Assembly: GCA_030345135.1 (NCBI GenBank)
Contig: CP128386.1
Location: 1,943,383 to 2,007,382 of the forward strand
DNA length: 64,000 nt
Source: Chitinophagaceae bacterium DXS
GTDB lineage: Bacteria > Bacteroidota > Bacteroidia > Chitinophagales > Chitinophagaceae
Direction of reading: 5' to 3'
A program made the translations under genes and the position numbers. This document shows positions 1-64,000 of this stretch, piece by piece (position 1 is the first letter of the stretch; the number at the start of each line of letters is the position of its first letter). Under the pieces are notes generated by a model that worked only from the letters and a program-made list of their open reading frames with translations, was not told the DNA's origin and searched no databases.

Positions 1-199
1 CACTGTTGGTCGAAGCCTCTTTGAACGCCCTGACCAGTCCCCGACTGGAAAATAACGCCAGTGTAACTTCAATACCCAGATCAGCCTGGAAAGAGCTGAT
101 ATTCTTTGTATTTAAAAATCCCTTCAGATAAGCTGTCGCCGGATAAGGCGTATTTAACTGCGTAAAAGGTGGTGTTATAAGAAAAACCGGAGTGCTCAA
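1..199 (-). CDS. B12-binding radical SAM protein, N-terminal fragment (cut by window edge)
   Basis: The minus strand from 199 to the window edge reads without a stop for 66 codons. Residues 6-26 (FLITPPFTQLNTPYPATAYLK, read as two halves around TQLNTPYP) match my memory of the start of Bacteroidota B12-binding domain radical SAM proteins. These use a cobalamin-binding Rossmann domain ahead of a 4Fe-4S radical SAM domain. The CxxxCxxC cluster would lie beyond the window, so the class cannot be confirmed here. No ATG is in frame near the start. I chose TTG at 199 because a TAnnTTTG promoter element lies at 218-225; the only other in-frame TTG (220) falls inside that element. Substrate unknown. 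Confidence 0.6.
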   Translation of the reverse strand, partial: MSTPVFLITPPFTQLNTPYPATAYLKGFLNTKNISSFQADLGIEVTLALFSSRGLVRAFKEASTNS

Positions 200-217
200 A
201 AGAAACTGTTTAAGCTG

Positions 218-225
218 CAAAAATA
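218..225 (-). promoter_or_regulatory. Bacteroidota -7 promoter element for the radical SAM gene
   Basis: The minus strand reads TATTTTTG, an exact match to the Bacteroidota -7 consensus TAnnTTTG. It lies about 19 bases upstream of the proposed TTG start. No clear -33 TTTG is found at the usual 18-21 base spacing, so this is a half-supported promoter. Confidence 0.45.
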
Positions 226-250
226 GTAATTCTACCACTAAGACCTGAAT

Positions 251-686
251 GCGCAAAGCGGCACAAAGGATTTAACCACGGAGGCACAGCGACAGGGCGA
301 AACACTAAGCTTTTTGCCACGAAGACTGGAAGGCGCAAAGGGGCACAAAGGATTTAACCACGGAGGCATGGCGACAGAGCGAAACACTAAGTTTTTTGCC
401 ACGACGGCGGGAAGGCGCAAAGAAGCACAAAGGATTCAACCACGGAGGCACGGCGACAGGGCGAAACACTAAGCTTTTTGCCACGAAGGCGGGAAGTCGC
501 AAAGAAGCACAAAGGATTTAACCACGGAGGCATGGCGACAGAGCGAAACACTAAGCTTTTTGCCACGAAGGCAGGAAGTTGCAAAGAAGCACAAAGGATT
601 TAACCACGGAGGCATGGCGACAGAGCGAAACGCTAAGTTTTTTGCCACGAAGGCGGGAAGGCGCAAAGGGGGCACAAAGAGTTTAG
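251..686. repeat. Tandem repeat, five 82-bp units plus partial ends
   Basis: The phrase CCACGGAGGCA recurs at 276, 358, 440, 522 and 604, an exact 82-base period. Each unit also carries a GCCACGAAGGC-like word, a GCAAAG word and GCACAAAGGATT. A partial unit precedes the first copy and another follows the last. Units differ at a few positions, such as GGCACAGCGACAGGG versus GGCATGGCGACAGAG. Because 82 is not a multiple of three, the open frames running through it on the minus strand change frame each unit and share one repeated peptide; they are not credible genes. The words resemble the widespread intergenic GTGCCTTTGTGCCTTCGTGG-type repeats of environmental bacteria. Confidence 0.9.
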
Positions 687-833
687 CCCTAAATTGAAAG
701 AATCCACATGTTCAATTATCCTGAATGAACTCAGCCGGGCAGGAAGTTTCAATTGTCTATTATTCTGCTACAAAGACCCGAAGATACAAAGGAGCATCAG
801 GAATACACAGCCGTTTTCGTTTGTCAACTAGAA

Positions 834-874
834 ACTTTGTGCAACTTCCTGGCTTTGCGCCTTCGTGGCAAAAG
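834..874 (-). repeat. Inverted single copy of the 82-bp repeat words
   Basis: This stretch is the reverse complement of part of a tandem unit: TTTGTGCAACTTCCTGGC followed by TTTGCGCCTTCGTGGCAAAA. It lies about 150 bases after the array in opposite orientation, so array and copy could form a large hairpin or recombine. Confidence 0.7.
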
Positions 875-883
875 CCAAAACAA

Positions 884-914
884 AAAAGCCTTGCAATTCA
901 AAATTACAAGGCTT
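884..914 (-). terminator. Rho-independent terminator after tRNA-Leu
   Basis: On the minus strand an AAGCCTTG / CAAGGCTT stem (arms at 907-914 and 886-893) is followed by a run of T. It begins about ten bases past the tRNA 3' end, as expected for a monocistronic tRNA transcript. Confidence 0.75.
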
Positions 915-923
915 CTTTTTGAG

Positions 924-1007
924 TGCCCAGGACTGGATTCGAACCAGCACATCCTTGCGGACGCTGCGACCTGAACACAGTGCGTCTACCAATTTCGCCA
1001 CCTGGGC
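924..1007 (-). tRNA. tRNA-Leu (anticodon CAG)
   Basis: The minus strand gives an 84-base class II tRNA. The acceptor stem GCCCAGG pairs with CCTGGGC, the D arm contains TTGGTAGACGC, the T arm contains GGTTCGAATCC, and a long variable arm is present. The anticodon stem CTGTG/CGCAG closes the loop TTCAGGT, which places CAG at positions 34-36 and therefore reads CUG leucine codons. The 3' CCA is not encoded and must be added by nucleotidyltransferase. Its own promoter (1019-1048) and terminator (884-914) flank it. Confidence 0.95.
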
Positions 1008-1018
1008 ATTCAGGGCTG

Positions 1019-1048
1019 CAAATATAGAGGAATCTTTATTTCCGCAAA
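1019..1048 (-). promoter_or_regulatory. Promoter of tRNA-Leu (TTTG-N18-TATATTTG)
   Basis: On the minus strand TTTG (1045-1048) is followed after 18 bases by TATATTTG (1019-1026). This fits the Bacteroidota sigma-A consensus and ends 11 bases before the tRNA 5' end. Confidence 0.75.
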
Positions 1049-1145
1049 ATAAATATTACAGATATCTAAAAAATATTCGACAACAATCTGTCGTATTATT
1101 GTGCAAACGAAACGTCATATAGAGATTTTTCCCTATTTCCGAGTT

Positions 1146-2771
1146 ATGAAACAATTGCTGTATTTTTTCTGCTTGCTTGCCTGTGTATTGCCAGGTTGTA
1201 CCGGCCCTGAAACAAATAAAATGCTGGCTGAGCTGACCGAGACAATTCAAAAAGCGCCTGTTTACGATTCAACAAAAAACAAAAGAATTGCGACCCTCCG
1301 ACAACAATTAGGAAATAGCAACAACGAACATTCCGACGCGATCTTTGATGTTTACAATAACCTGTATGAAGAATACAAAGTATTCAACTATGACTCTGCT
1401 TTTCTGTATGCCCACAAAATGAAAGACGTGGCAGTGTTGATGAACGATCATCCGCGCGGCGTCAGGGCCGACATTCAACTTTGCTTCGGTCTGCTTTCAT
1501 CCGGCATGTTCAAAGAAACGCTGGACGCTTTAAACAGGATCGACATTTCCGGCGTGTCCGATAGCATTAAGGCTGAGTATTACTCAGTGATGGGGAGATA
1601 TTACTATGACCTTGGTGATTATGCCAACGATAAAATACATACGCCTGTTTATGATAGCAGCGCAGGAAAATATATTGACTCTGCTTTGGTTCTTTGGAAG
1701 CCAGGTAGTTACCAGTTTGACTATTTTAAAGGACTAAAAGATCTCAAATCGGGTAACTCAAATGATGCAATCCGGCTGTTTCAGAATTTGCTGGCACAGC
1801 AAACACTCACACCCCACCAGCTGGCTATCACTGCATCCACGCTCAGCGACATTTATGTGCAACAGGGCCAAACAGAAAAAGCAATTAACCTATTGGTGCG
1901 TGCAACAATTGCCGATATACAATCATCCACGAAAGAAACTTCAGCAGCCTTCAATCTTGCGAATCTGCTGTATAAAAAAGGCGATGTGAAAAATGCTTTC
2001 GTTTGCATCAACAAGGCTATTACAGATGCAGTGTTTTACGGCGCCCGTCAGCGCAAGGTTCAGGTAAGCACCATCCTGCCATTAATCGAGTCGGAAAAGC
2101 TAAACCTGGTGGAAAGCCAAAAACAGCAACTTGTATTATATGCTGTTTTGGTAACAGTTCTGTTGATCGCCGTGGTTGGCCTTACTGTGGTTATTTTTCG
2201 CCAGATCAAAAAATTGAAGATTGCGCAAAAAACAATTTCTGAAGCGCATCTTAAAGAACGTGAAATCAACCAGCGCCTGTCAGATTTCAATCAATTATTA
2301 TCAGACTCCAACAAAATAAAGGAAGAGTATATCGGTTACTTTTTTGGTACCAACTCAGCTTTCTTTAGCCGGATCGAAAAGTTTAAAAAGAACCTTGAAC
2401 AAAAAATAGCCTACCGCAAAATAGATGATATTATCGCTGCAGTTAATAACATCAACCTTAAAAAGGAAAAAGAGGAACTATTGAAAAACTTCGACACTGT
2501 GTTCCTGAAACTGTTCCCCAATTTTGTGACCGAATTCAATGCCTTGTTTGCAGAACACGATTGGATCAGATTGAAAGAAAATGAATTACTGAATACTGAT
2601 CTGCGGATTTTTGCACTTATCCGGATGGGCGTGCACGATACAGACAAAATAGCAGAAATTTTGGAATATTCTGTTCATACCATTAATACCTATAAGACAA
2701 AAGTCAAGAACAAGTCAACCATTCCGAACGAAGAATTTGAAAAGCGAATCATGAAAATCAGAACGGTTTAA
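1146..2771 (+). CDS. DUF6377 transmembrane regulator with TPR-like sensor and C-terminal helix-turn-helix
   Basis: The protein has 541 residues from ATG 1146. I preferred this over an upstream in-frame start because it begins with a signal peptide and lipobox-like LPGC (cysteine about residue 18). Residues about 60-310 are helical and TPR-like (YYDLGDY, QQGQTEKAINLL, KKGDVKNAFVCINKAI). One membrane helix lies at about 328-351, followed by a charged coiled-coil stretch. The C terminus (about 490-525, with IAEILEYSVHTINTYKTKVKNKS-like spacing) resembles a LuxR/GerE-type helix-turn-helix. The family is known from Bacteroidota, often near SusC/SusD loci. I infer a one-component regulator that senses outside and binds DNA inside. 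It lies directly upstream of the GH97 gene, which may be a target. Confidence 0.75.
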   Translation: MKQLLYFFCLLACVLPGCTGPETNKMLAELTETIQKAPVYDSTKNKRIATLRQQLGNSNNEHSDAIFDVYNNLYEEYKVFNYDSAFLYAHKMKDVAVLMNDHPRGVRADIQLCFGLLSSGMFKETLDALNRIDISGVSDSIKAEYYSVMGRYYYDLGDYANDKIHTPVYDSSAGKYIDSALVLWKPGSYQFDYFKGLKDLKSGNSNDAIRLFQNLLAQQTLTPHQLAITASTLSDIYVQQGQTEKAINLLVRATIADIQSSTKETSAAFNLANLLYKKGDVKNAFVCINKAITDAVFYGARQRKVQVSTILPLIESEKLNLVESQKQQLVLYAVLVTVLLIAVVGLTVVIFRQIKKLKIAQKTISEAHLKEREINQRLSDFNQLLSDSNKIKEEYIGYFFGTNSAFFSRIEKFKKNLEQKIAYRKIDDIIAAVNNINLKKEKEELLKNFDTVFLKLFPNFVTEFNALFAEHDWIRLKENELLNTDLRIFALIRMGVHDTDKIAEILEYSVHTINTYKTKVKNKSTIPNEEFEKRIMKIRTV

Positions 2772-3308
2772 GATCAGAACGGGGACTGAAAAAAACACTA
2801 TTTAAAGCTATAATAGTCAAAAATCCTTTAATTCGCATTATATATAAATTATTTTAAACTAACTACAATTATTTGAATATCAACATTGTAGAATTATAAA
2901 ATCCGCGCGATCACCTGATTTTCATTATACATCACGTTTATTAGTTGCACTTCGCGATTATATTCTTTTCTTTTGGTTGGTAAATGAGAACGATGCTTCT
3001 GAGGATTTGTCCGGCTACACAATTGTAGTAACATTTCCCGGAAAAAATGCTTGCATAAATGAATAACCGTTATGGCTTTATGTTGTTGACTGCTGTTTTT
3101 TCAGTTCACATGAAGGCCCCGATGATCCACAGCAAATACCCCATCGATTCCAATTACAAACACTGACAACAAATACGAAAACCGACCGACTCACAGGTAA
3201 AGGGGTTGCCCAGTTTGCCGGGTAGACTCCACCTGTGGAATCGGAATTGGTTCGCAAAATATTCGACAAACGCCAGTGAAGTATCAAAAATAAATTCTAA
3301 AGAAGAAT
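2772..3308. other. 537-bp AT-rich intergenic region before GH97
   Basis: No credible gene is seen. The only longer frame (minus strand, about 3078-3287) is rich in Cys, Trp and Ser and has no family resemblance. A 7-bp inverted pair CACAGGT / ACCTGTG (3192-3198 and 3231-3237) lies about 75 bases before the GH97 start and could be an operator. No TAnnTTTG with a correctly spaced TTTG was found. Confidence 0.4.
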
Positions 3309-5423
3309 ATGTTCATTAAACAAACGATCATCTGCTTGCTGCTTCTTCCGGCGTTTCTGATATGCGGGGGACAGCAAAAGCAAACAGTTGAAATGAACAA
3401 AATAAAACTGTTATTCTCAATTGACGGAGAAGGACGGCCGGAATACGAAGTTTTTTTCCAGGACAAACAGGTTGTACAACCTTCCCGCCTTGGCTTTGTA
3501 CTGCAGGAGGACAGTGCTTTTTACAGAGATTTTGAACTGGTGGGAACAGAACGTGCGACATTTGATCAAACCTGGCAACCTGTTTGGGGTGAAACCAAAA
3601 ATATCCGCAACCACTATAACGAGATGACAATCCACCTAAGAAGAAAAGCCAATCCTTCTCTCCTGCTGGATCTTGTTTTTCGTGTATTTGAAGATGGTGT
3701 GGGCTTCCGTTACCGTTTTCCCAAGCAAGCCAACCTCACTTATTTTGTGGTAAAGAATGAACTTACACAGTTCAACATGACCGGCGATCACAATACATTT
3801 TGGATCCCCGGGGATTATGACACGAATGAATATTCTTACACGCTTTCCAAACTAAGCGCAGTAGACAATAAAGAGCTGGTAGAAAAATCGACCGACATTG
3901 CCGTACGTGTTGCTCCTGACCCTTATGCCGTGCAAACTCCGTTAATGATGAAAACAGCTAACGGGGTGTACATTAATGTACATGAAGCGGCATTGCTGAA
4001 CTATCCCGCCATGCAGTTGCATGTTGACAGAGCCACTTATTCATTATCGTCCAGCCTGGTGCCGGATGCAGTTGGCAACAAAGCTTACCTGCATGCACCT
4101 TTCAGCACGCCATGGAGGACGATTATTATAAGTGACAAAGCAACGGACATCCTCGCATCCAAAACTGTTCTCAACCTGAACGAACCCTCAAAAATTCAAA
4201 ACACATCATGGATAAAACCCATGAAATTCGTAGGCGTATGGTGGGAAATGCAGATCGGTAAAAGCACCTGGAGCTATTCAGATTTTGCGGACAGCACTGA
4301 TGCCCAGGGCCGCCCCATCCCGAATAACCGTCACGGAGCAACCACGGCTAATGTAAAACGTTATATTGATTTTGCAGCAAAAAATGGCATCCGGGGTGTG
4401 CTGGTGGAAGGCTGGAACACCGGCTGGGAAGACTGGTTTGGTAAATGGAAGGAAGATGTGTTTGATTTTGTTACTCCCTATCCGGATTTTGACATTAATG
4501 AAGTGATGAGCTATGCAAAATCAAAAGGTGTTAGCATTATCATGCACAACGAAACATCGGGATCTGCCACCAATTATGAAAGAAGATTGGATACTGCCTT
4601 CCGTTTTATGAAAGAGCATGGCTACAACTCTGTAAAAACAGGTTATGTAGGAAAGATCATACCGCGCGGTGAACATCATGACGGGCAGTGGATGATCAAC
4701 CATTACACACGTGTTGCTGAAAAAGGAGCGCAATACCAGGTGATGATAGATGTGCATGAACCTATGCGACCAACAGGCCTGCAGCGTACTTATCCTAACT
4801 GGATGGCTTCAGAAGCTGCAAGAGGAAATGAATATAACGGGTTCAGCGTTGGTAATGCACCATCGCATGAAACTATATTGCCATTCACAAGATTAATGGG
4901 TGGCCCGATGGATTATACGCCTGGCATTTTTAAGATACAGGGATACTCGAATGTGCCCGGCAGACAGGTCCATTCAACACTTGCCAAACAGCTGGCCTTG
5001 TATGTAACGTTATACAGCCCTTTGCAAATGGCTGCCGATCTTATTGAGAATTATGAAACGCATATGGATGCATTTCGTTTTATAAAAGATGTTCCGGTTG
5101 ATTGGGATGACACCAAAATTATAAATGCTGAGCCCGGTGAATATCTCACTATCGCACGCAAGGAAAAGAACAAAAACAACTGGTTTGCAGGTGCAATAAC
5201 AAATGAAAATAAACGGACGGCAACTATACCACTTTCCTTTTTGGATAAAGGGAAAAAATACACTGCAACAGTTTATGCGGACGCGCCAAATGCCGATTGG
5301 AAGAATAATCCGGAAGCGTACACCATCAGCAGCCAAACTGTAACAAGCGAAACAGTGCTCTCGATACCGCTTGCTGCCGGTGGCGGTGCTGCCATAAGTA
5401 TTATGGCGCCTGATGGAAAATAA
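3309..5423 (+). CDS. Glycoside hydrolase family 97, SusB-like alpha-glucosidase type
   Basis: The protein has 704 residues and an N-terminal signal peptide (MFIKQTIICLLLLPAFLICG), so it is probably periplasmic. It shows the GH97 layout: N-terminal beta-sandwich (about 30-290), TIM-barrel (about 300-580) starting at KFVGVWWEMQIG, and a C-terminal beta domain. Glutamates at 415 (MHNETSG), 484 (DVHEPMRPTG) and 508 (ARGNEY) keep the 69- and 24-residue spacing of SusB Glu439, Glu508 and Glu532; Glu174 fits SusB Glu194. This places it with the inverting, calcium-dependent alpha-glucosidase subgroup rather than the retaining alpha-galactosidases. Exact substrate is not readable. It lies between the DUF6377 regulator and the sigma factor gene and has its own terminator. 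Confidence 0.9.
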   Translation: MFIKQTIICLLLLPAFLICGGQQKQTVEMNKIKLLFSIDGEGRPEYEVFFQDKQVVQPSRLGFVLQEDSAFYRDFELVGTERATFDQTWQPVWGETKNIRNHYNEMTIHLRRKANPSLLLDLVFRVFEDGVGFRYRFPKQANLTYFVVKNELTQFNMTGDHNTFWIPGDYDTNEYSYTLSKLSAVDNKELVEKSTDIAVRVAPDPYAVQTPLMMKTANGVYINVHEAALLNYPAMQLHVDRATYSLSSSLVPDAVGNKAYLHAPFSTPWRTIIISDKATDILASKTVLNLNEPSKIQNTSWIKPMKFVGVWWEMQIGKSTWSYSDFADSTDAQGRPIPNNRHGATTANVKRYIDFAAKNGIRGVLVEGWNTGWEDWFGKWKEDVFDFVTPYPDFDINEVMSYAKSKGVSIIMHNETSGSATNYERRLDTAFRFMKEHGYNSVKTGYVGKIIPRGEHHDGQWMINHYTRVAEKGAQYQVMIDVHEPMRPTGLQRTYPNWMASEAARGNEYNGFSVGNAPSHETILPFTRLMGGPMDYTPGIFKIQGYSNVPGRQVHSTLAKQLALYVTLYSPLQMAADLIENYETHMDAFRFIKDVPVDWDDTKIINAEPGEYLTIARKEKNKNNWFAGAITNENKRTATIPLSFLDKGKKYTATVYADAPNADWKNNPEAYTISSQTVTSETVLSIPLAAGGGAAISIMAPDGK

Positions 5424-5452
5424 TTTCAATCAGTAATAATGGGTAAGACAAG

Positions 5453-5484
5453 GAACAGGGGCGATGCCTTTGTTCTTTTTTATT
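5453..5484 (+). terminator. Rho-independent terminator after GH97
   Basis: A hairpin GAACAGGGGC-GAT-GCCTTTGTTC (with two G-T pairs) at 5453-5475 is followed by TTTTTTAT. It lies 30 bases after the GH97 stop. The rest of the gap to 5790 is AT-rich and shows no gene or convincing promoter. Confidence 0.75.
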
Positions 5485-5790
5485 TGATGATAATATCGCC
5501 CAACAGACTTATAAGTTAAAACTCATGTTTATCTAATAAAGGTTTTTCCCTAACCTGGTCTATATGAGCATCCTGCTTCTGTCCGGAAAAAGAATCGCCA
5601 AAAGCTCAGCTGGAGGGTAAGCTATTCTTCTAAATCAGGTGAAAAGTTTGAGCAAATCCATCGAAAAAAATTATCCCGACGGAATTTCAAACTATACTTA
5701 TATTTACAACGTAAACGATTGCGGAGCCAAAATCAGACTGTAACCAATGGCCACTGACGCTGGCAGCATCCCCAAAACAAGTATGTGTAC

Positions 5791-6390
5791 ATGAATAGCA
5801 GCAACGTACCATATACCATTATTGCATTGCCTAACGAAAAAAGACTTCTTTCGGAAATTGCAGCGGGTGATGAATATGCATTCCGTGAAATCTTTGATTA
5901 TTACAGGAAACCTATATATGCTTATGCCATGCACCTGCTTAAAAATGAGGTACTGGCGGATGAGATCATACAGGATGTTTTCCTGAAAGTGTGGCTGCAG
6001 CGCGATCAACTTAATGGCATTCTACATTTCAGGGGATGGCTGTATACCGTTGCGAGGAACAAAATGATAGATGCGCTCAAGTTCCAGATGCGCGAAAACA
6101 CTTTCAAAAACGCGGTTCCGTTAACAGTTGTCACGAATGAAACAGAGGAGCTGTTATTGGCAAGGGAATATGACCACCTTGTTGATGAAGCCATCGATAC
6201 ACTTTCACCCAAACAACAACTCATTTACAATTTAAGCCGCAAAAAAGGCCTGAAACACGAGGAAATAGCCAGCCAGCTTAATATCTCAACCAATACCGTT
6301 AAAACACATCTGGTACAGGCATTACGCGCGATGAGGAAACATTTGCTGCCACATTTGCATCTTGCAGTCATTTCATTATATCTTTTCTAA
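5791..6390 (+). CDS. ECF RNA polymerase sigma factor, Bacteroidota SusC/D-associated type
   Basis: The protein has about 199 residues. Region 2 is clear at about 20-85 (FREIFDYYRKPIYAYA, ADEIIQDVFLKVW, FRGWLYTVARNKMIDALK). Region 4 follows at about 130-185 (LSPKQQLIYNLSRKKGLKHEEIA and ISTNTVKTHLVQAL). ATG 5791 was chosen; GTG 5785 is two codons upstream in the same frame. With the FecR-type gene and susC/susD downstream it forms the familiar trans-envelope relay: substrate binding at SusC releases this sigma factor, which then transcribes the susC operon. Confidence 0.9.
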   Translation: MNSSNVPYTIIALPNEKRLLSEIAAGDEYAFREIFDYYRKPIYAYAMHLLKNEVLADEIIQDVFLKVWLQRDQLNGILHFRGWLYTVARNKMIDALKFQMRENTFKNAVPLTVVTNETEELLLAREYDHLVDEAIDTLSPKQQLIYNLSRKKGLKHEEIASQLNISTNTVKTHLVQALRAMRKHLLPHLHLAVISLYLF

Positions 6391-6517
6391 GTGCACAGCA
6401 TTTTTCAAAAAAAATTTTACCTGCCCTACTCCTATCCTCTCTCTCCGTCGTCATTATGATGTAAAGGCCTCAAAACAGAATGCCGGTCTTTCAAACTGAT
6501 TTCTCAAATAACCGAAA

Positions 6518-7504
6518 ATGCAACCTAAACGACTCAAGTATTTGTATGACCGTTATGTTTCCGGCAGAATAACTTCTGCTGAATACAACGAATTGTCAGA
6601 ATACATCACCCAAAATCAAACGGAAGAACAGCTTCATGACCTGATAAAGGAAACCTGGAACACTACGCCTTTGTACAAACAATCAGACGACAAGGCGGAT
6701 GAAATATTCCGGAATATATTATCACATGGAGAATTAGCAATTCCGAAACCGCGACGCGTACAAGTTATGCTGAAACGCTTTGCTGTAGCAGCTTCCATCG
6801 CAGTTCTGGCAGGTTTAGGTTGGTATTTTATCAACAAGGAGCAGGCAGCCACTCCTCGTCCTTCAAAGAATATTATGGCTGCTGCCCAATCACAGAATCG
6901 CCGGTATATTCAGCTTCCGGATGGGAGCCGTGTAGTACTTAACCACGGCTCAACCTTAACCTGGTCGCCCGCTTTCAATGGAAAAACGAGAGAAGTTTAC
7001 CTGACCGGCGAAGGGTATTTTGACATTCAGCATCTTGAAAATAAACCCTTTATCGTACATACGGGATCTGTTGCAACTACTGTACTGGGTACAGCTTTCA
7101 ACATTAATGCCTATCAAAAGAATATTATAGTTACTGTAACCCGGGGAAAAGTGAAAGTTGAAAACAACCATCACCCTGTAGCCATCATTACACCTAATCA
7201 ACAAGTGACTGTAAACGCTGACGAAAACGCCAGTGTAAAACAGACAGTTAACGCAGATAAAGCGGTTGAATGGAAACAGAAAGAATTGATCTTTGACGAC
7301 CTGCCGATGGAAGAAATAGCGGTGGCGCTGGAAATGCAGTACAACGTATCATTCTCTTTTACAGACACAGCTCTAAAACAAAAGCATGTGACCGTAATTT
7401 TTCACAACAACGAAACGCTTGATGAAATGCTGAATGTAATTACTAAAGTAAACGGCATGCATTACGCCAGGAAAGGAAACGAAATAATAATAACTCCCAA
7501 TTAA
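6518..7504 (+). CDS. FecR-family anti-sigma factor
   Basis: The protein has 328 residues. A cytoplasmic N-terminal region (about 1-85) would bind the sigma factor. A single membrane helix follows (about 88-107, RFAVAASIAVLAGLGWYFI). Next come a periplasmic FecR domain (about 120-215, with RRYIQLPDGSRVVLNHGSTL and VATTVLGTAFNI) and a C-terminal DUF4974-type domain (about 255-325) that normally contacts the SusC STN domain. It lies 127 bases after the sigma gene and 164 bases before susC, fitting the sigma/anti-sigma/SusC order. Confidence 0.92.
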   Translation: MQPKRLKYLYDRYVSGRITSAEYNELSEYITQNQTEEQLHDLIKETWNTTPLYKQSDDKADEIFRNILSHGELAIPKPRRVQVMLKRFAVAASIAVLAGLGWYFINKEQAATPRPSKNIMAAAQSQNRRYIQLPDGSRVVLNHGSTLTWSPAFNGKTREVYLTGEGYFDIQHLENKPFIVHTGSVATTVLGTAFNINAYQKNIIVTVTRGKVKVENNHHPVAIITPNQQVTVNADENASVKQTVNADKAVEWKQKELIFDDLPMEEIAVALEMQYNVSFSFTDTALKQKHVTVIFHNNETLDEMLNVITKVNGMHYARKGNEIIITPN

Positions 7505-7563
7505 AAGCCTGCTATAAAACAGAAAATATGAACTACAATCACTCTCCTTAAAACCACCAACAA

Positions 7564-7626
7564 AAAACCGCTTTGGAGTCGAGGCCAAAACGGTTTTGCG
7601 ATCCTTCGGCCATGGATGGCCGGAGG
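7564..7626 (+). promoter_or_regulatory. Two strong hairpins in the susC leader
   Basis: Hairpin one (7564-7597) is AAAACCG-c-TTTGG / CCAAA-a-CGGTTTT with an 8-base loop, and ends in TTTT. Hairpin two (7603-7626) is an 11-pair stem, CCTTCGGCCAT against ATGGCCGGAGG with one G-T pair and a two-base tip. Both lie between the anti-sigma stop and the susC start. Hairpin one could terminate or attenuate readthrough; hairpin two could stabilise the susC mRNA. The structures are seen directly; the roles are inferred. Confidence 0.6.
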
Positions 7627-7668
7627 CGATTTAAACAATTTCGCCAAACTATTTAAACAATCAAATTT

Positions 7669-10600
7669 ATGAACTTTTCTGCATTTGCAGGAGAATGGTC
7701 CGGCACGCCCGTGCCTCTCGCGAAAAAACTGCTTTTTCAAAACAACAAAAGGTTGCTCCGTCTTATGAGATTGAGTTTGTTTATCATGCTACTTGTATCC
7801 TGTTCTGCTACCATGCTTTTGGCTAAAGATGCCAACGGCCAGGACATGAACAAGATAAAGGTTAAACTGGAAGTAAAGCATTCTTCCCTGCTGGATGCTT
7901 TAAAAAAGATACAAAAGGAAACGCCTTTCACTTTTGCCTATAACAAGAAGGACGTTATAAATATTGAGATAAAGGACATTCCGGCGGAAGAACGTTCGGT
8001 AAAAGAAACGCTTGATCTTCTTTTTGAGAACACGGCGCTGCAATACGAGCAAATTGGCGGAAACATTGTAATCTCCATCAAGCCTGCAAAAAATACTTCC
8101 ACCGTTTCCGACGTCAGCCTGCAGGAATTATTGCAGGCTGCATTGAAAAAAACTGTCATTACCGGAACCATAAAAACTGAAAAAGGCGACCCTATACAGG
8201 GTGTATCTGTAATGGTGCACAATACAACCATAGGTACCACAACCGACCAGAATGGCAAATTCAGCCTTTCGGTTTCTGATGAGAAAGTCACCCTTGATTT
8301 TTTGTATGTGGGATATGAACAGCAAAGCCGCGAAGTTACCGGCGACACTCCTGTTGATGTCGTTTTAAAAGAGATAGTTACCGGTTTGAATGAAGTGGTG
8401 GTGGTTGGTTACGGTACGCAGAAAAAAGCGGATGTTACTGCAGCTATTGCAAGCGTTAAGTCTGAAAACTTTGTAAAAGGCGCAGTTACCGACGCCGCAC
8501 AACTTGTTAGAGGCAAGGTTGCAGGTTTGGCTGTTGTTACACCCGACGGCAACCCTACAAGCACTTCCCAGATTAACCTGAGGGGTATTACAACCATCAG
8601 TTCCAGCACATCTCCTTTTGTTATTATTGACGGTGTTCCCGGAACATTGACTACTGTTGCACCCGAAGACATTGAATCCATCGATGTTTTGAAAGACGGT
8701 TCTGCCGCCGCTATTTATGGAACGAGGGGTACAAATGGTGTTATTCTTATCACAACAAAAAAAGTGAATGGCGCCATGCAGCCGACAGTTGATTTGAACG
8801 CGTATGTTACCACACAGAAAATTACCAAGAAGTTATCATTTATGGATCCCACCCAATACCGTCAGTTGGTGGCTGAAGGTAAACCCGGCGCGTACGACTA
8901 CGGAGCGAACACAAACTGGCTGGATGAGATAACACAAACACCTATTTCACAGGTGTACAATATCAGCCTGAAAGGCGGTTCGAAGAATACAAGTTATATC
9001 GCGAACCTCAACTACAGGAATTTAAATGGCATTATCAAAAAATCAGACAACATCTTGCTTTATCCCCGCATTGAAGTAAATCACTCGATGTTTGATGGAA
9101 AGCTAAAATTGAATGCCAATCTTAGTGGCTATGAGCAACATTATTTCTCAGGATCTGATGGTGGCAGCTATAACACTACCGTTTACAAAAACGCACTTAC
9201 ATACAATCCCACAGATCCCATTAAACAACCCGATGGAAGCTGGACAGAACATACGGACAAAACAGATTATGCTAACCCGGTCGCATTATTACAGGAAACC
9301 AACGGCTTAAATCAGAATACGAATCTAAGAACTTCAGCAACGATTACTTACGCCCCTATCAACGATATTAGTATTAAACTGCTTGGTTCCCGCGATCTAT
9401 ACAACAGCGTAAGAGGTTATTCTGAAACAAAGAAACATTACTCCAATGTGCATGATGGCAAAAATGGTTATGCATCAAGAGGTACTACACGTACAGAGGA
9501 GGACCTCATGGAACTTACCGGCACATACAACAAATTCTTTGGTGACCATCATCTTACAGCATTGCTTGGTTATAGCTGGCGTGAATTGAACTACCAGGAT
9601 TATTGGATGCAAAACTGGGACTTTCCGACAGATCAGTTCTCTTACAACAACATGGGTGCAGGGTTGGCTTTGAAAAGAGGCCAGGCGCCGGAATCTTCTA
9701 CACAGGAGCAAAATAAACTGATCGGTTATTTTGTAAGACTCAACTACGCGTTCAAGGAAAAATACCTGCTGGCTGCAAGTATTCGCCGCGAAGGCTCGTC
9801 TAAATTCGGCGCCAACTACAAATATGGAAACTTCCCCGCTATTTCTGCAGGATGGAACATCCAGAAAGAAGCTTTCATGAGCAATGTAAGTTTTATTAGC
9901 GCACTAAAACTGAGAGGTGGTTTTGGTATTACCGGTACCGAACCTGCGGCGCCTTATCAATCACTGAAAAGATTAAACTTCGACACGTACACTTACATCA
10001 ACGGTCAATGGATCCAGGTAGTTAACCTTGCTCAAAACCCTAACCCCGATCTGAGATGGGAAAGGAAAGAAGAAACCAACATCGGTCTTGATTTCGGCTT
10101 CCTGAAAAACCGTATCACAGGTTCAATTGACGTGTACAAGCGCACTACAAAAGATCTGCTGTTCAACTATCCGGTAGCAACACCACCTTACCTGTACAGC
10201 AACATTTTTGCGAATGCCGCATCAATGGAAAACAAAGGATTGGAAATCCAGGTGAATGCCATTCCGGTTGAGACAAAAAACTTTGTATGGAACACGCAGG
10301 TTAACTTTTCAACCAACAGCAATAAAATGCTGTCATTATCAGACAAGAACTTCCAGTTAGCCAGCGGTTATTTTGATAAAGGCTATACCGGCGAGCCCAT
10401 TCAACAATCCACACACCGCGTACAGATTGGTCAGCCAATCGGTAATTTCTGGGGATTTAAAAGTGTAGATGTAGATGAAGATGGCCACTGGATCATTGAG
10501 GGTAAAGATGGCAAGCCCAAACCAATCGCGCAACAACAGGCTGATGACAAACAGATCCTGGGCAACGGTTTACCTAAAACATACCTGGCTTTCAATAATA

Positions 10601-11037
10601 CATTCACTTACAAGAATTTTGATCTGAACATAACCATGCGTGGCGCATTTGGTTTCCAGATATTGAACTCTCCACGTATGTTCTACGAAGTGCCTGTAAT
10701 GCTCACAAGAGGTAACCTGCTGTCTAATGCATACGACAAAGTGTATGGAAAACATGTGCTTGCTGACAACCAGGAGCTGCAATACGTAAGCTACTACATA
10801 GAGAATGGCAATTATTGGAAAATTGATAATATAACACTGGGCTATAATGTACCAATCAAATCAAAGTATGTAAAAAGGATCAGGGTATATGGTTCCGCTT
10901 CCAACATCAAAACCTTTACAGGATATAAAGGGATTGACCCGGAAGTGAACATTTTGGGAATGGATCCGGGAGTAGATGACAAGTACAGATACCCTGCAAC
11001 AACCACTTATACACTGGGTGCATTCTTTACCTTTTAA
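7669..11037 (+). CDS. SusC/RagA-family TonB-dependent outer membrane transporter with STN domain
   Basis: The protein has 1122 residues. The N-terminal extension (MNFSAFAGEW, then a hydrophobic segment about 32-50) is typical of Chitinophagaceae SusC proteins, so the first ATG is kept. An STN domain (about 60-115) links it to the anti-sigma factor. A carboxypeptidase-regulatory-like domain (about 160-240) is followed by the TonB-box/plug (LNEVVVVGYGTQKKADVTAAI, then FVIIDGVPGTLT, IESIDVLKDGSAAAIYGTRGTNGVILITTKK). The rest is a long beta-barrel ending in an aromatic residue (AFFTF). It would import oligosaccharides together with the SusD lid encoded next. Confidence 0.95.
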   Translation: MNFSAFAGEWSGTPVPLAKKLLFQNNKRLLRLMRLSLFIMLLVSCSATMLLAKDANGQDMNKIKVKLEVKHSSLLDALKKIQKETPFTFAYNKKDVINIEIKDIPAEERSVKETLDLLFENTALQYEQIGGNIVISIKPAKNTSTVSDVSLQELLQAALKKTVITGTIKTEKGDPIQGVSVMVHNTTIGTTTDQNGKFSLSVSDEKVTLDFLYVGYEQQSREVTGDTPVDVVLKEIVTGLNEVVVVGYGTQKKADVTAAIASVKSENFVKGAVTDAAQLVRGKVAGLAVVTPDGNPTSTSQINLRGITTISSSTSPFVIIDGVPGTLTTVAPEDIESIDVLKDGSAAAIYGTRGTNGVILITTKKVNGAMQPTVDLNAYVTTQKITKKLSFMDPTQYRQLVAEGKPGAYDYGANTNWLDEITQTPISQVYNISLKGGSKNTSYIANLNYRNLNGIIKKSDNILLYPRIEVNHSMFDGKLKLNANLSGYEQHYFSGSDGGSYNTTVYKNALTYNPTDPIKQPDGSWTEHTDKTDYANPVALLQETNGLNQNTNLRTSATITYAPINDISIKLLGSRDLYNSVRGYSETKKHYSNVHDGKNGYASRGTTRTEEDLMELTGTYNKFFGDHHLTALLGYSWRELNYQDYWMQNWDFPTDQFSYNNMGAGLALKRGQAPESSTQEQNKLIGYFVRLNYAFKEKYLLAASIRREGSSKFGANYKYGNFPAISAGWNIQKEAFMSNVSFISALKLRGGFGITGTEPAAPYQSLKRLNFDTYTYINGQWIQVVNLAQNPNPDLRWERKEETNIGLDFGFLKNRITGSIDVYKRTTKDLLFNYPVATPPYLYSNIFANAASMENKGLEIQVNAIPVETKNFVWNTQVNFSTNSNKMLSLSDKNFQLASGYFDKGYTGEPIQQSTHRVQIGQPIGNFWGFKSVDVDEDGHWIIEGKDGKPKPIAQQQADDKQILGNGLPKTYLAFNNTFTYKNFDLNITMRGAFGFQILNSPRMFYEVPVMLTRGNLLSNAYDKVYGKHVLADNQELQYVSYYIENGNYWKIDNITLGYNVPIKSKYVKRIRVYGSASNIKTFTGYKGIDPEVNILGMDPGVDDKYRYPATTTYTLGAFFTF

Positions 11038-11090
11038 ACTGCAGCATAAAGGCTTAACGGTTATATTTTATAACGCATTAACAATTTGAA

Positions 11091-12686
11091 ATGAAACGGA
11101 TAAAAAACTACATTATATATTTCTCCCTTGCTGCAGCTTGTGGTTACTCCTGCAACAAGGATTTAAATGAAAAAGTGTATCATGATGTAACGGAAGAAAC
11201 TTACACATATACCGATGCCTACCAGGCGATAGGCATACTGTATGCGAATATGCGAGGTCTCTTTAATCACGTTAACTATTACATGGCCAATGAAACATCC
11301 AGCGACGAACTGGTAATGCCTGCCAATGCATCGGGCTGGGACGATGGTGGAATTTACAAAAGAATGCACCTGCATACGTGGAACTCAGAGAATCCGCAAT
11401 TAACCAATATGTGGAATAGCTTGTACCCCGGTGTTATTAATGCCAATAGCTTATTGGAACAACTGGATGCTGATAAAATTCCTTTGCCATCCGGCGTTAC
11501 AAAAGAAGCACTCGGCGCTGAGATCAGGGCGGCAAGAGCCTTCTTTTACTGGCTGATAATGGACAACTTTGGAGACGCCGCATTGATCACCAGCACAAGT
11601 AAAGATCTTCCTGCAAAATCAACAAGGAAGGATATTTACAACTTAGTAGTAACAGAATTAACGCAGGCTATTCCAGGCTTAAGCGAAGACAAAAATCAGC
11701 TGATGTACGGCCGCTTCAACAAGTGGGCAGCTAAAGCATTGCTGGCAAATGTTTATCTAAACGCTGAGGTTTATACAGGTGAAGCAAAATGGACCGATTG
11801 TCTTACGCAGTGTAACGACATCATCGCATCCAACAAATATCAATTAGAAGCTGATTATCGTAGCAATTTTATTACAGATAATCAGAACTCAACAGAGATT
11901 GTGTTCTCGATTCCTTTTGATGAAAACCAGGCTGGAGGACAATCGCCGCACATGTACTCCTGGCACGGCGCATTAAAAGATAAAGTGAATATGCAGGCTA
12001 CACCATGGGGTTCTGGTTCTGCAATGGCTGTTTCACAGTTTATAGATACATACGATGCACAGGATAGCCGTCTTTCAGACACATGGCTGTATGGACCACA
12101 ATTTGCATCAGACGGAGTAACACCGCTTAAAGGATCATACGATCAGGCCGGCAAACCATTGGTATTTACAAAAGATATTCCTGATGGTTTGTACACAGGA
12201 GAGTCAGAAGGCTACCGCATGAATAAGTTTGAAGTGAAGACAGGCGCGCGCGGAAGCCTGAGTAATGATTTTCCGTTCTTCCGCTATTCCGAAGTATTAA
12301 TGATGAAAGCAGAATGCCTGCTTAGAACCGGCAATGCAGGTGAGGCTGCAACAGTTGTATCCAACGTTCGTTCAAGAGCCTTTAAAGCCAATCCGGGAAA
12401 AGCAACGGTAACTGCAGCACAGTTAACAGCAAACAGCAGGTATAAGTATGGCTATGTAGAAAATTATAAAATAGTAGATGCGGGCGACACATCTCCCATC
12501 CCTTACGGCGGCATGCTTGACGAACTTGGTTGGGAGTTTGCCTGGGAAGGACATCGCAGAAGGGATGATATTCGTTTTGGCGTGTATACAAAGAAAAGCT
12601 GGCTCTCACACAAGCCAACAGGTGATGACAGAAAAACGTTTATGATACCGCAGTCCGCAGTAAATGCAAATCCAAACTTGCAATAG
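11091..12686 (+). CDS. SusD/RagB-family glycan-binding lipoprotein
   Basis: The protein has 531 residues and a lipoprotein-type N terminus (AAACGYSC), so it is surface-anchored. It contains SusD features: a helical TPR-like N-terminal half (LWNSLYPGVINANSLLEQL-type motif and AEIRAARAFFYWLIMDNFGDAAL), the KWAAKALLANVYLNAEVYTG segment, and near the C terminus RYSEVLMMKAECLLRTGN and ELGWEFAWEGHRRRDDIRFG. It follows susC by 53 bases and should act as the hinged lid over the transporter. Binding specificity cannot be read from sequence. Confidence 0.95.
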   Translation: MKRIKNYIIYFSLAAACGYSCNKDLNEKVYHDVTEETYTYTDAYQAIGILYANMRGLFNHVNYYMANETSSDELVMPANASGWDDGGIYKRMHLHTWNSENPQLTNMWNSLYPGVINANSLLEQLDADKIPLPSGVTKEALGAEIRAARAFFYWLIMDNFGDAALITSTSKDLPAKSTRKDIYNLVVTELTQAIPGLSEDKNQLMYGRFNKWAAKALLANVYLNAEVYTGEAKWTDCLTQCNDIIASNKYQLEADYRSNFITDNQNSTEIVFSIPFDENQAGGQSPHMYSWHGALKDKVNMQATPWGSGSAMAVSQFIDTYDAQDSRLSDTWLYGPQFASDGVTPLKGSYDQAGKPLVFTKDIPDGLYTGESEGYRMNKFEVKTGARGSLSNDFPFFRYSEVLMMKAECLLRTGNAGEAATVVSNVRSRAFKANPGKATVTAAQLTANSRYKYGYVENYKIVDAGDTSPIPYGGMLDELGWEFAWEGHRRRDDIRFGVYTKKSWLSHKPTGDDRKTFMIPQSAVNANPNLQ

Positions 12687-12830
12687 ACACCTTCACTCTT
12701 ATTTTTCATGGCAAATGTTGCGGCGCCTCCTGAAGCAGGTGTAACTGTTTGGAACAGTACAATTACATACCTTCGGAGGCAAAGCAACATGCAACCCTTG
12801 CCTTATTATTTGCACCTAAAGACGCTTAAC

Positions 12831-14810
12831 ATGAATAACAAGATCAGCATCGGCATCGCCCTTGTGCTGGGATGCCAGGTGGCACAAGCACAATCTGCGT
12901 TTCCGAAAATAGAGCCAGTAAATTTTTCGCAGGTCCAGATTAATGATGCATTCTGGAAGCCACGCATTGAAAAGATCGCAACCGTAACAGTGCCGGTTTG
13001 CATCGATCAGACAGAAGTCAAAACTCCCCGCATCCGCAATTTTGAAAAGGTTGCAAGAAAAAAAGGGGAAAAACATGAAGGTATTTATTTTGATGATTCC
13101 GATGTTTATAAGGCGCTTGAAGCGATAGCTTATTCATTAAAGAATAAACCTGATGCAACCGTTGAAAAGACGGCAGATGAATGGATTGATAAGATTGCGG
13201 CAGCCCAGCTTCCTGATGGCTATCTCAATACTTATTACACTTTGAACGGACTGGATAAGCGCTGGACCGATATGGAAAAGCATGAAGACTATTGTGCAGG
13301 CCATTTGATTGAGGCGGCTGTTGCCTATTATAATACGACAGGCAAAAGAAAATTATTGGATGTAGCCATTCGTTTTGCTGATCATATCGATTCAACTTTC
13401 CGTCAGCAAAACCGCCACTGGGTTTCCGGTCATGAAGAAATAGAACTGGCGCTGGTTAAACTTTACAAAACTACAGGCAACAAAAAATATCTTGACCTGT
13501 CTGAATGGTACATTGAGGAACGTGGACATGGCTATGGTAAAGGAGTTATATGGGACCAATGGAAAGATCCAAAATATTGCCAGGATGATGTTCCTGTAAA
13601 AAATCAATCTGAGATAACAGGTCACGCAGTCAGGGCCATGTATTTATATACAGGAGTCGCAGATGTGGCTTCAGCTAAAAATGATACCGGTTATATGAAA
13701 GCGATGAAAACTGTTTGGGAAGATGTGGTTTATCGCAACATGTATATCACGGGGGGTATTGGTTCCTCAGGACGGAATGAAGGTTTTTCGCATGACTATG
13801 ATCTGCCCAATCACAGCGCTTATTGTGAAACATGTGCATCAGTGGGAATGGTCTTCTGGAACCAGCGCATGAACCTTTTAACAGGTGACGCACGATACAT
13901 GGATGTGCTGGAAAGGAGTCTGTATAACGGAGCATTGGACGGTCTTGCTTTAAGTGGTGATCATTTCTTCTATGGCAATCCGCTTGCTTCCGATGGTGGA
14001 TATAAAAGAAGCGAATGGTTTGGAACAGCCTGCTGCCCCTCTAACATAGCACGCCTGGTAGCTTCGCTTGGTGACTATATTTATGCAACTTCTGACAACG
14101 GCGTTTGGGTTAATCTTTTTGTTGGAAGCAATACAACAATTCCGCTTAAAAAAACAAAAGTTGGATTACAACAAACAACTACATATCCATGGAAAGGCGA
14201 TATTACACTGACAGTTTCTCCTGATAAGAAAGTCAGCTTCCCTTTGCATGTGCGCATTCCGGAGTGGACACAAAACAAACCTGTTCCCGGCAATACTTAC
14301 TTTTTTATGAATGTCGCAAACACTTCATCGGCTGATTCTATTGCAATACTTGTCAACGGCAAACCAACACCATATACAATGGAAAAAGGTTATGCAGTAA
14401 TTGAAAGAGAATGGAAAAAAGGCGATGTAGTCTCGATCAACCTCCCAATGCAGGTAAACAAGGTGATTGCGATTCCTGATGTGAAAGAAAATGTGAATCG
14501 CGTGGCATTACAAAGAGGCCCGATCGTTTATTGTTTTGAGCATCCTGACAATGGCGGAAATACAATGAATATCATCGTTCCTGACGATGCCATATTTAGA
14601 GCTGAATACAATCCTTCGTTGTTACAGGGAGTAGTAACGCTTGAAGCAGAAACTCCGGTAGTAACAGTTTCCAACGATGGCAAAACCGTTGAGACAAGCA
14701 GCAGGAAAGTAACCGCTATTCCCTACTATAGCTGGGCCAACAGAGGTGAAGGTGAAATGCAGGTATGGATGCCGAGAAGAGCGACTGAGGTAAGAGTGGG
14801 AACGAAATAA
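12831..14810 (+). CDS. GH127-type beta-L-arabinofuranosidase
   Basis: ATG 12831 gives 659 residues starting with a signal peptide (MNNKISIGIALVLGCQVAQAQS); earlier in-frame starts would put it behind an unlikely leader. The catalytic zinc/thiolate set of GH127 is visible: Glu333 and Cys335 in YCETCAS, and Cys401-Cys402 in TACCPSN. In Bifidobacterium HypBA1 the matching residues are Glu338, Cys340, Cys417 (nucleophile) and Cys418. An (alpha/alpha)6 barrel is followed by beta-sandwich domains (FPLHVRIPEWTQNK). Known members cleave beta-1,2-linked L-arabinofuranose from hydroxyproline-linked arabino-oligosaccharides or related glycans. It is part of the susCD operon. Confidence 0.88.
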   Translation: MNNKISIGIALVLGCQVAQAQSAFPKIEPVNFSQVQINDAFWKPRIEKIATVTVPVCIDQTEVKTPRIRNFEKVARKKGEKHEGIYFDDSDVYKALEAIAYSLKNKPDATVEKTADEWIDKIAAAQLPDGYLNTYYTLNGLDKRWTDMEKHEDYCAGHLIEAAVAYYNTTGKRKLLDVAIRFADHIDSTFRQQNRHWVSGHEEIELALVKLYKTTGNKKYLDLSEWYIEERGHGYGKGVIWDQWKDPKYCQDDVPVKNQSEITGHAVRAMYLYTGVADVASAKNDTGYMKAMKTVWEDVVYRNMYITGGIGSSGRNEGFSHDYDLPNHSAYCETCASVGMVFWNQRMNLLTGDARYMDVLERSLYNGALDGLALSGDHFFYGNPLASDGGYKRSEWFGTACCPSNIARLVASLGDYIYATSDNGVWVNLFVGSNTTIPLKKTKVGLQQTTTYPWKGDITLTVSPDKKVSFPLHVRIPEWTQNKPVPGNTYFFMNVANTSSADSIAILVNGKPTPYTMEKGYAVIEREWKKGDVVSINLPMQVNKVIAIPDVKENVNRVALQRGPIVYCFEHPDNGGNTMNIIVPDDAIFRAEYNPSLLQGVVTLEAETPVVTVSNDGKTVETSSRKVTAIPYYSWANRGEGEMQVWMPRRATEVRVGTK

Positions 14811-14861
14811 AGAAAGTGAATATTGAATCAATGTCGTTTCCTTAAGAATAATTGGCATTTA

Positions 14862-15070
14862 TCAAGTACGATTTACGAAGTACGAAGTACCTGATTTTAG
14901 GATTGCTTTGTTTTTCGTGACCTCTTAAGGAAAGGACAATGAATAGTGAATGGTGAATAGTCAAAAGTGAAAAATGCAGCATCGTTATTGTCAATTAAAA
15001 AGCCTGTATTGGCAGTTTAAGGATGAACTGGATAATCTCAAATTTCAAATCTCAAATTTCAAATCTCTTA
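14862..15070. repeat. Intergenic word repeats between the two GH127-like genes
   Basis: The 260-base gap contains three of the local word-repeat families. CAAGTACGATTTACGAAGTACGAAGTAC lies at about 14865 (given here as AAGTACGATTTACG plus AAGTACGAAGTAC). A GAATAGTGAATGGTGAATAGT type lies at about 14941, and an AATTTCAAATCTCAAATTTCAAATC type at about 15040. No gene or terminator is seen. Related words recur at 20670, 26134, 28834, 30475 and 32390. Confidence 0.7.
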
Positions 15071-17107
15071 ATGAAAAGGTTCTATTTTCTAGTCGCGTTC
15101 GGACTGATTACATTTTTTCTGGCCAATGCGCAAAATACTACTGCCAATAAATCCGGGGCTAATTACATCAATAATCGAGTTCCTTTGAAGCAGAAAACAT
15201 ATATCCAGCTACCGTTAGGTGCTATTAAACCGGAAGGATGGTTGAAGACAATGCTCCTGCAACAAAAAGAAGGCGCAACAGGACATCTGGATGAATTATA
15301 TCCGCTGGTGATGAATCAAAGGAATGGCTGGCTGGGAGGCGACGGAGACCAATGGGAACGCGGACCTTACTGGATTGACGGGCTCTTGCCACTTGCATAC
15401 ATTCTGAAAGATCCTGTGCTGATCGCAAAGGTTAAGCCATGGGTTGAATGGTCATTAAACAGCCTGCAACCGGATGGCTATTTTGGTCCTTCAAAAGACT
15501 ATCCGCATGAAGCCGGTATTCAACGCGACAACAGTCGCGACTGGTGGCCCAAAATGGTTATGCTTAAAGTATTGAAGCAATATTATGAAGCAACGAATGA
15601 TAAGAGAGTGATTGACCTGATGACAAAATATTTTAAGTACCAGCTAAAAGAATTGCCATCAAAACCACTTGATCACTGGACCTTCTGGGCGAAATACCGC
15701 GCAGGTGATAATTTAATGATCGTTTACTGGTTGTACAATATTACCGGTGACAGGTTTTTGCTTGATCTTGGTGATCTGTTACACAAACAGACTTTTGATT
15801 ACACCAATGCTTTTCTCAACACGGACCTTTTACAGACTGTGGGAAGCATTCACGGTGTAAATCTTGCACAGGGTATTAAGGAACCCATGATCTATTACCA
15901 ACAACATCCAGAAGAAAAATATATCTCGGCCACAAAAAAAGGATTCAGTGATCTGCGAAAATTCAATGGAATGGCGCATGGGCTGTATGGAGGAGACGAA
16001 GCATTGCATGGTGCCAATCCTACGCAAGGTTCAGAGTTATGTACTGCGGTTGAAATGATGTACAGCCTGGAAAGTATTCTGGAAGTAAGTGGAGATGTTG
16101 ATTACGCTGATCAGATCGAAAAAATTGCGTTCAATGCGTTGCCGTCTCAAGTGATGGAAGGTTTTGTGAACCGCCAGTATTTTCAACAGGCCAACCAGGT
16201 GATGGCAACCCGCCATATGCGCAACTTCGATGTCAATCATGATGGAACGGATGTTTGCTATAGTCTGCTGTCCGGTTATCCGTGCTGCACATCGAACATG
16301 CACCAGGGCTGGCCAAAATTCACGCAGAACCTTTGGTATGCCACAGCCGATAAAGGAATTGCGGCATTACTTTATTCCGCAAGCAGTGTAACAGCATTGG
16401 TAGGAGACAAAACAGAAGTAAACATCAGGGAAGAAACAAATTATCCTTTTGATGAAAGCATCAGGTTTACAGTAACACTCCCATCAAACAGCAAATCCGT
16501 AAACTTTCCTTTTCACCTGCGCGTGCCGCAATGGTGTAAAAAAGCAACCATAAAAGTGAATGGAAATGTTGTGCGTGAAGTTGAAGGCAACCAGGTTGCC
16601 AAAATAAATCGCGAATGGAAATCAGGTGATGTAGTGGAGCTTCAATTACCGATGCATATTTTCAAAAATACATGGTACGAAAATTCTGTATCAGTCGAGC
16701 GCGGGCCGATCACTTATGCGTTAAAAATGCAGGAAGAGGTTAAGAAAGTAAGCAATACAAAAGATCCAAAAGAGTTTGGTGATTACTACTATGAAGTGCA
16801 TTCTGCATCGCCATGGAATTACGGATTGGTACTGGTTGCCGATGACAAGCTTGAATCCGCATTTCAAATGGAAAAGAAATCTGCTTTAGCAGATTATCCG
16901 TGGACGCAGAAAAATGCTCCGGTTACGCTTAAGACAAAAGCTTTCAGAATACCATCGTGGCAATTATACAACGAAATGACAGGACCAATTCCTTACAGCA
17001 TAACATACAGGCTGGAGAAATCTGATAAAGAAGATGACATTGAACTAATCCCTTATGGCTGCACGCAATTACGTATCTCACAATTTCCGGTAGTAGGAAA
17101 AAGATAA
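15071..17107 (+). CDS. GH127/GH146-like (DUF1680) beta-L-arabinofuranosidase-family protein
   Basis: ATG 15071 gives 678 residues with signal peptide MKRFYFLVAFGLITFFLANAQ. It is a distant paralogue of the preceding gene, with an N-terminal region of different type (QKTYIQLPLGAIKPEGWL) and a catalytic barrel with GDGDQWERGPYW. The metal-thiolate residues are conserved: Glu322-x-Cys324 (SELCTAVEM) and Cys405-Cys406 (YPCCTSN). A C-terminal beta-sandwich (FPFHLRVPQWC) follows. DUF1680 includes GH127 and GH146, both beta-L-arabinofuranosidases; I cannot decide between them. Two such enzymes in one locus suggest either stepwise removal of beta-arabinose units or different linkages. Confidence 0.8.
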   Translation: MKRFYFLVAFGLITFFLANAQNTTANKSGANYINNRVPLKQKTYIQLPLGAIKPEGWLKTMLLQQKEGATGHLDELYPLVMNQRNGWLGGDGDQWERGPYWIDGLLPLAYILKDPVLIAKVKPWVEWSLNSLQPDGYFGPSKDYPHEAGIQRDNSRDWWPKMVMLKVLKQYYEATNDKRVIDLMTKYFKYQLKELPSKPLDHWTFWAKYRAGDNLMIVYWLYNITGDRFLLDLGDLLHKQTFDYTNAFLNTDLLQTVGSIHGVNLAQGIKEPMIYYQQHPEEKYISATKKGFSDLRKFNGMAHGLYGGDEALHGANPTQGSELCTAVEMMYSLESILEVSGDVDYADQIEKIAFNALPSQVMEGFVNRQYFQQANQVMATRHMRNFDVNHDGTDVCYSLLSGYPCCTSNMHQGWPKFTQNLWYATADKGIAALLYSASSVTALVGDKTEVNIREETNYPFDESIRFTVTLPSNSKSVNFPFHLRVPQWCKKATIKVNGNVVREVEGNQVAKINREWKSGDVVELQLPMHIFKNTWYENSVSVERGPITYALKMQEEVKKVSNTKDPKEFGDYYYEVHSASPWNYGLVLVADDKLESAFQMEKKSALADYPWTQKNAPVTLKTKAFRIPSWQLYNEMTGPIPYSITYRLEKSDKEDDIELIPYGCTQLRISQFPVVGKR

Positions 17108-17112
17108 ATTTA

Positions 17113-17142
17113 AACGGCGTGAATGCACCTGTTCACGCCGTT
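17113..17142 (+). promoter_or_regulatory. Perfect 11-bp hairpin between glycosidase genes
   Basis: AACGGCGTGAA (17113-17123) and TTCACGCCGTT (17132-17142) form an uninterrupted 11-pair stem with an 8-base loop, five bases after one stop and 15 bases before the next ATG. No T-run follows, so it is not a classic terminator. It may be a processing, stability or partial-attenuation element that sets the ratio of the two products. Confidence 0.55.
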
Positions 17143-17157
17143 ACTAACTATGCTGTT

Positions 17158-18786
17158 ATGAAATTTGCAACCTGCTTATACATATTCATCGTTAGCTGCA
17201 CGGCGATCTTTGCACAAAGCAAAGTATTGTCTTCTGCATCTTTTAAACATTACATTGATAGCTTTAATGCAAATGATGATGAACTGTATAAACAATTTGT
17301 GCCCAACAACCAGGCCTGGACTTTTTTAGAAAACAATATCCCCTTTTTTGAGTGTCCCGATAAACAATTGGAAGAAACTTATTATTTCCGGTGGTGGACA
17401 TACCGGAAACATATCAAACAAACACCCTCCGGTTTTGTGATATCCGAATTTTTGCCGGACGTTTCCTGGGCAGGAAAATACAATACGATCAGTTGTGCTG
17501 CTTCGCATCATTTTTATGAAGGCCGCTGGCTGCATAATAGCCTTTTTTTGAACGATTACATGCATTTCTGGTTAAATGACGCGGGGGATAATTTGAGACG
17601 CTATAGCTTTTGGTCCGCTGATGCGTGGCTGGCATTCACTTCGGTACACAATTCTGTCACAACGTCGCAAGATATTTTAAGCAAGCTTGAAAAAAACTAC
17701 GAGGCATGGAAGGAAACGCATGGTGAGCAGGTGCATAATCTCTATTGGCAGGTTGATGGAGCTGATGGTATGGAAGTGAGTGTGGGTGGCCAGATCGACA
17801 ACAATGGCCTTCCCGCTCATGGTTACAAAGGCATAAGGCCAACCATTAACAGTTATATGTATGGAGATGCAAGGGCCCTAGGCACCTTGACATTGAACGC
17901 CGGAAACAAACAACTTTCAAAACAATACTTATCCGAAGCTGCCGATATTAAACATAAAGTGCAACAAAATTTGTGGAGCGACAGTTTGCATTTTTTTGGC
18001 ACAATTCCACTTGACAAAGATACAGATGACGCAAAGCCCATGCCCGTTAGAGAGCTGATTGGCTTTGTTCCCTGGTATTTTAATCTTCCCGATGATAACA
18101 ACATTTATGGAAATGCATGGCTGCAGTTAAAAGATACATCCGGATTCAATGCGCCATACGGACCAACAACATGTGAACGCAGACACAAGTATTTTTCCGT
18201 TGCTTATACCGATCATGAATGTCAGTGGAACGGACCTTCATGGCCTTATGCTACTGCGCAAACATTAACTGCAATGGCCAATGTGTTAAACAACTACAAG
18301 AATTCTCCGGTAACAAAAAAAGATTATTTCGAACTGATGGGCATCTATTCCAACAGTCAGCGACGGACGCTTGACAATGGCAAAACCATTCCATGGATCG
18401 ATGAAAATCTGAATCCATTTACAGGAGACTGGATCTCAAGAACAAGGTTGGCAAACTGGAACGGATCTCCATGGCCGAAAGACAAAGGTGGCAAAGAGCG
18501 CGGCAAAGATTATAACCATTCAACTTTTTGCGATCTGGTTATTTCTGGGTTGATTGGCATACGTCCATCTACAGACAACAAGTTAATTGTCCATCCGCTT
18601 ATAAGTGAAGATCAGTGGGATTACTTCTGCCTGGATAACGTTTTATACCATGGCAAAATAATTACAATTTTCTTCGATAAGACTGGAAAGAAATATAGCC
18701 GGGGCAAGGGGTTCAATATACTGATTAATGGCAAACAGGTACATCATTCAACTTCTTTACAAAAAGCTGAAATAATGCTCAACTAA
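17158..18786 (+). CDS. MGH1-like (alpha/alpha)6-barrel glycoside hydrolase
   Basis: ATG 17158 gives 542 residues with signal peptide MKFATCLYIFIVSCTAIFAQ; an upstream GTG lies inside the hairpin and is unlikely. The body resembles MGH1-like/GH63-related helical-barrel hydrolases: YYFRWWTYRKHI, SCAASHHFYEGRWL, WQVDGADGMEVSVGGQIDNNG, RPTINSYMYGDARAL, and CQWNGPSWPYATAQTLTAM with acidic residues around the putative active site. A short C-terminal beta segment (KLIVHPLI, GKIITIFF) is typical. I do not assign a GH number; GH142-like beta-L-arabinofuranosidases are one possibility to test given the neighbours. It sits in the susCD operon and is likely periplasmic. Confidence 0.65.
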   Translation: MKFATCLYIFIVSCTAIFAQSKVLSSASFKHYIDSFNANDDELYKQFVPNNQAWTFLENNIPFFECPDKQLEETYYFRWWTYRKHIKQTPSGFVISEFLPDVSWAGKYNTISCAASHHFYEGRWLHNSLFLNDYMHFWLNDAGDNLRRYSFWSADAWLAFTSVHNSVTTSQDILSKLEKNYEAWKETHGEQVHNLYWQVDGADGMEVSVGGQIDNNGLPAHGYKGIRPTINSYMYGDARALGTLTLNAGNKQLSKQYLSEAADIKHKVQQNLWSDSLHFFGTIPLDKDTDDAKPMPVRELIGFVPWYFNLPDDNNIYGNAWLQLKDTSGFNAPYGPTTCERRHKYFSVAYTDHECQWNGPSWPYATAQTLTAMANVLNNYKNSPVTKKDYFELMGIYSNSQRRTLDNGKTIPWIDENLNPFTGDWISRTRLANWNGSPWPKDKGGKERGKDYNHSTFCDLVISGLIGIRPSTDNKLIVHPLISEDQWDYFCLDNVLYHGKIITIFFDKTGKKYSRGKGFNILINGKQVHHSTSLQKAEIMLN

Positions 18787-18791
18787 ATTAA

Positions 18792-20636
18792 ATGAACAGC
18801 GATCAATCACAAACGAAACCAGTAAGCAAAAAAAAGCAATGGCTCTTTCGCTGCATTGCAGCCTATTTGCCTTTGCTGTTTATTGTGTTGCTGGAAATAA
18901 TTTTGAGAGTAGCTGGTTATGGACATTCCATGCAGCTTTTTATAACCGACACGGACAATGAAGAATATCTTGTAATGAATCGCTTTGCATCTGAACGGTT
19001 TTTCAGTAACCCGGAAAACGCAACCAGGGGAAATGCAGAACGTTTTAAAAAGGAAAAAACACCGGGAACTTTTCGTGTATTTGTGCTGGGAGAATCTACT
19101 ACAATCGGTTATCCCTACATGCATAACGGATCATTTCATCGCTTGCTTCAATATCGCTTGCTGCATGAGTATCCATCTCTGAATACCGAGATCATCAACG
19201 TATCACTTACTGCAGTTAACTCATACACAGTAAAGGAATTTGCAAAAGAAGTTGCTGTTTACTCACCCGATGTTGTCATGATCTACAGCGGACATAATGA
19301 GTATTATGGTGCATGTGGCGTTGGTTCGACAAGCAGAACTGCAGGAAGCGCTTTTATGATAAACCTAATGATTCATCTGCGTGAACTTCGCGTAATGCAG
19401 CTTATCTCCAATGGTATTCATTCTTTAAAAAGACACGATGCAAAGAATGATGAAATTGACGTTACACTAATGGAACGCATGGCTAAAGAACAACAAATTC
19501 CTTATCAATCTCCACTATATAAAAAAGGGATTGAACAGTTCAACAGGAACATGGGAGAAGCATGCGAAGTACTAAGTAAAAAGAATATTCCAGTCATCAT
19601 AGGCACATTGGTAAGTAATGAAAAAGATCTTGCCCCTTTTATAAATGCCAGTGGAGAGGGCTCTGCTAACGATGCATTCAAGAAAGGAAACGAAGCACAC
19701 CAACACGGTGATTATTCTAAAGCAAAAAAATATTATCGTCTTGCGAAAGAGTTAGATCTCCTCCGCTTTAGAGCTCCTGACACATTAAACAGCATCATTC
19801 AAGAACTGCCTGTTAAATACGCAGGCGTATACGTTGCTGATGCTGAAAAGATCTTTCAACAACATTCACCCTACGGCGTAATTGGCAACGAGACATTATT
19901 GGAGCATGTTCATCCAAACCTTACGGGTTATGCATTGTTGTGTGAGGCTTTTTATGTCGCCCTAAAACAACATCAATTGTTAAAGGCTTCTCCATCACAA
20001 ACTTTTACGTTAGATAATTTGTTTGCAGCAATGCCCGTAACTAAAGTAGACTCTATTAAAGGGGCTTATGAAATTGCCGCATTGAAAATGCGATGGCCGT
20101 TTAATCAACCCAAACAACAATTACAGGTGAATACATTTGAAGAAAGACTTGCTTCGGATATGCTGACCGGCAAAGTCACCTGGAATCAGACATTAGATAC
20201 TTTGCTGCCCTACTACGAGCAGAAAAACGATTATGTAAATGCTTTAAAGGTTGCAGAAACTGCCATGCTTGAATACCCTAACGATGCAACCTTTTATGTA
20301 TTTGCCGGGAAGTACAGCCAATTATTATCAAAGACCAGCCAGGCTGCATTGTATCTGCACAAGGCATTTCAATTACAACCAAGTGGTGAGTTGGCAAAAG
20401 AATTAACAAACATGCATTTACAATCTGATGAACCTGAGCTCGCATTGTATTACCTGAATTACAACATCAGTCATTCATTATCAAAGAAGGCATTGATGAA
20501 CATACAACAGGTGATACAACAAGTTTGTTCTTTGAAGAAAGCATTTGCAAAAGACGCATCAAAAAATTCAGGAAGCCAGATTGCAATGCTCTATCGCCAG
20601 TTGGGATATGAAACTGTGGCAAAGAAGTATCAATAG
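18792..20636 (+). CDS. Membrane-anchored SGNH/GDSL hydrolase with TPR-like C terminus
   Basis: The protein has 614 residues. A signal anchor at about 17-38 follows a basic N terminus (KKKQWLF). SGNH blocks are visible: VLGESTTIGYP (block I, nucleophile Ser with Glu in place of Asp), NVSLTAVNSYT (block II-like), YSGHNEYYG (block III Asn) and EHVHPNLTGYALL (block V His). Residues about 285-325 and 460-600 contain TPR-like repeats (AFKKGNEAHQHGDYSKAKKYYRLAKEL). SGNH proteins of this kind include acyl esterases and O-acetyl-handling enzymes; the substrate is not readable. It begins five bases after the previous gene and is followed by the DUF5989 mini-gene, a pairing that suggests a joint membrane complex. 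Confidence 0.7.
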   Translation: MNSDQSQTKPVSKKKQWLFRCIAAYLPLLFIVLLEIILRVAGYGHSMQLFITDTDNEEYLVMNRFASERFFSNPENATRGNAERFKKEKTPGTFRVFVLGESTTIGYPYMHNGSFHRLLQYRLLHEYPSLNTEIINVSLTAVNSYTVKEFAKEVAVYSPDVVMIYSGHNEYYGACGVGSTSRTAGSAFMINLMIHLRELRVMQLISNGIHSLKRHDAKNDEIDVTLMERMAKEQQIPYQSPLYKKGIEQFNRNMGEACEVLSKKNIPVIIGTLVSNEKDLAPFINASGEGSANDAFKKGNEAHQHGDYSKAKKYYRLAKELDLLRFRAPDTLNSIIQELPVKYAGVYVADAEKIFQQHSPYGVIGNETLLEHVHPNLTGYALLCEAFYVALKQHQLLKASPSQTFTLDNLFAAMPVTKVDSIKGAYEIAALKMRWPFNQPKQQLQVNTFEERLASDMLTGKVTWNQTLDTLLPYYEQKNDYVNALKVAETAMLEYPNDATFYVFAGKYSQLLSKTSQAALYLHKAFQLQPSGELAKELTNMHLQSDEPELALYYLNYNISHSLSKKALMNIQQVIQQVCSLKKAFAKDASKNSGSQIAMLYRQLGYETVAKKYQ

Positions 20637-20815
20637 GCGATGTTGCTCCGTTTAGATAATGAGCGGGTTCAAGTACGATTTATGAAGCCCGCCCGCGCCG
20701 ATGCGCATTCGGACGGGTACAAAGTACTTAAGTTCCCGGACGTTTAACTTTTTGTAGCAGTAGAGACGAAGGGATCTTAAGTAGTAACAAATTATTCACC
20801 CGACAAAAAAGAATT

Positions 20816-20962
20816 ATGTTCTTCAAGGAATTTTGGGCCTTTATCCGCACAAGAAAAAAGTACTGGCTTGTTCCACTTATCCTGCTTCTCTTACTGATGG
20901 GCTTGCTCATTTTTGCAACCAGCGGTTCTGCTTTGGCGCCTTTTATTTATTCGTTGTTTTAA
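20816..20962 (+). CDS. DUF5989-family small membrane protein, 48 residues
   Basis: ATG 20816 to TAA 20962 encodes 48 residues. It begins MFFKEFWAFIRTRKKYW, continues with a hydrophobic stretch (LVPLILLLLLMGLLIFA) and ends SGSALAPFIYSLF. The basic start, single helix and SAxAPFIYxLF ending match DUF5989 as I know it, a family often next to SGNH/carbamoyltransferase-type surface modification genes. It is too short for common gene-calling cut-offs. The 180 bases before it hold a word repeat (about 20670-20735) and the sequence is on the same strand as the SGNH gene, so co-transcription is possible. Function unknown; likely a small partner of a membrane enzyme. Confidence 0.75.
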   Translation: MFFKEFWAFIRTRKKYWLVPLILLLLLMGLLIFATSGSALAPFIYSLF

Positions 20963-20994
20963 GGATTGGATAAAATGGAGGATAGGCCTAACTA

Positions 20995-21180
20995 GTTGTT
21001 GGTACGCCACATACTAAGCCAACCCTGCATACCAACAACGGCGAGTACATGCCAATACTAGCAGCCAAGGCATGACCTACAAACTTAAACAGTCAAAACA
21101 CATGGCAAAGTAATCTGAAACAGAAGGAAGACCGTAGTTGTTGGTATGCCGCAATGGTTTGAGCCAAGCGTACCAACAAC
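20995..21180. repeat. Pair of REP-like hairpins with GTTGTTGGTA arms
   Basis: Element one (20995-21039) begins GTTGTTGGTACGCC and ends TACCAACAAC. Element two (21137-21180) begins GTTGTTGGTATGCC and ends TACCAACAAC. Each is an inverted repeat of 10-base arms with a 24-25-base centre; the centres differ in sequence. They lie 97 bases apart between the DUF5989 gene and the convergent GH32 gene. No gene is seen in 20963-21293. The form fits extragenic palindromic elements, which may also serve as a bidirectional terminator here. Confidence 0.75.
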
Positions 21181-21293
21181 TCGGAGTGCTGACCGATATT
21201 TCATCAATATTGATCACCTAACTGGTTATTGAGGCTTCGCCCACCATGCGTGCCCTGCACTGCAACAACAGCGGTTGTCTAACAATTCAGAAA

Positions 21294-22790
21294 CTATTTC
21301 CAAATACTCTTCAATTCATCAACCGATAAATTCTGGATCGTCATTTTCGCTCCTGACTCTATTAAAAAACTATCATAAGGTTTTGATGGGAACATAATAC
21401 TCGTCATCACTGTAAGGCCATTATCTGCAAACAATTCAACGGAAGAAACGTCAATATATAATGTGATGGAAGATTTGGCAGAAGTAGCTATCCTCGGCGC
21501 GATCTGCTTGTTCCCAAACGACTGTTCAAAATTTGTTTCACCCGATTTGCTGCGGTCGATGAAAAATTGATTTGAACTTTTCTCATAACCGATGATCAGT
21601 TTTTCGCCATTGCTGTTGGATAAAATAATATTATGATCTACCAGGTTATCTACATTAAAAGAGAGCCGAAATGGACCATTTAGCTTGCCAGGATAGTTGT
21701 AATTTTTTCCATCCACAGCGTTGACCGTTTTGCTATTCGCGACAAGTGTATTCAGTTCCTTAACCGGATCAGAAGCGAGGTAATAGCTGCCATTTACTTT
21801 TTTGAGGCTCAGTTGCCGCGGAATTGTGTTCGCGCTGCGCCAGGCTTGCGTTGGCACAGCCTGCCCGTACATCCAGTTGCTCATCCAGCCAAGAAAAACT
21901 ATGCGGTTGCCTGTGTTTGACCATGTTACGCCGGCATAGTCGTCTCTTCCATAATCAATCCATTTTAACTGGTTATCGTCTGGCATAAATGAATGACCGT
22001 CAAAAGTTCCTGTAAAGTACTGCGTACCGGAACCGCCATTGGGCGCACCGGGATTTATGCTGACCAACAATACCCAAATTGTCCTCCCTTCATAACTAAG
22101 CGGAAAAAGATCGGGACACTCCCACACGCCGCCATGAGCCCCACGATCTTGGCCAAAAGAGCTTTCTTTGGTCCATTCCTTAAGGTTGGGGGAAGAAAAA
22201 AAAGTAATCCTGTCCTTTGTCGCCAGCGTCATGATCCACTTTTTCCCGGCTTCATACCATCGCACTTTGGGATCCCGGAAATCAGTGATCCCGGGATTGG
22301 CAAGGACCGGGTTATGTTCGTATTTTGTCCAGGATTTTCCTTCGTCAATACTATACGCAATACTTTGTGTTTGAAAATTGTTGCGTTGAGCCTTTTCTCC
22401 TACGGGATCATGATTGGTGTAAATAGCAACAAGCGGCGCCTTGCCATTTTTTCCAAATCCTGAAGTGTTATTGACATCTGCAACGGCACTTCCGGAAAAA
22501 ATGTAACCAAGGCTATCAGGATATAGGGCAATTGGCTGCTCCTGCCAGTGCACCATGTCTTTACTGGTAGCATGCCCCCAATGCATAGGTCCCCACACCG
22601 TACTTTCCGGGTAATATTGAAAGAATAAGTGATAAATGTCTTTATAGTAAACCATCCCATTGGGATCATTCATCCAGCTTTTCTTTGGCGAAAAATGGAT
22701 CTGAGGACGATATAAATCCTGGTATGACTGGGCATTTACAGTAGCCAACAGCATGCAACCGGCAATCGCGAAATAGTTTCTTAGTTTCAT
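21294..22790 (-). CDS. Glycoside hydrolase family 32 (levanase/inulinase-type fructan hydrolase)
   Basis: The start at 22790 gives 498 residues with signal peptide MKLRNYFAIAGCMLLATVNAQS; an upstream in-frame start adds 21 residues without a signal. The five-bladed propeller active site is complete: Asp42 in WMNDPNG (nucleophile), Asp173 in FRDPK (transition-state stabiliser), Glu224 in WECPD (acid/base). A C-terminal beta-sandwich includes ITLYIDVSSVELFADNG. The family releases fructose from levan, inulin or sucrose-type ends; the sequence does not show which. It is convergent with the glycan-utilisation operon and so may be regulated separately. Confidence 0.95.
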   Translation of the reverse strand: MKLRNYFAIAGCMLLATVNAQSYQDLYRPQIHFSPKKSWMNDPNGMVYYKDIYHLFFQYYPESTVWGPMHWGHATSKDMVHWQEQPIALYPDSLGYIFSGSAVADVNNTSGFGKNGKAPLVAIYTNHDPVGEKAQRNNFQTQSIAYSIDEGKSWTKYEHNPVLANPGITDFRDPKVRWYEAGKKWIMTLATKDRITFFSSPNLKEWTKESSFGQDRGAHGGVWECPDLFPLSYEGRTIWVLLVSINPGAPNGGSGTQYFTGTFDGHSFMPDDNQLKWIDYGRDDYAGVTWSNTGNRIVFLGWMSNWMYGQAVPTQAWRSANTIPRQLSLKKVNGSYYLASDPVKELNTLVANSKTVNAVDGKNYNYPGKLNGPFRLSFNVDNLVDHNIILSNSNGEKLIIGYEKSSNQFFIDRSKSGETNFEQSFGNKQIAPRIATSAKSSITLYIDVSSVELFADNGLTVMTSIMFPSKPYDSFLIESGAKMTIQNLSVDELKSIWK

Positions 22791-22944
22791 AGCCTGGAGA
22801 ATGTTTAAGTCCAACAACAATCGAGAATCAAACGCTACTTTAAAATACTCCATTTATGGCTGGGATGGAAATTTAGTACGGAATATATCTGTATAGGTTA
22901 AGCACTACAAAATAACCGGGAGTAGCCAGGAAACACTATTCAAT

Positions 22945-23952
22945 TTATACCACCAGCAAACTGCAGCCACGGATATCGCTGTTATCAAGTCTTCCCCACA
23001 CTTCAAAACTCCCATCCTCATAAACAATTCCCACATCATCCGTCGCTATAAAGCAACAGCTGTCGTGGTTGGCAAGATCTATAACATTTATAATGCCTCG
23101 CCCTGAGGTTTTGACGAGAAAGGGATCTTCCTCATCTCTTACCAATATTTTCATCCACGGCGGGCACACAAACCGCCCCTCAACTTTTGAATAAGCCTGG
23201 CTTAATAGTTCTGTCATACCATACTCAGAATGAATGGCACTAACGCCCAGGCCTTTATGTAACAGGCCATGTACTTCCTGGCGCGTTAGTTCACGCCGGC
23301 GCCCCTTCATGCCGCCGGTTTCCATAATCGTGGTATGTTTTAACGGCATGGGAAATTGTTCTGCAAAATCGAGCAGCGCAAACGTCACCCCTATCAATAA
23401 CACTTTTTGCCCATTAGATTCTGTCTGTTTCAAAACTTCAGCAAGCTTTCCGAATTCATCGAGGTAAAAACCACTCAAAGGATTACCGGATAAGCCGATA
23501 AGCTTATCAACCATGTATACCAACGAAGATCCTTTCCGCTCTAAATATGCAGGAAGAAGCCCAATAATACACCAATCCTTTATGTCGCCATAAAATAATT
23601 CGAATGCTTTGATAAAGCTCTCTTCATAAACTGACACATCCCTGACGAAATGATTGCTGTTTATTGTTTGAGTTGTGCCGCTGCTACTGAAAGCAATTTG
23701 TGGTTCATATTCTCCCGTCTTAACCGCATGCGTCTTGAAAAAAGAGATCGGTAAATAGGCAATCTGCTGCAACGTTTGAACGTTATCTGTTTTAGTAACA
23801 TCGCACCACTGGCGATACACACTATTTTCGGCATACTGATAATTAAAGAAATTCAGCGCTGTGGCTGTAAAATCAATTTTCCCGGTGAAAATATTGTTAA
23901 CGTCAGGCGAACTATGTTTCAACTGATGGTTTGTTTTATATAAATTTGACAT
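22945..23952 (-). CDS. LuxE-like acyl-protein synthetase/acyltransferase (ANL superfamily)
   Basis: The protein has about 335 residues from 23952; further upstream starts would overlap the promoter region. LuxE/PaaK-like features are present: FNYQYAENSVYRQWCD near the N terminus, the adenylate-binding loop SSSGTTQTINSNHF, MDTGGMKGR-like METGGMKGRRRELTR, and SEYGMTELLSQAY with VCPPWMKI. Such enzymes activate a fatty or aryl acid as adenylate and pass it to a cysteine or carrier. No LuxC-type reductase or carrier protein is nearby. The gene overlaps at its 5' end with the divergent lipoprotein gene's control region. Confidence 0.75.
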   Translation of the reverse strand: MSNLYKTNHQLKHSSPDVNNIFTGKIDFTATALNFFNYQYAENSVYRQWCDVTKTDNVQTLQQIAYLPISFFKTHAVKTGEYEPQIAFSSSGTTQTINSNHFVRDVSVYEESFIKAFELFYGDIKDWCIIGLLPAYLERKGSSLVYMVDKLIGLSGNPLSGFYLDEFGKLAEVLKQTESNGQKVLLIGVTFALLDFAEQFPMPLKHTTIMETGGMKGRRRELTRQEVHGLLHKGLGVSAIHSEYGMTELLSQAYSKVEGRFVCPPWMKILVRDEEDPFLVKTSGRGIINVIDLANHDSCCFIATDDVGIVYEDGSFEVWGRLDNSDIRGCSLLVV

Positions 23953-23980
23953 GAAAGTAAAGAAAATGAAAGCAAAATTA
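23941..23980. promoter_or_regulatory. Face-to-face promoters between LuxE-like and lipoprotein genes
   Basis: The plus strand has TAAATTTG (23941-23948) and the minus strand has TAATTTTG (23973-23980); both match TAnnTTTG exactly. Each would start transcription inside the other gene's beginning, so the two 5' ends would overlap by roughly 10-20 bases. The -33 elements are weak (TTTC at about 23917 for the plus promoter). The layout supports ATG 23966 for the lipoprotein and ATG 23952 for the LuxE-like gene. Confidence 0.5.
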
Positions 23981-24427
23981 TTAATCCTCAGCATATTGGT
24001 AACAGTTTTGGCGGCTTGTAGCAAGGATAAGTTCACAACAAAACCTCAATTAAAATTCAAAAGCGTAAACGTCACTGAATTAAATCAGGGTGATGTATTG
24101 GAATTCAAGCTGCAGGTTACTGATAAAGAGGGTGATATACAAGATTCTATATGGTTTCAACGAATATCTAAAGTTTGCAAGGGTGAGGGGGCTAATGAAC
24201 TGTCAGATGTCCCTTCTCCTTATGCAATGCCTAAATTCGACAGCAGGGCCGACGTGAACGGCGAAATAACAATGACATTTTCTTACAACTCAATCGGAAC
24301 CGGTTACCCGTCTTTAGGAGGCTGCGGATTCAGGGCTGATACCAGTGTTTTCAGGTTTTGGATACGTGATAATGCGCAACATGTGAGCGATACTATTTCA
24401 TCTCCTCCTATCACGTTTTTAAAATAA
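23966..24427 (+). CDS. Small secreted lipoprotein of unknown function
   Basis: ATG 23966 gives 153 residues; ATG 23951 five codons upstream is an alternative but would overlap the opposite gene's start codon. The signal ends in lipobox LAAC (MKAKLLILSILVTVLAACSKDKF), so the mature protein is a lipoprotein. The rest is beta-rich (FKLQVTDKEGDIQDSIWFQR, TDSVFRFWIRDNAQHVSDT-like ending) and suggests an Ig-like or cadherin-like fold. Two cysteines (CKGEG and GGCGF) might form a disulfide. I do not recognise a specific family. Confidence 0.7.
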   Translation: MKAKLLILSILVTVLAACSKDKFTTKPQLKFKSVNVTELNQGDVLEFKLQVTDKEGDIQDSIWFQRISKVCKGEGANELSDVPSPYAMPKFDSRADVNGEITMTFSYNSIGTGYPSLGGCGFRADTSVFRFWIRDNAQHVSDTISSPPITFLK

Positions 24428-24431
24428 TCCT

Positions 24432-25337
24432 TTGTTTAGAAAGCTAACCGAGTTAATCTTTTTTGGTAACTATTTTTACGCATCATGCGCAGTCGCGTTG
24501 GCTATAGAAACCAATGTTCAACTCGGATACACGCTGAATCCTTTTCTGTTTTACGTGTTGCTCGCAGCAGGCACAGTGTACTACTATAATACTGCATATA
24601 TAACCGAATCTGTTGTTCCAACCACCAATAAAAGAAAAGCATGGTATCAGAATCATGCTAAACAAGCCAGGTTAACGCAAACAATTTTGTTATGGCTGGT
24701 TATCGCGGGTAGTATTTACGTTGCACTAACTTATTATAAGGGTTTGCTATCCTTGTCCTTATCCAATTGGTTTATTCTTTTTTGTACCCCGCTAATTGCA
24801 ATACTCTATTACGGACTTTCCTGGAGCGATATTTTTCATTTGAATCTTCGTGAAAATGGTTTTCTTAAACCCTTTGTGATCGGTGCAGTCTGGGCCGGAG
24901 TGGTGACCATCTACCCGATCATGTTTAAGATCATTCAGACAGAAAGCACTTTCCAGGTTTCTTTTTTTGCCGTGTGGCTGTTCATAAAGAACTGGATGTT
25001 CATAACGGTGCTATGCATTATGTTTGATATTAAGGATTATGCGACGGACCACAACATGCAATTGAAAACATTTGTAGTACGTGCAGGTTTACGTAAAACA
25101 ATATTTCTCATCATTATTCCACTTAGTCTTGCAGGATGGCTTTCTTTTCTTGTATTTGCCTATTTCAGAAATTTTACGTTTCAGCGCATATTGTTTAACA
25201 GCATCCCTTTTATTCTCTTACTGATTGTGGCTTACTCAATGCATCAACGAAAATCTATTCTTTACTACCTGTTTATTATTGACGGGTTAATGCTCGCAAA
25301 AGCTGTTTGCGGCGTATTGGGCGTTGTGTTCGGATAA
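24432..25337 (+). CDS. UbiA-like polytopic membrane protein
   Basis: The protein has 301 residues from TTG 24432, four bases after the lipoprotein stop, so the two are probably translationally linked. About eight or nine membrane helices are visible. The segment FDIKDYATDHN (about 205) resembles the second aspartate motif of UbiA prenyltransferases (DxxDxxxD), and the first motif may be represented by YYNTAYITES. UbiA proteins transfer prenyl chains to aromatic or other acceptors in the membrane. Substrate unknown; the aspartate motif is less complete than in characterised enzymes, so the activity is uncertain. Confidence 0.55.
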   Translation: MFRKLTELIFFGNYFYASCAVALAIETNVQLGYTLNPFLFYVLLAAGTVYYYNTAYITESVVPTTNKRKAWYQNHAKQARLTQTILLWLVIAGSIYVALTYYKGLLSLSLSNWFILFCTPLIAILYYGLSWSDIFHLNLRENGFLKPFVIGAVWAGVVTIYPIMFKIIQTESTFQVSFFAVWLFIKNWMFITVLCIMFDIKDYATDHNMQLKTFVVRAGLRKTIFLIIIPLSLAGWLSFLVFAYFRNFTFQRILFNSIPFILLLIVAYSMHQRKSILYYLFIIDGLMLAKAVCGVLGVVFG

Positions 25338-25395
25338 CTTACTTTAACATTGATTTGGTAAGACGTTTGGCCAGGGCTTGGTAAATTAGAGGAAT

Positions 25396-26097
25396 ATGCG
25401 TGCAGCTACCATTCTTCTGCTTTCATCATTTATTATAGCAAAGCCTCTATCGGCGCAAGAATTTCTGCAAGGTAAAATTGTGGAAAAGGGTTCTGGCAGA
25501 ATACTTATGTCAGTAACAATCCATAATCTTACCAATAATACTTATGCAAGCTCGGACATGGGTGGCTTTTTCAAAATAATGGCGGCAAAAAATGATCAAA
25601 TTACTTTTTCAACGGATGGTTATTTTACTTATTCATTTACCGTAACTACAAAAAATTTATACGCTGATAATAAAATTATTCTTGAGCCGGCAGGTAACAT
25701 GCTTGATTCAGTAACGGTGATTAGCAAGTACAAGGTGGATTCCATTAATCGCCGGAGTGAATATGCATCGTTGTATAACCGGCCAATGTCAAGAGTAACG
25801 GGCGGCCACACTCCGGTTGGCTTTGGAATTAATTTCAGTCCCTTCACCTACTTTTCGCGTCAGGAAAAACAACGCCGCGATCTAAAAAAACGTTTGAAAA
25901 AAGAGGACGAAGCCTCTTACATCGACTTCCGGTTCTCACCTGAACAGGTCACAAGGTTAACATCGTTAAAAGGTGATTCTCTTCAATCCTTTCTCAGCAA
26001 ATACCGGCCAACTTACTCTTTCTGTCGCAAAGCATCAACTGACGATATGCGCACGTATATTCAAACATCGTATAGGGAGTTTGTAAAGAACAATTAA
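25396..26097 (+). CDS. Secreted protein with carboxypeptidase-regulatory-like domain
   Basis: The protein has 233 residues with signal peptide MRAATILLLSSFIIAKPLSAQ. Residues about 22-100 form a CarboxypepD_reg-like beta-sandwich (GKIVEKGSGRILMSVTIHNLTNNTYASSDMGGFFKI, with LDSVTVISK at the end), the same module found in SusC proteins but without a plug or barrel. The C-terminal half is basic and helical (SRQEKQRRDLKKRLKKEDE). Such proteins are common in Bacteroidota periplasm and their role is unknown. It is 58 bases downstream of the UbiA-like gene on the same strand. Confidence 0.7.
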   Translation: MRAATILLLSSFIIAKPLSAQEFLQGKIVEKGSGRILMSVTIHNLTNNTYASSDMGGFFKIMAAKNDQITFSTDGYFTYSFTVTTKNLYADNKIILEPAGNMLDSVTVISKYKVDSINRRSEYASLYNRPMSRVTGGHTPVGFGINFSPFTYFSRQEKQRRDLKKRLKKEDEASYIDFRFSPEQVTRLTSLKGDSLQSFLSKYRPTYSFCRKASTDDMRTYIQTSYREFVKNN

Positions 26098-26338
26098 TGT
26101 ACGATGTAAGATGTAAGATGTGAACCACCTTAAGTACGAATTACGAAGTACGAAGTACCCAGGTTTAACAGTACAAGTCTATCTCAAAGCTGATGCTGTT
26201 CAAAACAAATAATCAATGGTCGTTCTAACGTACTTCGTACTTCGTAATTCGTACTTTAAACTCACATTGGCGCACCAACACCCGGCATCTACATCGTACA
26301 CCGTACATCTAACATCGTACATGTGCTCACATCGTACA
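26098..26338. repeat. Intergenic word repeats (TACGAAGTACG and CATCGTACAT families)
   Basis: AAGTACGAATTACGAAGTAC at about 26134 and its inverse GTACTTCGTACTTCGTAATTCG at about 26229 form arms of a possible long hairpin. GTACGATGTAAGATGTAAGATG (26099) and the inverse CATCGTACA/ACATCGTACAT words (26290-26338) form a second pair. The two inverted pairs are nested, so the whole 240-base gap can fold into one cruciform. No gene is seen. Confidence 0.75.
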
Positions 26339-26345
26339 TTTGTTT

Positions 26346-26353
26346 TATTTTTG
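26346..26353 (+). promoter_or_regulatory. -7 promoter element of the ArsC-like gene
   Basis: TATTTTTG matches TAnnTTTG and ends 19 bases before ATG 26373. It supports that start over an upstream in-frame ATG (26340). No clear TTTG is seen at the -33 position. Confidence 0.5.
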
Positions 26354-26372
26354 CGCGAAATTTCTTACAACG

Positions 26373-26738
26373 ATGTACAAAGTGTATGGTATTCCGAATT
26401 GCGATACGGTAAAGAAGACATTAACGTGGCTGAAAGATCATAATATTCCTTTTGAATTTCATAACTACAAAACGGAAGGTATTAGTGCGGAGAAACTTAA
26501 AGAGTGGAGCAAACAGGTGGGTTGGGAAGTGTTGTTGAATAAAAAAAGTACGACGTGGAAAGGTATAGATCCTGCGGTTCAGGCGACCGTTACTTCCGTG
26601 AAAAATGCAGTTTCTTTAATGAAAGAAAATACAAGTCTTATCAAACGTCCGGTGATTGAATTAAATAATGAAGTGATCAGCGTAGGATTCGATGCAGCTT
26701 CTTACGAAGAAAAATTCCGTTCAAAACTTACAGCATAG
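26373..26738 (+). CDS. ArsC/Spx-family thioredoxin-fold protein (YffB-like)
   Basis: ATG 26373 gives 121 residues. The thioredoxin-like fold begins MYKVYGIPNCDTVKK with Cys10 followed by no second Cys, as in YffB/ArsC-type reductases rather than Spx (CxxC). FEFHNYKTEGISAEKLKEW, LLNKKSTTWKG and LIKRPVIEL (the conserved RPV loop with arginine) complete the family pattern. Members reduce substrates with glutathione or a thioredoxin, but the physiological substrate of this branch is unknown. No arsenic resistance genes are nearby. Confidence 0.88.
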   Translation: MYKVYGIPNCDTVKKTLTWLKDHNIPFEFHNYKTEGISAEKLKEWSKQVGWEVLLNKKSTTWKGIDPAVQATVTSVKNAVSLMKENTSLIKRPVIELNNEVISVGFDAASYEEKFRSKLTA

Positions 26739-26754
26739 TTTTCGGATGTATGCA

Positions 26755-26797
26755 TAAAAAAATGAGCGGCAACCATAAATTACCGCTCATTTTTTTA
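26755..26797. terminator. Bidirectional terminator between ArsC-like and TlpA-like genes
   Basis: ATGAGCGG (26762-26769) and CCGCTCAT (26783-26790) are flanked by an A-run on the left and a T-run on the right, giving a U-tailed hairpin on both strands between two convergent genes. Confidence 0.9.
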
Positions 26798-26820
26798 TGT
26801 TCAGCGTCTCGCAAGACTTC

Positions 26821-27918
26821 CTATTTCAAGATCGCCTTTAGTTTATTTATTAGTTCTTCTCCACGTAAGTTCTTCCCGATAATCATTCCATCAGGATCAA
26901 TCAGCATATTGAATGGTATTGACTGCACATGATATAATCTTGCAGCTTCATTGTTCCAGTATTGCAGGTCGCTTACGTGTGTCCAGCTCAACTTATCTGC
27001 TTTTATAGCCTGCAACCAATTATCTTTTTGCTGGTCGAGTGATACACCAAGCACTGTAAAATTCTTCTCTTTGAACTCATTATATGCCGCAACTACAGTA
27101 GGGTTTTCTCTCCTGCACGGACCGCACCAGCTTGCCCAGAAATCTACGAGCACATATTTACCCTTAAACTGCGAAAGAGATACAGGTTTGCCATTTACAT
27201 CATTCTGCGTAAAATCAAGCGCCTTTGTGCCTACTGCCCCAATCTTATCACTATTTAATGCCTCCTGTAAATTTTTGGCGTATTTGTTTTCCTGCGCTAC
27301 AGGTCCAAGGCTGGTCAGCCTGCTTTCAAAAATTTTTGCATCCTTGTTGGGATCTGTATCATATGCGTAAGCCAATAATAAAGCAGACACCGGTGAATTT
27401 TTCTTTTGAGCTATAAAGCGGTCGATAGCTCCCTGCCAGATGCCGTAGGATGTATTCAGCATTATTGCCAAAGAATCTCTTGATGCTGTGCTGGTTGCCT
27501 GTTGCAGCGAATTTCTGTAATAGCCCACATAGTCATTCAACGGCCTGACATACTGCAAAAAATCCTCATAATCTTTTTGGGAAGCAGATCCGGATATTTT
27601 AGTCGAAGGCCAGTCGCTTACATCAGAAGTAATATCTATATTATCACTACCTATAAACAATACCAGCCGTTGATTTACGGACGGAAGATGCAGAAAGCGG
27701 CTGTCCACATCGTCAACTTTTCCTTTAAGCACAAAAGTGCCGCCTTTTACGCTGGTTGAAGCAAGCGTATCCTGCTCGTTGAGTGATGATAGATATACCT
27801 GCGCATTTTCAGCAAGACCTTTTATTTTCCCTGTTATGGTAAAATTCTTTGGATTGCCATGTGATTGGGCAAGCAATAAAACGGGAAACAAGGCTGCAGC
27901 TAAACCGGTTAACTTCAT
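26821..27918 (-). CDS. TlpA-type thiol-disulfide oxidoreductase with DUF4369-like N-terminal domain
   Basis: The protein has 365 residues and a signal peptide (MKLTGLAAALFPVLLLAQS). Residues about 25-115 are a DUF4369-like beta domain (FTITGKIKGLAENAQVYLSSL). A helical linker follows. The thioredoxin domain occupies about 225-365 with the redox motif WCGPC (Cys265, Cys268) and the cis-Pro loop SIPFNMLIDPDG. These periplasmic reductases are common in Bacteroidota, and individual roles are mostly unknown. It starts six bases after the hisIE stop and is therefore likely the last gene of the his transcript. Confidence 0.9.
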   Translation of the reverse strand: MKLTGLAAALFPVLLLAQSHGNPKNFTITGKIKGLAENAQVYLSSLNEQDTLASTSVKGGTFVLKGKVDDVDSRFLHLPSVNQRLVLFIGSDNIDITSDVSDWPSTKISGSASQKDYEDFLQYVRPLNDYVGYYRNSLQQATSTASRDSLAIMLNTSYGIWQGAIDRFIAQKKNSPVSALLLAYAYDTDPNKDAKIFESRLTSLGPVAQENKYAKNLQEALNSDKIGAVGTKALDFTQNDVNGKPVSLSQFKGKYVLVDFWASWCGPCRRENPTVVAAYNEFKEKNFTVLGVSLDQQKDNWLQAIKADKLSWTHVSDLQYWNNEAARLYHVQSIPFNMLIDPDGMIIGKNLRGEELINKLKAILK

Positions 27919-27924
27919 AGGTCT

Positions 27925-28521
27925 TTATTTTGAATGACGTTGTTTTAACACATCAATTACTGATTGCAAATTATAGCCTTTAGCGTTAAGTAAAAGTAAA
28001 TAGTGAAACAACAGATCTGCCGCCTCATTCAGAAACAGATCCTCGTTATTATCTTTTGCTTCAATCACCAGCTCCACAGCTTCCTCACCCACTTTCTGTG
28101 CCACTTTATTAATGCCTTTCGACATAAGCCTGGCTACGTAAGATTCTTCCGGAGACGATTGCCTTCTCAGTTTGATAATATCTTCAAGATACAACAGAAA
28201 GTTGTCACTGTGATTTTTCTCGCTCCAGCAAGTATCTGCGCCGGTGTGGCAAACCGGGCCTAAGGGATGTGCCTTTATGAGGAATGTATCATTGTCACAA
28301 TCAAGAAAAATGGACTTCAATTTTAAAAAGTTACCACTCTCCTCGCCTTTCGTCCATAAACGATTTTTACTGCGGCTGTAAAAAGTAACATTTCCTGTTT
28401 GTTCTGTTTTATGCAACGCTTCTTCATTCATAAAACCGAGCATCAGCACTTTGCTGGTGTCATAGTCCTGCACTATTGCCGGGACAAGGCCATCCTGGTA
28501 TTTTGTAAAGTCCGCTTTCAT
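27925..28521 (-). CDS. hisIE: Bifunctional phosphoribosyl-AMP cyclohydrolase / phosphoribosyl-ATP pyrophosphatase
   Basis: The protein has 198 residues, typical for a HisI-HisE fusion catalysing the second and third steps of histidine synthesis. The HisI half (about 1-105) carries zinc/magnesium ligands in FLDCDNDTFL and HTGADTCW, with SRSKNRLWTKGEESG. The HisE half (about 110-198) has the acidic MazG-like motif VGEEAVELVIEAK and ADLLFHYLLLL. Gene order here is hisH, hisA, hisF, hisIE, with a small membrane gene just before it. Confidence 0.96.
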   Translation of the reverse strand: MKADFTKYQDGLVPAIVQDYDTSKVLMLGFMNEEALHKTEQTGNVTFYSRSKNRLWTKGEESGNFLKLKSIFLDCDNDTFLIKAHPLGPVCHTGADTCWSEKNHSDNFLLYLEDIIKLRRQSSPEESYVARLMSKGINKVAQKVGEEAVELVIEAKDNNEDLFLNEAADLLFHYLLLLNAKGYNLQSVIDVLKQRHSK

Positions 28522-28555
28522 ATTATTTATATCCGCGATAAATTGTTGCTGTATT

Positions 28556-28804
28556 TTAATTATTTGCGTGCTGATTCTCTCCTGACTGATGTTTTTTTGC
28601 TGCCAGTTGCTTCATCAGATCTTCCTGTTTTTGTTGCAATCTTTCCCGCCGCTGTTCTTCTTTCTCCCGTCTCTTTCTGTTCACTACGTAAAACAGGTAA
28701 AAAGATAATACTACCAAAAATAAGGTCAGTAGCAACATACCATCAGTTTTTATTATTTGAAACCCGGTTGCATTGCTGCCATTCACTTCATTAAATAGGA
28801 ACAT
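28556..28804 (-). CDS. Small single-pass membrane protein of unknown function
   Basis: The start at 28804 gives 82 residues; an upstream in-frame start is less likely. A membrane helix at about 22-41 (GMLLLTLFLVVLSFYLFYVV) is followed by a highly charged coiled coil (NRKRREKEEQRRERLQQKQEDLMKQL, split here by reading it as two heptad runs). The arrangement resembles small assembly or tethering proteins, but I recognise no family. It lies between hisF and hisIE on the same strand, so it should be expressed with them. A gap of 57 bases containing word repeats separates it from hisF. Confidence 0.5.
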   Translation of the reverse strand: MFLFNEVNGSNATGFQIIKTDGMLLLTLFLVVLSFYLFYVVNRKRREKEEQRRERLQQKQEDLMKQLAAKKHQSGENQHANN

Positions 28805-28861
28805 GACAGAGGAAATTCCGCAAGTCTGCACCTTTCACTATTCACCATTGACCATTCACTT

Positions 28862-29620
28862 CTAAACCCTCACTTCAATGTTCTTGTCCTTCAAATATGC
28901 TTTCAGATCCGGTATAGCAATTTCTTTAAAGTGAAAAATGCTGGCTGCCAGTGCCGCATCCGCCATTCCTTTCTCAAAAGCGTCGATGAAATGGTCCATC
29001 GTACCACCTCCGCCGCTGGCTATAACAGGAACCGGCAATTGCGTTGCCAAAGTTCGGGTAATATCCAATGCAAAACCCTGTTTTGTTCCGTCGTGGTTCA
29101 TCGAGGTAAGCAAAATCTCCCCCGCGCCATTATCCACGCCTTTTTTGGCCCAATCCAGGCATTTCATGTCCGTCTTGGTTCTTCCGCCATTCAGATAAAC
29201 ATACCATTCGCCGTCTTCTTCCTGTCTTGTGTCTATGGCAAGCACCACACACTGGCTGCCAAATTCTTTTTCCAGCTCGACAATCAACTCCGGACGTTTA
29301 AATGCCGCTGTATTTACAGAAATTTTGTCGGCCCCGTTTTGCAAAAGAACGCTTACATCATCTACGCTGCTAATACCGCCACCTACTGTAAAAGGAATAT
29401 TTACATGATGCGCAATTCTGTTCACCAGTTCACTAAGCGTTTTGCGCTTTTCCACTGTGGCTGTAATATCCAAAAAAACCAGTTCGTCGGCGCCTTCCTT
29501 GGCATACAATGCACCCAGTTCAACCGGGTCGCCGGCATCACGAAGATCAACAAAGTTGGTTCCTTTTACTGTTCTCCCATCCTTGATATCGAGGCATGGG
29601 ATGATTCGTTTTGTTAGCAT
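28862..29620 (-). CDS. hisF: Imidazole glycerol phosphate synthase, cyclase subunit
   Basis: The protein has 252 residues, the usual length. Typical HisF sequence: [23 protein letters not shown] with catalytic Asp11, [10 protein letters not shown] and a phosphate site, second catalytic Asp in VLAIDTRQE (about 128-132), and [11 protein letters not shown]. It works with HisH to make imidazole glycerol phosphate and AICAR. It is separated from hisA by the toxin/antitoxin module, although the two genes are normally adjacent. Confidence 0.97.
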
Positions 29621-29709
29621 ATTTTTACTGATTCAAAAGTCAAGATTCAAAACTTTACTATTGGCTATAGGTGTATTCAATATTTTTAGCAGGCAGGCAC
29701 TTGTAATTG

Positions 29710-30126
29710 CTAGATTCCGAATTTATTTACAAACTCTTCAGCTGTCAGCACTCCGATTGAGGAAGTTTTATAATCCTTCTTGTTCCTTGTTATGATATAA
29801 TTCAGCCCAACTACATTTAAAGCGGTAAAGTATTGTACCGCATCTTCAAAATCAGAAAATTCACTTTCCATTGCCAGCAACAAATCCTTATGATGGGTTG
29901 CTGGTACCGACACAAAATTTAAAAGCTTTCTAATAATTCGCTTCGCTTCAACTTTAGTTTTTTGCTGATTTACCAGATAGTAAATATTGATCACATTACT
30001 TGCTGAGGTCACACCTTCTATTCTTCCCTGTTCGCATTCTAAAAGCAAGGATTCCGCGGCATCGGCAAATTTTTCTCTATCTAGAAAAAGGTCAAGAAAA
30101 ATGTTTGTGTCGATAAAAACTTTCAC
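29710..30126 (-). CDS. PIN-domain toxin (VapC-like ribonuclease)
   Basis: The protein has 138 residues from a GTG start placed one base after the antitoxin stop. PIN-domain signatures: MKVFIDTNIFLDLF with Asp6, Glu about 25-30, and SDFEDAVQYF (Asp92, Asp95) for the metal-binding acidic cluster, then NYIITRNKKDY. The fold fits the PIN_3 type found in many Bacteroidota toxin/antitoxin pairs. Such toxins cleave tRNA or other RNA when unbound. The cognate antitoxin is the gene immediately upstream. Confidence 0.85.
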   Translation of the reverse strand: MKVFIDTNIFLDLFLDREKFADAAESLLLECEQGRIEGVTSASNVINIYYLVNQQKTKVEAKRIIRKLLNFVSVPATHHKDLLLAMESEFSDFEDAVQYFTALNVVGLNYIITRNKKDYKTSSIGVLTAEEFVNKFGI

Positions 30127-30127
30127 C

Positions 30128-30373
30128 TTATAAATATTTTTTTGTCAACCGGTCTACTTTTTGAGCTTTCCAATCTTCACCGGCATTAACATCCTTCAAT
30201 ATTCCTCTTAAACTGCGAACATCACTCTTTGTAGATGGAGGCGTGCGCTTAAACTCCTGTGATAGAAACTTTTCTACCATTTTCGACAGGTTTATATGTT
30301 TATCCAGCTTTGAAAGCCTGTTGATTTCATCCATTAGCGATGAATCAATTGATAATGTTAACTTGGATTTCAT
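30128..30373 (-). CDS. DUF6364-family antitoxin
   Basis: The protein has 81 residues. The N terminus (MKSKLTLSIDSSLMDEINRLSKLDKHINLSKMVEKFL, read as strand then two helices) is a ribbon-helix-helix-like DNA-binding domain. The C-terminal tail (RSLRGILKDVNAGEDWKAQKVDRL) would wrap the toxin. It is followed one base later by the PIN toxin. Palindromic sites upstream (30383-30423) are candidate autoregulatory operators. Confidence 0.8.
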   Translation of the reverse strand: MKSKLTLSIDSSLMDEINRLSKLDKHINLSKMVEKFLSQEFKRTPPSTKSDVRSLRGILKDVNAGEDWKAQKVDRLTKKYL

Positions 30374-30382
30374 ACCTCAGAT

Positions 30383-30423
30383 TTATACGTATAAAGATAA
30401 GCAAAAACAGAAATATACGTATC
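30383..30423 (-). promoter_or_regulatory. Candidate operator pair of the toxin/antitoxin module
   Basis: TTATACGTATAA (30383-30394) is a perfect 12-base palindrome, and ATACGTAT (30415-30422) repeats its core. Their centres are 30 bases apart, close to three helical turns, consistent with cooperative ribbon-helix-helix binding. They lie 10-50 bases upstream of the antitoxin start. Confidence 0.6.
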
Positions 30424-30471
30424 ATTTAACACAAACATAGCGCCCTGACTGTACAAGTGGTAGTTACTGTC

Positions 30472-31188
30472 TTAAATTTCAAATTTCAAATCCTTAATTG
30501 AAATTCGCCCCTCATATATTGCTTTTCCTACAATTGCTCCACTACATCCAATATTTTGGAGTTCATCCAGATCCTCCATACTGCTTACACCGCCACTGGC
30601 AATGAAATGCAGTTCAGGGAATTTGCTGATGATATTTTTATAGAGATCAATACTTGGGCCTTCCAATTTTCCATCTTTACTTACATCTGTGCAGAAAATT
30701 TGCTGAACGCCGTGCTGAATGTACTTTTCTATGAAATCGTAGATCCAGACATCGGTTGTCTCTAACCAACCACCTATCGCAATTTTTTCGTCTTTAACAT
30801 CTGCACCGAGTAAAAACTTTTCAGCACCAAATTGTTGTAACCAGAGGACAAAGGTAGCTTCGTCTTTCACAGCGATACTCCCTACAGTAGCTAACGCCGC
30901 ACCGGATTCAAAAACTATCTGCACATCTTTCTCCTGCTTTATACCTCCGCCAAAATCTATTACAAGTGATGTTTTTGAGGCAATAGTTTCCAGCACTTTC
31001 CAGTTCTTAACGGAGCCTGCCTTTGCGCCATCGAGGTCCACAAGATGGAGTCTTGTCAATCCCACGCCTTCAAACTGCTTGGCAACTTCCAGCGGATGTT
31101 CGTTATAAATTGTTTTTTGCGAATAATCACCCTGTGTAAGGCGAACGCATTTTCCTTCAATAATATCAATTGCCGGAATAATCTGCAT
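30472..31188 (-). CDS. hisA: Phosphoribosylformimino-5-aminoimidazole carboxamide ribotide isomerase
   Basis: The protein has 238 residues. HisA barrel features: [17 protein letters not shown] with catalytic Asp8, [21 protein letters not shown], the second catalytic Asp in [13 protein letters not shown] and [11 protein letters not shown]. It precedes the toxin/antitoxin module and follows a GNAT gene with a two-base gap. Confidence 0.97.
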
Positions 31189-31190
31189 GA

Positions 31191-31595
31191 TTATAATTGT
31201 TTTTCCATTTTAATAAGCTCGTGTCCCTTTGCAAGCCATGTGTCGCCGGTTGCTTTCATGCCAAATTTCTCATAGAACTTCGTCGCTGATGTTCGCGCAT
31301 TACACCAAACTTTGATGCATTGCATCTGATCTGCAACATCCATAACATACTTCAACAAGGTAGTACCGTAACCTTTGTTTTGCATCGCCGCGCGGGTTGC
31401 AAACTTTCTGAACTGTAATTCATTATTCGTCACAAACACTGAAACAACGCTGACAAGATCATCGCCATCATACAGCCCTAAATGATTACCCGATTCATCA
31501 TCCGGGAGTTTTACCCCGTCAATTGACAATTCTGGGTACATCACTTCTCTTCGCAGTTCCCAAACATCTTTCAAAGGCACGGCAGCTATTGTCAT
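31191..31595 (-). CDS. GNAT-family N-acetyltransferase inside the his operon
   Basis: The protein has 134 residues. GNAT motif A is clear ([30 protein letters not shown], with the Q-x-x-G-x-G acetyl-CoA loop), followed by [21 protein letters not shown]. It lies three bases after hisH and two bases before hisA, so it must be cotranscribed with them. Substrate unknown. It belongs to a recurring pattern here, as two other GNAT genes lie within the trp operon. Confidence 0.85.
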
Positions 31596-31598
31596 TGA

Positions 31599-32189
31599 CT
31601 AGATATTGGTACAAAAATTCTTAATGATCTGTTCACCAACAGTGGCGCTTTTTTCAGGGTGAAACTGCACTCCGTAAAAATTGTCCTTATGCAGCGCTGA
31701 ACTGTATGGCTGAATATAATTGGTCGTTCCAATGGTGTGTTCACCAAGAGAAGCGGCATAACCATGTACAAAGTAGCAATAGCTTTCTTCGGCAACATTT
31801 GAGAAGAGCGGAGACTTGAGGTCATAAATATTGTTCCACCCAATTTGCGGTACTTTCTCTCCGTTTTGCGGAACAAATTTTCTTACTTGTTCATCAAATA
31901 TTCCGAGGCAATCTGTATTGTTTTCTTCACTGTACTTACACATCAACTGCATGCCAAGGCAAATGCCTAGTACGGGCTGCTGCAAGCTTTTAATCAACGT
32001 GTCCAGTCCCCGTTCTTTCAGGTATTTCATGGCGCTGCTGGCTTCACCAACTCCCGGGAAAATCACCTTATCCGCTTCCCTGATCAACTGGTGGTCATCT
32101 GTAACAACAGCCTCCATTCCAATCCTTTCCAAAGCATACAAAACCGACTGTATATTCCCGGCATTATATTTTATGATTGTAAGTTTCAT
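31599..32189 (-). CDS. hisH: Imidazole glycerol phosphate synthase, glutamine amidotransferase subunit
   Basis: The protein has 196 residues. Class I glutamine amidotransferase motifs: FPGVGEASSAM oxyanion region, nucleophile Cys77 in LGICLGMQLM, and the His/Glu pair in VQFHPEKSA near the C terminus. It supplies ammonia to HisF. It is the first gene in this part of the his cluster; hisG, hisD, hisC and hisB are not in the window. A tRNA-Gly starts divergently 41 bases away. Confidence 0.96.
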   Translation of the reverse strand: MKLTIIKYNAGNIQSVLYALERIGMEAVVTDDHQLIREADKVIFPGVGEASSAMKYLKERGLDTLIKSLQQPVLGICLGMQLMCKYSEENNTDCLGIFDEQVRKFVPQNGEKVPQIGWNNIYDLKSPLFSNVAEESYCYFVHGYAASLGEHTIGTTNYIQPYSSALHKDNFYGVQFHPEKSATVGEQIIKNFCTNI

Positions 32190-32230
32190 TTTTGTATATT
32201 CAACATGTTAATCATTCATTTTTTTCAAAA

Positions 32231-32303
32231 GCGGCGGTAGTTCAGTTGGTAGAACATTTGCTTCCCAAGCAAAGGGTCGCCGGTTCGAACCCGGTTCGCC
32301 GCT
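32231..32303 (+). tRNA. tRNA-Gly (anticodon CCC)
   Basis: This is a 73-base cloverleaf: acceptor GCGGCGG with TCGCCGC (one G-U pair), D arm TAGTTCAGTTGGTAGAAC, anticodon stem TTTGC/GCAAA enclosing TTCCCAA (CCC at 34-36), T arm GCCGGTTCGAACCCGGT. CCA is not encoded. The anticodon reads GGG glycine codons. Confidence 0.95.
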
Positions 32304-32307
32304 CTGG

Positions 32308-32590
32308 GAGCTATCAGCTATCAGCTATTAGCTATCAGCTTTTTGTCCGCACCGGATGTTTTTCGTCTTATCCGGATCTGTCGCACCTGAGTACTTCGTA
32401 CCTCGTAATTCGTACTTAGGAAGCTATCAGCCGTCAGCTATTAGCTATCAGCCTCTGTCCTCACCAAAGCAATGTTTGCAATAAGTTAGTACTTTCACAC
32501 CTGCGTACTTCATACCTCGTAGTTCGTACTTGAGGCGTCTTCACATCGTATATCGTACATCTAAAATCGTACATCTAACACCGTACATCG
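32308..32590. repeat. Dense intergenic word repeats after tRNA-Gly
   Basis: The 290-base gap is almost entirely made of repeat words. CTATCAGCTATCAGCTATTAGC-type runs lie at 32309-32340 and 32422-32452. GTACTTCGTACCTCGTAATTCG-type runs lie at about 32391-32416 and 32503-32530. CATCGTA/ACATCTAAAATCGTACATC words lie at 32541-32588. They come as two successive cassettes (AGCTATCAG then GTACTTCG), as if duplicated. No gene or terminator is visible. Confidence 0.8.
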
Positions 32591-32592
32591 TC

Positions 32593-33363
32593 TCATCCCA
32601 ACACAGCATGCAAAAACTCCTTCGTCGCAACCTTCACATTGCTGTTTTCGTTTAGCGCCTTTATGTACGCGCTGCCGATAATGGCGCCGTTCGCATGTTT
32701 GGCTGCAGATGCAAAAGTCTGTTTGTCTTTAATTCCAAAACCTACCAGCACAGGATTTTTGAGTTTTAAATTTTGCAGACGCTGCAGGTATTTTTCAACG
32801 AGGCCGAAATCTTTTTCATTACCGGTGGTTGATGAAGAAGAAACCGCGTAGAGAAATCCACTGCTTAATTCGTCAATTTGGCGAACCCTTTCTTCTGATG
32901 TCTCAGGCGTTACCAGGAAGATAAAATCCAGCCCGTATTTTTTTATTATATCACCGTACTCTGTTTCAAATTCATATTGTGGAAGATCAGGCAATATCAA
33001 ACCATCAACTCCTACTGCAGCCGCATCTGCGCAAAAACGTTCAAAGCCATATTGTAATACAGGATTCATGTAACCCATTAAGATTACCGGGACATTAATT
33101 TCCTTACGGAAATCTTTCAGCTGTTTGAAAAGGTTGGCGATAGTCATGCCGTTCTTCAACGCAATTGATCCGCTTGCCTGTATTACCGGTCCATCAGCCA
33201 ACGGATCGCTGTAAGGCATGCCAAGTTCAATAAGGTCGGCTCCGTTATCCTGCAAGGCCCTCATCACTTCCAGCGTACTATCAAGTTTAGGGAAGCCGGC
33301 GGTGCAATAAACGTTCAGCACATTGCTGTTCTTATGTTTGAATATTTCCTGAATCCTGCTCAT
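32593..33363 (-). CDS. trpA: Tryptophan synthase alpha subunit
   Basis: The protein has 256 residues. It has catalytic Glu46 in LIELGMPYSDP and Asp57 in PLADGPVIQAS, GYMNPVLQYG, and a conserved loop-6-like region before STTGNEKDF. It cleaves indole-3-glycerol phosphate and passes indole to TrpB. It is the last gene of the trp operon; a GNAT gene lies between it and trpB, unlike the usual coupled trpBA. Confidence 0.97.
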   Translation of the reverse strand: MSRIQEIFKHKNSNVLNVYCTAGFPKLDSTLEVMRALQDNGADLIELGMPYSDPLADGPVIQASGSIALKNGMTIANLFKQLKDFRKEINVPVILMGYMNPVLQYGFERFCADAAAVGVDGLILPDLPQYEFETEYGDIIKKYGLDFIFLVTPETSEERVRQIDELSSGFLYAVSSSSTTGNEKDFGLVEKYLQRLQNLKLKNPVLVGFGIKDKQTFASAAKHANGAIIGSAYIKALNENSNVKVATKEFLHAVLG

Positions 33364-33418
33364 AGTTTATTTTCTTAAGCTGCATTCTTTTTTGAAAAGC
33401 AGCGTTTTGTAATCTTCT

Positions 33419-33880
33419 TTACATGTTGTCAAAAGGCCTGCTCAAATAATGTTTCACTTCATCCCCCTTTTCAATTATTTCTACAAAACCCAATCTCTTG
33501 TATAATTCAAGTGCCCGCGTGTTCAATCGCAGCACTTCAAGATCAGTTCTCTTACGTTGAAGATCTGCGGACGCCAGATAATCTTTGATCATTGACGTAC
33601 CAATCGATTTACCCTGGTAATCCGGATGAATATAAAGGCTGCAGATAAAGATCTTTTCTTCGTCTTCCCTCACTTCGACCGTGCCTGCAGATTTATCCTC
33701 AACCTTAATAATAAAGGTATCTTCCGGACGATAGTTATCGCGATGAAATGCCAATTGAAATTCCTCATCCCATCCCCAGATTGTTTCTACGTAGTGCCTC
33801 AAGACCAGCTTTTTCAACTGATAAAAAAACTGACTGTCTTCCTTTGTCGCCCTTTGTAATATATAGTTCTTCAATTGCAA
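33419..33880 (-). CDS. GNAT-family N-acetyltransferase between trpB and trpA
   Basis: The protein has about 153 residues; the start is TTG (33880, or 33874) because no ATG is in frame nearby. GNAT features are IFICSLYIHPDYQGKSIGTSMIKDYLASAD (motif A, Q-x-x-x-I-G) and LEVLRLNTRALELYKRLGFVEIIEKGD (motif B). The N-terminal part resembles RimI-like enzymes that prefer small amines or protein N-termini. Substrate unknown. It is in the trp transcript, 27 bases after trpB. Confidence 0.82.
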   Translation of the reverse strand: MQLKNYILQRATKEDSQFFYQLKKLVLRHYVETIWGWDEEFQLAFHRDNYRPEDTFIIKVEDKSAGTVEVREDEEKIFICSLYIHPDYQGKSIGTSMIKDYLASADLQRKRTDLEVLRLNTRALELYKRLGFVEIIEKGDEVKHYLSRPFDNM

Positions 33881-33907
33881 ATCTGATTCGAAACTTATCC
33901 CTAAATT

Positions 33908-35104
33908 TTATTCAGCGTCAACATATTTCATATACGTACTCATATCTTTATCGCCTCTTCCACTCAGGCACAATACCACTACATCTTTATCTGTAAGGTT
34001 AAGTTGATGTAATCCCGCCAGCGCATGTGATGATTCCAGTGCAGGAATAATGCCTTCCTGTTTTGTAAGATTGAATGCGGCCTGCACAGATTCTTCATCT
34101 GTTGCACTTAAAAAGATGCCTCTGCCGCTATCAAACAAATGTGCATGTAATGGACCAATTCCGGGATAGTCCAGTCCTGCAGAAATGCTATGTGGTTCAA
34201 CTACCTGGCCATCTTCTGTTTGCATTACAATGCTTTTGCTTCCATGCAAAACGCCTATAGAACCCAGCTTTGTTGTAGCTGCACTCATGCCGCTATCTAC
34301 ACCAAGACCGGCTGCTTCCACAGCCACCAGTTTTACTGAAGGTTCATCAAGAAAATGATAGAACGCGCCGGCAGCATTGCTTCCGCCACCAACACAAGCA
34401 ATAACATGCGTAGGTAATTCACTTCCTGTTTTTTCTTTTAACTGCCATCTGATTTCTTCACTGATAATGCTTTGAAAACGTGCAACCATATCCGGGTAAG
34501 GATGTGGACCTACCACACTTCCAATTACATAATGTGTATCTGTTGGATTATTGATCCAGTCGCGGATTGCTTCATTTGTTGCATCCTTCAACGTCTGGCT
34601 GCCACTGGTCGCCGCAATTACTTTAGCACCAAGCATTTTCATTCTGGCTACGTTTGGCGCCTGTCTTTCTATATCAACGGCCCCCATGTAAACAATGCAC
34701 TCCAATCCCATTAATGCACATACGGTAGCTGTTGCTACGCCATGCTGTCCGGCACCGGTTTCCGCAATAATTCTTTTCTTACCAAGGCGTTGCGCTAACA
34801 GTACCTGTCCTATAGCATTATTGATTTTGTGTGCGCCGGTATGATTAAGATCTTCTCTTTTTAAATAGATGGTTGTATTGAATTGCTTGCTAAGTCTTTC
34901 GGCAAGAAATAATGGAGAAGGTCTACCTACGTAATCTTTCAGCAGATTATTATACTCTTTTTGAAAAGATGCTGAATAGATAATATCCATGTATTTAGAA
35001 ACAAGTTCTTCTACATTACGGTGTAGCATTTCCGGAATATATGCCCCGCCGAATTTTCCATAATAACCTTTGTCATCCGGTTTTTGATATGATTGAATTG
35101 CCAT
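33908..35104 (-). CDS. trpB: Tryptophan synthase beta subunit
   Basis: The protein has 398 residues, a normal TrpB1. PLP lysine is Lys93 in [10 protein letters not shown]; catalytic Glu115 lies in AETGAGQHG. The phosphate-binding loop is GGGSNAAG, and C-terminal residues HALAGL and LSGRGDKD are conserved. It condenses indole with serine. The stretch 35105-35190 upstream of it contains TACGTTATAAGTTATACGTTGTACG words but no terminator, so readthrough from the GNAT/trpF genes is expected. Confidence 0.98.
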
Positions 35105-35190
35105 AAAAGTTGTACGTTATAAGTTATACGTTGTACGTTTAAAATTGCCGGATGTGTTAAATTTCATCCAGTCAACATTTGTTCTGCTTT

Positions 35191-35682
35191 CTAAGAAATG
35201 ATGAGTTGAAGGAATTTCAGATCAAGCCATCGGTCAAACTTATATCCCACTTCTTTAAAATGGGCCACTTCAACAAAACCGAATTTTTTATGCAGTGAAA
35301 TGCTGATATCATTGGTAGCATCTATGCCTGACACAATGCTATGTAAGCCGAGTTGCTTTGCCGAATCGATCAATGGTTGCATGAGCAACGTTGCAATGCC
35401 TTTACCACGCTGTCCCTGTTTAACATATACTGAATTCTCCACGCAGTACTTGTAGGCGGCCCAGGCTCTGAACGGACCAATAGAACTAAAGCCACAAATG
35501 ATTCTATCCTCTTCGGCTACAAATACAGGAAAGCCCTGTTGTTGCTTGGTATCGAACCATTGCTTTCTCATTTCAAGCGTGTGTGGTTCGTAATCATATA
35601 CTGCAGTGGTATTTACAATTGCATCATTGTAAATCTCCAGTATCTGTGGAAGATCGCTTATAGTTGCTTCCCTTACTATCAT
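35191..35682 (-). CDS. GNAT acetyltransferase, phosphinothricin-acetyltransferase-like
   Basis: The protein has 163 residues. It starts MIVREATISDLPQILEIYNDAIVNTTAVYDYEP, a pattern typical of the PAT/YncA branch of GNAT, with motif A NSVYVKQGQRGKGIATLLMQPLID and GIDATNDISISLHKKFGF. Members acetylate small amines such as methionine sulfoximine, phosphinothricin or related glutamine-synthetase inhibitors. The ATG overlaps the trpF stop by four bases (ATGA), so it is translationally coupled to tryptophan synthesis. Confidence 0.88.
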   Translation of the reverse strand: MIVREATISDLPQILEIYNDAIVNTTAVYDYEPHTLEMRKQWFDTKQQQGFPVFVAEEDRIICGFSSIGPFRAWAAYKYCVENSVYVKQGQRGKGIATLLMQPLIDSAKQLGLHSIVSGIDATNDISISLHKKFGFVEVAHFKEVGYKFDRWLDLKFLQLIIS

Positions 35683-36371
35683 CTTTGCTTACCTTTTAAA
35701 TTTTCTACGAATTCCCTCACCTTATCCATATCCTTAACACCGGGCATTACTTCAAATTTACTGTTGATGTCCAGCGAAAAAAGATCTTTAGCTACCGGAT
35801 CCTTTACAAATTCAGCTATCGCGCTTTCATCACCAGGCTGAATTCCTCCGCTTAAAAAGAACGATTTGCGAATGTTTTGACCCTTCAACAACTGCCAGTT
35901 AAATTTTTTACCTGTACCTCCGTAACCAGCTCCTTCCGTATCAAAAAGATACATGTCGGCAGCATCATAATACTCTCGTATCTTCCACTCTATGTTATCA
36001 TCTTCACTTATGCGAAAAGCTTTGATAACAGAGACATAGTTAGAGATCATCTCACATGTGCGGGGAGTTTCATCTCCATGCAGCTGAACGAGATATAAAC
36101 CGCATTCATCAACAATACGCAATACCTCATCCACTTCTGCATTTACAAAAACACCTACTTTGTTTATTTTGCCTTTGATCTTTTTAAGCTCATTGGCGGT
36201 CATTTGTTTTAGCGCGTAACGCGGACTTTTGGGATAGAAGATAAACCCTGCAAAGTCAACCCCCATTTCATCCAATTGCTGCACCTGTGATGGCATTGTC
36301 ATGCCACATACTTTGATACGGATTTTTGTCAGTACATTTTCCTTACCTGAATTCAGTTGTTGTTCATCCAT
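35679..36371 (-). CDS. trpF: Phosphoribosylanthranilate isomerase
   Basis: The protein has 230 residues including a short N-terminal extension. Catalytic Cys is in IKVCGMT and the general acid Asp in LFDTEGAGYGGTGKKFNWQLL; FLSGGIQPGD provides a phosphate site. The final codons overlap the PAT-like GNAT start. It converts N-phosphoribosylanthranilate to CdRP. Confidence 0.96.
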   Translation of the reverse strand: MDEQQLNSGKENVLTKIRIKVCGMTMPSQVQQLDEMGVDFAGFIFYPKSPRYALKQMTANELKKIKGKINKVGVFVNAEVDEVLRIVDECGLYLVQLHGDETPRTCEMISNYVSVIKAFRISEDDNIEWKIREYYDAADMYLFDTEGAGYGGTGKKFNWQLLKGQNIRKSFFLSGGIQPGDESAIAEFVKDPVAKDLFSLDINSKFEVMPGVKDMDKVREFVENLKGKQR

Positions 36372-36376
36372 TTCTT

Positions 36377-37177
36377 TTATTCATTTTTTACGCTGCTTTG
36401 CAGCGATTCTACAAATGAGGCAAAAGCAAAAGAAGGATCATTTTCTTTCATGAAATTCTCACCGATCAAAAAACCTTTGAATCCGGCTTCGCGCAAAGTT
36501 AATATTGCATCGGTATTACTGATACCACTTTCTGCAATAGCCGGTTTATCTGCGGGTATTGAATCAAAGAGTCGTAAAGATGTATTTATATCGACAGAAA
36601 ATGTTTTAAGATTTCGATTATTTACGCCCACAAAATCCACTTCATCACATATATGCACCAATTCAGTTTCGTCATGTATCTCCAGCAACACTTCCAGTTC
36701 AAGTTGTTTGGCTACAGATGCAAAATGCTTTACCTGTTCCGGTGTAAGGCAGGCTGCTATTAATAAGATCAGATCAGCCCCTATCGCGCGGGCCTCGTGA
36801 ATCTGGTATTCGTCAACAATAAACTCTTTGCGCAACAAAGGGACTGTAGCAACTTTTCTTGCAGCAATCAGATCGTCATTGGTGCCTCCGAAATATTTTT
36901 CATCCGTCAACACAGAAATTCCTGCGGCCGCTTTGCTGTATGCTTTTACAACATCCTCAACCTGCGCAGTAGCATTGATAATTCCTTTTGAAGGCGATTT
37001 CCGCTTATATTCAGCAATGATACCGGTAGACCCTTCCTTTAACAAAGAAGCTTTAAGCGACCTTCTTTCCAATTTATAGTTGGGATAATCTTTATATGTT
37101 TCAACGGGAATGGCCTGTTTTTTCTGTGCTACTTCCAGTTGTTTATCTGCTACTATCTTTTCAAGGATGTTGCTCAT
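36377..37177 (-). CDS. trpC: Indole-3-glycerol phosphate synthase
   Basis: The protein has 266 residues. Motifs: IIAEYKRKSPSKGII with a catalytic lysine, LTDEKYFGGT, LLRKEFIVDEYQI, LLEIHDETEL, GVNNRNLKTF and ESGISNTD. Together they match TrpC. Its ATG overlaps the trpD stop by four bases, showing tight coupling in the operon. Confidence 0.97.
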   Translation of the reverse strand: MSNILEKIVADKQLEVAQKKQAIPVETYKDYPNYKLERRSLKASLLKEGSTGIIAEYKRKSPSKGIINATAQVEDVVKAYSKAAAGISVLTDEKYFGGTNDDLIAARKVATVPLLRKEFIVDEYQIHEARAIGADLILLIAACLTPEQVKHFASVAKQLELEVLLEIHDETELVHICDEVDFVGVNNRNLKTFSVDINTSLRLFDSIPADKPAIAESGISNTDAILTLREAGFKGFLIGENFMKENDPSFAFASFVESLQSSVKNE

Positions 37178-38166
37178 TGTATTGCAATTAGTTTTTGTAA
37201 TGACTGATACGCTTTACCACTGTCCAGGCTTTCTACCGCTGCATGGTAGGCATCATCATAGGTTGAAAATTCGCCGGTGCAAAATAACGCCATTGCTGCG
37301 TTTGCAAGCACTACTGCATTTTGTGCCCAGGTGCCATCTCCCTTTATAATAGTTGAAAATAATTTAGCAGACTCTTCAACCGTATTTCCCCCGTAAATAT
37401 CCTTCGCTTCCACCTGGCGCTTCCCAAGCTGGATCGGCGTCATAATGAATTCGCCCTTATTGGAAATAACCTTTGTATCATTGGTTAAAGATATTTCATC
37501 GTACCCATCAAGACCATGAATGATGGTAAATGATTTACCAGCCTGCTGCAACAAATAATTGTAAATACGCGCCATTTCAAGATTATATACACCCACTAAT
37601 TGATGCGTTGGTGTAGCCGGGTTTACTATTGGCCCAAGCATATTAAAGAAAGTTCTTAAACCTAAATTCTTTCTTATTGGCCCCACAGTTTTTAAAGCCG
37701 GGTGAAATGTTGGCGCATGTAAGAAACAGATATTGGCTTCTTCAATTTCTTTTACCAATTGTACATTATCACTTTTGAATTTATACCCAAGCTGCTCCAT
37801 TACGTTGCTTGCACCGCTTATGGTCGAAGCACCGTAGTTACCGTGCTTAGCCACTTTGTATCCTGCGCCTGCAACAATAAAGCAAGATAACGTTGAAATA
37901 TTAAAAGTGTTTTTACCATCACCGCCTGTGCCCACAATATCGATAGTTTTGTGTCCATTGAGATCAACCTTCACACACAGCTCGAGCAACGCATCGCGAA
38001 AGCCCTGCAATTCCTGTATGGTAATACTCCGCATTAAGAAAACAGTAATAAAGGCAGTTACTTCATGTTCACTGTACATGCCTTTTGATATGTTGGTAAG
38101 AATTTCCTTTGCCTGTTCCCTGCCCAGGGTTTTGTGCTCAAAGAGAAATTGTAAGATCTTTTTCAT
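37174..38166 (-). CDS. trpD: Anthranilate phosphoribosyltransferase
   Basis: From ATG 38166 the protein has 330 residues, the normal size; two in-frame ATGs (38187, 38202) would add short tails. The PRPP-binding GTGGDGKNTFNIST loop, KHGNYGASTISGASNVMEQLGY, and NMLGPIVNP are diagnostic. It adds phosphoribosyl to anthranilate. It lies 89 bases after trpG. Confidence 0.96.
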   Translation of the reverse strand: MKKILQFLFEHKTLGREQAKEILTNISKGMYSEHEVTAFITVFLMRSITIQELQGFRDALLELCVKVDLNGHKTIDIVGTGGDGKNTFNISTLSCFIVAGAGYKVAKHGNYGASTISGASNVMEQLGYKFKSDNVQLVKEIEEANICFLHAPTFHPALKTVGPIRKNLGLRTFFNMLGPIVNPATPTHQLVGVYNLEMARIYNYLLQQAGKSFTIIHGLDGYDEISLTNDTKVISNKGEFIMTPIQLGKRQVEAKDIYGGNTVEESAKLFSTIIKGDGTWAQNAVVLANAAMALFCTGEFSTYDDAYHAAVESLDSGKAYQSLQKLIAIQ

Positions 38167-38255
38167 TTTTATTTCATTTTTCGCCATAGCGGCGCAAATC
38201 AATAAGGTGCAATAACTATGATAAACTTTCGTTCGGAACGGTTTGAGAATCTACT

Positions 38256-38840
38256 TTATTTGAGCCAGTTTCTCAGGATGGTTTCGCCTTCAGGCGTTAA
38301 TACACTTTCCGGATGAAACTGAACACCCTGCACATCATATTTTTTATGCCTCAGCGCCATTATGTACCCATTCTCATCTCTAGCTGTAATCTCCAGTTCT
38401 TCAGGAAAATCATCTGTACTTACCACCCATGAATGATATCTTCCGACTTCAATTTCAGAAGGCAACCCTTCAAACACATCATTACTTCCGGCTACAGCAA
38501 GCCTGTCATCGTTAACATGAATTTTGGTTGCAACACCATGATAAACTGTTGAAAGATTTACCAGTTTACCACCGAACGCTTCACCAATAGCCTGTTGACC
38601 TAAACATACGCCCAGTATGGATTTTGATGGGGCATATTGCTTGATCAAAGGAAGCAACAAGCCGGCTTCGTCAGGTATTCCTGGGCCAGGCGACAGGATG
38701 ATCTTATCATATTCGTTTACTTTCTCTAACGGTATCTGATCATTTCTGTATACATCAACTCTTTCGTGGATAATTTTTTCTACGAGGTGTACCAGGTTAT
38801 ATGTAAACGAGTCGTAATTATCAAAAACAAGTATTTTCAT
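38256..38840 (-). CDS. trpG: Anthranilate synthase component II, glutamine amidotransferase
   Basis: ATG 38840 gives 194 residues beginning MKILVFDNYDSFTYNLVHLVE; an in-frame start at 38900 would overlap trpE and add an unlikely leader. Nucleophile Cys79 is in LGVCLGQQAIGE, with GPGIP at about 52-56 and VQFHPES for the His/Glu pair. YHGV is the anthranilate-synthase type rather than the PabA type. It supplies ammonia to TrpE. Confidence 0.96.
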   Translation of the reverse strand: MKILVFDNYDSFTYNLVHLVEKIIHERVDVYRNDQIPLEKVNEYDKIILSPGPGIPDEAGLLLPLIKQYAPSKSILGVCLGQQAIGEAFGGKLVNLSTVYHGVATKIHVNDDRLAVAGSNDVFEGLPSEIEVGRYHSWVVSTDDFPEELEITARDENGYIMALRHKKYDVQGVQFHPESVLTPEGETILRNWLK

Positions 38841-38883
38841 CGGTGCTTTTTTAACCTTTGATATCATTCGAAAAAATTCGTCA

Positions 38884-40305
38884 TTAGATGGATTCAGCAA
38901 GTTTTACGGCTTTCTTAAGAGCGCCAAGCTTGTTGTTTACTTCCTGCAATTCGCTTTCCGGCTTTGAAGCAGCCACTACGCCAGCTCCTGCCTGATAATG
39001 CAACGTATTTTGTTTGCTGAGGAATGTGCGGATCATGATTGCATGATTGCAGCTTCCATCAAATCCTATAAAGCCGATTCCTCCGCCATAATAGCTGCGG
39101 GCAGTGGGTTCGTAAGCATCAATCAGCGACATTGCTTTAAACTTAGGTGCGCCACTTAAAGTACCGGCAGGAAATGTTTTTGCAATCAGTTCAAAAGGAT
39201 TGCTATCAGGACGCACTTTGCCCACTACTTCACTTACCAGGTGTATCACGTGGCTGTAGTAATGAACCTGCTTATAGTGTGTAACCTTAACATCGTCACA
39301 CAAACGGCTGAGATCATTGCGGGCAAGATCGACCAGCATCACATGTTCCGCATTTTCTTTTGCGTCGCTTAATAATAGTGCAGCTAATTCTCTGTCTTTC
39401 TCAGCATCTCCTGTTCTTCTGAACGTACCTGCAATAGGATGCACGATGGCGTTGCCATCTTTGATAATTAATTGAGATTCGGGGCTAGAACCAATCAGCT
39501 TATAGTCGCCGTAGTCAAAGTAAAACAGGTATGGGGAAGGGTTAACACTGCGCAGTGCGCGGTATACATTGAATTCATCGCCTAAAAATGGCTGCTGAAA
39601 TCTTCTGCTTAATACTATTTGAAAAACATCTCCTCTCAGGCAGCTTTTTATGCCTTTTTCAACCATCTCTTTGTAACCTTCATCTGTAATGTTGGAGGCT
39701 TCTTCATCCTTTATTGTAAAAGGATAATTGGGAACATCTTTGCTTTTTATCAACGATTCAACAGCATCAATATCACTTTCCAGGCCAGGAATTACATTTT
39801 CGCAGAGAAACATTTCATTTCTGAAATGATTGATAGCAATTACATACTGGTACAAACGGTATCGCATCAACGGTATTTCCGGTGCGCCTTTTTCTTTGTC
39901 AGACGACTTTAGGCGAATGGTTTCGAAAAACTGCACGGCATCAAATGTTGTATATCCAAACATGCCCTGGGCTAGTTTTACAGCTCTTTCTTCTGATGGA
40001 GTAACATCAAACCGGTTCATGAATTCCCACAAAAGACATGGTATATCGCTTGCCTTTTCTATTGGTTGTTTTTCAGGTTTTTGCAGCGGAAGCTTGAACT
40101 CAATAGAAGAATAATCAATAATTTCTGCACCTGCAATGGCATTGATGCCGATGTAGGAATAACTGTTTTCCGCAGCACGGCTATCCGCACTTTCCAATAA
40201 AATCGTGTCTCTGAAACGATCGCGCAAGCGTAAGTAAATACCCACTGGCGTGTAAATGTCAGAGAGCATTTGTTTGAATTTCGTTGTAACCGGTATTCTT
40301 TTCAT
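38884..40305 (-). CDS. trpE: Anthranilate synthase component I
   Basis: The protein has 473 residues. The N-terminal LLES (36-39) followed by a serine about ten residues later matches the tryptophan feedback-inhibition site. The chorismate-binding domain is intact: GDVFQIVLSRRF, IGSSPESQLI, PIAGTFRRTGDAEKD, DLARNDLSRLC, FPAGTLSGAPK and GGGIGFIGFDG. It is the first structural gene of the trp operon and lies 109 bases after the leader-peptide stop and 42 bases after the attenuator T-run, so both allosteric and attenuation control are visible. Confidence 0.98.
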   Translation of the reverse strand: MKRIPVTTKFKQMLSDIYTPVGIYLRLRDRFRDTILLESADSRAAENSYSYIGINAIAGAEIIDYSSIEFKLPLQKPEKQPIEKASDIPCLLWEFMNRFDVTPSEERAVKLAQGMFGYTTFDAVQFFETIRLKSSDKEKGAPEIPLMRYRLYQYVIAINHFRNEMFLCENVIPGLESDIDAVESLIKSKDVPNYPFTIKDEEASNITDEGYKEMVEKGIKSCLRGDVFQIVLSRRFQQPFLGDEFNVYRALRSVNPSPYLFYFDYGDYKLIGSSPESQLIIKDGNAIVHPIAGTFRRTGDAEKDRELAALLLSDAKENAEHVMLVDLARNDLSRLCDDVKVTHYKQVHYYSHVIHLVSEVVGKVRPDSNPFELIAKTFPAGTLSGAPKFKAMSLIDAYEPTARSYYGGGIGFIGFDGSCNHAIMIRTFLSKQNTLHYQAGAGVVAASKPESELQEVNNKLGALKKAVKLAESI

Positions 40306-40347
40306 GCCTGGATAAAATGTTATGTAATGAACCGTTGTTAGTTTCGG

Positions 40348-40378
40348 AAAAAAAAAGCCCCGACTAATAAGTCGAGGC
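40348..40378 (-). terminator. trp attenuator terminator
   Basis: On the minus strand GCCTCGACT (40370-40378) pairs with AGTCGGGGC (40357-40365) through a 4-base loop TATT, with one T-G pair. Nine T follow (40348-40356). It lies between the leader peptide and trpE. An identical AGTCGGGGC occurs inside the leader peptide's last codons (40421-40429) and can compete for the same GCCTCGACT arm. Confidence 0.9.
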
Positions 40379-40414
40379 GTAATTATTTAAAATTAAATAG
40401 TACTGGCAATGCCA

Positions 40415-40477
40415 CTACAAGCCCCGACTGAGGTTTGTGTGCCACCACCAATGATTATTTAAGATTTGTTTTTCCAT
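40415..40477 (-). CDS. trpL: trp leader peptide with three consecutive Trp codons
   Basis: The frame from ATG 40477 to TAG 40415 encodes 20 residues: MEKQILNNH, then WWW, then HTNLSRGL. Three adjacent TGG codons (40442-40450) form the stall site. The codons for SRG (AGT CGG GGC, 40421-40429) are exactly the sequence AGTCGGGGC that also forms the 3' arm of the terminator. The stop follows one codon later. Thus a ribosome reaching the stop covers this copy, leaving the terminator free; a ribosome stalled at Trp leaves it exposed to pair with the terminator's 5' arm. It is too short for usual gene finding. Confidence 0.9.
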   Translation of the reverse strand: MEKQILNNHWWWHTNLSRGL

Positions 40478-40484
40478 TGCTGTG

Positions 40485-40516
40485 CGAATATGACACAGAA
40501 AATTTAATTGAACAAA
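40485..40516 (-). promoter_or_regulatory. Weak candidate trp promoter
   Basis: On the minus strand TTTG (40513-40516) precedes TATTCG (40485-40490) by 22 bases, a degenerate fit to the Bacteroidota consensus. Transcription from it would start only a few bases before the leader ATG, so a leaderless or very short-leader mRNA would result. A different promoter further upstream is possible. Confidence 0.25.
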
Positions 40517-40560
40517 TTTTTTTGTGAGAGTTTGATTGAAAATTCAGTTCGCTTTAAGTT

Positions 40561-41172
40561 TAATTCTGTCGAAACGCTTGTTCTATCTATTAAATGTACC
40601 TTTTTGCTTCGTAGTGGGTTAAATTAAAAATGGCTTGCTATTACTATACGCTAAAGCTAATTGCAAAAAAAGGCTGCTTGTTCAAAGCAGCCTTTTAATA
40701 TCATAAGGGTACAAGGGCAGATTTTTCGGGCTTAGGATTTCAGGGTTCCTTGTGGATTGATGAATGAATTTAAGAGGTTAAGGTTGAGCTAAGAGTTGAG
40801 GTTTCCGATTTGTTCAAGACCAGTATTTCTAAAGAGCTTTTTGTTTTTTGACACAGCAAAGATTCAATAGAATTACCAGCTGCACGAATCCTGCGATTCA
40901 AAAAAATACTGCGGGAATGGCTTTCTGAAATACGACTATAACTTTTTTATAATCAGTCGTTTAGCAGTAAAAAAACAGTCAGAATTTAATAGCTGGCACT
41001 TTAACTGAAAAAAACTGTCCAATTCATACGAAAAAACAATCTCAAAACTCAAAATAAGGACAAACTTATCCTTTGAACAGCCCGTCATCAAAAGCTCAAA
41101 AGGTCTTATTTTGTGCCTGGCATGCATTGAAATTCATTAACAAATCCACAGCTTTTAGCTTAAAAAACAAGC
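40561..41172. other. Long intergenic region between trp leader and ahcY
   Basis: This stretch is AT-rich and has no convincing gene; the 63-codon minus frame at 40936-41127 lacks family resemblance. It holds the isolated terminator-like hairpin at 40668-40696. A small GAATC/GATTC stem followed by A7 is at about 40886-40900, which on the minus strand is preceded rather than followed by T. A non-coding RNA is possible but not demonstrated. Confidence 0.4.
40668..40696. terminator. Isolated bidirectional terminator-like hairpin
   Basis: AAAAGGCTGCTT (40668-40679) and AAGCAGCCTTTT (40685-40696) make a perfect 12-pair stem with a 5-base loop. It has an A-run before it (40665 onward) and T's at its right end. 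No gene ends nearby on either strand, so it may terminate an unannotated short RNA. Confidence 0.65.
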
Positions 41173-41203
41173 TTTGATATAAAAGGAGATAAACTTACTT
41201 TTG
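41173..41203 (+). promoter_or_regulatory. Promoter of ahcY (TTTG-N19-TACTTTTG)
   Basis: TTTG (41173-41176) and TACTTTTG (41196-41203) are separated by exactly 19 bases, an ideal Bacteroidota sigma-A promoter. Transcription should begin at about 41210, giving a 5' leader of about 20 bases before ATG 41229. Confidence 0.85.
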
Positions 41204-41228
41204 CAGCGATCTAAACAATCAAAATATT

Positions 41229-42557
41229 ATGTCTACAAAAGTTTCATCACACATCGATTTTAGTTTGCCATACAAGGTAAAAGATATTACCCTGGCAGAA
41301 TGGGGCCGTAAAGAAATTCGTCTTGCAGAAGCTGAAATGCCTGGTTTAATGGCATTAAGAGCTGAGTATGGTCCAAGTCAGCCACTTAAAGATGCGCGCA
41401 TTGCTGGCTGTTTGCACATGACTATTCAGACAGCAGTTCTAATTGAAACCTTAGTTGCACTTGGTGCTGAAGTTAAGTGGAGCTCTTGTAATATCTTTTC
41501 TACGCAGGACCACGCCGCTGCTGCTATTGCTGCTGCCGGTATTGGTGTATTTGCATGGAAAGGTCAGACTATTGAAGAAGCTGACTGGTGCATTGAACAA
41601 ACATTGTTCTTTGGTAGTGCAGAGCGTCCGCTGAATATGATCCTTGATGATGGTGGAGACTTAACCAACATTGTATTGGACAAATATCCAGAGCTTGTTC
41701 AACATGTTAAAGGTATTTCTGAAGAAACAACTACAGGTGTTCACCGCTTATACGAAAGAGTAGCTAAAGGAACTTTACCTGTACCTGCTATTAACGTAAA
41801 CGACTCTGTTACAAAAAGCAAATTCGACAATAAATACGGTTGTAAAGAATCCCTGGTAGATGCTATCCGTCGTGCAACTGACGTGATGCTTGCCGGTAAA
41901 GTAGCCGTTGTAGGTGGTTATGGTGATGTTGGTAAAGGTTCTGCAGCTTCTTTAGCAGGAGCTGGTTGCCGCGTTATTGTAACTGAAATTGATCCTATCT
42001 GCGCACTTCAGGCTGCTATGGACGGTTTTGAAGTTAAAAAGATGGAGGATGCTGTTAAAGAAGCTGACATTGTAGTTACAGCAAGCGGTTGCCGCGATCT
42101 TATTACAGGCAAACACTTCCGCCTGATGAAAGATAAAGCTATCGTGTGTAACATTGGTCACTTTGATATCGAAATTGATGTTGCATGGTTAAACGAAAAC
42201 TACGGCAGCACAAAAGATACTATCAAACCACAGGTTGATATTTACAATGTTGACGGAAAAGACATCATTCTATTGGCTGAAGGACGTTTGGTTAACCTGG
42301 GTTGTGCTACTGGTCACCCCAGCTTTGTGATGAGTAACTCTTTCACTAACCAAACACTTGCTCAGATTGAATTGTGGACAAACCACAAGAACTATGAGAA
42401 TAAAGTTTACGTTCTTCCTAAACATCTTGATGAGAAAGTTGCACGTTTGCACCTTGCTAAAATTGGTGTGGTACTGGACGTATTGACTGATGTTCAGGCT
42501 GAATACCTGGGAATTCCTCAGGAAGGTCCGTTTAAACCGGAACATTACAGATACTAA
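41229..42557 (+). CDS. ahcY: Adenosylhomocysteinase
   Basis: The protein has 442 residues. It converts S-adenosylhomocysteine to adenosine and homocysteine in the methyl cycle using bound NAD. Visible motifs are [48 protein letters not shown], the NAD loop [30 protein letters not shown] (split around GYGDVGKG) and the C-terminal PFKPEHYRY tail that reaches into the partner subunit. It stands alone with its own promoter and terminator, and the methyltransferase genes downstream would depend on it. Confidence 0.98.
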
Positions 42558-42583
42558 TCGATTAGTTTCGTTATACTTATTCA

Positions 42584-42618
42584 GAAGTCTGCCTCAAAAG
42601 GGCAGACTTCGTTGTTTT
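42584..42618 (+). terminator. Terminator after ahcY
   Basis: GAAGTCTGCC (42584-42593) and GGCAGACTTC (42601-42610) form a perfect 10-pair stem, followed by GTTGTTTT. It lies 27 bases after the ahcY stop. Confidence 0.85.
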
Positions 42619-42821
42619 AATGCAAAAATTACGTGCGCCTATTGCAATTAGTGCAACCGGGGATTATCTTTGTCCTGGTTTAATTACAGTTCCTTATTTA
42701 TACTCCTTTTTTGACCCTTTTTTTTGCATTGGCAAATGTCTTCCTGAGAATTATTCAAATTTGAAGATTCTCTCTTAAAGCAGAATTCATAGCCATTTCC
42801 TGCAATAAGCTTAAAATCAAA

Positions 42822-42852
42822 AAAGTCCGGTATTAAAAAAATACCAGACTTT
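42822..42852 (-). terminator. Terminator after the EVE-domain gene
   Basis: AAAGTCTGGTAT (42841-42852) and ATACCGGACTTT (42822-42833) pair on the minus strand with one mismatch and are followed by TTTTGATTTT. It lies about 55 bases past the EVE gene stop. Confidence 0.75.
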
Positions 42853-42907
42853 GTTTTGTATAAACTGAAGTGTTTGATTATCGCTGTCGAATCTGTTCAG
42901 TGGAAGT

Positions 42908-43321
42908 TTATTTCTTCATGTCGCCCAACTCCATAATTACTTCCCATTCTTCGTTAGTAACAGGCTGAACAGAAAGCCTTCCGAGTCTCACAAGAGCCAT
43001 ATCCGCCAATCTTTCATCGGACTTAACCTGGGCAAGTGTAACCGGTGTTTTTATTCTTTTGTAAGGCTTCAGATCAACCACAACCCAATTTGGATCATCC
43101 GTTGTTGGATCCTGGTAATGTTCTTTGGCTACTTTTGCAATACCCACGATGGCCAGCCCTTCGTTGCTGTGATAGAATAACACTTCATCGCCTTTTTTCA
43201 TGGCTTTGAGGTTATTCCGCGCAGCGTAATTGCGAACGCCGTCCCAAAAGGTTAGTTTGTCTTTTTCAAATTGTTCCCAACTGTATTTGAAAGGTTCTGA
43301 TTTTACAAGCCAGTATGCCAT
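42908..43321 (-). CDS. EVE-domain protein (THYN1-like)
   Basis: The protein has 137 residues. It starts MAYWLVKSEPFKYSWEQFEKD and has DGVRNYAARNNLKAMKKGDEVLFYHSNEGLAIVGIAKV, the core of EVE/PUA-like domains with an aromatic pocket for modified bases. The family reads modified cytosine or related bases in nucleic acids, and its bacterial role is unclear. It is monocistronic here, with the repeat-filled gap 43322-43494 upstream. Confidence 0.92.
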   Translation of the reverse strand: MAYWLVKSEPFKYSWEQFEKDKLTFWDGVRNYAARNNLKAMKKGDEVLFYHSNEGLAIVGIAKVAKEHYQDPTTDDPNWVVVDLKPYKRIKTPVTLAQVKSDERLADMALVRLGRLSVQPVTNEEWEVIMELGDMKK

Positions 43322-43331
43322 AGAATATATT

Positions 43332-43492
43332 TTTAAGCGTAAAGCCCAAAGCTTAAAGCTCAGAGCTTAAATAATGTGTCGTTAGTCATGTTTAAAAATC
43401 TGTTGATGCCCTGTCGCCCCTTAACATACAATGTGGAACGTACAACTTACAACTCAACTTGTTTTAGGCTTTGAGCTTTGGGCTTTAAGCCT
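43332..43492. repeat. AAGCTTAAAGC-type word repeats between EVE and LutA-like genes
   Basis: AAAGCCCAAAGCTTAAAGCTC at about 43336 and AGGCTTTGAGCTTTGGGCTTTAAGCC at about 43465 (given as two parts, AGGCTTTGAGC and TTTGGGCTTTAAGCC) are inverted copies. They bracket about 110 bases that also contain GTGGAACGTACAACTTAC words. The right copy forms a hairpin AGGCTT/AAGCCT followed by T5 on the plus strand. No gene is seen. Confidence 0.65.
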
Positions 43493-43494
43493 TT

Positions 43495-44217
43495 TTATTC
43501 CCATCCATTTGCCAGCACTTCAGCCAGGTGCATAACACGCAAATTGGCACCCTTATTCTTTATGTAGCCACCTAAATGCATAAGGCAGCTCATGTCTGTG
43601 CTAATCAAATATTGAGCATCTGTACTAACTGCGTTATTGATTTTCTGATCAGCCATCGCAATGCTTATCGGCTCAAATTTTACAGCAAATGTGCCACCAA
43701 AGCCGCAACAGGTCTCCACATCATTCATTTCAACCAGCTCAAGTCCCTGCACATTGCTTAACAGCTGCCGTGGTTCTTTTTTAAGTTTGCATTCACGCAA
43801 AGCTGCGCAACTATCATGATATGTGGCTTTGCCATTCAATCTTGCACCTACATTATCCACTTGCAGTACATTGACCATAAAATCGGAGAACTCAAAAGTT
43901 CTTTCTCCAAGTGATTTCACCTCATTGTGCACAGATGAGTTGTCAAACAACTGACCATAATAATTACGTACAAAGCCAACACAACTTGCGCTCGGAGCAA
44001 CAACATATTCTGCATCCCCGAAATCTTTCAAAAATTTAGTACAAACATCTTTTGCTTCACCCTGGAAACCGGCATTAAAGGCAGGTTGTCCGCAGCAAGT
44101 CTGATTGGTATTATAAGAAACATTGCAGCCCGCTTTCTCCAACACTTTAACCATGTCGAAAGCAACGGCCGGATATAACTGATCTATAAAACAAGGTATG
44201 AAAATGCTTACATTCAT
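43495..44217 (-). CDS. LutA/YkgE-like (Fe-S)-binding oxidoreductase subunit
   Basis: ATG 44217 gives 240 residues, a normal LutA length; an in-frame start eight codons upstream is less likely. Two CCG domains are visible: NQTCCGQPAFNAGF near residue 43 and VETCCGFGGTFAVKF near residue 183, each with the preceding histidine/cysteine (FIPCF, YHDSCAALREC). LutA normally works with LutB and LutC in lactate oxidation, but those genes are absent in the window, so the partner is elsewhere or the role differs. Confidence 0.85.
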   Translation of the reverse strand: MNVSIFIPCFIDQLYPAVAFDMVKVLEKAGCNVSYNTNQTCCGQPAFNAGFQGEAKDVCTKFLKDFGDAEYVVAPSASCVGFVRNYYGQLFDNSSVHNEVKSLGERTFEFSDFMVNVLQVDNVGARLNGKATYHDSCAALRECKLKKEPRQLLSNVQGLELVEMNDVETCCGFGGTFAVKFEPISIAMADQKINNAVSTDAQYLISTDMSCLMHLGGYIKNKGANLRVMHLAEVLANGWE

Positions 44218-44289
44218 GATTACTGCGGATTTAGCTATCACCTGTCAGCTTATAGCTATAAGCTTAAGCTGGTTGATGCTAATAGATAT

Positions 44290-44443
44290 ATACGTAAATA
44301 TAAGAAGTCTGAGGCATGGTGAGTAACGTTACCGAAAGTACAAGCGAGCGTGGCAACAGACGATGCTAGTAGCAATGCAATCGATGCAATAACAACCCAA
44401 CGCCTCAGTGAGCAACGTCTATATATACTGACTCACGAGACTT
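44290..44443. repeat. Structured intergenic element with nested inverted repeats
   Basis: AAGTCT (44305-44310) is inverted as AGACTT (44438-44443), and TGAGGC (44310-44315) as GCCTCA (44402-44407). GGTGAGTAACG at 44318 is echoed directly by AGTGAGCAACG at 44408. Alternating TA runs flank the element at 44286 and 44420. It lies between ribH and the LutA-like gene and could be an extragenic repeat or a folded RNA. Confidence 0.5.
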
Positions 44444-44473
44444 GTGGCCGGTAAGTTTAGTTTATGTGATTCA

Positions 44474-44956
44474 CTACTTTCTCAACTTCCTGTTAAGCTC
44501 TATCATCTTAAGCGCAGTAACGGCAGCTTCTTCGCCTTTGTGGCCGTGAGCGCCTCCTACCCTATCAAGTGCCTGCTGTTCGTCATTAACGGTCAGTACG
44601 CCGAAGATAACCGGAACATCCAGCATCAGGTTCAGGCTCGTTACTCCGTCAGTAACAGCGTTGCAAACATATTCAAAGTGAGGAGTGTCTCCGCGTACCA
44701 CAGTTCCTAACGTAATGAAAGCATCGGCCAGCGGCTGAGAGCCTTCTGCATATGCCTTTACAGCAAAGGGAATTTCAACTGCACCGGGAACAGTGATCAC
44801 TTTCACTTTCGCTCCCTGAGCTTTCAATATACGTTTGGCGCCCGCTTCCAGCTTATTAACGATGTGGGCGTTCCATTCTGTTTTTACTATAACTACAAAG
44901 GCATCCTTTATTTCAGGGATGCCTTTGTTTAATTCGCTATTTCCTTTTGTTGCCAT
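44474..44956 (-). CDS. ribH: 6,7-dimethyl-8-ribityllumazine synthase
   Basis: The protein has 160 residues. Family motifs: VVIVKTEWNAHIVNKLEAGA, VPGAVEIPFAVKAYA, TLGTVVRGDTPHFEYVCNAVTDGV with catalytic His93, and GVLTVNDEQQALDR. It condenses the pyrimidine and butanone phosphate precursors of riboflavin and normally forms an icosahedral capsid. Its ATG overlaps the TPR gene stop (TAATG), so translation is coupled to that gene. Confidence 0.97.
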   Translation of the reverse strand: MATKGNSELNKGIPEIKDAFVVIVKTEWNAHIVNKLEAGAKRILKAQGAKVKVITVPGAVEIPFAVKAYAEGSQPLADAFITLGTVVRGDTPHFEYVCNAVTDGVTSLNLMLDVPVIFGVLTVNDEQQALDRVGGAHGHKGEEAAVTALKMIELNRKLRK

Positions 44957-45660
44957 TATTTTACACTCAATTCGTTTGGTTCAATGCTTAGACGATAGAT
45001 GTATTTGTCAGCCAAAAAGCCTTTATCTGTATTAGGAAACTTTTCTTTTACTTCTTTGTACAGCTTTAAAGCATCAGCAGTTTTGCCATTGCTCTCGCTT
45101 AAAAGCGCTGCTCTGAAAAGGTATTCTGAAGCGTTCACTTCGTCCTTATCAAATGCTTCTGCCGCTTTTTTGTAGGCGCTAACAGCATCATCAACTTTTT
45201 TCTGTTCGCTGTATGCATCACCCAATGCTCCGTATGCCATCATCTGCACTTGTTTTGCATCAGTTGAAAAGTCTTTCAGGTATTTAACAGCTTTATCAAA
45301 CTGTCCAAGGCGCAGATATGAAATGCCTGCATAATAACCAGCAAGGTTACCAGCTTTTGTTCCTGAATATTCTTTGGCTACAGCAACAAAACCTTTGCTG
45401 CCAATACCGTCACCATCCAATGCTTTTTGCAATGAATCGACGCTGAAATACTCCTGAGCCTTGTAAATAGCATCTGCTGCTTTCTCCTCTTTCGGACCTA
45501 CAACGCTGTTTTTGTAATAATATAATCCGCCACCAACAACTGCTGCGGCAATAACTACACCCAAAACCGGTTTCTGGAATCTCTGCCAGAATCCTTTAAC
45601 CTGTAATAACGGGTCGTGAGTTATTTCCTCTCCTACTTCGTGCACTTTCTTGTCAGACAT
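44956..45660 (-). CDS. Membrane-anchored TPR protein
   Basis: The protein has 234 residues: a short cytoplasmic start, one membrane helix at about 32-50 (PVLGVVIAAAVVGGGLYYY), then TPR-like repeats in about 65-230 (GYYAGISYLRLGQFDKAVKYL, GALGDAYSEQKKVDDAVSAYKKA, KTADALKLYKEVKEKFPN). The layout is that of YfgM-like or UPF0070 proteins that cooperate with periplasmic chaperones. It is always found upstream of ribH in many Bacteroidota as far as I recall, but a functional link to riboflavin is unknown. Confidence 0.8.
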   Translation of the reverse strand: MSDKKVHEVGEEITHDPLLQVKGFWQRFQKPVLGVVIAAAVVGGGLYYYKNSVVGPKEEKAADAIYKAQEYFSVDSLQKALDGDGIGSKGFVAVAKEYSGTKAGNLAGYYAGISYLRLGQFDKAVKYLKDFSTDAKQVQMMAYGALGDAYSEQKKVDDAVSAYKKAAEAFDKDEVNASEYLFRAALLSESNGKTADALKLYKEVKEKFPNTDKGFLADKYIYRLSIEPNELSVK

Positions 45661-45704
45661 ATATAGTGCTAATTAATTTTTGTGTTTGATAAATGTTTTC
45701 ATTT

Positions 45705-45725
45705 AAGGCATTTTTTGAATGCCTT
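45705..45725 (-). terminator. Short hairpin between pdhA and the TPR gene
   Basis: AAGGCATT/AATGCCTT form an 8-pair stem with a 5-base loop. No T-run follows on the minus strand, so it is at best a weak terminator or an mRNA-stability element after pdhA. Confidence 0.4.
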
Positions 45726-45741
45726 TGGCAAGCTTTAAATA

Positions 45742-46749
45742 TTAAACTCCCTGGAAATCCATGATGTACGGATAGTTCTGATCCATCATGACGTCTTTGA
45801 TCACTTCGCTGTCATCCGGCCATGGGCTTTCTTCAGCAAATTTCACGCTTTCCTCAACTACTTTTCCGATACGCTCATCAATGGCAGCGATCTCTTCATC
45901 TGTAGCGAATTTGTTTTCTTTGATCGTATCCAAAACAAGTGTGATCGGATCTTTTGCTTTGTATTCGTCAACCTCTTCTTTGGTACGGTATTTCTGAGGA
46001 TCAGAAATAGAGTGACCTTTATAGCGGTAGGTTTTCATTTCCAGCAAAGTAGGTCCGCCGCCTTCTCTTGCTCTTTTTACAGCGCGTGCAACCGCATCGT
46101 GAACTGATTCAGCAACCATGCCATCTACTTTGTCAGCAGGCATTTCGTAAGCATCAGCCAGTTTATAGATATCAATAACGTTTGAAGTTCTTTCAATCGA
46201 AGTACCCATTGCGTAGTTGTTGTTCTCGCAAATGAATATCACCGGTAATTTCCAAATCATGGCAAGATTGAAGGTCTCATGCAGAATTCCCTGGCGGGCA
46301 GCGCCATCACCAAAGAAAACCAAAGCCACATTATCAGTGCCTCTGTATTGTTCTGCAAATGCAAGACCAGCACCAGCTCCAATCTGAGCACCTACGATCC
46401 CGTGACCGCCAAAGAAATAGTGTTCTTTGCTGAAAAAGTGCATGCTTCCACCCTTTCCTTTAGCACAACCTGTTGCTTTACCATACAATTCAGCCATACA
46501 AGAGTTAGGAGACATACCCTTAGCCAGACCCAGACCATGGTCGCGGTAAGCAGTGATAAATGGATCCTCCTGGCGTGTAGCAGTCATACAACCGGCGGCG
46601 ATAGCTTCCTGGCCAACGTAAGCGTGGAAAAAGCCACGAATTTTACCGGCCATTTTATACATTTCTTCCGCTTTTAACTCGAACTGGCGAATTAGCTGCA
46701 TCAGCTCATACCAGTATAAATAAGTTTCTTTAGAGAACTTTGTAGGCAC
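45742..46749 (-). CDS. pdhA: Pyruvate dehydrogenase E1 component, alpha subunit
   Basis: The protein has 335 residues from a GTG start. The E1-alpha pattern is clear: FYAYVGQEA-like FHAYVGQEAIAAG, GKGGSMHFF, GHGIVGAQIGAGAGLAFA, the thiamine-diphosphate motif FFGDGAARQGILHETFNLA..ENNNYAMGT, and the phosphorylation-loop-like YRYKGHSISDPQKYRTKEE. It makes acetyl-CoA with E1-beta and E2/E3, which are not in the window. A TATATTTG promoter element lies 20 bases upstream. Confidence 0.96.
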   Translation of the reverse strand: MPTKFSKETYLYWYELMQLIRQFELKAEEMYKMAGKIRGFFHAYVGQEAIAAGCMTATRQEDPFITAYRDHGLGLAKGMSPNSCMAELYGKATGCAKGKGGSMHFFSKEHYFFGGHGIVGAQIGAGAGLAFAEQYRGTDNVALVFFGDGAARQGILHETFNLAMIWKLPVIFICENNNYAMGTSIERTSNVIDIYKLADAYEMPADKVDGMVAESVHDAVARAVKRAREGGGPTLLEMKTYRYKGHSISDPQKYRTKEEVDEYKAKDPITLVLDTIKENKFATDEEIAAIDERIGKVVEESVKFAEESPWPDDSEVIKDVMMDQNYPYIMDFQGV

Positions 46750-46768
46750 TTTATTAAAATTTGAGGGG

Positions 46769-46776
46769 CAAATATA
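46769..46776 (-). promoter_or_regulatory. -7 promoter element of pdhA
   Basis: TATATTTG on the minus strand matches TAnnTTTG exactly and lies 19 bases before the GTG start. A TTTTTC at about 21 bases further upstream could serve as a poor -33. Confidence 0.55.
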
Positions 46777-46911
46777 GGAGTTAATATGTCAAATATGAAA
46801 AAGAGGTTTGGGAGAGTTTAAAATATCATATGGTGGTTTGTTAACATTTGCAGTATTTTTTAAGGGCATGTCGCAGAATATAATATTTTCGCCACTCAAA
46901 TTTATTGACTT

Positions 46912-47358
46912 ATGGCTGAAACTTTAGGCATGCTTTGTGATAAACTGACGATCGTAAAACTCAAGGAGTATCATACTGAGGATCCAGAGCGTCTGAAAAG
47001 CCTGCATACACAATGCATTCAGCTTCAGGAAGAAATAAATGAGTATGTTTTTGATGCTGTTAGCGGAAACATTCCGGTTGAAAAAATGAGCTTTGCAGCA
47101 AATAAGGTATTTAAAAAAGAGGGTAATGAAGTAGCTGAAGTCACAGGAGCCATTGGCGAAGTGTTTTATCAGTTGGCAGATGTTAACTGCCGCCTTTGGC
47201 ACGAACAGGAAAAAGTGTATGAATTTGAGAAGGTACCGGTTGAAGAAAAGGATGTTGTAGTAAAAAAATTAGCTATACTTAATCTTGAGCGTAACAAATG
47301 TATTGATGCTATTAACCAGCAATTCGCCACAATTATATCTGAAAAACTAAAGAAATAA
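46912..47358 (+). CDS. Small protein of unknown function heading the glycan operon (DUF6165/DUF4254-like)
   Basis: The protein has 148 residues with no signal or membrane segment. It is helical, with LGMLCDKLTIVKLKEYHTEDPERLKSL at the start and LNLERNKCIDAINQQFATII at the end. The pattern CDKLTIxKLKxYH and a C-terminal helix with LNxxRNxxID resembles DUF6165/DUF4254 proteins found in surface-polysaccharide loci, but I am not certain of the family. It lies seven bases before the methyltransferase gene. I infer a cytosolic accessory to glycan synthesis. A degenerate -7 element (TATTTTCG, 46884-46891) lies 20 bases upstream. Confidence 0.6.
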   Translation: MAETLGMLCDKLTIVKLKEYHTEDPERLKSLHTQCIQLQEEINEYVFDAVSGNIPVEKMSFAANKVFKKEGNEVAEVTGAIGEVFYQLADVNCRLWHEQEKVYEFEKVPVEEKDVVVKKLAILNLERNKCIDAINQQFATIISEKLKK

Positions 47359-47364
47359 ACATAT

Positions 47365-48630
47365 ATGCATATAAGAACAAGGAAGACATGTCGTGTTTGC
47401 GGTTCCGCTTCTTTAACTCCGGCAATAGATCTTGGTGAACAATATTTACAGGGTTCATTCATTAAGCCAGGGAAAGAAATGCCATCCACAAGAAAAATAC
47501 CTTGTGTTATCGTAAGATGCAACCCCGAGCTGGACGAAAACGCCTGCGGTCTGTTACAAATGGAACACAGTGTACCTCCTGAAATATTATATGCAGCCTA
47601 CTGGTACCGTTCAGGAACCAACAATACCATGCGCAACCACTTAAAAGGTATTGTTGAATCTGTAACATCTATTGTTGCAACTAAAAAAGAGCTTAGCGTA
47701 CTGGATATAGGCTGTAATGACGGTACTCTTCTCAGCAATTACAATGATGATGTATTTAAATATGGTGTTGATCCATCCGACGTGGCTCAGGAGATCAAAC
47801 TTCCAAATACTTCTGTTGTGCAGGACATTTTTCCGTCAAAAAAAATAGTTGAAGTTTTAAACGGCAAGAAGCTTGACATCATCACTTCTATCGCTATGTT
47901 TTATGATCTGGAAAGTCCGGTTGATTTTGTAAAAGGCATTAAAGATCTTTTATCAAAAGACGGGATATGGATTTTTGAGATGTCTTACATGCCAACAATG
48001 CTAAAGCTTGACTCATACGATACCATTTGTCATGAACATCTTGAATATTATAGCTTAGCTGTGCTGGAGATTATTCTGAGGAAAGCCGGAATGAAAATAT
48101 TCAAAATTGCATTTAACGATATCAACGGCGGCAGTATCAGATGTTATGCAACGCATGATACCAACACACGATACGACAATGCTGAAGATCAAAAATTGAT
48201 CACTGAAACACGGCATGCTGAATTTGACCTTGAACTGGATACTGATAAACCTTATAAAGCGTTTACCGAAAGGATCAATAAAATTAAAGTTGAATTGCAT
48301 GATCTGCTTGTAAACTTTAAGAAAGAAGGCAAAAAAGTTCATATTTACGGCGCGTCAACAAAGGGAAATACCATACTCCAATGGTGTGATATAGACCATA
48401 CACTCATTGATTATGCAGCTGAAAGAAATCCGGATAAATATGGTGCGATGACTCTTGGCACGAATATTCCTATAATAAGCGAAGCCGAAAGCCGTGCAAT
48501 GAACCCGGATTATTACCTTGTACTGCCATGGCACTTTAAAGAAGAGTTTGTAGAAAGAGAAAAAGAAGCAATTGAGAAAGGCACCGGCTTTATTTTCCCG
48601 CTGCCAAAAATTGAGATTGTAAAAAAATAA
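47365..48630 (+). CDS. SAM-dependent methyltransferase, NDP-hexose C-methyltransferase type
   Basis: The protein has 421 residues in three parts. An N-terminal zinc-binding domain (about 1-65, TCRVCGSASLTPAIDLGEQYL and a later CGLLQMEHSVPPEILY) comes first. The SAM domain follows at about 95-200 (VLDIGCNDGTLLSNY, then EMSYMPTMLKLDSYDTICHEHLEYYSL with the catalytic HEHLEYY pair). A C-terminal domain (about 270-420, GKKVHIYGASTKGNTILQWC) resembles a Rossmann domain. This layout is that of TylC3/NovU-type enzymes, which C-methylate 4-keto sugars at C3 or C5. It suggests a branched deoxysugar in the product glycan. Confidence 0.85.
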   Translation: MHIRTRKTCRVCGSASLTPAIDLGEQYLQGSFIKPGKEMPSTRKIPCVIVRCNPELDENACGLLQMEHSVPPEILYAAYWYRSGTNNTMRNHLKGIVESVTSIVATKKELSVLDIGCNDGTLLSNYNDDVFKYGVDPSDVAQEIKLPNTSVVQDIFPSKKIVEVLNGKKLDIITSIAMFYDLESPVDFVKGIKDLLSKDGIWIFEMSYMPTMLKLDSYDTICHEHLEYYSLAVLEIILRKAGMKIFKIAFNDINGGSIRCYATHDTNTRYDNAEDQKLITETRHAEFDLELDTDKPYKAFTERINKIKVELHDLLVNFKKEGKKVHIYGASTKGNTILQWCDIDHTLIDYAAERNPDKYGAMTLGTNIPIISEAESRAMNPDYYLVLPWHFKEEFVEREKEAIEKGTGFIFPLPKIEIVKK

Positions 48631-48650
48631 ACTCATTAACGATCAACAAC

Positions 48651-50417
48651 ATGAAAAACACGGTACTTTTTGTATCGCATGCTAATTTACAATGTGGTGT
48701 ACACGAATTTGGCAACAATATAGGCAATGCACTGAGCAAGTCAACGCTCAATAGATTTGTTTATGTTGAGTGCAGCAATATGGGTGACCTGAATTCTGCG
48801 ATTGCGGAACATTCGCCGATCGCTATCATTTACAATTATCATCCGTCTACACTGCCCTGGGTTACGAAAAATGCAATACGAAACATTCCGGTTCCACAAA
48901 TTGGAATTGTGCATGAGGTAACGCAGGAAATTGCAGACAATCTTACTAATAAACTATTTGATTACCATATTGCAGCAGATCCTACACTGTTGCTCAAGAA
49001 CCCGATTGTTTTTAAAACCGGCAGATTGGTCCCTGGTTATGAAAACAAATTTGCATTACCTGAAGTTCCTGTCATAGGCAGTTTTGGTTTTGCTACACCA
49101 AACAAAGGGTTTGAGGACATTGTGAAAGGCGTTCAACATGAATTCGATGAGGCTGTAATACGATTCAATATTCCTTCTGCAGATTTTGGCGATAAAGATG
49201 GAAGCAAAGCAAGAGAGCTTGTTGAAAAATGCAAAGCTATCATCACCAAGCCAGGAATAAAACTGGTGGTAACGCATGATTTTCTTTCCCAAGCAGGTAT
49301 ACTGGATTTCCTGGCACAAAACTCTATAAACGTATTTCTATATCAGGACAAATTTGGACGAGGCTTGTCAAGCACGGTTGATTATGCGTTAGCTGTTGGC
49401 CGCCCTTTAGCCATTTCTGACAGCTTAATGTTCAGGCATTTGCATTCTTTGGAACCTTCCATTGTTTATGGAGAAAAAGGAATTAAAGAAATAATGAATC
49501 AGGATGCCAGTGGATTAGCTGAATTAAAAAGAAATTGGGACGCAGAAAACCTCATTTGGGAATATAATAGAATTATAGCTTCTGTTTTACAAAAAGAAGA
49601 AGCTAAAAAGTTTCAACCGGAAGTGTCGGGTTTTAAGAAATTTAAAACCGCGGTGCGCGCAGCACTTGGCTTACAGCAAAAAAATTTTAGCTGGCTTCGA
49701 AATACAAAGGCAGCATCAGAAGATACTATGTCTGTAGATTCGAGCTTTTCGTATCATCCTATTAAATTGAATGGAGATGAGCCGCTAAATAGAATTCTCG
49801 ATAATAAGGCTAGACAGTTATATAGCCCGGCAATTGATGCGTTGACTAATCTTGTGCCTCTTACAATGGCTAAAAAGATTGCTGAAGCAAATGTTCAGCA
49901 GGCATTTGTGTTTGATACTGTTTACAGGTTTATCCAGGAATATTCTTCTCCGAAAATACTCTGTGTCGGTAGCTATGAGGATACCGCGGCAATGTCGTTG
50001 AAAAGAATGGGCTATAAAATAGAAGACATTGACCCGGTGCTTAATTACTTTCTTCAGGAATATTATACAAAGCCAACAACAATCCATCAATCTTACGATA
50101 TCGTTTTTTCCACTTCCGTTATTGAGCACGACCCAGATGACGAGTCTTTTATAGATTGCATCAATGGTTTGCTTAAGCCAGGTGGTGTGGCAGTGATCAC
50201 TTGCGATTATAAGGACCAATGGAAACCGGGCGATCTCAAACCCGAAGTAGATGCGCGATTATATACGCAAAAAGATTTGAAAGAAAGGTTGTTGCCTTTG
50301 ATGACCGGATGTGAACTGGTAGGCGAACCTCAATGGGATTGTCCTAACCCTGACTTCAATTACCTGGGAAAATACCAGTACACGTTTGCCACTTTTGTTG
50401 TGAGAAAAAATAAATAG
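48651..50417 (+). CDS. Glycosyltransferase-like / methyltransferase fusion protein
   Basis: The protein has 588 residues. The N-terminal part (about 1-310) has a GT-B-like alternation of strands and helices (IIYNYHPSTLPWV, IGIVHEVTQEIAD, GSFGFATPNKGFEDIVKGV, DKFGRGLSSTVDYALAVGRP), the last resembling the donor-binding end of family 4-like transferases. A linker (about 311-385) follows. The C-terminal part (about 395-588) is a SAM methyltransferase (ILCVGSYEDTAAMSLKRMG, DIVFSTSVIEHDPDDESFIDCINGLLKPGGVAVITCDY). The join could make a glycosyltransferase that caps or decorates its own product by methylation. Acceptor and donor are unknown. Confidence 0.7.
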   Translation: MKNTVLFVSHANLQCGVHEFGNNIGNALSKSTLNRFVYVECSNMGDLNSAIAEHSPIAIIYNYHPSTLPWVTKNAIRNIPVPQIGIVHEVTQEIADNLTNKLFDYHIAADPTLLLKNPIVFKTGRLVPGYENKFALPEVPVIGSFGFATPNKGFEDIVKGVQHEFDEAVIRFNIPSADFGDKDGSKARELVEKCKAIITKPGIKLVVTHDFLSQAGILDFLAQNSINVFLYQDKFGRGLSSTVDYALAVGRPLAISDSLMFRHLHSLEPSIVYGEKGIKEIMNQDASGLAELKRNWDAENLIWEYNRIIASVLQKEEAKKFQPEVSGFKKFKTAVRAALGLQQKNFSWLRNTKAASEDTMSVDSSFSYHPIKLNGDEPLNRILDNKARQLYSPAIDALTNLVPLTMAKKIAEANVQQAFVFDTVYRFIQEYSSPKILCVGSYEDTAAMSLKRMGYKIEDIDPVLNYFLQEYYTKPTTIHQSYDIVFSTSVIEHDPDDESFIDCINGLLKPGGVAVITCDYKDQWKPGDLKPEVDARLYTQKDLKERLLPLMTGCELVGEPQWDCPNPDFNYLGKYQYTFATFVVRKNK

Positions 50418-50418
50418 C

Positions 50419-51288
50419 ATGAGAACAGCAGTAATATTCGGAGCTAACGGACAAGACGGTTATTACCTTTCGGAATTACTGCAAAACGAAGCCGTTGAAG
50501 TCATAGCAATTGGTAGAAACAATGCTTCAGGCGTTGATATCTCCAACCTGGATGATGTAAAAGCGCTTGTTAAAGAATACAAGCCTGATCATATTTTTCA
50601 CCTTGCAGCAAACTCGACAACAAGACACGATACACTGTTTGAAAATCATTCCACCATTAGCACCGGAACACTGAATATTCTTGAAGCGGTAAAGTCGCAT
50701 TCTCCGCTAACAAAAGTCTTTATATCAGGCAGTGGTCTTCAATTCAAAAATCGGGACTTACCGATTAAGGAAACTGATGAATTTGAAGCCAGGGACGCTT
50801 ACTCTGTTTGTCGCATTCAGTCAGTTTACGCTGCGCGGTATTTTCGCATGTTGGGAATCAAGGCTTATGTGGGATATTTCTTTAACCATGACAGTCCACG
50901 AAGAACCTCAAGACACGTCGCACAAATGATTGCAGCGGATGTACTGGCTATTGAAAAAGGAGAAGAAAAAATCATTACTATTGGCGATCCCTCAGTAAAA
51001 AAAGAATGGGGCTTTGCAGGTGATATTGTAAAAGCGATCTGGACGCTGGTTGAACAAGACGAAGTTTTTGAAGCCAACCTGGGAACAGGACTTGGCTATT
51101 CCATCCAGGAATATATTGAAACCTGTTTCGATATTATAAACAAGGATTGGAAAAATCATGTTCAATTGAAAGATGGCTTTAAAGCAGACTACAGGCAATT
51201 AATTTCTGATCCTTCCACTATACTTTCCCTTGGCTGGAAACCTGAAACAAGTTTTGAAGCACTGACCAAAATGATGCTACACAAGTAA
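50419..51288 (+). CDS. NAD(P)-dependent SDR, GDP-mannose dehydratase/reductase-like, with YxxxR
   Basis: The protein has 289 residues. Nucleotide-binding glycines are in VIFGANGQDGYYL; HLAANSTTRHD and NILEAVKSHSPLTKVFISGSG follow. The usual YxxxK is replaced by Tyr128-SVC-Arg132 (DAYSVCRIQSV). The later FFNHDSPRRTSRHV and KEWGFAGDIVKAIW segments resemble GDP-mannose 4,6-dehydratase. This might be a GDP-6-deoxy-4-keto-sugar reductase, a divergent dehydratase or an inactive partner of the intact Gmd at 57043-58110. It starts two bases after the fusion gene stop. Confidence 0.75.
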   Translation: MRTAVIFGANGQDGYYLSELLQNEAVEVIAIGRNNASGVDISNLDDVKALVKEYKPDHIFHLAANSTTRHDTLFENHSTISTGTLNILEAVKSHSPLTKVFISGSGLQFKNRDLPIKETDEFEARDAYSVCRIQSVYAARYFRMLGIKAYVGYFFNHDSPRRTSRHVAQMIAADVLAIEKGEEKIITIGDPSVKKEWGFAGDIVKAIWTLVEQDEVFEANLGTGLGYSIQEYIETCFDIINKDWKNHVQLKDGFKADYRQLISDPSTILSLGWKPETSFEALTKMMLHK

Positions 51289-51289
51289 G

Positions 51290-52402
51290 ATGGCTAAAAA
51301 AATATTATTAGTTCAATTGTATTCAAACGGGGATTGCCTTTATGCTACTGCTGTTGCGCGACAGATAAAAACAGACTGCCCGGGATGCCATCTCACCTGG
51401 GCCGTCGCATCATTTTGTAAAACTATTATTGATAACAATCCTTATGTTGACGAGATTATGGAGGTTAACTCTGTAATCAAGGATAAAGTGTCTACTTACA
51501 GACCATTTAAGAAAGACATCTTACGTCGCAAGAGCGAAGGAGAATGGGATGAAGTATTTTTTACGAACATCATTGATGATAATCAGGCTTATTATGATGG
51601 CTCCATTCGCTCAGCTATTTTGAAGAGTTATGGTAAGCCAATAACAGTTCCCATACAACCGTCATTAAGGCTTTATGACGCTGAGATTGAAAATGCAAAA
51701 CAGTTCGCCGAAAAGCATCAACTCTCGTTGTATAAAAATGTCATCCTGTTTGAATTTGCACCGTTAAGCAAGCAAATACCCATCACAAAAGAGATAGCCA
51801 TAGAGATTGCGGAAAATATCGTGCAGGTGCCAGACACGGCCATTATTTTATCTTCAGCAATCAAAATAGATCATCCGACAACTGCAATTATTGATGGTAG
51901 TGCTCTCTCTTTTAGAGAAACTGCCGCTCTAACGCATCATTGCACCATGCTGCTTGGTTGTTCAAGTGGAATCACCTGGATCAGCACATCTGACGCCGGA
52001 AAGCAATTACCCATGGTTCAATTAATCAATGCTAAAACCAAATGGGTTAACGCGATTTCGAGGGATTTTGAACGATTCAATTTCCCAACCGATAAGTTGA
52101 TAGAGTTGATTCATTTCGACAAAAATGAAATCATTGCCTGCGCAAAAGAAAGTCTTGCAGATTTTAAACAGGCCAAAATAAAATACAGCCGGCCACTCCC
52201 GCTACATTTTAAAACAACGCGGTTCATCGTGTATAACCTGTTGTGTTATCTGAACTTTAAAGCGATCGCAAAGCACGTAGAGGTTAATAAGAAAGTTTAT
52301 GGCAACCGTCTGAATTTTTATGGAGAAGTACTTGCAGGGTTTCTAATGTTCCCTTTCCGGCTGATACAAAACACTGTTAGAAAGAAAATACTTCACAAGT
52401 AA
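51290..52402 (+). CDS. Glycosyltransferase family 9-like (heptosyltransferase-like) protein
   Basis: The protein has 370 residues. The GT9-like pattern: MAKKILLVQLYSNGDCLYATAVARQIK, with VQLYSNGD replacing the usual RxxxxGD, then CHLTWAVASFCKTIIDNNPYVDEI. A GT-B second half follows: KNVILFEFAPLSKQ, SSAIKIDH, SALSFRETAALTHHCTMLLGCSSGITWISTSDA. It lacks a membrane anchor except for a hydrophobic, basic C-terminal tail. It should transfer a sugar to a lipid-linked or surface acceptor. It is the last gene of the plus-strand operon, 12 bases before the convergent GT2 gene. Confidence 0.75.
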   Translation: MAKKILLVQLYSNGDCLYATAVARQIKTDCPGCHLTWAVASFCKTIIDNNPYVDEIMEVNSVIKDKVSTYRPFKKDILRRKSEGEWDEVFFTNIIDDNQAYYDGSIRSAILKSYGKPITVPIQPSLRLYDAEIENAKQFAEKHQLSLYKNVILFEFAPLSKQIPITKEIAIEIAENIVQVPDTAIILSSAIKIDHPTTAIIDGSALSFRETAALTHHCTMLLGCSSGITWISTSDAGKQLPMVQLINAKTKWVNAISRDFERFNFPTDKLIELIHFDKNEIIACAKESLADFKQAKIKYSRPLPLHFKTTRFIVYNLLCYLNFKAIAKHVEVNKKVYGNRLNFYGEVLAGFLMFPFRLIQNTVRKKILHK

Positions 52403-52414
52403 CAAGGCCACCTT

Positions 52415-53266
52415 TTATTTTAAGTTAGATAACCAGAGTGCAGCATATTGTTTAGTATAAAAAATTGCTGCAAACACATACCAGCGCCAGTCAGGATAAA
52501 ACTTCTTCATGAAAGTCGCGTGATTTTTAATTCCCATCTTCCTAACCTGGTATAATCGTTCCCTGGAGGAACTTCCCTTGTGGATATGCATCACTTTAGC
52601 ATCCGGTAAAAAATCAACCTCATAGCCTAGCTGTCTGAATTGCCAGCACCATAAAACATCTTCACAATACATGAAAAAATCTTCGGCCAGCTTTTGTCCG
52701 GGAAGCTGTTGCACTATTTTGGAAGGAAACAACATAAATGTACCCCAAACCCAATCACACCGCATAAAACTCTGATGATCAAAATAGCGATGAAGCATCA
52801 AAGAAGCCTGTTTCTCTTTAGACAAGAGTTTGTATAGAGGTATTACTTCCAGCAGCTCCCACCCTATTGTTCTGAAACGCCTGCAATTGTGCTGAATTCG
52901 TCCGTCCGGATATGTTAATTGGCAAGTCACCATTCCCACACCGGCATGTGCAGTTATGTAATCGTAACAAATTTTGGGTGCATTATTAATCAATTCCGTA
53001 TCGCTGTTAAGCAACAGCAGATATTCTCCTTCCGCATTTTTAATCCCCAGATTATTCCCTCCCGCAAAACCTGTGTTTGTCTCACTTGCAATCAATTTAA
53101 TTGAAGGAAACTTCTCTTTAAACAGTCTCGGGTCACATTCAATAGAAGCGTTATCCACCAACACGATTTCGAACGTTAAATCGGTTAACTTCTCATAGAT
53201 AGATTGAATGCATCTACAAGTAAGTTCAAACGTATTGTAATTGATAATGATGATAGATAATTGCAT
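52415..53266 (-). CDS. Glycosyltransferase family 2
   Basis: The protein has 283 residues. GT-A features: MQLSIIIINYNTFELTCRCIQSI, VLVDNASIE, ASETNTGFAGGNNLGIKNAEGEYLLLLNSDTEL (metal-binding DxD-like SDT), then CDWVWGTFMLFP and FFMYCEDVLWCWQFRQLGYEV with the catalytic-base Glu-Asp. No clear membrane helix. It is related to rhamnosyltransferase-like WbbL proteins. Donor is unknown. It starts five bases after the preceding GT2 gene and is cotranscribed with it. Confidence 0.92.
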   Translation of the reverse strand: MQLSIIIINYNTFELTCRCIQSIYEKLTDLTFEIVLVDNASIECDPRLFKEKFPSIKLIASETNTGFAGGNNLGIKNAEGEYLLLLNSDTELINNAPKICYDYITAHAGVGMVTCQLTYPDGRIQHNCRRFRTIGWELLEVIPLYKLLSKEKQASLMLHRYFDHQSFMRCDWVWGTFMLFPSKIVQQLPGQKLAEDFFMYCEDVLWCWQFRQLGYEVDFLPDAKVMHIHKGSSSRERLYQVRKMGIKNHATFMKKFYPDWRWYVFAAIFYTKQYAALWLSNLK

Positions 53267-53271
53267 ACCTG

Positions 53272-54324
53272 CTAACCCGTTTTATAGAAGTAGGGTTTGT
53301 TATTAATAATCCTGGTAAAATGATTAAAAACACATCCAAGATTCTCAATATAATTTGAAAGATTTTTCCAGCTGAATGTGACTTTTCGCTTGAATATTTT
53401 TTCAATTAGAACTCCAACTGCAAAGATTGGAATCTCAACAATAAAAATTCCAAGCATAATTAAAAACCAGAAAACACCATATTGCTTGCGGATCCGAACC
53501 ATCATAGATAGCATTACCTGCCTCCCCTTCTTGTTCCACAGGTTCTTGCCATTCTCATTTTCCGTTGTATCGTAATAGTCTCCACTGGTAGCGCCACCTA
53601 AGTGAATTACCTGCGGTTCACCATATAAATACATATCACCTTGTTTTCTGAGCCGGCTGCACCATTCTATTTCTTCAGCGTACATGAAAAAATCTTCATC
53701 AAGCAAACCCGCTTTATCCACTACTTCACTTCTTGCCATTAAGAATGCACCAACAATCCAGTCGACAGATACTTTTTCCTGTACGCTAGTAATACTAGGC
53801 ACACGTGTTTTCAACTTATATCCCCAGTATCTTATAAAACGGCCTAGGTACGGAAGAGGAAGAAGAAAGTTGAATCCGCCTTTTACAAAATGAGCACCTG
53901 AAATCTGATGACTTCCGTCAGTATTTAGCAATTGAACACCGCAGGCGACAGCTTGCGAATCTTTTTCGAAAAGATCAAGTACTTTGTCCAATGCCCTATT
54001 CAGTACAATTGTATCTGAGTTTAATAACAGTACATTTTTTCCTCTTGCGATCCGGATTGCCGCATTGTTCGCTCTTGCAAATCCGGAATTATAACCCATC
54101 TGCAACCATTTTACTTCGGGAAACGAAACTGATAGAACCTCTCTGCAATTGTCCCCCGAATCATTATCGACCACGACAATTTCAAAGCTATGCCTGCTGG
54201 TTTCCCTGTAAACACTTTCTATACAATCAGTAACCAGTTTGCATGACTTGTAATTAACAATAATAATTGTCAGATCCAAATTCTTTACATCAACTGAAAT
54301 GTGTTCTTTTTCCAAATTATTCAA
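53272..54324 (-). CDS. Glycosyltransferase family 2 with C-terminal membrane segment
   Basis: The protein has 350 residues from a TTG start (54324; no ATG is in frame until the catalytic domain). The GT-A core matches the neighbouring GT2: LTIIIVNYKSCKLVTDCIESV, VVVDNDSGDN, MGYNSGFARANNAAIRIARGKNVLLLNSDTIVL, VSVDWIVGAFLMARSEV and LLDEDFFMYAEEIEWCSRLRKQGD. A hydrophobic segment at about 270-300 (FWFLIMLGIFIVEIPIFAVGVLI) suggests membrane attachment. It is a paralogue of 52415-53266 and probably adds a neighbouring residue in the same glycan. Confidence 0.92.
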   Translation of the reverse strand: MNNLEKEHISVDVKNLDLTIIIVNYKSCKLVTDCIESVYRETSRHSFEIVVVDNDSGDNCREVLSVSFPEVKWLQMGYNSGFARANNAAIRIARGKNVLLLNSDTIVLNRALDKVLDLFEKDSQAVACGVQLLNTDGSHQISGAHFVKGGFNFLLPLPYLGRFIRYWGYKLKTRVPSITSVQEKVSVDWIVGAFLMARSEVVDKAGLLDEDFFMYAEEIEWCSRLRKQGDMYLYGEPQVIHLGGATSGDYYDTTENENGKNLWNKKGRQVMLSMMVRIRKQYGVFWFLIMLGIFIVEIPIFAVGVLIEKIFKRKVTFSWKNLSNYIENLGCVFNHFTRIINNKPYFYKTG

Positions 54325-54351
54325 GACTGCGAAACTTTGTCATGGCAAATA

Positions 54352-56871
54352 TTAGGCTATATGCTTATTACGCCTCATTTCGAACCAGATACAAAGCCCG
54401 ATAATTACAAATGATATTAATCCTACAACCAGGCTTAAGGTGCTGGCCAGGCTGTATGATTTAGGTTTAAATGAAAACTGTATTGTATGTTCGCCAGCAG
54501 GAACTGCCAATCCGCGTAAGGCGTAATCCGTCTTTACGATTGGAGCTTCTTTGCCATCAATATACGCGTGCCAGCCAAGTGGATAATAGATCTCGCTAAA
54601 TACCGCAAACTGGTTAGCAGATGATTTAGATGAATAGGTTATTTCATCATTGAGATTTTTAACCAGCTTAATTGAAGCAGCAGAATCAAACTGCGGTTTA
54701 AATGTGATCTTGGCTTGTTCTCTTTTATCAACAACAGCACTATCCGCAGTATTTAAAGAATCCAAAGCTTTCATTTCCTCATTGGCGTTATTTACGTATT
54801 GGATGTCTTTAACAAACCAAACCGGTCCAAGTGCTCCGGGATTTTGTTGTGCTATCGGCTGCCTGTCTGCAGGGTTAGACATGATGAAATATTTTGTATT
54901 CAACATGTTATAAACGTGCATATTGCCCTTGGAAAGCTGATTTTCTATTAAATCCTGATACAATGCAAGTTTTGCAGGGTGATATCCGCCTACTGAATTG
55001 AAATAGTAAGATGCACGGGAATCTTCAAATGGACTGCCGGCAGTTTGATCGAATACCCTGAAATAACCAGTGTCCTGCTTAATCTGTGTATCAGCCCTGT
55101 TTAATGCAAAGCTACCCAGGAAATCATCAGACGTAACAAAATGATCGCTATTCAAATAACGCAGATCCACATTCACCTGATCAATGAAACTTAGCAGCAC
55201 TATAGCGATCAGTGCGTATTCAGTCTTGATTCTTTTCTGATATACAAGCCATATTATCGCAGCAAATATTGCAACCAAAACAATTAAACGAAGAAGATCT
55301 TTACCATACAGTCCTTTACGATCCTCTACCAGGCCGTTGCTGATGGATTTGGCCACCTGGGTTGCCTGCTGACTTACCTGCGGTGAAGGAGCTTTTCCCT
55401 GGCTATACATCTGAGCCAGGCTTCCGGAAATCAACTCATTAACCTGTTTGTCCCTGGTTCCCATAAAATCAGAACTGAAGTATGTAACAATAAGCACGAG
55501 AACAACAGCACCGGTGATCACGCCGGTCAATTTCAGTTTCTTGAAAAATACCTGCTTATCTAAATTTCCATAGAACATTTCCTGCAATGCCATTGCAGCC
55601 AGCAGACAAAATGTAAACTGGGGAATGATCATTGCCATCGAAGGCGCACGGAACTTATTATACATCGGCAAATGATCGAACAGAAAATAGTTAATCGATG
55701 AGAAGTTGCTACCCCATCCGAGTACTATGCCAACGATGGTTGCCGCAATAATCCAGCCAATATGCCAGCTACGGACAAATACTAAACCAGCGATAAACAA
55801 TATACAGATAATTGCTCCAAGGTAAACCGGCCCTGACGTACTTGGCTGATTGCCCCAATAAGAGGACATGTATTGATAGAAATAATTAATCGCCTCGTTA
55901 GGTAGTGAAGCGTTCTGCATGGCTTCTACGGCCTTACTATTTTCTCCAAGCTCTGCAGGTCCCGACCCACCTCCATTATAAGCTGGTAATACAAACGTCA
56001 TTGTTTCACCTACTCCATAACTCCACATGAAGGCATAATCTTTATCAAGCCCCCCTTTTGTTTTGTTGTTATCATTTGCTGTTGTTGCCAGCTCTGACCT
56101 TCCACCGCGCATGGTCTCCTTGGCATACTCATATGTGGTAAATGTAATTACCGAGTTTGCGAGAAAACCTAAAATTGCTGATCCCGCGATTAATATCGCA
56201 CAGAGAAAGAGATGTTTGAATTCTTTTGTTTTGAATGTCTTGATGAGGTAAGCAACACCGATGCAAAGAAGTATCAGCAAGAAATAATAAACGATCTGCA
56301 TGTGGTTCTGTCCAATGAAAAGCGTCCAGAAGATGACCGAGACCGCTAACCCGAGCCAGTACCGTCGTTGAATCAATAAAATAACGCCGGCTATAACGGC
56401 CGGAGCATACCCCATTGCCGCAAATTTTGTTATATGACCAACTTGTACCAGTATTACATTGTATGATGAAAATGCATAAGCCAACGCACCGAATATTCTG
56501 ATCCAAAACTTAAAGTTGAGTGTACAACCTAATATGTAAAAACACACGCACGCAATAAAGAATAAGTTCGCAGGTTGCGGCAGAAAATTAATTGCATAGC
56601 TAAGCATGCTAACCGAAATGTGGTTCTTATCTTCCACCAATATTTGAAATGCCGGCATACCGCCAAACATACTGTTTGTCCACAAGGGATAATATCCATG
56701 CTTTTCTTTAAAATCGATCGACTGCTGGGCCATTCCTTTAGCGCCAACCATGTCGTGCTGATTTACAACAAGGCCTTTTAATGCAGGAAGGCAGTAAAAG
56801 CAAGAGATTACCAAAAAGATTGCTATAGCGAAAACATGAGGCTTTATCTTTTCCCAAAAAGTCTTATTCAT
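54352..56871 (-). CDS. YfhO-family multipass membrane protein (GT-C-like)
   Basis: The protein has 839 residues. The N-terminal region has about 10-12 membrane helices, beginning AIAIFLVISCFYCLPALKGL, followed by an acidic first outer loop (QHDMVGAKGMAQQ; GYYPLWTNSMFGGMPAFQI). A large outer domain (about 570-800) ends with FSEIYYPLGWHAYIDGKE and the AVPAGEHTIQFSFKP segment typical of YfhO; a last helix follows. YfhO proteins resemble GT-C enzymes and in Gram-positives help glycosylate lipoteichoic acid. Here it heads the transcript carrying the two GT2 genes. Confidence 0.88.
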   Translation of the reverse strand: MNKTFWEKIKPHVFAIAIFLVISCFYCLPALKGLVVNQHDMVGAKGMAQQSIDFKEKHGYYPLWTNSMFGGMPAFQILVEDKNHISVSMLSYAINFLPQPANLFFIACVCFYILGCTLNFKFWIRIFGALAYAFSSYNVILVQVGHITKFAAMGYAPAVIAGVILLIQRRYWLGLAVSVIFWTLFIGQNHMQIVYYFLLILLCIGVAYLIKTFKTKEFKHLFLCAILIAGSAILGFLANSVITFTTYEYAKETMRGGRSELATTANDNNKTKGGLDKDYAFMWSYGVGETMTFVLPAYNGGGSGPAELGENSKAVEAMQNASLPNEAINYFYQYMSSYWGNQPSTSGPVYLGAIICILFIAGLVFVRSWHIGWIIAATIVGIVLGWGSNFSSINYFLFDHLPMYNKFRAPSMAMIIPQFTFCLLAAMALQEMFYGNLDKQVFFKKLKLTGVITGAVVLVLIVTYFSSDFMGTRDKQVNELISGSLAQMYSQGKAPSPQVSQQATQVAKSISNGLVEDRKGLYGKDLLRLIVLVAIFAAIIWLVYQKRIKTEYALIAIVLLSFIDQVNVDLRYLNSDHFVTSDDFLGSFALNRADTQIKQDTGYFRVFDQTAGSPFEDSRASYYFNSVGGYHPAKLALYQDLIENQLSKGNMHVYNMLNTKYFIMSNPADRQPIAQQNPGALGPVWFVKDIQYVNNANEEMKALDSLNTADSAVVDKREQAKITFKPQFDSAASIKLVKNLNDEITYSSKSSANQFAVFSEIYYPLGWHAYIDGKEAPIVKTDYALRGLAVPAGEHTIQFSFKPKSYSLASTLSLVVGLISFVIIGLCIWFEMRRNKHIA

Positions 56872-57042
56872 GGAATATTATATTTACAAGTTGGCAAAAT
56901 AAGGTTATTTCACTGCAAAATTTCTCTTCCACTCTATTTTTAAGAGAAATATTTTGGGCAAAAAATGATATGTTTCATACTAAAAAAGAGCTATTCGCAT
57001 GTAACCAGCAAATAACTCTTTTTACTAATATTATCGGTTTAA

Positions 57043-58110
57043 TTATTTTTTTCTTGCCTGGTATTCCATTTCAGCGGCCATCATCTCCTTTACCAATGCG
57101 GGTAAATCATATTTCGGCTGCCAGTTCAATTTTGTTTTTGCTTTTGCCGCGTCACCTATTAAAAGATCAACTTCTGCCGGACGGAAATAACGCGGATGTA
57201 TTGCGACCACCAATTTTCCAATTTCAAGCTGATACTTAGGATTACTGCATGAAGCAACATATGCTTTCTCTTCTTCTCCTATTCCTTTGAACTCAAGCGT
57301 TATACCTATCTCTCCGAAGGCCATTTTTACAAAATCCCTTACAGAAGTAGTTATTCCTGTTGCTAAAACAAAATCTTCGGGTTTTTCCTGCTGCATCATT
57401 AACCACATACCTTCTGCATAATCTTTTGCATGCCCCCAGTCCCTTTTTGCGTCAAGATTACCCAACAATAGTGTGTCTTCGATCCCAAGCGCTATCTGGG
57501 CTACACCAATGGTAATTTTCCTTGTTACAAAACTCTCACCTCTCAACGGACTTTCGTGATTGAAAAGTATTCCATTGATCGCAAACAGATCATAAGCTTC
57601 ACGGTAGTTTACTGTAATCCAGTAACCGTACAATTTAGCAACACCATACGGGGATCTTGGATAAAAAGGAGTAGTTTCTGTTTGAGGTATAGCCTGCACT
57701 TTTCCGTAAAGTTCAGATGTTGAAGCCTGGTAAAATTTAGTCTTCTTTGTCAACCCTAAAATGCGGATAGCTTCCAATATTCTTAAAACGCCAATCGCGT
57801 CAGCATTTGCTGTATACTCGGGAGTTTCGAAACTTACCTGCACATGACTTTGTGCTGCGAGGTTGTAAATTTCATCTGGCTGAACCTGCTGAATAATTCT
57901 TATAATGCTTGAAGAATCAGTCATATCGCCATAATGAAGATGGAATCTGTCAGCTAACTTATCGTTGAAGAAAAGATGATCGATTCTGTCTGTATTCATC
58001 AATGAACTACGGCGTTTAATACCATGCACATTATATCCTTTTTCTAGCAGCAATTCAGCAAGATAAGCTCCATCCTGCCCTGTAATCCCTGTTATTAACG
58101 CTGTTTTCAT
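57043..58110 (-). CDS. gmd: GDP-mannose 4,6-dehydratase
   Basis: ATG 58110 gives 355 residues, the normal length; an in-frame start nine codons upstream is less likely. Clear Gmd motifs: [68 protein letters not shown] (catalytic Ser/Thr and Glu), [15 protein letters not shown] with Yxxx[17 protein letters not shown] and [15 protein letters not shown]. It makes GDP-4-keto-6-deoxy-mannose, the precursor for GDP-fucose, GDP-rhamnose or perosamine. It supplies deoxysugar to the surrounding glycosyltransferases. Confidence 0.97.
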
Positions 58111-58134
58111 AATTTTCCTATTCTTAAAAGGCTC

Positions 58135-58165
58135 CAAAAATAGTACTTAAACGCTAAGTACCAAC
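58135..58165 (-). promoter_or_regulatory. gmd promoter with palindrome in its spacer
   Basis: TATTTTTG (58135-58142, minus) matches TAnnTTTG, and TTGG at 58161-58164 serves as a -33. Within the spacer GTACTTA (58155-58161) and TAAGTAC (58143-58149) form a 7-base inverted repeat with a 5-base centre, a plausible operator for a dimeric regulator. Confidence 0.55.
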
Positions 58166-58220
58166 TTTCTTGAAAAATGTACATACGAAATAACTTTTTC
58201 TTATATGACTAGGGGTTAGC

Positions 58221-60920
58221 TCATTTTATAAGCACAAAACTTCCTTTTCGTATAGCATCTCCACAGAGTGTTTTAGCTTTTATATCGTAGATATATGTTC
58301 CTGAGGGTTGTGGTAATCCTTTATAGATTCCGTTCCATTTAGCGCCTGGATTAGTGGTGTAAAACACTCTTTGCCCCCACCGGTTGTAAATTGAAAATTC
58401 CAGGTTACGAACAGCTCCCCATTTGGTTAAGCCATAATAATCGTTAAGACCGTCGCCGTTGGGCGTGAAAGCAGTTGGCATAAAATTGCCATTCAGAGCT
58501 GTGTTGGTAACAACTTTAACAACGACGGAATCCAGGCTTTCACAATTATTAGATGCCTTTCCTTTTACATAATAAGTGGTATTTTCCAGCGGTCTTACTA
58601 TTATTTTATTGCCTGAAACCTTGGTTATATTTTCAGATGGGTTCCAGGAATAATATAATGCGCCCTGTGCCGTTAGAGTAGCCTCACCTGTTGAGCAATC
58701 CAGGTCATTTGATTTTAAAATGGAAATGTGTGGACTTTCCTTCAAATTTATAGTGGCATACAACGATTCCGTGACTTTGCAGGCCGTATCAGTAGCCGTT
58801 ATTTCATATACGGTGTTATTCCCTGGAGAAACGATATTATTTTCCGCAGCAGGGTTATCAACAACATCATTTTGAGAGGTCCAGTAATAAACATCACCCC
58901 CTTTTACGGTAATTAAGACTGAATCGCCGTTACAGATATTTGAAACATTGGGGCTTACTGTAAACGTCGGTTTGGGCTTATTGGTAACTGTTACCGAATC
59001 CCGCGAAGCGCAACCATTTGTCGCAGTTACCGTCAAAGTGTACGTAATCGTCTTGTCTATGTATGCTTGGGGATTAATAGTGGAATTGTCGTCTAATCCA
59101 GTGGCCGGAGTCCACTCATAAATTCCGTCGCCGGAAGCATGTAACTGAATGGTTTGATTGCCGCAAACCGTTGTATCCGTCATCATTAAGATTGTAGGAG
59201 ACGTTAAATAAGTAACCGTTGTCGAATCAGTATTCGTGCATAAGTTTTCGTCTTGAACAACTACTTTGTACTTCCCGGCAGACGACACCAAAAATTGTTG
59301 GCCGCCGCTTCCATCCTGCCAGAGGTATTTTGTTCTGCCAGCACCGGCGTCTAACAATAGTGTTTCATTTTTACAAAAAGATGTATCATTAGCCAGCGAT
59401 ATGGCGGGCAGTGAATTTTCCTTAACATTATACGATTTTTGCCCCGTACATCCATAGTATTCATATTTCAACCAATAGTTACCTGCTTTCTTTACAGTAA
59501 TCGAAGTGTCAGTTGTGGATGTGCTCCATTCATAATTTGTATAAATCGGATCTCTTTTGAGTACAAGACTATCGTTTTTACAAAATGCGGTATCAATATT
59601 TTTGATGCCTAAATTGTCAAGAACTACAATCGATTTGCAAAAGGATGATTGAGAGGGCAACCCCTCATCTATCAATAAATTAATATTATAAATGCCAGGT
59701 TTAGAATAGCTGACTGCCGATGGATGGCGTAATGTAGAAGTACTTACGTCAGCACCGTTATAGCTCGCAAACCTCAAACGCGTAATTGTGTTATTGGCAA
59801 CATTTGTTATAAATGCGTACACTTCATTGCCAACCCTGAAAAGCTTTGAAATTGAGTGTGGCCTTGCCAGATCTCCGATATTGCCAAGTGAAATTGCAGA
59901 AGGTTGACTTTTGATGTCATCTCCAAAATCAAATTTTACTATATCTCTCGTGTACCCATTTACGGCAAAACCAACAAACTGACCACAGAAATTGAGCAGG
60001 TTGAAATCCCTTGGTTCATGCAGCAAATCGCCGGGATTTCCAAGATTTACGCCTGTAGGTTGATTTAAAAGGGAGTTTCCAAAATCAAGTCTTGAAAGCG
60101 ACGCATTGGTTCCATTTATATAGGTTCCTCCGTTTGTTACAAACACGCTCCAGCTTCCTTTGTCGTTTATCGCATAGATTCCTGTCGGATAATTTAAATC
60201 ACCAATATTGCCAAGATTTTCTGCCGTTGGTGTATTTTCAAAACTGGTTGTAAAGTCGAAACGTGTAATTGTATTGTTTTCTGCACTTGTAGTAAATCCA
60301 TACCAATGTCCGTTGTCAGAAAAGACATAGAGATCGATCGGCTGTTGCAACCCGCCAATATTACCCCAATTAAATGCAACCGGATTAGGGTTGGTTATAT
60401 CAGTCCCAAAGGAAACCCTGGTGATACTGGGAATAGTACCGGCAGCAGGCGATCCTCCTACGATCAATCCATACCACTTTCCTTCATTTTTGATAATTTG
60501 GACACCTTCTGTGCCTGAAACGGAGGGCAAAACTCCGCCAAGATGTCCTAAATCTACGGCTACAGGATTATTCAACATACTATTGCCAAAATCAAGCCTT
60601 ATCAATTTCCCGATATCAAAATCTATTACAAAGCCGTAAAAGTTTCCATTATCCTCAACCATATCCATAAAAACCGGCCACGATAATGTTCCACCGGGAT
60701 TGCCCAAATTAACTGCTTCAGGCTGCCGGTTAATATCAGCCAGATCAAAATTCCAATAAAAGCTTTTGCCGCCCGGCGATGTATTTTTTACAGTAACCGG
60801 TGTATTTACGCAAACCGTATCAGGAGCTTCAAAAGAAGCCTGGGCGTGGGCTTTGTTATAGTTGCACAGATTAACAAGAAAGCTAAGAATGATTAGGGTG
60901 CCGTAAGTTTTGGTGTTCAT
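58221..60920 (-). CDS. T9SS-exported protein with PKD, propeller-like repeats, Ig-like domains and type B sorting domain
   Basis: The protein has 899 residues with signal peptide MNTKTYGTLIILSFLVNLC. The first half of a PKD domain (ASFEAPDTVCVNTPVTVKNTS..SFYWNF, about 28-58) is followed by about six or seven repeats of 50-60 residues. These share LDFGNSLLNQPTGVNLGNPGDL-like words with conserved F-G, P and LGNxGDL, suggesting a beta-propeller. Then comes the missing second half of a PKD domain (PSAVSYSKPGIYNINLLID..KSIVVLD). Cys-containing Ig-like modules (about 450-800, SFCKNETLLLDAG type) and a gliding-motility-associated C-terminal domain (FTPNGDGLNDYYG, IYNRWGQRVFYT, GTYIYDI) finish it. 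It should be exported and anchored by T9SS. Confidence 0.9.
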   Translation of the reverse strand: MNTKTYGTLIILSFLVNLCNYNKAHAQASFEAPDTVCVNTPVTVKNTSPGGKSFYWNFDLADINRQPEAVNLGNPGGTLSWPVFMDMVEDNGNFYGFVIDFDIGKLIRLDFGNSMLNNPVAVDLGHLGGVLPSVSGTEGVQIIKNEGKWYGLIVGGSPAAGTIPSITRVSFGTDITNPNPVAFNWGNIGGLQQPIDLYVFSDNGHWYGFTTSAENNTITRFDFTTSFENTPTAENLGNIGDLNYPTGIYAINDKGSWSVFVTNGGTYINGTNASLSRLDFGNSLLNQPTGVNLGNPGDLLHEPRDFNLLNFCGQFVGFAVNGYTRDIVKFDFGDDIKSQPSAISLGNIGDLARPHSISKLFRVGNEVYAFITNVANNTITRLRFASYNGADVSTSTLRHPSAVSYSKPGIYNINLLIDEGLPSQSSFCKSIVVLDNLGIKNIDTAFCKNDSLVLKRDPIYTNYEWSTSTTDTSITVKKAGNYWLKYEYYGCTGQKSYNVKENSLPAISLANDTSFCKNETLLLDAGAGRTKYLWQDGSGGQQFLVSSAGKYKVVVQDENLCTNTDSTTVTYLTSPTILMMTDTTVCGNQTIQLHASGDGIYEWTPATGLDDNSTINPQAYIDKTITYTLTVTATNGCASRDSVTVTNKPKPTFTVSPNVSNICNGDSVLITVKGGDVYYWTSQNDVVDNPAAENNIVSPGNNTVYEITATDTACKVTESLYATINLKESPHISILKSNDLDCSTGEATLTAQGALYYSWNPSENITKVSGNKIIVRPLENTTYYVKGKASNNCESLDSVVVKVVTNTALNGNFMPTAFTPNGDGLNDYYGLTKWGAVRNLEFSIYNRWGQRVFYTTNPGAKWNGIYKGLPQPSGTYIYDIKAKTLCGDAIRKGSFVLIK

Positions 60921-60955
60921 GTTGTTTAAAAAATCAGACCGAATTTACACTAAAT

Positions 60956-60987
60956 AAAAAAGCGGCCTTTTTTCAGACCGCTTTTTT
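60956..60987 (-). terminator. Terminator after the DUF2723 gene
   Basis: AAAAAAGCGG and CCGCTTTTTT (plus-strand coordinates 60956-60965 and 60978-60987) give a 10-pair stem whose minus-strand 3' side ends in T6. It lies four bases past the DUF2723 stop and may act in both directions. Confidence 0.85.
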
Positions 60988-60990
60988 CTT

Positions 60991-63900
60991 TTATTTCTTT
61001 CCCGTATCCACTTTTATCTCTCCTCCACTTTCCAAAGAAGGTGCGGGTTGCTTATTAAATTCTTTTTCGTACTCGTCCAGATCCTGGAGCATTTTAGCTG
61101 TGTTGCTCTTGTCGTAAGACATATTATCTGCCTTGGCGCCAGTAAGCGAGTTGTAGAACTTCATCTGCTGCTGCAAGTCTTTTCTTACACTGTTCAATAC
61201 TTTAGAAGCTAAAGCGTTATCGCCAGCCCTGTACGCGGCTTCCATAAAGATCATGGAAAGACGGTTATGCTCATTTCCGCGTGATGCCATTCCGTAAGGG
61301 AAGTTTTCCTGCAGCATCATCTTATCTGCCTTTTCAAGTACTTTCTTAGCATCTTCTTTCCTGTTCTTGAAAGAAAGATCCAATGCGCTTTCTGCATGTG
61401 CACGGCGAATTGTATTCAGATGTCTGCGGTTTTCTTCATCAAAATATACACCTGGCAACTCGGCATTACCATAAGCGAATTTTTTCATGATATTGTCGAA
61501 CATCTTATTGGTATTGAAATAATCCCCGGCAACTGGAACAAGTCGATAGGATAAACCATCTTTACGCAGGTAGTTACCAAATCCAAGTTCACCATAGTTC
61601 TGTGTGAAATAAATCGGGCGTTTCCATTTGTTGGCTGCGATCACATCCAGCACAGCGAGATCATTTTTCATCAATGCACCGCGTGGTATTTCAAATCTTA
61701 CTTCGCTTAAAACACTATCAGTTGCATTTACTGTTCCGTTTGCTTTTACAACATTCACATCTACTGGCACAGATACTTTTCTAACAGGGAATGTGTGATA
61801 AATATCATCGCCTCTTGCCTCTACTTTGTCCTGATCATTGCTACGGATATAACTCATTACATCAGACAGGAAGTAGTATTTGTTCTCCGGGAACTGAGGC
61901 TTTGGACGATACATTACATAATCGCGATTTCTACCTTCAATCTGATCCGGAGTTAAGGAAAGATCGATAGCCGGACTGTTGTTCACTTTGTAGCGTAACT
62001 GGTTGATATACCAGTCAATACCCAACAGTGACGTGTTGATCACGCGGATGTCAGGACGGATGCCTTCAACTTCCTGTGCGTACCATAAAGGATAAGTATC
62101 GTTGTCACCGAATGTGAAAAGGATAGCATTCTGATCGCAACTTTCCAGGTAATCTTTTGCAAGATCCCTTGCCAGCTCTTTCTTGCTGCGGTCGTGGTCA
62201 TCCCACTCCTGCTGCGCCATTACTACCGGTACTGCTAACAAACACACCGCAGTAGCGATTGCCGAAGCGGTAGTTTGATTAACCGCTTTTGCTAACCAGT
62301 CTTTTACTTTCAATACACCAAGACCGATCCAGACAGCGAAGGCATAGAATGAACCTACGTAAGCATAATCACGTTCACGTGGCTGGAAGCCTGCCTGGTT
62401 CAGATAAATAACAATGGCAAAACCTGTAAAGAAGAACAACAGGAAGTTTACAAAACCATCGTCGCCTCTTCTTTTAAACTGATAGAAGAATCCGATGATA
62501 CCAAGTATTAATGGCAATGCGAATAACGTGTTGTGTGCCTTATTGTGTTTCAGGCTATCTGGCATCAATGACTGATCGCCATAGAAAATGTTGTCAATGA
62601 AAGGTATACCGGTGATCCAGTTGCCGTCTCTTACATTGCCTGTAAATACGCCCTGAACATCATTTTGTTTACCGCTGAAATTCCACATGAAATAACGGAT
62701 ATACATGTAGTAATTCTGGTAGCTGACAAAGAATTTCAGGTTATCCATGAAATCGGGACCACGCTCATATGTACCATCTTTCATTTTGCCGATGTTCATG
62801 AACATTGCATAGTAATCAGCATGCTGCTGATCATTGCTTGCATCCCACATACGGGGGAAAACCATTTTATCTTCAGAAGCGTAGATCGGATGACCGTCTT
62901 TGCCAATAACGATATATTTATCTTTCGCCTTTTGATACTTGGTTGAAGTTTCTCTGTAAGAAACAGCCTGCGCATTAAATTTCTGTCCGTACAGGATTGG
63001 AAAATCACCATATTGCTCACGACCAAGGTAACCCACAAGACTCATTGGGTTATCAACGTTATACATATCCACAGACGGATTTGCATTACTGCGGATCATC
63101 GTTGTCAGGTAAGAACTATATCCAATCAGCATAAATGCAAGGCACCATAATGCAAGACGCAAATACGGCCAGCTTTTTTTGGCTGCGTAACGCAATCCAA
63201 ACCAGATACCTGCAGCAAGAAGAATAAAAAAGAAAATAAACCCGGAGAAGAATGGCATTCCAAGGCTATTCACAAAGAATATGTCGAATGCGCCCGCTCC
63301 TTTAATTGAATATTGAATTACACCGACCTGTACAATGCCGGTAATGATACAGCTAATTGCAAAAAAGATATATGTACCACCATAGTATTCTTTTTTCTCT
63401 TTGTTCACTTTTTCAACACCATACAGCAATGCAATGGCAATAATGGTTCCGAGGATCATCAATCCACCGACAGTTCCGTCCATGGCAACACCTTCAACAG
63501 CGTCACCATTTGCGCCGATCAGCGCCAGCACAAACGCAAGAAAGCCACCAATTGCAACGCACCAGATAAAATATTTGCGGACCAGCGTATAATTAAACTG
63601 GTCTCTCTTTCTAAAGTAATAAACCATCACAATCGCCGGAATGGTCAACAGGTTTAACAAGTGCACACCTATAGATAAACCCATCAGGAAGAATATCAAA
63701 ACGATCCATCTGTCTGCACCTGGTTCATCGGCGGTATGTTCCCATTTAAGAATGGCCCAGAATACAATTGCTGTAAAGAAAGATGATGAAGCGTACACCT
63801 CACCTTCAACAGCGCTGTACCAGAAAGAATCACTAAAAGTATAAGCAAGCGCACCAACAATACCTGCGCCCATGATACCCCAGATTTGAGAAGAAGTTAA

Positions 63901-64000
63901 TTCAGCGTTTCTTACAGGCTGTGCAATTCTGCGTGCAAAGTGTGTAATTGTCCAGAAGAGGAAAAGGATGGTAAAACCGCTCATTAAGGCACTCATTACA
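60991..64000 (-). CDS. DUF2723 membrane protein, partial (5' end outside window)
   Basis: More than 1000 residues are in view and the first methionine seen (63996) lies within the family, so the true start is beyond the edge; members usually begin about 80 residues earlier. The membrane part shows ITHFARRIAQ, SDSFWYSAVEGEVYASSSFFTAIVFWAILKWE, and HLLNLLTIPAIVMVYYF. The long C-terminal outer region has GDNDTYPLWYAQEVEGIRPDIRVINTSLLGIDWYINQL and PIYFTQNYG. DUF2723 includes TMEM260, a eukaryotic protein O-mannosyltransferase, so a GT-C role in protein glycosylation is possible. Its neighbour encodes a T9SS-exported protein that could be a substrate. Confidence 0.92.
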   Translation of the reverse strand, partial: VMSALMSGFTILFLFWTITHFARRIAQPVRNAELTSSQIWGIMGAGIVGALAYTFSDSFWYSAVEGEVYASSSFFTAIVFWAILKWEHTADEPGADRWIVLIFFLMGLSIGVHLLNLLTIPAIVMVYYFRKRDQFNYTLVRKYFIWCVAIGGFLAFVLALIGANGDAVEGVAMDGTVGGLMILGTIIAIALLYGVEKVNKEKKEYYGGTYIFFAISCIITGIVQVGVIQYSIKGAGAFDIFFVNSLGMPFFSGFIFFFILLAAGIWFGLRYAAKKSWPYLRLALWCLAFMLIGYSSYLTTMIRSNANPSVDMYNVDNPMSLVGYLGREQYGDFPILYGQKFNAQAVSYRETSTKYQKAKDKYIVIGKDGHPIYASEDKMVFPRMWDASNDQQHADYYAMFMNIGKMKDGTYERGPDFMDNLKFFVSYQNYYMYIRYFMWNFSGKQNDVQGVFTGNVRDGNWITGIPFIDNIFYGDQSLMPDSLKHNKAHNTLFALPLILGIIGFFYQFKRRGDDGFVNFLLFFFTGFAIVIYLNQAGFQPRERDYAYVGSFYAFAVWIGLGVLKVKDWLAKAVNQTTASAIATAVCLLAVPVVMAQQEWDDHDRSKKELARDLAKDYLESCDQNAILFTFGDNDTYPLWYAQEVEGIRPDIRVINTSLLGIDWYINQLRYKVNNSPAIDLSLTPDQIEGRNRDYVMYRPKPQFPENKYYFLSDVMSYIRSNDQDKVEARGDDIYHTFPVRKVSVPVDVNVVKANGTVNATDSVLSEVRFEIPRGALMKNDLAVLDVIAANKWKRPIYFTQNYGELGFGNYLRKDGLSYRLVPVAGDYFNTNKMFDNIMKKFAYGNAELPGVYFDEENRRHLNTIRRAHAESALDLSFKNRKEDAKKVLEKADKMMLQENFPYGMASRGNEHNRLSMIFMEAAYRAGDNALASKVLNSVRKDLQQQMKFYNSLTGAKADNMSYDKSNTAKMLQDLDEYEKEFNKQPAPSLESGGEIKVDTGKK

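Follow-up and report, generated by a model that had tools for sequence, protein, structure and literature searches.

A conserved, probably classical ribosome-mediated attenuator of the trp operon in Chitinophagaceae

Main finding and proposed mechanism

In our study, the element upstream of trpE in the window (the whole stretch of 64,000 nucleotides of Chitinophagaceae bacterium DXS that was analysed) was found to be, very probably, a classical ribosome-mediated transcription attenuator of the trp operon. Its anatomy is conserved in relatives, its leader and the terminator 5′ arm fit each other, and its spacing fits the footprint of a ribosome. A putative, conserved tandem-Trp leader ORF, a I:II hairpin holding the regulatory codons, and a position directly before the trp genes were present, as was a II:III antiterminator exclusive with the III:IV terminator, the column covariation of II:III being weak. 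The attenuator is well conserved and classical; it is new to the RNA library for Chitinophagaceae and of a kind already known.

A ribosome readout of three Trp codons probably decides the transcription of the trp genes. RNA polymerase would start just upstream of the leader ATG, and we infer that a ribosome would translate the 20-codon leader and respond to Trp as follows. When Trp-tRNA is short, the ribosome would stall at codons 10–12; its downstream edge, about 12 nt beyond the A site, would end right before the copy AGUCGGGGC, and the 1:2 hairpin would be broken. The freed copy would pair with the newly made terminator 5′ arm and transcription would proceed into trpE. When Trp is plentiful, the ribosome would reach the stop codon and cover the copy, and the terminator would form. 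With no ribosome, the copy would tend to be held by the 1:2 hairpin, and the terminator would form as well. The element is compact, and its states can be tested directly.

Organisation of the leader and the trp operon

The leader of 20 codons with three adjacent TGG codons, the terminator, and the exact nine-base copy of its 3′ arm, all reported by an earlier sequence-only reading, were confirmed (Table 1). The terminator was a nine-pair hairpin (GCCTCGACT/TATT/AGTCGGGGC, 40378–40357, minus strand) followed by T9 to 40348. trpE was followed by trpG, trpD, trpC, trpF, trpB, and trpA, down to 32593 (trpEGDCFBA). The best model for TrpE was TIGR00564 with 404.5 bits, below the curated cut-off of 517.7, and the identity of the gene is predicted from this match plus the operon context. 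Two acetyltransferase (GNAT) genes were interspersed in the operon (35191–35682 and 33419–33880), and one of them was nearest to the ArsN1 family (123.7 bits against a cut-off of 210).

Table 1. Features of the trp leader region in the window
Feature	Position	Strand	Basis
TTTG, −33-like promoter element	40513..40516	−	seen in window and relatives, 20 nt ahead of the −7-like element
CATATTCG, −7-like promoter element, variant of TAnnTTTG	40485..40492	−	ends 7 nt before leader ATG
Leader peptide ORF, MEKQILNNHWWWHTNLSRGL*	40477–40415	−	ATG to TAG, 20 sense codons; tandem-Trp leader in 82/84 family genomes
1:2 (anti-antiterminator) hairpin	40393..40462; core strands 40452–40443 and 40411–40402	−	MFE, consensus, pair counts, swap test
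Three adjacent Trp codons (TGGTGGTGG; region I, within 5′ strand of 1:2 hairpin)	40450–40442	−	sequence; pair counts
CCTC, partner of the copy's GGGG inside the 1:2 hairpin	40430..40433	−	MFE; pair counts (columns 30–33 with 38–41)
Region II, copy of terminator 3′ arm (AGTCGGGGC), leader codons 17–19	40429–40421	−	sequence; repeat, shuffle, and column counts
Region III, terminator 5′ arm (GCCTCGACT)	40370..40378	−	sequence; folding; pair counts
Region IV, terminator 3′ arm (AGTCGGGGC)	40357..40365	−	sequence; folding; repeat and pair counts
T-run (T9), predicted termination zone	40348..40356	−	sequence
trpE, first structural gene	38884..40305	−	directly downstream of attenuator

The sequence AGTCGGGGC occurred twice in the 64-kb window, both times at this locus (40429–40421 and 40365–40357); 0.11 copies were expected in shuffled windows, and at least two copies were seen in 2 of 100 shuffles. 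A match of at least nine bases to the 3′ arm arose in 8 of 20000 shuffles of the window's leader segment. The 137-nt leader folded with −48.5 kcal/mol (z −6.87), and none of 200 shuffles folded as well.

The element was present once in the window's genome. With our own covariance model, built from 43 leaders, it was the only match there (5.0e-18), and two further family members scored above 75 bits. A class tally with the same model (120 of 295 genomes at E ≤ 0.001) was not counted as attenuators, the matches being mostly weak; those listed below the top three had 33–48 bits under a rough calibration.

Conservation in relatives

The best trpE matches among named records were from Chitinophagaceae, with 77% identity at most. 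The family sample comprised 117 Chitinophagaceae genomes, of which 85 contained a trpE match; the upstream region was examinable in 84, one genome (G058) being left out for a trpE match lacking the N-terminus. In 82 of these 84 genomes, trpE was preceded by a tandem-Trp leader ORF shorter than 40 codons, and 79 had a terminator by the T-run rule. The sequence-only reading had proposed a search in related genomes for such an ORF, with last codons that match the terminator 3′ arm and covary with it. The ORF was found, as was a fit of the leader to the 5′ arm; column-wise covariation of the copy was weak. WWW was present in 73 of the 84 genomes and a duplication of at least 5 nt in 89 of 138 leaders.

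Over all 163 loci examined, which combine named loci (L032–L111) and partly overlapping genome-sample loci, a tandem-Trp leader was found in 155, WWW in 142, and a terminator in 149. One further locus (L098) lay too near a contig end and another (L001) repeated L002. As a control, WW occurred in 93 and WWW in 3 of 1600 dinucleotide-shuffled upstream regions. No terminator was found under the T-run rule in 6 of the 155 tandem-Trp loci. The tandem-Trp ORF was absent in 8 of the 163 loci; judged by eye, seven of these (some near-identical) had a single Trp and the same layout, and in one no such leader could be recognised. Cultured relatives such as Niastella soli (L057) and Paraflavitalea pollutisoli (L041) share the leader type of the window. 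The single-Trp leaders (GWH; L092, L096, L104, L105, L106, L109, and L154) kept the GGGG core and the terminator and lay just upstream of trpE.

The pair tests used 138 non-identical leaders, the window included, after the removal of 11 identical cores. Exact duplication was usually shorter in the relatives, with a median of five bases; it reached at least 9 nt in 11 of the 138 leaders, and the window's nine-base identity is at the long end of the range. In shuffled leaders, at least 9 nt were duplicated in 0 of 2760 and at least 5 nt in 351 of 2760. A group without the GGGG core was also observed (L103, L107, L108, L110, L111, L149, and L156), five of them from Chitinophaga records; in these leaders a 1:2 hairpin can form between UGGCAC and GUGCCA, and a long hairpin of the GGCCCGCTG/GGCTCGCTG type makes up the terminator.

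The 1:2 hairpin

In the MFE fold of the window, the UGG codons paired with bases past the leader stop (40411–40402), and the GGGG of the copy paired with the CCUC immediately before it. The RNAalifold consensus of 43 leaders contained a hairpin of the same strands as the 1:2 hairpin of the window; these 43 rows were left from 52 candidates after 9 divergent ones were dropped by hand. Column counts were made on 59 rows, chosen by a leader regular expression plus GGGG or GAGG at a fixed place, and the window belonged to both sets. In the 59 leaders, 90.5% of the cells of the 1:2 hairpin were paired, with 41 double-change cells, and its covariation score was reached by 0 of 500 shuffles; two of the five measures failed to beat the shuffles (64/500 and 117/500). 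When the partner strand was slid along, pairing fell to 59.3% or less. In the swap test on the 138 leaders, own strands gave −15.69 against −13.86 kcal/mol for swapped ones (0 of 2000 permutations), and on 15 distant representatives the count was 0 of 5000.

The 1:2 hairpin is real and corresponds to the classical I:II, and the system is thus a trp attenuator of the I:II / II:III / III:IV type. The likeness of the leader to the terminator 3′ arm is then expected, because II and IV both pair with III. The sequence-only reading had instead proposed a switch of two states, in which the copy and the 3′ arm alone compete for the 5′ arm, the ribosome masks the copy, and no 1:2 hairpin takes part. 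The copy is indeed exact over 9 nt, and a ribosome at the stop codon would cover it; this simpler switch is nevertheless very improbable, as the hairpin appears in the MFE fold and in the consensus, and column counts favour it over the copy pairing. In the folding model, moreover, the antiterminator exceeded P = 0.5 in 38 of 138 leaders with region I free, against 133 of 138 with region I covered by the ribosome. The idea of an attenuator form lacking the 1:2 hairpin is thereby removed.

Pairing of the leader copy with the terminator 5′ arm

That the leader copy and the 3′ arm compete for one 5′ arm, as the sequence-only reading had claimed, was borne out by the swap tests and the footprint model, column counts adding little. 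In the swap test of leader against 5′ arm on the 138 leaders, own pairs gave −13.75 against −11.75 kcal/mol for swapped pairs (0 of 2000 permutations). Because related sequences inflate this result, the test was repeated on 15 distant representatives with less than 70% identity, where 1 of 5000 permutations did as well. By columns, 82% of the cells of the antiterminator helix were paired in the 59 leaders of one register, the outer positions being often unpaired, and the covariation score was equalled by 51 of 500 shuffles, i.e., it was weak column by column. The core was nearly invariant, with one informative position (G-C 40, G-U 15, A-U 4). One reason for these poor counts is that the register of the copy varies from subclass to subclass, which the energy swap test takes into account. 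The terminator helix was 97.4% paired in the same 59 leaders and lay above all shuffles on every measure.

Relative to the leader ORF, the GGGG core occupied each of the three reading frames (66, 26, and 11 leaders; it was missing from 35 of the 138), and it overlapped or followed the stop codon in a few cases (L063, L084, and L086); therefore the RNA, and not merely the peptide tail, is selected. This bears on a further explanation, that the peptide WWWHTNSxRGL is what is conserved, acting either by nascent-chain arrest or in trans (as peptide or sRNA), and that the RNA pairing is secondary. WWWHTN(S/L) followed by RGL is common in relatives, and trans roles of a trp leader (peTrpL/rnTrpL of Sinorhizobium) have been reported (PMC7298713). 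Against it, the tail changes frame (RGL, SGVL, and KGL) while the core stays, and the GGGG of the three leaders named above lies at or past the stop codon, so that we consider this explanation slightly less probable still than the switch of two states; the leader may have an additional trans role besides attenuation. That a small ORF lies by chance next to an ordinary terminator of another transcript is next to negligible, for a single 9-nt repeat is weak by itself (twice in 2 of 100 shuffled windows), but leader, copy, and terminator are conserved in relatives, including the 82 of 84 family genomes, and the swap tests agree.

Fit to the ribosome footprint

A ribosome covers up to 12 nt past the stop codon (PMC4833913). 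With such an edge and the ribosome placed on the last Trp codon, exactly the copy is left free in the model of the window. The leader segment that pairs with the 5′ arm begins 11–15 nt past the last Trp codon in 84 of the 138 leaders. With the 12-nt edge, a leader-bound 5′ arm was predicted at P > 0.5 in 133 leaders when the ribosome stalls at the last Trp, in none when it stands at the stop, and in 38 with no ribosome; in the window, the corresponding probabilities were 0.97, 0.00, and 0.43. When, more strictly, both P > 0.5 in the stalled state and P < 0.2 at the stop were required, 85 of the 138 leaders remained. With the edge set to 9 or 15 nt, the stalled figure was 133 or 110 and the at-stop figure 7 or 2. 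Without a ribosome, the 1:2 hairpin tends to hide the copy according to this folding model, and the value of 0.43 makes it partly protective in the window. Together with the swap tests, the footprint model in the 138 leaders points to the ribosome-controlled trp attenuation that the sequence-only reading had described.

At equilibrium and with the 3′ arm present, the terminator was favoured on average in every state (0.88 in the window even when Trp-stalled). Therefore, the antiterminator must form first and the decision would be kinetic; the attenuator of E. coli is likewise treated as kinetic (PMC1183508).

Promoter and start of the leader mRNA

Using the Bacteroidota promoter consensus (PMC7366714), the strict motif was found in 116 of 135 leaders against 16.5 in shuffles, and the window itself was missed; the 135 are the 138 leaders minus three with too little upstream sequence. 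A motif widened after the window had been seen was found in 119 of the 135, and in 107 of these the −7-like element started 10–20 nt before the ATG, against 0.3 in shuffles. In other families, 20 of 56 leaders had the element near the ATG (0.2 in shuffles); of 19 other genes of the window, none did.

Counted from the start site, the −7 box spans −12 to −5 (PMC9723704), which gives the window a predicted 5′ UTR of about 3 nt, and the leader mRNA is possibly near-leaderless. Such short 5′ UTRs are rare in Bacteroidota: in F. psychrophilum 5.5% were reported as leaderless (PMC9723704), and about 3.7% of 5′ UTRs of B. thetaiotaomicron were shorter than 10 nt (PMC7366714).

Relation to known trp attenuators

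The sequence-only reading had left it undecided whether this form has been described for Bacteroidota. trp leaders are already described there as Bacteroid-trp (RF01692), and the element of the window is without a match to that model. Bacteroid-trp was listed as a cis-regulatory candidate by Weinberg et al. (2010) (PMC2864571, Table 1); it was called E. coli-like and found in Flavobacterium psychrophilum (PMC6414381), a species in which clues to leader-peptide attenuation of amino-acid operons have also been reported (PMC9723704). The window was absent from the RF01692 matches up to E 10 (gathering 49 bits), and no match was found in the window's genome or in 20 other loci, 17 of them from its family. 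Under stricter filters, the model passed its cut-off in 27 of 296 genomes of a phylum sample, 25 of them in one family (f5), and, among the genomes listed, matched none of the 11 from the window's family; it also passed in the control genome Bacteroides ihuae. The phylum, the genes, an NNxWWW leader, a 1:2 hairpin with the UGG codons, and a terminator just downstream are shared by Bacteroid-trp and the window, the layout being compared by eye. A documented and little studied class of trp attenuator is extended to a family that the public RNA model missed. In the literature search, among the matches listed, no title or abstract opening dealt with a Chitinophagaceae trp attenuator or with two wirings, older trp work being thinly covered. 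RF00513 (Trp_leader) scored 22.5 bits in the window, below its gathering threshold of 41. For T-boxes, no Rfam match was found in the window, where two tRNAs alone reached gathering.

With the trp attenuator of E. coli, as described in PMC1183508, the window shares a tandem-Trp leader ORF, the helices I:II, II:III, and III:IV, and a terminator before the first structural gene; in E. coli, II and IV likewise compete for III (PMC1183508). The window differs in having three Trp codons, whereas E. coli has two, and in the location of region II within the last leader codons. Its promoter abuts the ATG, and its genome is without a TrpR match. The TrpR family (PF01371) gave no match in the window's genome or in the 11 further genomes of its family that were searched; matches came from 2 of 19 genomes, one over the cut-off, both in other families of the order. 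With no member of this repressor family in the genome, the TrpR family being the one searched, the trp operon may be controlled at the level of transcription mainly by attenuation.

Attenuation without transcriptional repression is shared with the trpLE(G) attenuator (rnTrpL/peTrpL) of Sinorhizobium meliloti, whose trp leader mRNA starts at the ATG (PMC7298713); that bacterium belongs to a different phylum and is likened to the window by description, and the leaderlessness of the window is predicted from the promoter motif. In the his attenuator, which precedes different genes, a local hairpin blocks the antiterminator and keeps basal read-through low (PMC1183508); by analogy, the CCUC:GGGG pairing inside the 1:2 hairpin of the window might act like this extra hairpin.

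Antiterminator pairing in other families

Outside the family, 61 loci were hand-picked from 227 matching genomes (21 given as loci and 40 more; several Flavobacteriaceae-like ones were skipped). A tandem-Trp ORF preceded trpE in 57 of the 61, of which one (L234) is probably due to chance, so that the Rfam model covers only part of the class. The family f5, which carries RF01692, is probably Flavobacteriaceae, because RF01692 was reported from Flavobacterium.

The leaders of f5 appear to use the terminator loop together with the beginning of the 3′ arm as their partner, whereas the partner in the window's family is the 5′ arm. Among 17 leaders of f5, the 5′ arm was not matched (mean z +0.56), and the loop plus 3′ arm was matched (mean z −2.20) and preferred in 16 of the 17. 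The 5′ arm was preferred in 126 of 138 leaders of the window's family, 5 of 5 in f3, 6 of 6 in f4, and 6 of 7 in f8. This apex pairing was put to the swap test in 24 leaders, of which 23 belong to f5 and one (L170) to f11; own pairs gave −9.45 against −8.48 for swapped ones (0 of 5000), and pairing with the 5′ arm was unsupported in the same leaders (2125 of 5000). In most leaders of a set made up of L170 and 29 f5 loci (L166–L169, L171–L177, L190, L191, L193, L197–L202, L205, L206, L208, L211, L217, L220, L221, L223, and L230), the last leader bases including the stop codon, typically GTCGTGA, are complementary to TCACGAC in the terminator loop and the first part of the 3′ arm, and not to the 5′ arm.

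These sequences are consistent with a shared WWW leader, often on a near-leaderless mRNA, that is wired in two ways in Bacteroidota, a reading to which we give an even chance. In Chitinophagaceae and some other families, a copy of the 3′ arm would capture the 5′ arm; in f5, the leader end GUCGUGA, stop codon included, would capture UCACGAC, made up of the loop and the first part of the 3′ arm, and block the hairpin from its apex, the wiring having changed under unchanged sensing codons. Two cases speak against a simple picture of two wirings: f2, from the window's own order, preferred the 3′ side in 5 of 5 leaders, the scores being weak (mean z −0.09 and −0.97), and L183 of f4, which lies under an RF01692 match, preferred the 5′ arm. 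The comparison suggests a sensing part that was kept throughout the phylum and an antiterminator wiring that changed, and the evolution of the switch thus becomes testable. Five further f4 loci (L185–L189) contained leaders of the form WWW(L/F)SNSSSGL with TCGTCGGGTCTG, whose pairing to the terminator 5′ arm is loose; these leaders resemble the SSGVL subclass of the window's family.
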